Of a DNA stretch of 35,591 bases, positions 1 to 35,591 are shown in pieces. A model generated the notes under the pieces. That model did not search any database, was not told the DNA's origin, and saw only the letters and a list, made by a program, of their open reading frames with translations. Position 1 is the first letter of the stretch, and the number at the start of each line of letters is the position of its first letter. A program made the position numbers and the translations under genes. Origin of the DNA: Mesomycoplasma hyorhinis ATCC 17981 (GTDB taxonomy: Bacteria > Bacillota_I > Bacilli_A > Mycoplasmatales > Metamycoplasmataceae); contig NZ_KB911494.1 of NCBI RefSeq assembly GCF_000383515.1, positions 1 through 35,591 of the forward strand. Reading direction: 5' to 3'.

Positions 1-1
1 A

Positions 2-70
2 ATTAAAGATAAAATAAAATGAATGTCTCCCATTAAATTTAGGGAAACATTCATTTCAAATTATAATTAA
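2..70 (+). CDS. IS3-family transposase, C-terminal fragment (cut by window edge)
   Basis: Only the last 22 codons are present, reading IKDKIKW-MSPIKFRETFI-SNYN and then TAA at 68-70, with TGA read as Trp. The pattern K-x-K-x-x-W/L-S-P-x-x-(F/Y)-R is the usual C-terminal tail of the integrase-core (DDE) protein of IS3/IS150-type elements. The same tail is encoded in inverted orientation near the right end of the window, attached to a recognisable catalytic region. Transcription would run toward trxA, which lies on the opposite strand. Confidence 0.8.
20..53 (+). terminator. hairpin inside the IS transposase tail
   Basis: TGAATGT at 20-26 pairs with ACATTCA at 47-53 and TCCC at 28-31 with GGGA at 42-45, leaving one mismatch and a 10-base loop. 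It overlaps the last codons of the transposase and is repeated in copy 2. There is no long T-run after it, so it may block read-through or protect the mRNA end instead of being a classical terminator. Confidence 0.4.
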
Positions 71-113
71 TTAAAACACTCAAAAATTTTTTCAAGAAAA
101 GGGTATCACCTCA

Positions 114-132
114 ATTTCAAGTGTTTTTTTTA
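114..132 (-). other. probable 5' half of the trxA terminator, cut by the IS
   Basis: Read on the minus strand, the bases just after trxA are AATAAAAAAAACACTTGAAAT and then the IS begins with TGAGG. An A-run followed by a GC-containing arm is exactly how the intact terminators in this window start (for example at 6784 and 17985), but the matching AAGTGTTTT arm is not adjacent. Inference: the IS landed in or next to the loop and separated the two arms. Confidence 0.4.
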
Positions 133-146
133 TTAAAATACTTCTT

Positions 147-452
147 TTATAAAGCTTTTTGAAGTTGATCTAAGCTTCTGTATCCAACTAATGTATTAGA
201 TAAAACTCCGTGTTTGTAAACTAATATTGTTGGAGTTCCTTGAATACCCACTTCTCTTGTATAGCTCATGTCAGCGTGGATATCTACTTTGTAAACTACA
301 ACATCCATTTTTTCAACTAATTTTTCTAAAACTGGTTCAAGCATAATGCAAGCACCGCAATTTTTTTGATGAAATACTACAAGAGCTAATTTATCTGAAT
401 TAATTGCTGGAAAAATTTGAGATTTTGTAACATCTTTAATTTTTGTTGACAT
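147..452 (-). CDS. trxA: thioredoxin with CGAC active site
   Basis: This 101-aa protein has the length and fold pattern of a thioredoxin: VVFHQKNCGAC at residues 25-35, cis-proline P74 in QGTPTILVY, and a Gly before the last helix (VGYRSL). The redox pair is C32/C35 with Gly-Ala between them in place of the usual Gly-Pro. It should be a cytoplasmic dithiol reductant, normally recycled by thioredoxin reductase, which is not in this window. An AGAAAGG ribosome site lies 11 nt upstream of the ATG (464-470 on the plus strand). It follows proS on the same strand with a 53-nt gap that contains a possible -10 box, so it may have its own promoter. An IS copy sits 33 bp beyond its stop. Confidence 0.93.
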   Translation of the reverse strand: MSTKIKDVTKSQIFPAINSDKLALVVFHQKNCGACIMLEPVLEKLVEKMDVVVYKVDIHADMSYTREVGIQGTPTILVYKHGVLSNTLVGYRSLDQLQKAL

Positions 453-483
453 ATTAAAAATAACCTTTCTTTTTAATAATTAA

Positions 484-489
484 ATTATA
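484..489 (-). promoter_or_regulatory. possible -10 box for trxA
   Basis: TATAAT on the minus strand, 31 nt upstream of the trxA start and just after the proS stop. No convincing -35 is visible, as is common in mycoplasmas. In DNA this AT-rich the match could be chance. Confidence 0.35.
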
Positions 490-505
490 ATTTAAAAGTG
501 AAATA

Positions 506-1948
506 TTAGTAAGCTTTTGCAAAAATTACAAATCTATTTGTTGTTTTTTTGGTGAACATACATTCACTTTTAACTGATTGTAGAACATTAATAAATTCTT
601 TATCCAAAGGTATGCATCGAGTTGTTGCGCCTGTTTCTGCTTGAATTTGTTTTTCTAGTTCTTCGTCTCCTTCAAAAGGAATAATAACGAATTTATTTTG
701 TGCTATTTTTGTTTTAAATTCTTCATAATCAAAAGCAGTAACAATATTATTAACTAATCTTGATTTGGCTTGATTATAAAGATTGTTTTGAATTTCTTCT
801 AGTAAAAACTCTACTTTTTCAAATACTTTTTCAACTTCTACTTGGTGTTTTTCTAAAGTATCTCTTCTTACAATTGCTACTTGATTTTTTTCTAAATCTC
901 TTGGTCCTACTTCAATTCTTAGTGGAGTTCCTAAAACTTCTGATCTTGAAGCTTTATATCCAGGTTGATTATCTGTTGAATCAATTCTTAATGTAAATTT
1001 TATTTTTAATTTCTCAAAAATTTGTTTAGCAACAATTGAAACAATGGGATTTTTAATTGCAAAAAGTTCTAAGATATCAACTTGGATAGGAGCAATTTTT
1101 GGAGGTAAAATCACACCTCTATCATCACCGTGAGTCATTATCAATCCACCAATTAATCTTGTTGATACACCTCAAGATGTTTGATATGGATTTTCGAATT
1201 CATTTTTATCATTTTTAAAAACAATGTCAAAACTTTTAGAAAAATTTTGAGCTAAATAATGAGAAGTTCCACTTTGTAAAGCTTTTCCATCTTTCATCAT
1301 TGCTTCTACAGTATAAGTTTGTTCTGCTCCTGCAAAACGTTCTCTTTCTGTTTTATTACCAATAATAACAGGAATAGCCAAGTAATTTTCTATGAAATCT
1401 TTATAGATTCCTATCATTTTTTTTGCTAATCTTTTTGCTTCTTCAGCATTAGAATGAACGGTGTGGCCTTCTTGTCATAAAAATTCTGTTGTTCTTAAAA
1501 AAGGATTTGTATTTTTTTCTCATCTAAGCACTGAAGTTCACTGATTATAAATAAGTGGTAATTGATTGTTATTAGCTAATTCCTTTTTAAAACAATCTGC
1601 AAAAAGAACTTCAGAAGTTGGCCGAACATAAAGCTCTTCTGATAATTTTTTTTCACCAGCGTGAGTGATTGTAAGAAGTTCAGGAGCAAAACCTTCCACA
1701 TGACTTTTCTCTTTTGTAATAAAACTTTGGGGAATTAACAAAGGAAAATAAACGTTTTTAACATTTTCGCGTTTAAAATATTTATTTAAATTTTCTTGAA
1801 TTTTTTCTCAAAGAGCAAAAGAATTAGGCTTGAAATAAATTGTTCCTTTAATTGGACCATATTCCATAAATTCAGCTTGTTTAATAACATCTACATATCA
1901 CCTAGAAAAATCTTCATTTCAAGGTGTAATTTTTTCTAATTTTTTCAT
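506..1948 (-). CDS. proS: prolyl-tRNA synthetase (eukaryote/archaea-like, short form)
   Basis: The 480-aa product charges tRNA-Pro. It begins [18 protein letters not shown] and reads through several TGA(Trp) codons. Class II motifs are clear: a motif 2 region with RPTSE and later FLWQEGHTVH, and a motif 3 region with [10 protein letters not shown]. The anticodon-binding domain follows (IAPIQVDIL onward). The protein ends FVIFAKAY: a C-terminal tyrosine and the absence of the roughly 180-aa editing insertion mark the short eukaryote/archaea-type ProRS used by many mycoplasmas, not the long bacterial form. A GAAAGGA ribosome site lies upstream of the ATG at 1948. A terminator-like hairpin lies 44 nt before the start codon and could be a leader attenuator or the end of an older upstream gene. 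trxA follows downstream. Confidence 0.95.
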
Positions 1949-1991
1949 TTTTGTTTTCCTTTCTCTTGAAAAAAGAGTATTTAAATTATAT

Positions 1992-2030
1992 AAAAAAAAG
2001 CAAAACTCAAAAATTAATATGAGTTTTGCT
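1992..2030 (-). terminator. rho-independent terminator shape upstream of proS
   Basis: AGCAAAACTC (1999-2008) and GAGTTTTGCT (2021-2030) form a perfect 10-bp stem with a 12-base loop. On the minus strand it is followed by eight Ts. There is no intact minus-strand gene upstream until the tRNAs at 3112, which have their own terminator. It either ends a lost gene or lies in the proS leader: TATAAT-like boxes occur on the minus strand between about 2055 and 2085. The shape is certain, the role is not. Confidence 0.6.
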
Positions 2031-2211
2031 TTATAAATTTTTTAATTAAATATAAATTATTATATGAATAATTATTATAAGCTTATATAAATGGGTAAAA
2101 GTTTAAACTAATTTTTGTCTCAATTGAGATTTGTTTTATTTGTTTAGCAATATATATTAATGAATTAATTTAATAAAGTAAGAAAGAAGGAATGAACTTA
2201 CATAAAAGTGA

Positions 2212-2243
2212 TGGTTTTATCAATACGAATAAACCATATTTTT
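2212..2243 (+). terminator. weak terminator-like hairpin in decayed region
   Basis: TGGTTT (2212-2217) pairs with AAACCA (2231-2236) and is followed by TATTTTT. It overlaps a tiny reading frame with an AGAAGGA ribosome site (ATG at 2192, 17 codons, MNLHKSDGF...), which looks like the stub of a lost gene. Low confidence. Confidence 0.25.
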
Positions 2244-2309
2244 AATATAACATAATGAAAAGCATCAAAAACTATAATTTAAACATCTATTATAATGATC
2301 TTTATTAAT

Positions 2310-2348
2310 GTTATTCTTTTTTGAAAAGGCCTTTTCAAAAAGAATAAC
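2310..2348. repeat. 39-nt near-perfect palindrome without loop
   Basis: GTTATTCTTTTTTGAAAAGG is followed directly by CCTTTTCAAAAAGAATAAC. The arms are complementary over 19 bases with a single extra T in the left arm, and the centre is GGCC. It lies 72 bp before the start of a decayed reading frame. It could be a cruciform, an operator for a dimeric protein, a recombination site, or a terminator with no tail. Confidence 0.6.
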
Positions 2349-2419
2349 TGATGTATATTAAAAAAGAAAGAAAATTTGTTTATTAATTAAAAGTGATTCT
2401 AATTAAAGGAGAATAAAAA

Positions 2420-2992
2420 ATGATTGAAATTTTTTCTCTAAATTCTATAACTTTGAAGACTTAAAATCAAGAGATGGAAAATTTACTATTAAAAATATAA
2501 GGGATATAAAAGTGATAAACTAAGAAAATGACTAATTCTTGATACCAAGAATTTAAATTGTTATATAAAATGAGTTGTTTACAAAATAACAAAACAATAA
2601 TATTATGAACCAGATGAAAATTTTAAAGAGCTATTGTTTGCTATTTTACTAAATGTTTATTTTTAAAAATATAAATTAAAAAAGTCACAAGTTTTATTAT
2701 AAATTACCTAAAATGGATAGCAACCATTCAAACACAATTTAATTAAAACCCAATAATATGAGTTTTTAAAAGAATTTTAAGCAACTAAATGACTACTTAG
2801 ATTGATCAGATCTTTGATAGTTGTTAAACAATATTTGAAACCAATAATACAAAATACAATGAACAGATAACATTAATAAAAATAATTTAAGAGTGGGCAT
2901 TAATATAACTAGTTTTATTAAGATTTTATATACAAAAAACAATCCAATGCACAATTATGTAAGATATGGTTGCCTTTGGGGATTTTTTTAGA
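2420..2992 (+). pseudogene. decayed gene(s) of unknown function
   Basis: A good ribosome site (AAAGGAG, 2405-2411) precedes ATG 2420. The frame MIEIF... then breaks in a T-run near 2431-2436 and continues in another frame as FSKFYNFEDLKSRDGKF. It shifts again near 2500-2510 to SDKLRKWLILDTKN...YKITKQ, meets TAA at 2598-2600, and runs on as YYEPDENFKELLFAIL to 2666. A third stretch (about 2782-2992) reads QLNDYLDWSDLW, two stops, then NLRVGINITSFIKILY and HNYVRYGCLWGFF. The Trp, Tyr and charged residues look protein-like and not random. I do not recognise the family, and it may be two genes. The closeness to tRNA genes and the palindrome at 2310 suggest the remains of an inserted element. Confidence 0.5.
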
Positions 2993-3001
2993 ATGCATTT
3001 T

Positions 3002-3044
3002 AAAAACAAATTTAATCAAACTAATTTGATAAATATTTGTTTTT
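3002..3044. repeat. long AT-rich hairpin next to the tRNA terminator
   Basis: AAAAACAAAT (3002-3011) pairs with ATTTGTTTTT (3035-3044), and inside it ATCAAA (3015-3020) pairs with TTTGAT (3025-3030). It lies directly beyond the tRNA terminator and may act as a second stop for either strand. Confidence 0.4.
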
Positions 3045-3096
3045 AAAAAAAAAATCAGTCAACTCTTAAAAAATGACTTTTAATAAAAGTTAACTG
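3045..3096 (-). terminator. terminator of the tRNA-Tyr/tRNA-Gln transcript
   Basis: On the minus strand CAGTTAACT (3088-3096) pairs with AGTTGACTG (3056-3064), nine pairs including one G-T. A smaller ACTTTT/AAAAGT hairpin lies within the loop, and a run of ten Ts (plus-strand As, 3045-3054) follows almost at once. It begins 15 nt after the tRNA-Gln 3' end. Confidence 0.7.
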
Positions 3097-3111
3097 TAGT
3101 GAATTTTCATA

Positions 3112-3186
3112 TGGCTGCCCCAGTTAGATTCGAACTAACGAATGACGGTACCAAAAACCGTTGCCTTACCGCTTGGCTATGGGGCA
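3112..3186 (-). tRNA. tRNA-Gln (UUG)
   Basis: The minus-strand cloverleaf starts TGCCCCATAGCCAAGCGG and ends GGGGCAGCCA with the CCA encoded. The acceptor stem is TGCCCCA/TGGGGCA, the discriminator base is G, the T arm is GTTAG-TTCGAAT-CTAAC, and the anticodon loop contains TTTTGGT with anticodon TTG. It lies 3 nt after tRNA-Tyr and is surely cotranscribed with it. Confidence 0.95.
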
Positions 3187-3189
3187 ATA

Positions 3190-3273
3190 TGGTGGGGGGT
3201 GAGGGATTCGAACCCCCGAATCCGAAGAAAGTGGGTTACAGCCACCCGCATTTGGCCGCTCTGCAAACCCCCC
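3190..3273 (-). tRNA. tRNA-Tyr (GUA)
   Basis: This 84-nt class II tRNA has a long variable arm. Its acceptor stem is GGGGGGT/ACCCCCC, the anticodon in CTGTAAC is GTA, the T loop is GGGGG-TTCGAAT-CCC-type, and ACCA is encoded at the 3' end. It is first in the two-tRNA transcript; an extended -10 promoter lies 44 nt upstream. Confidence 0.95.
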
Positions 3274-3316
3274 CGGTAATTGCATAAATATCTCTTATTA
3301 GTCTAATGCAATGAAT

Positions 3317-3322
3317 ATTATA
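3317..3322 (-). promoter_or_regulatory. promoter -10 box for the tRNA pair
   Basis: The minus strand reads TGTGCTATAAT, an exact TATAAT preceded by TGN (extended -10). The expected transcription start is near 3310, about 37 nt before tRNA-Tyr. No clear -35 is present. Confidence 0.6.
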
Positions 3323-3604
3323 GCACAAAAATAAATTTTATAAAAGTTTTTTTAAAACTGAACTGTCTTCACTTATAAAATAAGTAGCTATATAGCAGAG
3401 CTTTGTCAATTAACTATATAATAAATATATAAAAATATTTTTATAATTATAAAATAAAAATTATTTGAGCTTCTTTACATAATTAAAAAAGGTTTTTGTC
3501 AATGAGGAATAATAAATTCAAAAAACTGTTTTTTTGTTTTTAATATTGAATTTTTCTCTATTTTTTATTCGTTATTATTCTATATTTAAATTAACAATAA
3601 AAAT
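3323..3604. other. AT-rich intergenic stretch, no gene seen
   Basis: It contains stop codons in all frames, poly-T and poly-A runs, and a loose inverted repeat (about 3508-3555, AAATTCAAAAAAC... GTTTTT...GAATTT). I see no tRNA, known RNA or protein-like reading frame. Confidence 0.5.
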
Positions 3605-3633
3605 AAAAATGCAGTTTTTCAACTGCTTTTTTT
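3605..3633 (-). terminator. terminator of ptsI
   Basis: On the minus strand GCAGTT-GAAA-AACTGC (3611-3626) lies 10 nt after the ptsI stop. It is flanked by A-run and T-run (ATTTTTATTTTT), giving a compact rho-independent terminator. Confidence 0.75.
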
Positions 3634-3635
3634 AT

Positions 3636-5351
3636 TTATCTTTTAGGATGAATTTTTAAAATTTTTTCAACCTCTGATTGTCTATCAGCTAATTTAACTT
3701 GTTCTCAAAGATCTTTATATTTTTCATAACTTGTATTAGAAATAAGTTTTTTTACTTTCAAAATACTACTTGCTGACATAGAAAATTCATCAAGCCCCAT
3801 ACCTAATAAGATAGGAACTGCATAAATATCTCCAGCCATTTCTCCACACATTCCTACTCATTTATTATGTTTATGAGCTCCATCAATTGTTAATTTAATT
3901 AGCTTTAAAATTGAAGGATTTAGAGGCTGATAAAGGTGTGTTACTTTTTCATTCATTCTATCTGCTGCCATAGAATATTGAATTAAATCATTTGTTCCAA
4001 TTGAAAAAAAATCAACATATTTTGCTAATTGATCAGCAATCATTGCTGCAGCTGGAATTTCAATCATAATTCCTACTTTAATATCATCTTTAACATTAAC
4101 AAATTCTTGTTTTACTTCTAAAAATGTTTTATCAAAAATTGCTTTTGCTTGTAAAAATTCATCTACTGTAGCAATCATTGGAAACATAATTGCTAAATTC
4201 CCAAATTCAGAGGCCCTAATTAAAGCTCTTAATTGAGTTACAAAAACATCTATTCTATCCAAAGAAAGACGAATTGCACGATATCCTAAAAATGGATTTA
4301 ATTCTTTTGCAAAATTAAAATACTTTAGAGTCTTATCGCCACCTATATCCAATGTTCTAACAACAACTTTTTTGTTATTCATTCTTTCTAAAACTGTTTT
4401 ATAAACTTGAAATTGTTCTTCTTCAGTTGGTCAGTTATTGGCATCCATGTATAGAAATTCACTTCTAAATAAACCAATTTCATCTGCATTTGTGTGTAAA
4501 ACTGCTTCTAAATCTTCAACATTTCCTATATTAGCAGCAATAACTACTTTTTTACCATCTTTTGAAACTGATTCTTTATTTTTATAAGTTTCTAATTCGT
4601 GCTTTAGTTTTATATATTCTTGATATTGCTTTTCATATTCTTGAATTGTGTTGTCTGATGGATTAATTACACCAATTCCAGTGTCTCCGTTAATTACTAC
4701 AGTATCACCATTTTCAACTTTTTGAGTAATATCTTTTAGAGCTAAAATTGCAGGAATTTCCAAACTTCGAGCCATAATAGCTGAATGTGAAGTTCTTGAT
4801 CCTATGTTAGTTAAAAATCCTTTAACATATGAATTTAATTGAGCTGTATCTGAAGGAGTTAAGTCATTAGCTACAATAATTATATCTTCAGAAATTAAAC
4901 TCAAATCTAACAAATCAATATTTAATAAATTTTTAATAATACGAGTAGTTAAGTCTTTAATATCTAAAGCTCTACCTCTCATATATTCATCATCCATACT
5001 CAAAAACATTTCAATATACTTTTTAGCTACTAAATCTGTTGCGTGAACCGCATTTTCTTTTTGATTAATTAATTCAATAATTTCTTCATTAATCATTGGA
5101 TCATTAGCTATTAAAATGTGCGCATCTAAAATATCTAATTCTTCTTGTTTTAATTTATTTTTTGCTTTTTCTTTAATTGTTTCAATTTGTTGAATAGATT
5201 TTTCCAAGGCTTTTTTATATAAAGCAATTTCTTTTTCTGTATCTTCAATTTTGGAATGATCAATCTTAATATCTACTTCTTCTATTTTAAAAACTTTAGC
5301 TTTGACTACACCTGAAGAAGCTCCAATTCCTTTAAATTCTAAATTTTTCAT
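3636..5351 (-). CDS. ptsI: PTS enzyme I (phosphoenolpyruvate-protein phosphotransferase)
   Basis: This 571-aa cytoplasmic protein takes phosphate from PEP and passes it to HPr, the first step of sugar uptake by the phosphotransferase system. The N-terminal HPr-binding domain (about 1-150) leads into [20 protein letters not shown], where H189 is the phosphorylated histidine, at the same position as in well-studied EI proteins. The PEP-binding barrel shows [22 protein letters not shown], and [17 protein letters not shown] followed by a GMCGEMAGD segment near the end. Length is typical. TGA(Trp) codons occur after N436 region and before [10 protein letters not shown]. The start is supported by an AGAG ribosome site and a TATAAT 43 nt upstream. 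It appears monocistronic, with its own terminator. HPr (ptsH) is not in the window. Confidence 0.95.
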
Positions 5352-5393
5352 AATTTTTCTCTTTTCAAATTTTATATCTTGTAATTATAAAAG

Positions 5394-5399
5394 AATAAA
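5394..5399 (-). promoter_or_regulatory. probable -10 box for ptsI
   Basis: TATAAT on the minus strand, in the context TTTTATAATTAC, 43 nt before the ptsI ATG and giving a leader of roughly 35 nt. No strong -35. Confidence 0.45.
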
Positions 5400-6110
5400 A
5401 ATAAATAAAAGTGAAAATAAAAAAATTCTAGAAAAAAAATAAAAAATTATCTTTTAAAAGTTTTAAATATTTTGGTTTTTAAAAAGCACAAAAATCATTT
5501 AACTAATTTTAATTTCTTGTTGATTTATACACAAAATCTTCAAAAAAAATTGTAAAAATAATTAACAAGGATAATTTTTTTATAAATTAAATTCAAAAAA
5601 CTAATTTAAATACAATTTTTAAAACTACAAAAGTTTATTTTGCTTCATTTTTCTTCATTTTTTTACAAAATAATAAATAATTTAAGTATCAATTACTATT
5701 TTAAAATTTTATTAAATTGTTGTTGTATGCATAATTTTTACAGCTTTATTTTAAAATTAATATAAATATGATTTTTAACTAATATTTAGTAATTAGTTAA
5801 AATTCGATTTTAAAGTATAGTTTCTTCTGTAAAAATTCAAATTTATTCTATTAACTTACCAATATAAATCTCTAAATGTAAAGAAAATGAAGGTTAAAAT
5901 TGTATAAAATTCTTCATTTATTTTAAAATTACTTCTCAAACTTTTTTTATTACAATATATATATATATATATAGAAGGATAAATTTTTTTAATTATTTTG
6001 ATTTTGAATATAATTTTGATTCAACTAAATTTTTTTAATATCAAATATAACTTAAATTTTCAAAGTTAAACTAGCTAAAAACACTAAATCAATTTATTTT
6101 TTTAAATAAT
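5400..6110. other. long AT-rich gap without recognisable genes
   Basis: About 700 bases lie between the divergent ptsI and rplU. All frames are full of stops, and I see no tRNA or structured RNA. The one distinct element is an alternating AT run at 5955-5973 (19 nt). In a genome this compact the size is unusual: it may be a decayed gene or a region affecting DNA melting. Confidence 0.5.
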
Positions 6111-6114
6111 GATA

Positions 6115-6120
6115 TATAAT
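6115..6120 (+). promoter_or_regulatory. promoter -10 box for rplU-rpmA
   Basis: TATAAT in GATATATAAT, giving an expected start near 6127 and an 80-nt leader before the rplU ATG. The -35 region is only T-rich. Confidence 0.5.
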
Positions 6121-6126
6121 TTTGCT

Positions 6127-6206
6127 GTTACTTATTAAGTAACCATTCTAAAAAGGTATTCAAGCATAGCACCTCAAAGATGAGCCATTTTAATAAGGAG
6201 TACACC
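6127..6206 (+). promoter_or_regulatory. rplU 5' leader with hairpins, possible L21-type leader
   Basis: GTTACTT-ATT-AAGTAAC (6127-6143) forms a perfect 7-bp hairpin at the likely start of the transcript. Next comes AGGT...ACCT around 6155-6174, then the AAGGAG ribosome site at 6195-6200. Ribosomal L21 operons of Firmicutes often carry an autoregulatory leader. Whether this is that family needs a covariance-model search; the hairpin is direct observation. Confidence 0.35.
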
Positions 6207-6506
6207 ATGTTCGCAATTATTAAAACTGGTGGAAAACAACTTATTGTTAAAAAAGACCAAACTGTCTTTGTAGAAAAATTACAAGGAAAAGAAGGAGATA
6301 CAGTTCGTTTCTCCGAGGTTGTTTTAATTAACAATAAAATTGGAAGTCCATTAGTTAAAAACGCATATGTTGAAGGCGTAATTGAAAAACAAGGTAAAAG
6401 CAAAAAAATTGTTGTTTACCGTCACAATGCAAAATCAACTCATAAAAGAAAATTAGGACACCGTCAACCTTATACACGTGTAAAAATAACAGAATTGAAA
6501 GGATAG
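6207..6506 (+). CDS. rplU: 50S ribosomal protein L21
   Basis: This 99-aa protein starts MFAIIKTGGKQLIVKKDQ, the standard L21 opening, and ends with the L21 signature KRKLGHRQPYTRVKITEL. It binds 23S rRNA in the large subunit. ATG 6207 is chosen over an in-frame ATG at 6180 because AAGGAG lies 6 nt upstream of 6207 and the family starts there. It is followed after 9 nt by rpmA, without the prp (ysxB) gene that sits between them in most Firmicutes. Confidence 0.97.
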   Translation: MFAIIKTGGKQLIVKKDQTVFVEKLQGKEGDTVRFSEVVLINNKIGSPLVKNAYVEGVIEKQGKSKKIVVYRHNAKSTHKRKLGHRQPYTRVKITELKG

Positions 6507-6515
6507 TAAACTGAT

Positions 6516-6773
6516 ATGGCAAAGACCAAAGCAGGTGGTTCGACAAAAAACGGACGCGATTCCGCAGGAAGACGTCTTGGACAAAAACTTAGTGATGGAC
6601 AATTCGCTACAGCAGGAGCAATTATCTTTCGTCAAAGAGGAACCAAAATTTTTCCTGGTTTCAATGTTGGAAGAGGTAATGACGACTCCCTATATTCTTT
6701 AATTGAAGGTTTTGTAAAATATGAAACTAGAAAAAAAAGAAAATACGCTTCAGTGTATAGCGAAAAAAAATAA
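6516..6773 (+). CDS. rpmA: 50S ribosomal protein L27, without N-terminal extension
   Basis: This 85-aa L27 lies near the peptidyl-transferase centre. It starts [20 protein letters not shown], which corresponds to the mature N-terminus of L27. Firmicutes usually make a precursor with about nine extra residues removed by the protease Prp. Here the start codon gives the mature form directly, and no prp gene is adjacent. Conserved features further on are [17 protein letters not shown] and [21 protein letters not shown] lies 13 nt upstream, inside the end of rplU. A strong terminator follows. Confidence 0.97.
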
Positions 6774-6783
6774 ATCCTCCAAT

Positions 6784-6821
6784 AAAAAAGTAGCTCAAGC
6801 TACTTTTTTTTTTTTTTTTTT
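6784..6821 (+). terminator. terminator of rplU-rpmA with 18-T tract
   Basis: AAAAAAGTAGC (6784-6794), loop TCAA, GCTAC (6799-6803), then 18 consecutive Ts. It is a textbook rho-independent terminator 10 nt past the rpmA stop. The reverse complement could also serve the opposing membrane-protein gene, whose stop is at 6866. Confidence 0.85.
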
Positions 6822-6865
6822 GTTTGTTTTGTTTTTTGTATCTATTTTAAATAATAAAGATTAAT

Positions 6866-7894
6866 TTATAAAGTATATTCTACTTTGTACTTACTAAATC
6901 TTTTTGCTTTAAATGTTTTAGTTGAAAAAACCTGTGCATATGAATAATTAATAGTTAAAGCAAAGTAAAAAAAGTAAGAAATATAAAGACTAAATGTAGA
7001 TAAATATAAAAACGAAGCCATAGAACCATATTTTTCATATTTAATATATTTATTAGATACTAGATATCCAAAAATAATTGTAAAAAAAGCTGAAGAAAGT
7101 GAAGCAATTATCCAACCAGGGACAATATCTTTAAATTTTAGTTGGAAAACTGGTAGTCATTTAAACATTAACAATCAACCAGATGTAAAGAAAAATATCA
7201 AGTAAAATGAAGAAATTATATAAAAAAGCACATCATAAACAGATTCCGAATTAATTAATGCTTGTTTTAAATACATCATAATTGGAGTTATTATTATTAA
7301 AGAAAAACTAACAAAAATAACAATTGCTATTACAATAAAAAGTGCTTTTAATTTACCATAAATTCAACTTCCTTTGTTTTTATGGTTGTAAATAGTTGAT
7401 TGTGAAGCCATTAATTTTGAATAACCATTTATACTAATTCACAATGTTGAAATTGCTAAAAACAAAATACCAATATTGGATCAATTAGTATCTTTGAAAG
7501 TGACTAAAAAATCAGGCAAAGCTGTTTTGATTCCTGGAATAAATCTATTTAAAATTTCTGATTTAACAAAATTATTGAACGGTTCTGAACCATTAACTGT
7601 AAATGTAATATTTGTTAAAATCATCATTATCATAATAATTATTGGAATAAATGAAATCAAAATATAAAAAGCTTGTCCAGTTGCAATCAAAATCGAATTT
7701 GCTGATAAATTAGTTACAGAACCAGAAATTAATTCTTTATATTGTGAACTTCTTGTTTTTCAATCTGTACGTTTAAAAACACCCAAAGTAATTAATAAAA
7801 TAAAGTAAACAAAAAAATACATAAATTTATCAAAGAATTTGTATTTTTTCTTTTTTACAAGTATGGATTTAATATATTTATTTTCTTTCCCCAT
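6866..7894 (-). CDS. YihY/BrkB-family polytopic membrane protein
   Basis: The 342-aa reading frame runs from ATG 7894 through several TGA(Trp) codons. After a basic N-terminus (GKENKYIKSILVKKKKYKF) come about six hydrophobic helices. The stretch SILIATGQAFYILISFIPII near residue 70 has the aromatic and Pro pattern of the YihY/BrkB family (once misnamed RNase BN). Other family-like parts are SNIGILFLAISTLWISINGY, a long hydrophobic span around VIAIVIFVSFSLIIITPIM, and GWIIASLSSAFFTIIFGYLV. The function of the family is not settled; transport has been suggested. The C-terminus is basic (KAKRFSKYKVEYTL). There is no strong ribosome site. It is divergent from dprA. Confidence 0.75.
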
Positions 7895-7998
7895 AATGAA
7901 TATTTATATATTTTAGGAAAAAAAGCCAATTTTTTATAAAAATTTTTTCTTTTATCACTTTTTGCTAATTTTTAGACATTATAAGTGAAAGGAAAAAA

Positions 7999-8763
7999 AT
8001 GAAATCTATCTTAATTTATTTTGCCAAAAAATACAAAGGCGACTTTTATAAAATACTAAAAGCACTAAAAGAAAACGAAAGGGTAGACGATACAGATGCA
8101 CAAGCTGTAATGGATGAATTAAAGCGAAAAAACATCAAAGCTTTTACTGTGCTGGATTCTGTTTATCCAGAAGTTTTTAAACATTTAAAAACTCCACCTT
8201 TTGTAATTTTTTACAAAGGAAACATCAATTTATTACAAAGTGAACTACCTAAAATTAGTTTAGTTGGTGAACAATATAATGACATTATTCAATCTTATTT
8301 AGACAAATCTTTATCAGAAGTCATTAAACGACACGTTGTTGTCACAAATGGTTACAAAGGAGTAGAAGAAAAAATTAACAATTATTTTCTTGAAAATCAA
8401 GGAAAATTGATTTTTGTATCTGCTAATGGTGTAGAAAATCCTTGAATTTCTTCACGTATTGATCAAGATAATGAAAATATTTTGATTCTTTCTGAATATC
8501 CAAATACATATGTTTCTTACAATAGATTAAAAAACAGAAACAGACTAGTTGCTGCTTTATCTAAAAATCTAATTGTTTATTCTTCTTCAAAAACAAGCGG
8601 AATCCAAAATTTAGTTAATCATTTTTTAATGATAGGTAAAGAAATATTTTGTTTTCCAGGAGATACTAATTTTGAAAATGATGGCAATGTTGAACTTATT
8701 AAACAAGGCGCTAATTTAATCACAGAAGTAAAAGATGTATACAAGGAGGTTAATTTTGAATAA
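7999..8763 (+). CDS. dprA: divergent DprA/Smf-like DNA-processing protein
   Basis: The 254-aa product belongs to the DprA/Smf family, whose members bind incoming single-stranded DNA and load RecA in transformable bacteria. The N-terminal part has YPEVFKHLKTPPFVIFYKGN (55-74), matching the usual Y-P...PP-x-LY-x-KG. The C-terminal half has SEYP (165-168), KNRNRLVAALSKN (178-190), SSKTSGIQN, IFCFPGD, and VELIKQGANLI. The normally invariant G-S-R is GEQ here (90-92), and the S-G-x-A-x-G-I-D segment is TNGYKGVEE (116-124). These substitutions are unusual and could weaken nucleic-acid binding. GAAAGGA lies before ATG 7999. Its last 8 nt overlap the next gene, whose ribosome site lies inside dprA, so it is translationally coupled to the secretion-like genes downstream. 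Confidence 0.85.
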
Positions 8764-9070
8764 TTTTTTAAATATTGTTTTATTTGAAGATAATTCAACA
8801 GATATTTTAAACAGTGTAGCGACAAAAGCTAGTTCAATTGGTTATGTTATTTTATCTTCATTTAGTGGACTCGTTGCACTAATTTTAATGTTTGCACTAA
8901 TTTATACAGGAATTAAAATTGCTTATTCACATGGACAAAAAAGAAAACAGTACATAATTCATATAATGATAGTTTTTGTGGTGTTTATTATAACTATTAT
9001 TTTATTTTCAATAGGTATAAAATATGCAGTAGATATTTCAACTAAAGCTGCAATAAACTTAACAAATTAA
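8756..9070 (+). CDS. small two-helix membrane protein, VirB2/TrbC-pilin-like
   Basis: The start is TTG at 8756: a perfect AAGGAGG (8743-8749) lies 6 nt upstream, whereas the in-frame ATG at 8735 has none. The 104-aa protein has a polar N-terminus (1-27), membrane helix 1 at about 28-50 ending IYTGIKIA, a short basic loop SHGQKRKQ (58-65), helix 2 at about 67-88, and a polar tail. Helix, G-I-K, basic turn, helix is the layout of VirB2/TrbC-type pilins and the small 2-TM subunits of Gram-positive type IV secretion systems. The family call is inferred from topology and from the VirB6- and VirB4-like genes that follow, since sequence similarity is too weak to see by eye. It overlaps dprA by 8 nt and the next gene by 1 nt (TAATG). 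Confidence 0.6.
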   Translation: MNNFLNIVLFEDNSTDILNSVATKASSIGYVILSSFSGLVALILMFALIYTGIKIAYSHGQKRKQYIIHIMIVFVVFIITIILFSIGIKYAVDISTKAAINLTN

Positions 9071-10308
9071 TGTTTGAAAAGACTTTATTTTTCCCACTTT
9101 TTGTTTTTATATGAACTATTTTTATTCAAATACCATTTTCGCTATTAAGTTTAGTTTCTAAACTTTTTGAAGTTGTTAATTTTTCATTTATTAACTTTAT
9201 GCTTTTTGGAATCGAAAAAATCGAAAATTTTGATTTTAATAAGTTAAACACTTCAATTTACTTTAAATTATTTGCAATTGTTAGTTTATTTTTGTTTATT
9301 TTTATTTTATTATTTGTCTTTGTAAAATGAAGCATTCATAAAGGAATACAAAATAAAAATTACAGTTTTTTAGCTAGGTTGAAACATATAATTTCTTATT
9401 TCGTACTTCTTTTACTAACACCTATAATAATTTTTTCTGCACTTTTAGTTTTGAATAATTTCTTTGAAATTATTCTACGAAGTTTTGATGTCAAAAGTAA
9501 TTTAGCAAATAATATTTTTATGAGTTTGATTCCTTATAGAATTCTTAGACCAGATTGACTTTTTCTTGCAAATCAAGAATATAGCGCACCTTCATTTGGA
9601 ATGTTTTTAGCTTTTCCTGGCTCATCAGCAGTTATTTTGTTCTTTCCAGCACTTATTGGAATGTGATCTTTTAAAATAATGGCTACATCTATTGTTCGGG
9701 TATCGATGCAAACATTTCAAATGTTGGTTTTGTTTTCAGTTAGCCCAATAATTTTTTCAACAATGATCTACGATAATGGACGTAAATTTAAGATTTGAAA
9801 AAATTTATTTATAAGAAATGTTTTAACAATTATGTGTTTTGTTCTTGGTATTAAACTTTTTGAATTTTATGTTTTAATAATCAACAAATGAAATCTAAGA
9901 CATTTTTACGGAATTTTTGACAAAAATATAATCACTAGCTTGTTTATCATAGGTGGTTTATTAGGAGCTACACAATTGAACAAATTAGTTTATAAATTTA
10001 CTAATCAAAATTACAAACTAAAAGAACACTTTGTACAAACACAAGATGTATTTAAAAATGCAAAAAATTTTATAACAAATAAAACCGAAAATATAGCTGA
10101 AAATCAACAAAATGTAAACAACGAACAAAAAAATAAATACAAACCACAACAAACTTTACCAGAGTTAAATTTAGACTTGTTTGCAAAATATAATAATCAA
10201 TTTAATGTTGAATGAAATATCGAAAATAAAGATTATAAAATTCCTAAACTTGATTTTCAAGATCATAAATTTTTCAAAATGTACAAGGAAATAAATGCTA
10301 CAACCTAA
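9070..10308 (+). CDS. polytopic membrane protein, VirB6/TrbL-like
   Basis: This 412-aa product has six or seven hydrophobic helices, roughly at residues 5-30, 62-86, 106-128, 170-198, 212-232, 246-266 and 288-304, and then a 100-residue polar, Asn/Gln/Lys-rich tail that should be cytoplasmic. After the helix LVLFSVSPIIFSTMI comes YDNGRKFKIWKNLFIRNVL. The pattern S-P ... D-(D/N)-G-x-x-F-K-x-W resembles the one I know from VirB6/TrbL-like channel subunits of Gram-positive conjugation systems. ATG 9070 overlaps the upstream stop in TAATG, so translation is coupled. The next gene starts inside its last codons. The VirB6 role is inference, supported by position between a pilin-like gene and a VirB4-like ATPase. 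Confidence 0.6.
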
Positions 10309-12958
10309 ATCTATCAAGAAAAATAAAATTCATATTTTTAAAAATTTTTATTTTTCAGATCTTATAGTTTGTTTTTTAATTTTTGTTATTTCAATCTCGC
10401 TTGGTTGATTCATTGTTCCAGCTTCTGTTCCTTATAGAGATTTAATTTCAATTGGAGTTATTATTGCTCTATTTGCTTTGCTTGCGATTTTGTTAATTTT
10501 TGTTCCTACTTGAAATATGCGAATTTGACAATTTTTAATTTATTTTTTAAAATATCTTTTAGAAAATAAAAAATATAAATTTAATAGTTCTTCTGCTAAC
10601 TCATCAAAAATAAATATCTACAAATCTATAGATAAAAACGGAATTATCAAGTTAAAAAAGAAGAATTTGTTGTTAAAAGTTATTGAATTTGATGGTAAAA
10701 ATATTTGAATTCAAAATCAAAATCAAAAACAAATTTTTTTGAATAGTTTTGTAAGTATTTTAAATATTTTAGATTTTAAAGTGAGTTTTGTCAAAACAAA
10801 GAAAAACTTTAATTATGAATCCAATATTGAATCACTAAACAATCAAATAGAAGACTTAATTAAGCATAAAGATGTAAAAAATGAAAATTATAATGTTTTT
10901 TACAACTATCTTTATAAGTCTTGAGAAGAAATTTCATCTATTAATGTGTTTGAAAGTTATGATCAATATTTCATAGTAATTTATGCAGAAAATGAAGAAA
11001 AACTACTTCAAAATGAAGAAATCATAGTAGATGAATTAAACAAATTGTTTATTACAACCAAATCACTAAATCAGCTTGAAACATTAAAATTTTTACAATC
11101 ATTTATAAGCAAAACACCCAAAGAAGAAATTAGTGAAAAAGAATTTGAAAATTTAGATTCTTTATTAAAAGTTAAAAAAGCACAATTCTTTTTTAACAAA
11201 TTTAAAATTGATGATGAATTTTACAAAATAAGCACTATTTCTGAATATTCACTAAATTTAAACATAGCTTGAGCTAACTCTTTTTTCAATTGCGATTCTT
11301 CATGAGTTATTTGACATTTAAATCCAATTGAAGAAAATGAATATGAAAAAATTTTAAACAAAGCCGATAATAATATCAAGACTTCTATGTCCTTTAACAA
11401 CACTTCAATTTATAGAACAAAGAAGGATTTACAACAAATAGAAGCACTAAATGAAACTATGCATTTAGTAAACACTGAAGGTCAAAAACTTTTTGATTCT
11501 TCTTTATTTTTCTTAACAAAAAACGAAAATTGAAGCCAACTTAAAAAAGAATTAGATGCTAAATTATACAAAGAAATCAAACTAGAAAAATGTAAACCAA
11601 ATCAACTACTTTTTAGACAAATGGATGCTTTTCAAAGTTTGCAATTCGGAGCTAATGAAAAACTAAATGAAAACGTGCAATTTGTATCAAGAAATATTTC
11701 CTATAGTTGGCCTTTTAGTTTTGAAAAAAACATTGATAAAAATTCATTTATTTTAGGTAAAAACAATCAAAAAGCAATTATTTTAGATATTTGAAAAAGA
11801 GATGAAAAACATACTAACTCTAATTGTGTCTTTTTTGGAACATCGGGCCAAGGAAAAACAAGTTCAATTAAAAAGCTCATTTTAGATAGTTATATCAAAC
11901 AAAATGCTTCTGTTTTAATTTTAGATCCACAAAGAGAATATACAAGTTTTTCTTCCTTTTTAAATACTTCATTAATAGATTTGTCTTCTAATAATATGTC
12001 TTTAAATCCTTTACAAATAAGTGCATCACTTGTAGATAATCATGAAAATAACAATTTATTTTTAATCAATTCTCAAATCCAAATGTTCTTGCAATGAATC
12101 AAAATTTTAAATGGTAGTTTAGATGAAGAAAAAGAACTAATTTTAACAATGGCCATTAAAAATATGTATCAAAATTTTGGATTTTATGATCCTGATATTA
12201 ATTTGTTAGAACTTACAAATAATCAATTTCCCCTAATTGATGATCTTATTTGAGAAATTAAAAATCTACAATTTAAAAACCAGCAAGAAGAAAATATATA
12301 CTTTGAATCTAAAATAAAAATCAAAAACTGATTTATTACTAACTTTACAAATGATGGACTTTATCAAAAAATGTTTAATAATCACACAACAATTGATTTT
12401 TTAAATAACTTTACAATTATTGATACAAAAACCTTTGTTGAAAATAACTCAATAGAATTTGTAAATGCTTCATTTTTCTTGATTATTTTCCTAATTCAAA
12501 ATAAAATTAACAAAAATTTTATTAACAATAAAAAATTTATTTTAGCAATTGATGAGCTACATAAATTCATTGATTCCAACAATTTAACAACACTTAATTT
12601 TATTTTTCAAACCACTAAAACAATAAGAAAATTTAATGGATCAATTGTTCTTTCAACCCAAAATATCAATGACTTTGCTTTATCAAAAGATTTAATTAAT
12701 AAAACGCAAGCCATTTTAAAAAATATGCAATATAAATTCTTTTTGCACCTACCAGGTGATGATATTAAAATGATAAATCAAATTTTTAATCCTCTTTACA
12801 ATTCAGAAAATGAAGAAACTAATTTATTAAACAAATTTGATAGCCAATTCGTTCTAAACGCAAAAAGAGGACAATTATTATTGCTTAGCTCTTTTAATGA
12901 AAAAAACTTTTTAAGAGTAAATTACAACGATTATGAAAAGGAGGTTATTTTAAATTAG
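10295..12958 (+). CDS. VirB3-VirB4-like fusion ATPase
   Basis: ATG 10295 has AAGGAAA 4-5 nt upstream and lies inside the end of the previous gene. The 887-aa product begins with two membrane helices (22-41 and 51-71), the place of VirB3 or a PrgI-like subunit. A poorly conserved VirB4 N-terminal domain follows, then the ATPase: Walker A GTSGQGKTSS starting at G515 with K521, then VLILDPQREYTSF, Walker B ILAIDELHKFI with D753-E754, and IVLSTQNINDFAL, the Q-containing motif of VirB4/TraE ATPases. The product should sit at the inner face of the membrane and energise assembly or transport. VirB3-VirB4 fusions are known in other type IV systems. No VirD4 coupling ATPase is nearby. It overlaps the next gene by 5 nt. 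Confidence 0.88.
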
Positions 12959-15900
12959 AAGTCTTTGAAAAATAAAATTTTGACTGTTTTTATTTATTAG
13001 TTTAATTTGTCCTGTACTTTTTTTAAGTGCAAATATTAAAATAATTGATAACAAATCATCTACAGAATACATTCCAAGTCTGCAAACAGATTTTGTGTAT
13101 AGACAAAGTCAAAGTTTTGTAAATACATTCAAATCATCTGAAATTGTAGGGGATTATAGATCGCAGTTAAATTTTAACATTCCAAATTCAGAATATTATC
13201 CGACTATCAAATATCGAAATAATACTAGTTGATGATCTAGAAAAACTGCAAATTATCCTTATGTTATTAAAGGACATACATGAAGACATTCAGGAGATGT
13301 AACAGAAATAGTTTCTGGATTATACGGAGCTAAAATTAACATAAATCATGGTTTAAAAAGATATTATGGAAATTACACTTTTACTTGAAATTTAAGAGAA
13401 TATTTTGGCTCTCATGATAAACCAAAAGGTCTAGAACTTGATGATGGTTCTTTTGCTGAACTCTATTTTTATACTGTAAATGTTGATGATGTTAATGATG
13501 CATTTAGAAATGTTGACATTAATTTTGCTCTTGTAAACCGAAATGATCAAACTCCTTCTAATACTATTTTTTCTGCAGATGGAAGTTATGGAATTTATTT
13601 AAAACGCTATATTTTTCGTTCTGCACAAAACTATATTAATCAAATCAATAGAGAAATTCAAGCTAAAAAACAAAAAATTAATACTTTTACTATTAAAAAT
13701 TTATATGTAGATATTCAATTTTATCTAGAAAATCCACCTTATAGACACAAAATAAATTGATTCCCAGATAATCAAAAAAATGAGTTAACTTATTTTAAAT
13801 TTATAACTAAATTTGATCTTGAATACACAGCAAAGAAAAACATCACAAAACATCAAGAAAATCTTGCACAAATAAAGAAAATTAAAGACTCTTTTAAGAA
13901 AACATTTAAAAATAATTACTTAGAAATCAGCACAGATACAGGTGAGATCAACGGAATTTCCAATCTAACTGTATCTTCAAGAGACAAATCAAATAAATAT
14001 TATTTTGAAAAAGCATTAAGTAATTGATGAAGTAATTTAAAACCAACTCTTAAAACTGATTTTGCCTTAAAATATGAACTTTCCTCTGTGCGTAAAAAAG
14101 ATGATTACTTTGATTTATTTGTTAGTTTTCAAGAACCTGATTTTAATCAAAATGTTTACAAATATGTAATAAAAAATGTAAATATTCGATACAAAAGCAC
14201 AGAATTTTTTAAATCTAAAAATTTACAAGAAAGAATCAAAATTGTTCCAGGAAAAACAATTGATAAAACTAATTTTTCTAATAAATTAGTTGATGATGTT
14301 CCAGTAAGAGAAGAAAATGATCGTCCAATTTCTCGAGAATATGGTGGAACTTGAATTTATGATTCAAATGTTAAAGTGATTTTTAACACAACATTAAAAG
14401 AAGATGAAATTTTGTATATAAATGAAGAAAAAGTTGATGTTATAAACCAAAAATTTGAATTTGATTTAAAACTAATTAACCTTGACAATCCTGCTGAAAT
14501 ATACAAAATTAAAGTTGTAAAATTTGATAAAGAAAATGCAAATTTTGAAAATAAAAAAATGATTGCACAATGAGAAATGATTATTAAAATTAAAAATAAT
14601 CAACCCAAAATGGAAATAAAATGGTTTGGTTGACAACCTGACTCCAATCCTCAACAACGTTCTAAAATCGAAGAATATTTAAAAAATGACAAAAGTGAAT
14701 TCATTTTTGATGAAATAGGTCAAAAGATGAAAAATCCTGATTATGATAAATTAATTGATCCAGCAACAGGAACAAAAAACGAACTTGTTTGAATTGATTT
14801 TTCAGCAAATTCACTTCCTAATGGAACACAATTTTTACAAGATCCTCAATCAGCAGAAGGTAATTTAATAAAAGATATTGATCTTTTTGATCTTGGAATT
14901 ATAGCTCAAGCTAGTGTTATTGAAAAAGGAGCTAATTTCAAATCTTTTTCTTCTAATTCTTTATTTAGAAGATTTAAAGTTAGAAATGATATAGATAATT
15001 TTGACTTTGATTATGATCCTTTAATTTTTCCTTTATCAAGAAGAGGTCATAACTTTAAAATAAGTCAAATTGAAGAAAATTACTTCTCAAGCGAAGGAAT
15101 TTGACTCTTTTCATATAAAAATCCTAGATCAATGAATTTATTTAAAATCATTTGAGTTGGAAAAAATAAAAACAACCAATTATTTTCAGAAATATTTCCA
15201 AATACTAAAATTTACAATTTTTGAGAATCTACACACGGACAACATTTAGCTGCATATCTAGGCGAAAAAGAAAATTACAATTTAGATCAGATTAAACAAC
15301 TTAGTTATGATCAAGTAATTTTAAAATGAAAAGATTATATTAATGATTTTATTTGAAATAATCAAGATAGAACAACTTATAAAAATAAACAAATATTTTC
15401 AATAAATACTGAAGAAGTAGCTAACACTATTAAACAAATCCAAAAGAAAAATCAAGCAAAAAGAAACATTTCCAATTCCAACACAAGCAGCAGCAATGCT
15501 AGTCAATCCAATAATGATCAACAAAATTCTGCAAATTCTAGTGTAAATAATTCAAATGACGCAAATTCGAATAATGTAGAACATAATGAATTTGCGAACA
15601 ATGAAATATTAAATACTGAAGATTCTACTTGAACTCAAGAAGAGAAGAAAAAGTTATTAAACAATATTATTATCAATAACAAAAATACAGATAATCAAGA
15701 AATAAAAATTATTGAAGATTTTGAAATACCTGGACTTTATGAAATTCAAATTTCTAATTCAAAAGAATTGAACGTAAATGATGGAAACTTTCAAAATGAA
15801 TTTATTACTTTAGACTCTCCTTTGGATTCAGAAGCAAAAGAAAATAAAGAAGAAATTATTCCTCATGTAGATATAAAAGCAATAAAAAACTTAGCTCAAA

Positions 15901-17165
15901 AAACAACTTTTCAAAAATTCGTCTACAATGACATAGAAAAATTTATTCTTTTTGAAAACAAAGATAAAACAAATTGAAATATAAAATATGATTCAAAATT
16001 CTTACTTTTTGTATTTAGCCTAAGACCTGAATTTAAAAATGGCTTTTACATTGAACCCAAAAATAAATTGATAAAAGTTGACTTACATTTTCAAGAAGAA
16101 ACAAAAGTTTCAAATCAAGATAGTAATAAAAACAACATTTTTGACAACTTTAACTTAACTCAATTAAATATTAATGGTTTATTTTCAAAAGATGAAATAC
16201 TTTCATTTTTAGAAAAAAATATTCAAGAACAAATTAACACTGATTTTGAACTAGATAAAGATTATTTCATCGAAAATAAAGAAATAAAACTCAATGAAAT
16301 CGAAGAAGTTCTTGTAAAAGACAAAAATTTTTTAAACAACTGAGTCTATTTAAAAGTAAAAGATGCTCAAAATGCATCCAATTTTAAAGTTATTAAAGCG
16401 GTAAATAAAGTTGAAAATCAATACTATCAAAATCAAGAATTAGATTTAAAAACTATCCAATTAAAAGATTTAATTATTGATTATGAACAAACAAAAGAAT
16501 ATCAATTTTTAACAATTATTAAAGATTCTTTAATCTCACAACTAATTGATTTTAAATTAGTTTTAGAAACAGATTTAAACTTTAAACATCTTGAAACTTC
16601 TCTTGAAATGTTAAAAACTTTTAAAAATGAATTTGTAAAATTTGTGCTTTACTCACAACAGTTAAATATTAAAAATGAGTTGATTTTTAAAGTAAAATTA
16701 ATTAATTTCAATGACAAAGCAAAACTAGATTTTGCAAAAATAATAATTGATGATTTATCAATTACACAAAATTCAGAAGATAAAATTATTGAAGAAATTA
16801 GAAAATGAGTTAGTTCAAAATTAAAATCTTTCAACTTAGAACTTGATAAAGATTATTATGTTTCTTCTTTAAAAGAAAAAGACTTTTTAGCTACATTATT
16901 AAAAGAAAAAGATGCTAAAAATGTACTAAATATCAAATTAGAAGCTAAACCAGACAGCAAAAAACTTAAAGGAGAAACACAGTTTTATGTCTTTAACAAA
17001 ATAACTAATTTATCTAATGTAGAACAAATTAAAATTAATAATCAAGATAATAAACAAAATAATCTTGTTTGAATCATACCTCTTTCTATAATAATTAGTC
17101 CAGTTGCTATCTTTGTGATTTTAAAACTATTTAGAAAATACTTGTCAGCCAAAAGATTTAAATAA
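12954..17165 (+). CDS. giant surface protein of the secretion-like operon, ATT start
   Basis: The open frame begins directly after an in-frame TAA (12951-12953), so the first possible codon is ATT at 12954, 9 nt after a perfect AAGGAGG (12938-12944). No ATG, GTG or TTG comes before the signal sequence. The 1403-aa protein has a signal-like helix (about residues 6-26, KIKFWLFLFISLICPVLFLS, then AN). A large extracellular part follows, with a Ser/Asn-rich linker at about 838-875 and four degenerate repeats of about 97 aa starting near 968, 1064, 1162 and 1259. It ends with one membrane helix (about 1369-1390, VWIIPLSIIISPVAIFVILK) and a basic tail. I do not recognise a family. Position and coupling suggest an extracellular part of the VirB-like machine, such as an adhesin or scaffold. 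Confidence 0.75.
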
Positions 17166-17167
17166 TG

Positions 17168-17173
17168 TATAAT
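17168..17173 (+). promoter_or_regulatory. possible leaderless promoter for the HAD phosphatase
   Basis: TATAAT ends 7 nt before the ATG at 17181, so a transcript would start at or next to the start codon. No ribosome site is present, which fits leaderless mRNA. A TTGTCA lies 20 nt further up, a little too far for a normal -35. Confidence 0.4.
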
Positions 17174-17180
17174 TTTAGCT

Positions 17181-17987
17181 ATGAATAAAAACTATATTTT
17201 TTCAGATGTTGATGGAACAATTTATGGTCCTAAATTTGAATTTACAAAGCAAACACAAAATTTTTTCATAAACAAAAAATCTGAAATGAATTTTGAAATA
17301 ATAATTACAACTGGAAATCCATTTATGTCAAGAATTAAAAACTTGGCTGAACAATTACAAGTTAAATATATCATCTCTTCAAATGGCGCACTTTTTAATG
17401 ATTTAGTTAATGATAAAGAATATATACTTTCTTACTTTAACAAACAAAATCAACAAAATGTTTTAGATATTGCTAAAAAACATAATTTACAAGTAAATTT
17501 TTGAAATAATAAAGAGTATTTTTGCTTCAATTTCATAGAGAATAACTATTTTGTATTTAACTATGCTCTTTTGGATCATTCAGAAGTAAAATTTACTAAT
17601 AAAACACATGATAATATACTAAAAATGGAACTTTATGGTCATAGAAATGATTTAGCTAATGCATTTTTAGAATTACAAAAAAATGAAGAATTTATTATTT
17701 CCTTTTCTAAAGACACACACATAGAAATCACAACTAAACCAATTTCTAAAGGTTATACACTTGAATATGTTTGCAAAAACATTTTTCAAGAAAACATTGA
17801 AAATGTAATGGCAGTTGGAGATAGTGAAAACGATATTTCTATGTTAAGTTTAGTGGGTTATTCATATGCTATGGCAAATTCTAATAAATATGTTAAAATC
17901 TTTGCAAAATATCACACTAGTGCTTTTGATCAAGAAGGTGTTGTTATGGCAATAAAAGACTTTTTATATAGAAAATCACAAAAATAA
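17181..17987 (+). CDS. Cof-type HAD phosphatase
   Basis: The 268-aa protein is a HAD-superfamily hydrolase of the Cof (IIB) type. Motif I is FSDVDGTIY with nucleophile D9 and D11, motif II is IITTGN near residue 43, a Lys in PISKGYTLEYV serves as motif III, and motif IV is VGDSENDISML. A cap domain lies between motifs II and III. Such enzymes dephosphorylate sugar phosphates, nucleotides or flavin precursors; the substrate cannot be told from sequence. It starts 15 nt after the giant surface protein without a ribosome site and may be transcribed from its own promoter. One TGA(Trp) occurs near residue 108. Confidence 0.9.
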
Positions 17988-18030
17988 ATAAATAAAAAAC
18001 ACGAAAAAATTCGTGTTTTTTATTTATTTT
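17985..18030. terminator. bidirectional terminator between the HAD gene and the exonuclease gene
   Basis: AATAAATAAATAAAAAACACGAA and TTCGTGTTTTTTATTTATTTT pair over about 19 bases around an AAAA-type loop (about 18006-18009). The flanks give a T-run on both strands. It overlaps the stop codons of the two convergent genes. Confidence 0.85.
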
Positions 18031-18919
18031 ATAATTGAGCAATAACGTGAAATTGTTCTATAACTTTATTTAATTCTAAATGTTTTAACAAATCTAATAA
18101 TTGAGAGTTTAAAGAAATTTTAAGTGCTATATCTGCAATATTAAAATCAAATTTTGCGTTTGTTTTTAGAGTAGTAAGTTTTTTGAATAAAATAATGTTT
18201 TCTTTATTTTCAATTAATTTTTGCTTCATTTTTGAAGGTAATTGATCTAAATTAGCTAAAATGTTTTCTATGTTATCAAATTGCGAAATCAAAGATTTTG
18301 CAGTTTTAGGACCAATACCTGGAACACCTTTGATATTATCAGAACTATCACCTGATAATGCTTTAAAATCAGGAATTTGTTTAGGTAATAAATTATGTAA
18401 TTCAAAAAAATTATCAGCTGTTTTAATTAAAAAAGAATTATCTTTATTTTTATCTACAATATAAGTTTGATTAGAAACTAATTGAAGTAAGTCTTGATCA
18501 GACGAAAAAACAAAAATTTTTGAATTTTGATCTTGTTTTAAAAAAGTATAATTCATTGAAGCAATTAGATCATCAGCTTCAAATTCAAAATCATCTGATC
18601 ATTTTAAATTTGCTAAACTCAATAACTCTTTAACTAAATTTAATTGTGAAAAAAGTGAATCTGGAGCTTGTTTTCTTCCTTGTTTGTATTCAGCGAATAA
18701 ATTGTGACGCTCTGTTTGTGAGCTTTTATCAAAAGCTATATAAATATGTGTTGGTTTTAGTTCTTTAATAACTTTAAAAAGGGATAAAAAGAAAGTGTGA
18801 ATTGCATTAGTTTCTTGACCAGCGCTATTGTGCATATTACTTCCTTTGAAATTAAAACTAGCGTAAAAAGATTTAAAAAGCAACAAATTACCATCTACTA
18901 GCAAAACTCTATTAGTCAT
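18029..18919 (-). CDS. stand-alone 5'-3' exonuclease (Pol I N-terminal domain type)
   Basis: The 296-aa protein matches the 5'-nuclease domain of DNA polymerase I without exo or polymerase domains, as found in many mycoplasmas. Metal-binding acidic motifs are VLLVDGNLLLFKSF (D9), IYIAFDK, EFEADDLIAS, and FVFSSDQDLLQLV, followed by the helix-hairpin-helix VPGIGPKTAKSLI and DFKALSGDSSDNIKG. It should remove RNA primers and flaps in replication and repair. It is the last gene of the minus-strand run. Its ATG overlaps the end of dnaE by 8 nt, and AAAGGA lies upstream, so the replication polymerase and the primer-removing nuclease are made together. Confidence 0.93.
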
Positions 18920-21851
18920 ATCTCATTTCCTTTAAATGATTTTGTAATATTAATTTATCTTTAATTTTTATAATTAAAAACTCATAATATTGTTTTTCTT
19001 TAACAGCTTCAAAAAAAGTTACTTTACTTCCAAAAAGTCAAATATCTTGATCTGGTGATTGAAAATCAGTTAATGTAATTTTTTTCATTCAAGCACCTGT
19101 TTTTGCTGTTAGGTTAGCAACTTTTTTAACATAAAGCACCATACGATATTCAACATTTAAACTTAATTCTGATAATAATACTGGATTTTTTAAATCTATA
19201 TTTTGATCAAATGAACTAAAGCTCATTCCCAATAGTTTTTCTTCATTTTCTATAGTAAGTTCTAAATTATCCTCTTTTATTTCAAGCTCAAATTTGCCAG
19301 GAATTAAAGAGTAATCACAATAAAGATTTTTATTTTCATCTTCTAAAATACAAATTTTATAAGATTCAGCGGTTACTAAATTTTCTAATAACGTTGGGAT
19401 ATTTCCAAATTCACTTAATGTTCCTGAATTAATTAAAAGTGTAATTATTGTATTGGAAATATTAATTATTTTCATCCTAATTACAAAATCAAGAAAATCT
19501 TTATATAGCCCATTTTTGTTTCTTTCTTCAAGAATTTTTTGACAAGCAACACTTCCTAAACCTTTAATTAAAATCAGTGGTAAATAAATTGTTGATGTTT
19601 TTCTTTCATAAACTACAGATGTTGTTGAAATATTAATATTTGGTTTTTTAAATTTAATAGCTGGTTGTGCCTCTTTAATAAATTTAGCTATATTGGTTTG
19701 AGAACCTTCTTCATTTGTTATTAAAAAAGAATAAAATTCTAAAGGATAATTTTGTTTTAAATAAGCCATTTTATAAGCTAAAGTAGCATAAGCAACAGCA
19801 TGTGATTTATTAAAACCGTACTCTGCAAAATACTCTATTTGTTGGAATATTTTTTCTAAAACAACAGCTGAATAACCTTTATTTAAACCACCTTGAATAA
19901 ATAATTGCTTTGCTTTATATAGTTTTTTTGCTTCTTTTTTTGAAATTGCTCTACGAATTAAATCCGAAGTTGCAAAATCAAAACCAGCTATAGTTTGACA
20001 AATTTGCATAATTTGTTCTTGATAAATAATTATTCCGTAAGTAGATTTTAAAATATCGTTATATTCTTGTGAAATTATTTCATAATCTGCTTCATTTTTC
20101 TTTCTTTGTGCATATAAAGGAATGTTTTTAATAGGTCCGGGTCTAAAAAGAGAAATTACAGCAACAACATCGTCAATACTACTAATTCCAACTTTTCTTA
20201 AAGTGTTAGCCATCCCTGGAGATTCAAGTTGAAAAATACCAACTGTTTTTCCTCTTGTTAGCAATTCATTTGTACCTTTGTCAAAAATTGGAATTGAATT
20301 AAAATTAAAATTTAGGTTTGAGTGCTGGTTAATGGAATTAATTATTCCCTTGACAACTGTTAAATTTTTCAAACCTAAAAGATCAATTTTTAATAAAGAA
20401 AATTGTTCTAAAAATTCAGCACTAAATTGAGTTTGATTATATTTATCTTTAGAAATTAAAGTAGGAACATAATTGTATAAAGGCTTATCCGCAATTACAA
20501 TTCCAGCTGCATGAGTTCCTGATTGACGTGGCATTCCTTCTAAAAACTTAGCAATTTCAAAAATTTCTTTGTATAAAAAATTTCCATTATTGTCTTGTTT
20601 TTCTACATAAGCTCTAAAATTTGCATTTGTTTTGTAAGCTTGTTCTAAACTAAGACCAAATGGAATGTGTTTAGTAATTGCTAAAACATCTGTTGGTGAC
20701 ACATTTTTTAATTTTTTAGCTACATCAGCGAATGCCATTTTGGCACCAAAAGTAGAGAAAGTTATAATTAAAGCTGTGTTTTCATAGCCATATTTTTGTT
20801 GAATATATTGAATCAATTCGTCTCTTCGATTATCTTGAATATCAATGTCAATATCTGGCATTGAAATTCTTTTTGGATTTAAAAAACGTTCAAAAATCAA
20901 GTCAAATTTAAGTGGATTAACTTGTGTTATATTAAGCAAATATGAAATTAATGAACCAGAAGAAGATCCTCTTCCTGGGCCAATTAAGATATTATTTTTT
21001 CTAGCTCATCTAAGAAAATCTCAAATAATTAAAAAGTAATTTGAAAACTTTAAAGATTTAATGATGTTAAATTCATAAACTAATCTTTCTTTAAAGTTAG
21101 GAAAATTTTTAAATTCTGCCTTTTTCTTAGCCACTTGCTTTTCTAGAAGCTGTTGTAAAAATTCATCGGGATTTAAATTTGCTTCATTTTTAAAATCCGG
21201 CAGTATCATATTAGCTTCTGGAAACTCGATTAAAATGTTTTCAACTAAAAAATTTGTTCTTTGAATAATTTGCTCATCTACTTGTTCATATCACATTTCA
21301 AAATCAATAAAATCTACAGCTTCATCTTTTTCAGAAGAATCTGCTATTTTATGAAGGATTTTCAAGTATTTTTCTTCTGACGCATACAATACATTTCTAG
21401 TTTGAACATAAACAGAATTAGCTATTTTTGAATCATTAGAATGAACAAAATAGTTGCTAAATTCAAGCATTTTCTTTGTTTTACTATATAAACCTAATTT
21501 TGGATGATCAATAACAATAATATTTTCATTATCAAGTTCTTCTATTTCAATCTCTTTAAAAGACATTTTTTTAGAACTTAATAAGGACAAATGAAGAAAA
21601 CCTTGATAATTTTTAGCTATTAAAATAAATCGAAAGCTTTTAATTTCTAAATCCAAACCAATAATTGGATTAATATTATTTGCTTTGCATTCATTGTAAA
21701 ACTTTGCAACTCCAAACATATTATCTCTATCTGTAATTACTAAATGTTTGAGTTGGTGTTGCTTTGCATATTCAATCAAAGATGAAATTTTTATTGTTGA
21801 TTGTAAAAAACTATATTCTGTATTTGTATGTAGATTTATTAATTTTTGCAT
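18912..21851 (-). CDS. dnaE: DNA polymerase III alpha subunit, DnaE type
   Basis: The 979-aa product is the DnaE-type replicative polymerase, which in low-GC bacteria works beside PolC. The N-terminal PHP domain starts INLHTNTEYSFLQS and ITDRDNMFG. The palm has GPGRGSSSGS and the catalytic MPDIDIDI (D333, D335), with KIDLLGLKNL for the third acidic residue. Fingers and helix-hairpin-helix follow (GYNKSHAVAYA-like region, LIKGLGSVACQKI), and a C-terminal OB-fold (VEYRMVLYVKK...IWLFGSKVTFF). The PHP metal ligands are partly replaced (HTN for H-x-H, TDR for TDH), so PHP proofreading is unlikely. The stop at 18912 lies within the next gene. It follows a lipoprotein gene after 73 nt without a terminator. 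The start has no clear ribosome site. Confidence 0.95.
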
Positions 21852-21924
21852 ATTACATTAATTTTATAAGAATAAGTTAAAACCTTAATAAATTTAAAAA
21901 TAAAAGAAGAAAAAGTAATAAAAA

Positions 21925-23295
21925 TTAATTTTGATTTGGTGCAGGTTTTGCTTCATTTATAGTAGTAATTAATCTTTTTAATGATCTAGGAAGGTCTTCA
22001 GTTGCTGTTTGTCTTGTATCTAAAATAGCTCTAGTAGCAGCGAATGGAAAACCATTTGTAAGTTCATTATATTTTTCAATTGCTGAGTCAAACAAAGCTT
22101 TATCACTTGAATTTAAATTTTCAACAAAAGAATAAAATTTATTTTTATAAGAAACAAAAACAGTTACATTTTTATCAGTATCCAAAATTAATCTATCATT
22201 TGTTCCGCTTTTTTTAGTATATAAATCATAGATTATTCTATAAATTACATTTTTTAAATCTTCATTAATTGTTAAAAGATTTTTTTGATTTTTTGGATTA
22301 AATTCTTTATTTTTATAGTGATTTACAATAATTTTTTGTTTATTAAGATCTGCATATTTATAAACTAAAGGAACTAAAGAATCTGTAGCCACAAAAAGAA
22401 TTTGAGAATCTTTGTGTTTTTCTTCTTTTAAGAAGTTTTTTATTTGTTCTTCTGTTGATATTACTTTATTTTCTTGATCTTTTTTATCTAAAAATACCAC
22501 TTGGTCTCTTGTTTGTCAAACACGAGATGTTAGTGTTGGATTATGGGTATTTCAATAACTAATTCCAGCTAAAAATCCAAGAGTTTTGTTAATTTCATGT
22601 GTGTTAAAATAATTATTAAAAACTGAAATTTGTCTTTTGTCACTATTTGGATCTGGAAATTCTTTAGCTAAATAACTTGCTGCAAAATAACCTGCAATTC
22701 AATTAATATCTTCAGGAATAAAATCTAAAGAAATTAGACTATCATTGTTACCTATTTTTTGAAGTGCTCGAGGTGAATCAAAGTTTACAATTTTAATATT
22801 TTTTTCTTTTAATGTTTCTCGATTATCACCTACATTTCATAGCACAAATCTATCAAGTAATACATCTGAATTAAAAAAGAAAAGGTTATATCCTTTTTCA
22901 ATTAAATTATTAAAGAGTTTAGAAAAATCTCTAGATTCAAATTCAGAGTTACTGTTTGTATCATTAAGATTAAAAGTTTTAATATACACAGAAGTTTTAT
23001 CTGCATCATCAATAACTGAAAAAGTACTTTTTACAGCACTTTCTAGCATAGTAGTAAAATCAGGATTTGATGTATCTGATTTATTAACAGTAATAATTGC
23101 TGGTTTTAAAGGTTGAAACTGATTTTTTTCTTTAGCTTCTTTTAAAAGTAAATCATGTTGTTGGTAAAATTGCTGTTCTTCTTTGTCTTGAACACTTTCT
23201 TGGGTTTGACAAGAAATAAAGGAAAGAATTGGAATAGTAGATAAAGGAAAAAGAAGGAAAAATGATTTAAATCTACTGATTTTCTTTTTTATCAT
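21925..23295 (-). CDS. surface lipoprotein, BMP/PnrA-like substrate-binding protein
   Basis: The 456-aa product starts with a basic and hydrophobic signal ending ILSFISC, so C29 would carry the lipid and anchor the protein outside the membrane. The Rossmann-like periplasmic-binding layout is suggested by PAIITVNKSD, GYNLFFFNSDVLL, SLDFIPEDINWIAGYFAASYL and ILFVATDS. A cofactor-like 'x-x-G-x-x-A-A' after an acidic stretch is typical of the BMP/PnrA nucleoside-binding family, including mycoplasma P48-type lipoproteins. No permease or ATPase gene is next to it. The ATG lies 23 nt inside rbfA, so it is coupled to the rimP-nusA-infB operon, an odd place for a surface lipoprotein. The family call is moderate; the lipoprotein call is strong. 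Confidence 0.7.
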
Positions 23296-23620
23296 TTTGA
23301 TGTATTTTTTTAATTAATTTATCAATTTTTTCAACTTCTTTTGCTACTGTATCTAACTCAAAATGTAGCTCAGGTACTTTATAAGTAGTAGATTGCTGAG
23401 CTAATTTATGCTTAATGAAACCTTTGGCATTTTCAAGATATTCTAAAGATTTTTTATCGTTTTTTAAAAAAGAAAAGTAAACTCGTAAATGAGATCCATC
23501 ATTTGATAATTTAACAGCTGTAACTGAAACTTCAAATTTTTCACTCAAATTTTCATTAATGATTTGAGCAATTAATTGATGATAATATGATTCTTTTTTT
23601 TGAATAGAAATTTTTGGCAT
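23273..23620 (-). CDS. rbfA: 30S ribosome-binding factor A
   Basis: This 115-aa protein has the size and pattern of RbfA, a KH-fold factor that helps 16S rRNA 5'-end maturation. Seen are ESYYHQLIAQIINENLSE, VSVTAVKLSNDGSHLRVYFS, an Ala-x-Gly kink (LENAKGFIKHKLAQQ) and VPELHFELDTVAKEVEKIDKLI. It starts 3 nt after infB, the usual gene order. A lipoprotein gene begins inside its last codons. Confidence 0.92.
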   Translation of the reverse strand: MPKISIQKKESYYHQLIAQIINENLSEKFEVSVTAVKLSNDGSHLRVYFSFLKNDKKSLEYLENAKGFIKHKLAQQSTTYKVPELHFELDTVAKEVEKIDKLIKKIHQNDKKENQ

Positions 23621-23623
23621 AAT

Positions 23624-25438
23624 TTATTCTTTCTCTACAATTTCAACATCTTGATATGCTTTGATAATATCACCCAGCTGAATGTCATTAAATTTAATTA
23701 TATGAGTTCCAAATTCATTTCCAGCAACAACTTCTTTAACATCATTTTTATCTCTTTGTAAAGACTCTATTTTACCTTTGTGAATTAATTTATTATTACG
23801 ATAAAGTGCAACTTTAGAATGAGCTAGCATTTTACCTGTTTTCATTGAACATCCCGCAATGTTTCCAACTTTTGAATATCAAAAAATCTTAATAATTTCT
23901 GCTGTTCCAGTTTCTACTTCTTCATATTCAATAGTTCTTAGACCTTTAATTTGAGCTTTTAATTCTTCAATAATTTTGTAAATAATTGTATGTTCACTAA
24001 TTTGAATTCCTGCTTGTTTAGCTTCTTGTTTTATTTGATTTGGCACTTGGATATTGAAAGCAAAAATCTTTGCATTAGAAGTTTGTGCTAATAAAATATC
24101 TGATTTACTTATAAGACCAACAGCTGAGTGTAGAACATTAATATGAATTTCTTTATTTGACATTTTTTCTACAACAGTTTGAATAGCTTCTGCAATTCCT
24201 TGAACATCTGCTTTAATAATTAAGTTTATAATTTTATCTTTATTTTCGTTTTTAGAAATACTATTTTTTTGAATTAATTTGCTTTGTTTTTGCATGAATT
24301 TTCTTTCTTCAGCTAATTGTTTTGCAAATTTTTCTTCAGGAAAGCCAAAGAATTTATCTCCAGCTTGAGGCACATAATTTAAACCAGTAATAATAACGGG
24401 TGTTCCTGGTAATGCTTGTTCGATTGCGTGTCCATTTGTATCTTCTAAAGTTCTAATTTTTCCATATTGTGAACCTGCAACAATAAAATCTCTGAGCTTT
24501 AAAGTTCCATTTTGCACAATTAAAGTTGCTACTGTTCCTTTTCCATAATGAAGTTTGGCTTCAATTACTGTTCCTATTGGAAATCTGTTTTTATTTGCTT
24601 TTAAATCAAGAATCTCAGATTGCAATAAGATAGCTTCAAAAAGATTATTAATTCCTAATCCTGTTTTTCCTGAACCATAAACAAATATGTTTTTGCCGCC
24701 TCATTCTTCAGGGATAATATTTAAATTAACTAACTCATTTTTAATTCTATCAACATCTTTATTTGGTTTGTCCATTTTGTTAACAAAAACAATAATTGGA
24801 ACATCAGCTGCTTGAGCATGGTGAACAGCTTCTTTTGTTTGAGGCATAACTCCATCATCTGCTGCAACTACTAAAATAACAATATCTGTTACTTTAGCTC
24901 CTCTTGCTCTCATTTGTGTAAAAGCTTCGTGCCCTGGCGTATCAATAAAGTTAATTAATTTCTTGTTATATTTAACTTGATAAGCTCCTGTGTGTTGAGT
25001 GATTCCACCAAATTCTGAACTAGCAACATTTGACTTTCTAATATAGTCTAAAAGTGTTGTCTTCCCATGATCTACGTGACCCATAATTGTAATAATTGGC
25101 GGACGAGACTGTAATTCTTGTTCATTATCAACTATTGAAACTTCATCCATAAAATTAGATGCATTTATTTCTTTTTCTTTTTGAAAATCTAAACCATATT
25201 CAAGACAAACTTCTGCAATTTGTTCTTCGTTGATGATGTGGTTTAAATTATACATTTTTCCTTGTTTGAAAAAGTAAGTGATGATTTCAGTTGCTGGTTT
25301 GTTAATTTTTTGTGCAAATTCTGAAATTAACATTGCCCCTGTAAAAGTAAAAACTCCTGATTGTACTTCAACTTTTACATTATTAAGTTGTGATTTAATT
25401 TCATTTATATTTGATTTTCTTTTTTCTTTTTTTGCCAT
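23624..25438 (-). CDS. infB: translation initiation factor IF-2 (short form)
   Basis: The 604-aa GTPase brings initiator fMet-tRNA to the 30S subunit. After a short N-terminal region with the IF2N-like [19 protein letters not shown] come G1 GHVDHGKTT (120-128), switch [12 protein letters not shown]3 DTPGHEAF, G4 NKMDKP and G5 near VYGSGKTG. Domains III and IV include [29 protein letters not shown] and, after a TGA(Trp), [16 protein letters not shown]. It lacks the long variable N-terminus of larger IF2 proteins, as is usual for mycoplasmas. It overlaps ylxR upstream by 34 nt and is followed by rbfA after 3 nt. Confidence 0.97.
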
Positions 25439-25701
25439 TCTAACTCCATTTGTGCACTTAGTTTTTGATAAACTTCTTTATTAATATTAGTTTTAAAAGC
25501 TCTGTTTAAAAGTTTTTTTTCTAAAACTTGACGAATTTTTTCTTCTTTGTTTTCTACATAAGCTCCTCGTCCAGGTATCCTTGTTTTAGTATTTAAAAAA
25601 TCTATTTTGATTTCCTTGTTTTGAGTCATTACAAAACGAATTAATTCATTAACTGGAAATTGTTCTCTAGCGATGATACATCTTCTTTTGTAAATTTTCA
25701 A
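25405..25701 (-). CDS. ylxR: YlxR (DUF448) RNA-binding protein
   Basis: The 98-aa protein matches Ylx[20 protein letters not shown] (6-24) has the conserved R-x-C ... L-I-R, and [12 protein letters not shown] carries the family's GRGAY loop. YlxR proteins bind RNA and sit between nusA and infB in low-GC bacteria; roles as an RNase P regulator or transcription factor have been proposed. The usual ylxQ (L7Ae-like) gene is missing. The last 34 nt overlap infB, encoding a Lys-rich tail (KKKKENQ). Confidence 0.9.
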
Positions 25702-25703
25702 AA

Positions 25704-27320
25704 TTATTCCTCTTCGTCTTCATCCCAAGTTAAATCATCTAGGTCTAAATCTTTTATACCACTATAAGAAAGCAAATCATTGTCTTTTTTGAAAAATTTT
25801 GCTTCTTTTTTAATTTGTTTAATCTCTTCTTTTGTTAGATCAACTGACTTTTTAATTTCAGGTTTTGCTTGTTTTTCTAAAGCAGTTTCTTTAGTAGAAA
25901 TATTTTCTACAAATTCTTCTTCGTCTTCATAAAGAAGTCTTTCATTTTGTAAATCTTCAATGTATTTTTCAATATCTTTTTCGAACTCAGCCATTATATT
26001 TGTATTTGAAAAAGATTTTCTTGTATAACGATGATTTTTATGTTCGGTTGTTTTATGTGGAACTGAACTTGCTTTTTCAATTTGTTCTAACTCATGTTGA
26101 TTTTCTATATTTGCATTTCAGTGAGTAATTGTTTTACCTTCACTTATATAGTCTTTGTAAGATTTGATATCAATTTTTGTACGAGTTAGTTCATTGGCTA
26201 ATCTAACATTAATTGCATTTTTTCCTATAGCTTTGGCTTGATGTGAAGTAGGAACAACTACTAAGAATTTCTGACCTTTAGATTTTTTAACTTCTTCAAT
26301 ATAAACAACTCTTGCTGGTGATAAAGCATTGATTATGTATTTTGTAATATTTGGATCATATCTAACTATATCAATTTTTTCTCCAAGTATTTCTTTATTT
26401 ATTGTAGCAATTCTACTTCCATTTTTACCTATTAGAGATCCAACTTCATCAACTCCTTGAGAGTTTTCATCTTCGTGAACTTTTTTAACTGAAACTTTTG
26501 ATCTAAGACCTGCTTCTCTTGCAACATTTACAATTTCTAAAATTCCTGCTTCAACTTCTGGGATTTCTCTTTTTAATTTTTCTTTTAAAATCATTCCTTC
26601 CTTTGAAGAAAGAATAATTTGTGAATCTTTTTGATTATCAAGAACATCTTCTATAAAAACTTCTTCTTCAGTATTTAATGCAATATTGAAATTTGAAATA
26701 TTAGGTTTTGGCATATAAGCTGGAATTTCACCTTCGAGTAAATAATTAAAACCATTTTGTGATTTTTTGATTAATGTAGCTTTAATTATTGAATTTTTTA
26801 AAGGAAAATATTTTTGATAAATTAGTTTTCTTGTGAATTCATGAATTTTTTGTTTAAAAGTTTGAATAATAGGAACAAAAATATGTTTGTCGAATTCTGA
26901 AATATCAATTGGAATATCAAAAGTGTCATCCACTTTAGCATTTGGATTAATTTCTTTGGCAGTAGATAAAGGAATAAAAGTAATTTTTTCAGATTGAAAT
27001 GATGTTTGTTTATCAGACATATCTGTGTGAGTAAATTCAGGAGCGACTGTTAACATATCTGAAAATTCTTGATCGGTGACAACTGTTCCGTTTTTATTTA
27101 TAACAATAAATTCTTGTGGATTTTGTTCATCTATTACTAATTCAATTTCAGCTTCAGAATCTAATTTAGAAACAATTTGTCTAGAAATTGAATCTTGTAA
27201 TATGTCTTTTATGTTGTTTAAATCAATTTTTCTAAACTCAGAAATATCTTGAAGTATTTCTTGAAAATTAAATTTTTTAATTGTTAATGTTTCATCTTTT
27301 GTTTTTCTTTTTTTGTTCAT
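25704..27320 (-). CDS. nusA: transcription factor NusA with acidic C-terminal tail
   Basis: The 538-aa product binds RNA polymerase and nascent RNA and modulates pausing and termination. The N-terminal domain (FNFQEILQDISEFRKIDLN...) is followed by an S1 domain (about residues 185-240, NGFNYLLEGEIPAYMPKPN), KH1 with GSLIGKNGSRI, and KH2 with FLVVVPTSHQAKAIGKNAI. The frame crosses a TGA(Trp) after GKTITH and continues for 138 residues as a charged tail rich in Glu, Lys and Asp, ending DDLTWDEDEEE. The tail might be mistaken for a separate gene because it contains an internal ATG, but it has no ribosome site of its own. AAGGAA precedes the ATG. Gaps are 8 nt to rimP and 2 nt to ylxR. Confidence 0.95.
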
Positions 27321-27328
27321 TTTTTTCC

Positions 27329-27757
27329 TTATTTATTCTTTTGAATTTTTATATACGAATTAATTTGTAAAATCTGTTCTAAATTAAAATTTTGCTTCTT
27401 TTTTCTCCCTTTTACATTAATTTCAAGAGTAATTATATTCTCTTGTTTGTCTAAAAGATAGCCTAAAACAAATTCATCTTTATTCAATCAAACTTGAATG
27501 TGTTCATTAATATGATTTTCTAATTTTGCAAAATCAAGTTTTGTATCTGTTCCTTGTGAGAGTACATCTAAATAAAATTGATTGTTATCTGAGCTAAAAT
27601 TATCAATAAAATTTGAAATTTTGCGTGTTAGTTCCTCAATTTGTTTCAAATCTCTTAAATTTGTTTGAACTCGTAAAAATTTGATGTTATTTTCTACTTC
27701 AAATTTAGCTGAAATAACATTTTCAAATGTTTGAATTATTGCAGTTTCTAAAGTCAA
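27329..27757 (-). CDS. rimP: ribosome maturation factor RimP, TTG start
   Basis: I place the start at TTG 27757, 4 nt after AAGGAG, giving 142 aa beginning MTLETAIIQTFENVIS. Upstream in-frame ATG codons would add a tail encoded by the leader hairpin and have no ribosome site. RimP helps 30S assembly. Family features are KFLRVQTN-type first strand, EELTRKISNFIDN, and FYLDVLSQGTDTKL, close to the Y-x-L-E-V-S-S-P-G motif of RimP. After a TGA(Trp) comes LNKDEFVLGYLLDKQENIITLEI, the C-terminal SH3-like part. It is the first gene of the rimP-nusA-ylxR-infB-rbfA operon. Confidence 0.85.
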
Positions 27758-27798
27758 TTCGCTCCTTATAATTGAATTATTGTTCTTAATAAAATAAG

Positions 27799-27823
27799 AA
27801 AAGGCTGCACTCCACAACCTTTT
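27799..27823 (-). promoter_or_regulatory. leader hairpin of the rimP-nusA operon, possible attenuator
   Basis: On the minus strand AAAAGGTTG pairs with CAGCCTTTT (nine pairs, one G-T) around a 7-base loop TGGAGTG, and CTTATTTTATT follows. It lies between a TATAAT and the rimP ribosome site, so it is in the mRNA leader. A hairpin followed by a U-rich stretch could work as a partial terminator. NusA is encoded in the operon and acts on such structures, so feedback control is possible but not shown. Confidence 0.5.
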
Positions 27824-27845
27824 GCATATGGGTAAATTTTTTATA

Positions 27846-27851
27846 ATTATA
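27846..27851 (-). promoter_or_regulatory. promoter -10 box for the rimP operon
   Basis: TATAAT on the minus strand (context TTATATAATTATAAAA) would start RNA near 27839, leaving a leader of about 80 nt that includes the hairpin at 27799-27823. Confidence 0.5.
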
Positions 27852-27961
27852 TAATAAAATATAAAATTACTATTTGAAAAGTTAAATTTATAAGCACTTA
27901 ATGTGGTAAAATTCATATTACATTTTAAATTTAAAAATATAAATTATGTAGAAAAATATCT

Positions 27962-28570
27962 ATGAAAAGAAAACTCAATAAGCTTTTTTTATTATTTTTT
28001 TTAGCAGCAACACCAATTGCTTTTTTTATTTCTTGTAAGGATACACAAATATCAAGCCAAGATTCCTCAACTAATCCTAACAACACTCAATATGACAATT
28101 TCGATCCTAACAAACCAACACAAGCAAAAGATAATTCAAGGCAATTTCGATTTGCTATCAACAAAACAAAAACATACAATGAATTTAAAAAAATATTTTT
28201 TGATGATCTGCAATACATTGTTGATCATAATGAAAGATTTAAAATAACATTAGCAAATCCTGATCAAAAATTAAGTGGTGATCAGTTGTTAAAAATAGCA
28301 AATAATGAAGCAATTCAAAGGACTATTGTTGACAATTTAATAGAACGAGAACACATTATACAAGTTATAAAAAGAAATGACGTTGAAGAACCTTGAAAAA
28401 CATTGCAATCTCTTGAAAAAACTGGACTGCAAACTTACCAACATTGGGTTATCAACTTTGATGATATTAAAAAACAAGTTCAAATCCAAGCTAGTTTTGG
28501 ACATTATCATTCAAGTGCACCACATATAACAAATGTTTTTAGTTTAGTGATAGATGATTTTAAAAATTAA
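27962..28570 (+). CDS. small surface lipoprotein of unknown function
   Basis: The 202-aa product starts MKRKLNKLFLLFFLAATP and reaches the lipobox FFISC, so C25 is the likely lipidated residue. A Ser/Asn/Gln-rich linker (to about residue 60) follows, and then a globular part with FRFAINKTKTYNEFKK and SFGHYHSSAPHITNVFSLVIDDF. I do not recognise the domain. It is divergent from rimP. There is no ribosome site before the ATG, so it may be leaderless or weakly translated. One TGA(Trp) lies near residue 145. Confidence 0.8.
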
Positions 28571-28600
28571 TTACTAAAGCAAGCAAAATAAAGGATTTTT

Positions 28601-28903
28601 ATGGAAGAAAAACTAAAACAGGAACTTTTTGAATTAATATCTCAAACACCAGGAATTGTAGCTTTTGGCATTATTGAAGATCCCACTTTTTCCAAAATAA
28701 ATAAATCAACACTTTATTCAGAATCTATTATCAAAATAGAACAAAAAAATAAAAAAAACGACATTTCCTTTTCAATTTTTGTTAGCGTAGGAGTTAATAT
28801 TAAAATACTAATTGAAGGATTAAGAACTCAGATTAAATTCTTTTTAAAAAGACACAATGAAGATTTACAAAATCTAAATATACAAATTAGAGGTGTAATG
28901 TAA
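28601..28903 (+). CDS. Asp23/YloU-like protein next to fakA
   Basis: The 100-aa protein has the size and strand-helix rhythm of the Asp23/YloU (DUF322) family: TPGIVAFGIIEDP near residue 16, KNDISFSIFVSVGVNIKILI in the middle, then a long helix ending NLNIQIRGVM. In low-GC bacteria a YloU gene directly precedes the fatty-acid kinase gene yloV/fakA, and the same order is seen here, with a 1-nt overlap (TAATG). Its role is not settled. AAAGGA precedes the ATG. Confidence 0.7.
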   Translation: MEEKLKQELFELISQTPGIVAFGIIEDPTFSKINKSTLYSESIIKIEQKNKKNDISFSIFVSVGVNIKILIEGLRTQIKFFLKRHNEDLQNLNIQIRGVM

Positions 28904-30537
28904 TGAATGACAAGATTTTAAACGCTCAAATGTTTAAATGAGCACTTGAGTCGGGTGTGAATAATCTCGCAAATAATGTAGAAAAAATTAATTCTTTAAA
29001 CGTTTTTCCTGTTCCTGATGGTGATACAGGTTCTAATATGTTGGCAACTATTAATTCAGCTTATGAAGCAGTTAAAAACCTAAATTCCAATACATTATCC
29101 GATATTATAAAAGCAACTTCAAAAGCTATGTTATTTGGTGCTAGAGGAAATTCTGGAGTTATTCTTTCACAAATTTTTAGAGGTCTTGGAGAAATTTTAG
29201 AAAACAAAAAAGAAGCCAATGTTTTAGATTTAGTAAAAGCTTTTGAAAATGCACAAAATAAAGCTTATCAATCTGTTTTAAAACCTGTTGAAGGAACTAT
29301 TTTAACCTTCATCCGTGAAGTATCACAAACTTTAAAATCGACAATAGTTGAAACTAATACTATTCAAGAATTTTTTCGAATTGTAGTTGAACAAGGAAGA
29401 AAAACAACAGATAATAGTCCTAATTTATTAAAGATTTTAAAAGAATCTGGTGTAACTGATTCAGGATCTGAAGGAATTTTATTAATATTTGAAGGATTTA
29501 ATTCTTTTGTCAATGGAAAAGCAATTCAAAGACTAAAAAATGAAGAAAAAGAAAGAGATTTAATCTTTGATTTAGAACACAATGATGAAGAAGAATTTGG
29601 ATATTGTACTGAATGCATTGTGGATTTAAAAAATCCTACTAAATTTAACAAAAATAAAATCATTCACGACTTAGAAAAAAATGTAAAATCAATAGTTATT
29701 GTTGAACAAGAAGGTTTTTTAAAAATTCATGGGCACACACTAAAACCTGGATTAATCTTAAATTATCTTCAAAAATATGGTGAATTTGTCAAAATAAAAT
29801 CCGAAAATATGACTTTGCAATCAAATCAAAATTCTACTTCCACAACCAACAACAATACAGCTTTAGAAAATTCAAATCCTTCATTATCCGCTCTAGTTTC
29901 TTGCAACAATGGACAAGGAATTATTTCAATTATGAAACAAAATGGAACAGATTTTATTATAGAAGGTGGACAAACTGACAATCCTTCAACTCAAGATATA
30001 GTAGCTGCAATTAATTCAGTAAATGCAAAATCTGTTTTTGTTTTACCTAATAATTCAAACATTATTTTAGCTGCACAACAAGCTGCAAAGATAGTAACAG
30101 ATAAAAAAGTGATTGTAATTCCTACAAAAAATCAAGTACAAGGTCTTGAAGCTTCGCTAAATTTTAACAAAGATACCAAATGAGAAGATAACAAAGAACT
30201 AATGGAAGAAGCTGTTCAATCATTACGTGTTTTAGAAATTTTTCAAGCAAGTAAAGATGCAAAAATTAATAATGTTAAAGTTAAAAAAGATCAGTTTGTT
30301 GCTATGGAAAACAACAAATTATTAAAAGCTAAAGCAACAGCATATGATGTTGTAATCGATACAATTGAATCCTTAATTACTCAAGATTCTGAAATGATTT
30401 ACATTTATTACGGTGATTTAGCAACTGAAGCTGAGGCTTTAGAAATTCAAGAATATTTAGAACAAAATTATGATTTAGAAATTGTTGTCAAAAATGGACA
30501 GCAAAAAATATTTAACTTTTTAATAGGAGTAGTTTAA
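28903..30537 (+). CDS. fakA: fatty acid kinase catalytic subunit, DAK/DegV-partner type
   Basis: The 544-aa product has an N-terminal DhaL-like kinase domain with NVFPVPDGDTGSNML (ATP/Mg site), GARGNSGVILSQIFRG and SGVTDSGSEGILLIFEG. A middle domain holds EFGYCTECIVDL with the conserved Cys-Glu-Cys region, and a C-terminal domain has IIEGGQTDNPSTQDIV, VFVLPNNSNI and VVIPTKN. This is the layout of FakA (YloV), which phosphorylates fatty acids held by a FakB (DegV) protein so PlsX and PlsY can use them. A Ser/Asn/Thr-rich insert lies near residues 305-325. The start overlaps the previous stop by 1 nt, and plsX overlaps its own stop by 1 nt, so the pathway partners are coupled. FakB is not in the window. 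Confidence 0.9.
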
Positions 30538-31532
30538 TGAAATACAACATAGCTTTTGATGCACAAAATAATGAAGGATCTTTAGAATTTGCAACAATAG
30601 CAGCACACAAATTTGCTAAAGAAAATCCAAAATTCAAAGTTTGATTAATTGGAAATGCACATCAAATTCAAAAATTTATGCCAGCGAATAAACCAGAAAA
30701 TCTCCTTGTTTTAAATGAAATCGGAATAGCAATTAAAAAAGATGCTCTATCAAAAGATGTAGTAAAAGAAGAAAATTCAATGAATACTGCTTTAAAAATG
30801 CTAGCTGAACAACAAGTAGATGCTGTTTTATCTGCTGGAGAATCTTCTTTATTGTTAGCTAGTTCAATGTTAATGTTAAAAAGACTTACAGGAATAAAAC
30901 GTCCTGCATTTATGCCTATGATTCCCACAATCGAAAAAGAAAAATACTTTTTAATGCTTGATGTTGGAGCAAATATCGAAGTAAAACCTGAATATTTACA
31001 TCAATGAGCACAAATTGCTAAAATCTTCTATCAAAACCTTTTTAAAATTAAAAATCCTATTATTGGTTTAATAAATATAGGAACTGAAGATTACAAAGGA
31101 TTTGACTTTCATAAAGAAGCAAATATTTTATTAAAATTAGATAAAACACTAAACTATAAAGGATTTGTAGAAACAAAAAGCATTTTAGAAGGAAATATTG
31201 ACATTGTTTTAAGTGATGGTTATGCTGGAAATTTAGTTTTAAAAACTATGGAGGGCACAGTTTTAAGTTTTGTTAAATTATTAAAATCAGAACTTAAAAA
31301 AACAGCAACAAGACAATTTGCAGCTTTAATGTTAAAACCAGCATTTAGTAATATAAAAGAAAGATTTGACTACAGAAATGTAGGTGCAGCTTGAATAATA
31401 GGTCTTAATGGTATTGTTTTAAAAGTTCATAGTTCTTCAGATGAAAAAGCTTTTGAAGGTGCTCTTAATCAAATAAAATTAGCTCTTGAATCACAAATTT
31501 TTAGCAAACTAAAAGAAACATTAAAAGAGTAA
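30537..31532 (+). CDS. plsX: phosphate acyltransferase PlsX
   Basis: The 331-aa product interconverts acyl-phosphate and acyl-ACP for phospholipid synthesis. Seen are the start MKYNIAFDAQNNEG (usually D-A-M-G-G-D), DAVLSAGESSLLLASSML where most relatives have SAGNTGA, RPAFMPMIPT, LDVGANIEVKPEYLHQWA, GLINIGTED, FVETKSILEGNIDIVLSDGYAGNLVLKTMEG and the final NVGAAWIIGLNGIVLKVHSSS. The two substitutions in the substrate loops are notable, but the rest is clearly PlsX. It is coupled to fakA (TAATG) and lies 4 nt before rnc. Confidence 0.93.
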
Positions 31533-31536
31533 AATT

Positions 31537-32214
31537 ATGTCAAGTATTAAAGAATTATTATTAAATTTAAACATAGTTGCAAATAATCTTAGTCTTTATG
31601 AACAAGCATTTACACATAAATCTTATCATCATGTACGACCTAATAAACCACATTATGAAATGCTTGAATTTTTAGGTGATTCACTTTTAAATTTGCAAAC
31701 ATCTTTGTATATTTTTAAAAACATTGATGCAAAAAATGAAGGAAATGCAACAATTCTGAGATCACAAATAGTAAGTTCTGTTTCCTTTGCTAAAATATCT
31801 GACAAATTGCAATTGAGCAAATATTTAAAAGTAGCAAAAGGTTCTGAAGAAATTCTAAATAACACAAAAATTAAAGCAGATATTTTAGAATCTTTAACCG
31901 CAGCGATTTATTTAGATCAAGACAAAAAAACTTTTGAAGACTTTGTTAAAAAAATTTTACATTCATTAGTTAAAAAACAATCTAAAAAAGTAATTAAAGA
32001 TCCAAAATCAGAATTTCAAGAAATTATTCAATCATTTTCAAAAAGTTCTATCAAGTACATTACTAAAAAAACAGATAAATTTTTTGAAAGTGAATTGATT
32101 TGAGACAACAAAATTTATGGACATGGTAAAGGAAACAGTATCAAAGAAGCTGAGTTAGAAGCAGCTAAAAAATCTTTGAAAAAACTTAAAAAAGAATTTG
32201 ATTTAGAAAAATAA
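31537..32214 (+). CDS. rnc: ribonuclease III
   Basis: This 225-aa endonuclease cleaves double-stranded RNA in rRNA precursors and some mRNAs. The signature EMLEFLGDSLLNLQTS carries the acidic Mg ligands, and ADILESLTAAIYLDQ supplies the second acidic pair. The C-terminal double-stranded-RNA-binding domain runs from DPKSEFQEIIQSFSKSSIKY to GHGKGNSIKEAELEAAKKSLKKL, crossing a TGA(Trp). The order plsX-rnc-smc is the common one in low-GC bacteria. It starts 4 nt after plsX. Confidence 0.96.
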
Positions 32215-32286
32215 TTAGAATTCTTTTTTAATAATTTTTTTACTTTAAAATTCTAGTTAAAACTCTACAAAAAAACAAGGACAAAT

Positions 32287-35226
32287 ATGTTAAAGCTTAT
32301 TAAAATTGAAATCGAAGGTTTTAAATCGTTCGCCGATCCGATCAGCATAAATTTCGATGGTTCTGTTGTAGGAATAGTTGGACCAAATGGTTCAGGAAAA
32401 TCTAATATTAATGACGCAATTAGATGAGTATTAGGTGAACAATCAGCAAAACAACTTCGTGGACTAAATATGGATGATGTTATCTTTGCAGGTTCCAAAA
32501 CTGTCAAACCTCAAGAAAAAGCAATGGTAAAATTAACCTTCAAAAATGAAGATGCAATTGAAGAAACAGAACAAATTTTTACTATTTCTCGTTTACTTAA
32601 AAGAGGTCAAGGAACTAATGAATATTTTTACAATGATCAACCTGTTAGATATAAAGATATTAAAAATTTAGCTGTTGAATCTGGAATTTCTAAATCTTCA
32701 CTTGCAATTATTTCCCAAGGTACTATATCTGAAATTGCAGAAGCAACGCCTGAACAAAGAAAAGCAGTTATTGAAGAAGCTGCTGGAACTTCAAAATACA
32801 AATTAGACAAAGAAGAAGCACAAAAGAAACTTATTAGAACAAATGATGCAATTGATAAATTACAAGGTGCAATCAAAGAGTTAGAACGTCAAGTAAACTC
32901 GCTTGATAAACAAGCTTCTAAAGCAAAAATTTATTTAGAAAAAAGTAAAGCTCTTGAATCAGTTGAAGTAGGTTTAATTGTTAATGATCTAAACTTTTTC
33001 AATGAAAAATTAAATAATTTAAATACTTCACTATTAGAAGTAGAACAACAAAGAAATGATCTTGAACTCAACATTCAAACTTATGAATCCAGTATTTCAC
33101 AAACTGTTCATTTTAAAACAGAAGTTGAATCTTCAATCCAAGAAATTACTTCAAAATTAGACAATTTAAAAAACGCACTTTCCGAAATCAACCTTCAAGA
33201 AGCTAGAATTGAAGAACGTAGAAAATTAATTATCAGTGGTGAAATTGTAGTTGATCAAAAAACAAAAATTGAAGAAATTAAAAAACAAGTTGAATCACTC
33301 AAAATACAAATAAATGCTTCAAAACAAAGAGAAATTGAACTAGACCAACAACTTACAAGACTAAATGCAAAAGCTAATTCTTTAAAATTGCAAGAAAATG
33401 ATATTAATAAAGAAATTGGTGTATTACTTGAAAAAAAATCAGCTGCTGCAGCAAATATTAATATATTAAAACAACAATTTGAAAATAAAAGTTTTCTTTC
33501 TAAAGGAATTAAAACTATTAAAGATAACTCATTTTTATTTGATGGTTACATTGGATTAGCTTCTGAATTATTTAAAGTAGAATCCGAATTTAGTTTAGCA
33601 ATTGAAACTGTTTTAGGTGCTGCTTTAAATCAAATAGTAATGAAAACATCTGAAGATGTACTTCAAGCTATTGACTTTTTAAAGAAAAATCTTTCAGGTA
33701 AAGCAACTTTTATTCCTTTAACATCTATTAAAGAAAGAGAAGTAAGAGAAGATCATTTACTTGTTTTAAAAGGACAAAAAGGATTTTTAGGTGTTGCAAA
33801 AGAACTAATTGAATTTGATACTCAATTTAACAAACTCTTTGGATTTTTACTTGGAAACATCTTAGTGGTTGATAATGTAGACAATGCAAATAGAATAGCT
33901 AAAATATTAGATCATAAATACACTATAGTTTCTTTAGAAGGTGATTTATTCAGACCAGGCGGAACCATTACTGGAGGTTCAAAACTAGAAAGAACTTCTA
34001 TTTTAAATTACGATATCAAAATAAAAGAACACACAAATACACTTAAATTTGCTGAAGATCAAATTCATGATTTAAAAATTAAACAGCAAACAATATATAA
34101 CGAAATTGAAACAGTCAATTCAACAATCCAACAAGTAAAAATTGAAGCTAATTCAATAAATTCAAAACTTAATATCTTAAACGAAGAATTAAATAACTTA
34201 AAACTAAACGCAAGCGAAATTTTCAAAGAACAACAAGAAGACCAAGAGAGTTTAAATTTAAGTTTTGATTCTGAAAAATTGAACATAGAAAAACAAATTT
34301 CTACTCTAACAATTGAATTAAATTCTAAAAAAGATCGACTAACAAATTTAATTAGTGAGCAAGGAAAAGGAGAAACCAAGAAACAAGAATTAGATGCCAA
34401 ACTAAGAAAATTAAACACTCAACACTCAGATAGTATCACTGAACAAAACAGAGCAAAATTCTTGGTAGAGCAAAATCAAAAAAGACTTTCTGAGCACTAC
34501 AAATTAACTTTAGAAGCTGCTAGTGAACAATATTCTTTAGATTTAGACATTGAACAAGCAAGACATTTTGTTGATAGCCTTAAAAAAGAGTTAAAAGAAT
34601 TAGGAAACGTTAATTTAGAAGCAATTACTGAATTTGAAGAAGTAAATCAACGTTACCAAGAGAAAAAACAATACATCGAAGAACTAACCACTGCTAAATC
34701 CAAAATTGAAGAAGCAATTTCTGATTTAGATAAAATTATTATCAATAAAACAACAGAAATTGTTAACTTAGTAAATAATGAATTTAATATGGTATTTCAA
34801 AAAATGTTTGGTGGTGGAAAAGCAGAAATTCACTTCACAGACAAAAATGATATTTTAAATTCTGGTGTTGAAATATCTGCACAACCACCTGGTAAAACAA
34901 TTAAAAACTTACGACTTTTTTCAGGTGGAGAAAAAGCTATTATTGCAATTTCACTTCTTTTTGCTATTTTAAAAGCAAGACCAATTCCATTGTGTATTTT
35001 AGACGAAGTTGAAGCTGCACTTGATGAATCTAATGTTATTCGTTATGTAGAATTTTTAAAATTACTAAAAGAAAATACTCAATTCTTAATTATTACTCAC
35101 CGTTCAGGAACAATGTCAAGAGTAGATCAGTTACTTGGAGTTACTATGCAAAAACGTGGAGTTACTTCCATTTTCTCAGTTGAACTAAGCAAAGCAAAAG
35201 AGATGCTAAAAGACGAATTAAAATAA
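32287..35226 (+). CDS. smc: chromosome segregation ATPase SMC
   Basis: The 979-aa product is the SMC condensin subunit. Head motifs are Walker A GPNGSGKSN (32-40), the Q-loop region RWVLGEQSAKQLRG, signature LRLFSGGEKAII (879 region) and Walker B LCILDEVEAALDE with D906-E907. Two long coiled coils flank the hinge (about 405-540, FDGYIGLASELFKVE... to RPGGTITGGSKLERTS). It is shorter than the usual 1150-1190 residues, through shorter coiled-coil arms as in other mycoplasmas. The start ATG 32287 has a modest AAGGA site. An IS copy begins 33 bp beyond the stop. ScpA and ScpB are not in the window. Confidence 0.96.
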
Positions 35227-35238
35227 TACAAATAAAAA

Positions 35239-35259
35239 TAAAAAAACAGAAGTTTGAAG
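35239..35259 (+). other. probable 5' half of the smc terminator, cut by the IS
   Basis: After the smc stop comes ATAAAAAAACAGAAGTTTGAAG and then the IS end TGAGGTGATACCC. An A-run plus arm CAGAAGT would need ACTTCTG and a T-run to complete a terminator, and instead the IS begins. The same arrangement is seen after trxA. Confidence 0.4.
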
Positions 35260-35591
35260 TGAGGTGATACCCTTTTCTTGAAAAAATTTTTGAGTGTTTT
35301 AATTAATTATAATTTGAAATGAATGTTTCCCTAAATTTAATGGGAGACATTCATTTTATTTTATCTTTAATTTGTTTGTAATTGTAATAATAAATATAAT
35401 TTGCAATTGCTTTGTGAAATTGTTTAAAAGTTAAAAATTCTTTTTCGCGACCATAAAAACATTCTCTTTTTAATGTCCAAAAAATGATTCAATGATGCTA
35501 TTATCTAAACAATTTCCTTTTCGAGACATGGACTGAGTTATTCCTTTTTGTTTTAATTTTTCTGAAAATTGTTTATGTTGATATTGTCAAC
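35260..35591 (-). mobile_element. IS3-family insertion sequence, copy 2, continues beyond window
   Basis: The element's right end starts at 35260 with TGAGGTGATACCC and is the exact inverted copy of 1-113 over the shared length. It carries the end of an integrase-core transposase on the minus strand. The left end lies outside the window. Two inverted copies flanking 35 kb could recombine and flip the segment. Confidence 0.9.
35303..35591 (-). pseudogene. IS3-family transposase (orfB), C-terminal part with frameshift
   Basis: Read on the minus strand with TGA as Trp, the frame gives [39 protein letters not shown] and then TAA. This is the region around the last catalytic Glu (D-N-S-x-x-E-S-F-F) of IS3/IS150 transposases. 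The expected next residues G-T-L-K-R-E-C-F appear only after a shift of frame at about 35473-35478 (GGACATTAAAA where GGAACATTAAAA would keep the frame). After it [19 protein letters not shown] and YIYYYNYKQIK run to TAA at 35303. A one-base loss explains this best, making the copy probably inactive; an assembly error at the contig edge is the alternative. Confidence 0.8.

What the first reader, a model, noticed from the sequence alone, without database searches (positions are those of the whole stretch)
8756..17165. Reduced type IV secretion-like operon on a mycoplasma chromosome, without ICE genes
Seen directly: four overlapping plus-strand genes encode, in order, a 104-aa two-helix protein (8756-9070), a 412-aa polytopic protein (9070-10308), an 887-aa ATPase with two N-terminal membrane helices plus Walker A GTSGQGKTSS and Walker B AIDELHK (10295-12958), and a 1403-aa secreted, C-terminally anchored protein (12954-17165). 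Known: VirB4/TraE ATPases are the hallmark of type IV secretion, and small 2-helix and VirB6-type proteins are its other membrane parts. Inference: this is a minimal machine for a cell without a wall. No relaxase, VirD4, integrase, transglycosylase or attachment site is seen, so it is unlikely to be a standard conjugative element. DNA uptake, DNA export and protein export remain open.
Basis: partly seen in the sequence, partly recalled or inferred. Interest (0 to 1): 0.82.

Follow-up and report, generated by a model that had tools for sequence, protein, structure and literature searches.

The report
Mycoplasma conjugation machine wired to dprA
In a group of wall-less mycoplasmas, part of a bacterial mating machine has become a fixed gene cluster joined to dprA, a gene for handling incoming DNA, which suggests that these minimal cells use it to take up DNA from outside, as Helicobacter does.

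Summary
The four ORFs are real. They match NCBIfam models for mycoplasma ICE channel proteins Mbov_0395 (pilin-like), 0396 (VirB6-like), 0397 (VirB4, 880 bits) and 0399. An AlphaFold model of the 412-aa protein best matches R388 VirB6.

Among 135 family genomes, dprA followed by this T4SS occurs in 15/15 genomes of the window's genus, 5/5 of a second genus, and one Mycoplasmopsis. In 14 of these 21 it is the only VirB4, and none of the 14 has a VirD4. Among carriers, VirD4 occurs only where separate ICE copies exist.

dprA follows the species tree, but the T4SS genes do not: dprA-linked copies form two clades (one-clade AU test for VirB4, p=1e-36). So T4SS genes came to lie beside dprA twice or were exchanged there. 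VirB4 and the pilin-like gene show dN/dS about 0.05. ComEA, ComEC and RecA are present; ComGA/VirB11-type ATPases are not.

Best reading: a domesticated ICE conjugation channel working as a DNA-uptake machine, analogous to Helicobacter ComB (about 0.62). Uptake itself is untested. I found no report of it in the open papers searched.

The parts
7999..8763 (+). dprA (254 aa), first gene of the operon
   Evidence: PF02481 100.6 bits over cut-off; TIGR00732 106.9 bits, below its 191-bit cut-off; PDB 3uqz 9e-20
8756..9070 (+). VirB2/pilin-like two-helix protein (104 aa; 111 aa from the ATG at 8735), Mbov_0395/CDS15 family
   Evidence: NF045849 52 bits over cut-off; the M. 'Moose RK' homologue hits PF18895 T4SS_pilin 7.5e-15; dN/dS 0.05
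9070..10308 (+). VirB6-like polytopic membrane protein (412 aa), Mbov_0396/CDS16 family
   Evidence: NF045848 195 bits, NF045889 147 bits; AF2 model top PDB hits are R388 TrwI/VirB6, prob 1.00 but E 0.02
10295..12958 (+). VirB4 ATPase (887 aa) with an N-terminal two-helix stretch, perhaps a VirB3/PrgI-like fusion; Mbov_0397/CDS17 family
   Evidence: NF045975 880 bits full length; profile hits VirB4 structure 4ag5 1e-66; PrgI similarity weak, only in some homologues; dN/dS 0.05
12954..17165 (+). Large secreted, C-terminally anchored surface protein (1403 aa), Mbov_0399/CDS19 family; ATT start
   Evidence: NF045892 440 bits over cut-off; AGGAGG and ATT conserved in G017; fold not resolved
17181..17987 (+). 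HAD/Cof-type hydrolase directly downstream, same strand; also next to the operon in G017 and 4 of 5 genomes of genus g5; probably context, not a T4SS part
   Evidence: PF08282 150 bits; synteny

Best explanation
A conjugation channel of mycoplasma-ICE type, lacking its coupling protein, has become a fixed chromosomal operon with dprA and most likely works as the DNA-uptake machine of natural transformation. Proposed mechanism: VirB4 at the membrane, with VirB6 as the platform, assembles and retracts a short pseudopilus of the VirB2-like protein. The large anchored surface protein serves as receptor or scaffold. DNA is drawn to the membrane and handed to ComEA. ComEC passes one strand into the cytosol. 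DprA, made from the same operon, coats that strand and loads RecA. Shown here: gene identities, operon order, conservation, lack of VirD4, swap of the module beside dprA, presence of ComEA, ComEC and RecA genes. Inferred: pilus formation, DNA binding, direction of transport, recombination.
For: dprA directly precedes the T4SS in 20 of 20 genomes of two genera (1.5-2.7 kb from dprA to VirB4), plus one Mycoplasmopsis at 5.4 kb. No VirD4 by two Pfam models in the 14 genomes where this is the only VirB4; among carriers VirD4 appears only in genomes with extra ICE copies. infB and dprA trees keep the genus together, whereas VirB4, VirB6 and surface-protein trees split it and place the module of most of the genus with ICE copies: the neighbour was exchanged or acquired twice, always beside dprA. 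Strong purifying selection on VirB4 and the pilin-like gene. ComEA, ComEC, RecA in the genome; no ComGA/VirB11-type ATPase. Precedent: H. pylori ComB lacks VirD4 and feeds ComEC (PMC12857230; PMC13395361). M. ovipneumoniae, which carries the locus, shows recent recombination in over 1000 genes (PMC11364169).
Against: ComEA, ComEC and DprA are also present in most family genomes without this T4SS, so they do not require it. No DNA-binding or receptor domain was found in the surface protein. ComEC here has only the central domain by Pfam. One genome, G006, has an interrupted ComEA reading frame but keeps the operon. No uptake, expression or mutant data. Recombination in M. ovipneumoniae could come from other routes.
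Confidence: 0.62

Rival explanations
1. Protein-secretion or surface-organelle machine: the T4SS core displays or exports the large surface protein (adhesion, host contact), and dprA is only a neighbour.
For: T4SSs without VirD4 can export proteins (Ptl) or display pili (Bartonella Trw) (PMC12857230). The surface protein is large, secreted and faster evolving (dN/dS 0.16).
Against: No secreted effector genes were recognised beside the operon (my reading). It does not explain why the T4SS follows dprA in 20/20 genomes although the module was exchanged.
Confidence: 0.17
2. DNA export or cell-to-cell chromosomal transfer: a domesticated conjugation channel that donates chromosomal DNA, like the ICE-dependent mycoplasma chromosomal transfer (MCT), with DprA acting in recipients.
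For: The channel genes are homologues of ICE genes needed for conjugation in M. agalactiae (CDS15, 16, 17, 19; PMC6030558).
Against: VirD4 (CDS5) is essential for ICE transfer in M. agalactiae and is absent from 14 genomes with only this T4SS.
Confidence: 0.15
3. Decaying remnant of an integrated ICE that happens to lie beside dprA.
For: All four genes have ICE homologues, and one clade nests among ICE copies.
Against: Intact ORFs, dN/dS 0.05-0.16, the same order in 20 genomes of two genera, no other ICE genes or terminal repeats recognised.
Confidence: 0.03

Closest known systems
Mycoplasma ICE (ICEA/ICEB, MICE) channel module CDS15-CDS16-CDS17-CDS19
   Same: Same four protein families in the same order (NF045849, NF045848/NF045889, NF045975, NF045892).
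   Different: No VirD4 (CDS5) in the genome; no other ICE genes recognised in the window; fixed beside dprA in whole genera. Most ICE copies mapped also carry one or more extra genes of about 190 aa between VirB4 and the surface protein, missing here.
Helicobacter pylori ComB competence T4SS (from literature: PMC12857230, PMC13395361)
   Same: VirB4, VirB6 and VirB2-type parts, no VirD4, with ComEC present in the genome.
   Different: No outer-membrane core (VirB7-10) and no VirB11 found; single membrane without a wall; a very large surface protein instead; separate origin from ICE-type genes; DNA uptake not shown.
Chromosomal T4SS of Patescibacteria (PMC12102498)
   Same: Relaxase-less chromosomal T4SS in genome-reduced cells, in one class near competence/recombination genes (comF, recG, radA).
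   Different: Different T4SS lineage and gene set, and not adjoining dprA as far as the passages read.

Membership tests
Type IV secretion system (VirB4-class) | VirB4 ATPase rather than FtsK/HerA | tested here: met
   NF045975 880 bits full length; VirB4 structure 4ag5 1e-66; only short Pfam matches to DUF87 and TrwB
Type IV secretion system (VirB4-class) | VirB6-type polytopic protein | tested here: met
   NF045848/NF045889 over cut-off; AF2 model's top five PDB hits are R388 VirB6, prob 1.00, E 0.02-0.06, model pLDDT 67
Type IV secretion system (VirB4-class) | VirB2-type pilin | tested here: met
   NF045849 over cut-off; PF18895 weak in the window (0.025) but 7.5e-15 in a homologue
Mycoplasma ICE | VirD4/TraG coupling protein (CDS5) | tested here: not met
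   PF12696 and PF02534 find none in G000
Mycoplasma ICE | DDE transposase (CDS22) and variable insertion site | tested here: inconclusive
   No transposase recognised among the window's ORFs by reading, not searched genome-wide by profile; the site is constant in 20 genomes
ComB-like competence T4SS | T4SS without VirD4 in a genome with ComEC and DprA | tested here: met
ComB-like competence T4SS | VirB7-VirB10 outer-membrane core | tested here: not met
   None among the operon's four proteins; not expected without an outer membrane; so not filed as a ComB member, only as working like it
ComB-like competence T4SS | VirB11 ATPase (ComB11 in H. pylori) | tested here: not met
   PF00437: only Walker-type fragments of at most 28 bits in 135 genomes
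ComB-like competence T4SS | Mutants lose DNA uptake and transformation | not testable with these tools
   needs experiment

The most novel reading that the evidence does not exclude
Mesomycoplasma-type wall-less bacteria are naturally transformable by a minimal single-membrane T4SS (pilin, VirB6, VirB4, one giant surface protein) taken from ICEs and coupled to dprA, with the channel exchanged or recruited at least twice: a second, independent evolution of a conjugation machine into a competence machine.
Probability: 0.5. Interest if true: 0.9.

Novelty: new variant of a known kind. Interest (0 to 1): 0.78.

Why it matters
How mycoplasmas without ICEs exchange genes is unclear, and no DNA-uptake machine was reported for them in the open papers I searched. 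This locus gives a specific four-gene candidate in two whole genera, one of which includes livestock pathogens. If it takes up DNA, it would be a further, independent case of a conjugation T4SS turned into a competence machine, in a very small form, and it could help explain why recombination is widespread in species such as M. ovipneumoniae. It also offers a simple single-membrane model for VirB4/VirB6/VirB2 function.

Tried and rejected
FtsK or other AAA ATPase for the 887-aa protein: rejected. ICE or ICE remnant: rejected (VirD4 absent, conserved place, purifying selection). Terminal repeats around the operon: only AT-rich low-identity pairs. RNA elements: only two tRNAs. Structure of the surface protein: AF2 of residues 28-860 was poor (pLDDT 50, pTM 0.31) and its fold matches are not meaningful. 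Co-occurrence of ComEA/ComEC with the T4SS: no signal, because both are nearly universal in the family. Order-wide adjacency outside the family: none within 3 kb among the matches listed; dprA-like hits lie 7-10 kb from VirB4 in two genomes, not followed (the match list was cut). Literature searches for mycoplasma natural transformation with DprA or VirB4 found no report; subscription papers and preprints are not covered.

Full report
The finding describes four overlapping plus-strand genes between 8756 and 17165. All four are present at those coordinates under the mycoplasma code, including the Walker A (GTSGQGKTSS) and Walker B (AIDELHK) motifs. The 1403-aa gene has no ATG, GTG or TTG start before its signal-peptide-like stretch. 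An ATT at 12954, preceded by AGGAGG, is conserved in the nearest relative G017 and is the likely start.

The ORF at 7999-8763 is dprA (PF02481 over cut-off, TIGR00732 hit below its cut-off, PDB match to DprA 3uqz). Its 3' end overlaps the start of the pilin-like ORF, so the operon reads dprA, pilin-like, VirB6-like, VirB4, surface protein, and then a HAD hydrolase on the same strand. The gene upstream (yihY-like, my reading) is divergent, with about 100 bp in between.

Identity of the parts. NCBIfam places the four proteins in the families of the mycoplasma ICE proteins Mbov_0395, Mbov_0396, Mbov_0397 (VirB4) and Mbov_0399, all over cut-off, VirB4 with 880 bits over its full length. A 15-sequence VirB4 profile finds a solved VirB4 structure (4ag5, 1e-66) and TrwK. 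An AlphaFold model of the 412-aa protein (pLDDT 67) has R388 TrwI/VirB6 entries as its first seven PDB matches, the first five at probability 1.00, although E-values are only about 0.02-0.06 for those five. The pilin-like protein is weak against Pfam's T4SS_pilin in the window but clear in a homologue. The VirB4 N-terminus shows weak PrgI/VirB3-type similarity in some homologues only, so a VirB3-VirB4 fusion is possible but not shown. The fold of the surface protein is unresolved.

Distribution. The window is contig C10 of an 806,507-bp, 98.7% complete genome with a single VirB4. In the 135 genomes of its family, VirB4 is found in 64 and dprA in 124. Same-strand dprA 1.5-2.7 kb upstream of VirB4 holds in 15 of 15 genomes of the window's genus and 5 of 5 of a second genus, and at 5.4 kb in one Mycoplasmopsis-type genome, G077; none of the other VirB4 copies checked is linked (from the lists). 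ORF maps of 19 of the 21 linked loci confirm the order. The window's own species was not identified.

Not a conjugative element. VirD4 was searched with PF12696 in all 135 genomes and with PF02534 in the 21 carriers. Fourteen carriers have the dprA-linked VirB4 as their only one, and none has a VirD4; the weak PF12696 hits there lie inside VirB4 itself. Six carriers with additional, unlinked VirB4 copies have VirD4, mostly within about 10 kb of those copies. G020 has two extra VirB4 copies but no VirD4 hit. In M. agalactiae, VirD4 (CDS5) is required for ICE transfer, as are CDS15, 16, 17 and 19 (PMC6030558).

History. Trees of infB and dprA keep the window's genus together, with the window and G017 as sister to the rest. 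Trees of VirB4, VirB6 and the surface protein do not: the window and G017 group with the second genus, and the other members group with ICE copies. Holding all dprA-linked copies as one clade is rejected for VirB4 (p 1e-36), VirB6 (p 3e-4) and the surface protein (p 0.005; this one with long branches and a simpler model). The simplest account is that an early dprA-T4SS operon was overwritten by an ICE-derived module in one lineage; two separate insertions are also possible, and the direction of transfer between locus and ICE is not proven. Either way a T4SS came to lie beside dprA more than once or was kept there through replacement, which chance neighbourhood does not explain.

Function. VirB4 and the pilin-like gene have dN/dS about 0.05 against G017, lower than dnaE (0.12) and dprA (0.09), so the machine is maintained by selection. 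The genome has ComEA-like and ComEC-like genes side by side and RecA. No genome in the family has a credible ComGA/VirB11-type ATPase, so no type IV pilus motor or VirB11 motor was found. In two outgroup genera comEC, a holA-like gene, dprA and topA lie next to each other (partly my reading), which shows that dprA can sit in a competence context in this family. In H. pylori the ComB T4SS lacks VirD4, takes DNA in and hands it to ComEC (PMC12857230; PMC13395361). By analogy the best-supported function is DNA uptake for natural transformation. The steps from pilus to recombination are inference.

Limits. ComEA, ComEC and DprA are nearly universal in the family, also without this T4SS, so they do not discriminate. 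No functional data exist here. Protein export or chromosomal DNA transfer cannot be excluded. The literature searches covered open-access papers only; within them no report of this locus or of natural transformation by a mycoplasma T4SS was found. In the passages read, the 2025 T4SS review treats only the ICE-encoded machinery of mycoplasmas (PMC12857230).

Noticed in passing
window 12936-12956; same in L031: The surface-protein gene appears to start with ATT behind a strong AGGAGG, overlapping the VirB4 stop codon; conserved in G017.
   Followed up: partly
L037 (G077, Mycoplasmopsis-type) 1978-16465: A second dprA, a weakly SSB-like gene and a window-type T4SS lie together; the genome has another dprA elsewhere and no VirD4. 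It may be a mobile form of the dprA-T4SS module.
   Followed up: partly
L123 and L124: In two outgroup genera comEC, a holA-like gene, dprA and topA are adjacent.
   Followed up: no
L115, L116, L117 versus L031-L036, L041: ICE copies of the window's genus have a gene of about 190 aa between VirB4 and the surface protein; dprA-linked copies of both clades lack it.
   Followed up: no
G020: Two extra ICE-type VirB4 copies but no VirD4 hit by two Pfam models.
   Followed up: no
G006:C1:50723-51073: The ComEA-like frame contains two TAA stops although the dprA-T4SS operon is intact in that genome.
   Followed up: no
G235:C1 about 418-429 kb and G263:C1 about 1238-1251 kb: In the wider order, dprA-like sequences lie 7-10 kb from a VirB4 on the same strand, perhaps on mobile elements.
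   Followed up: no
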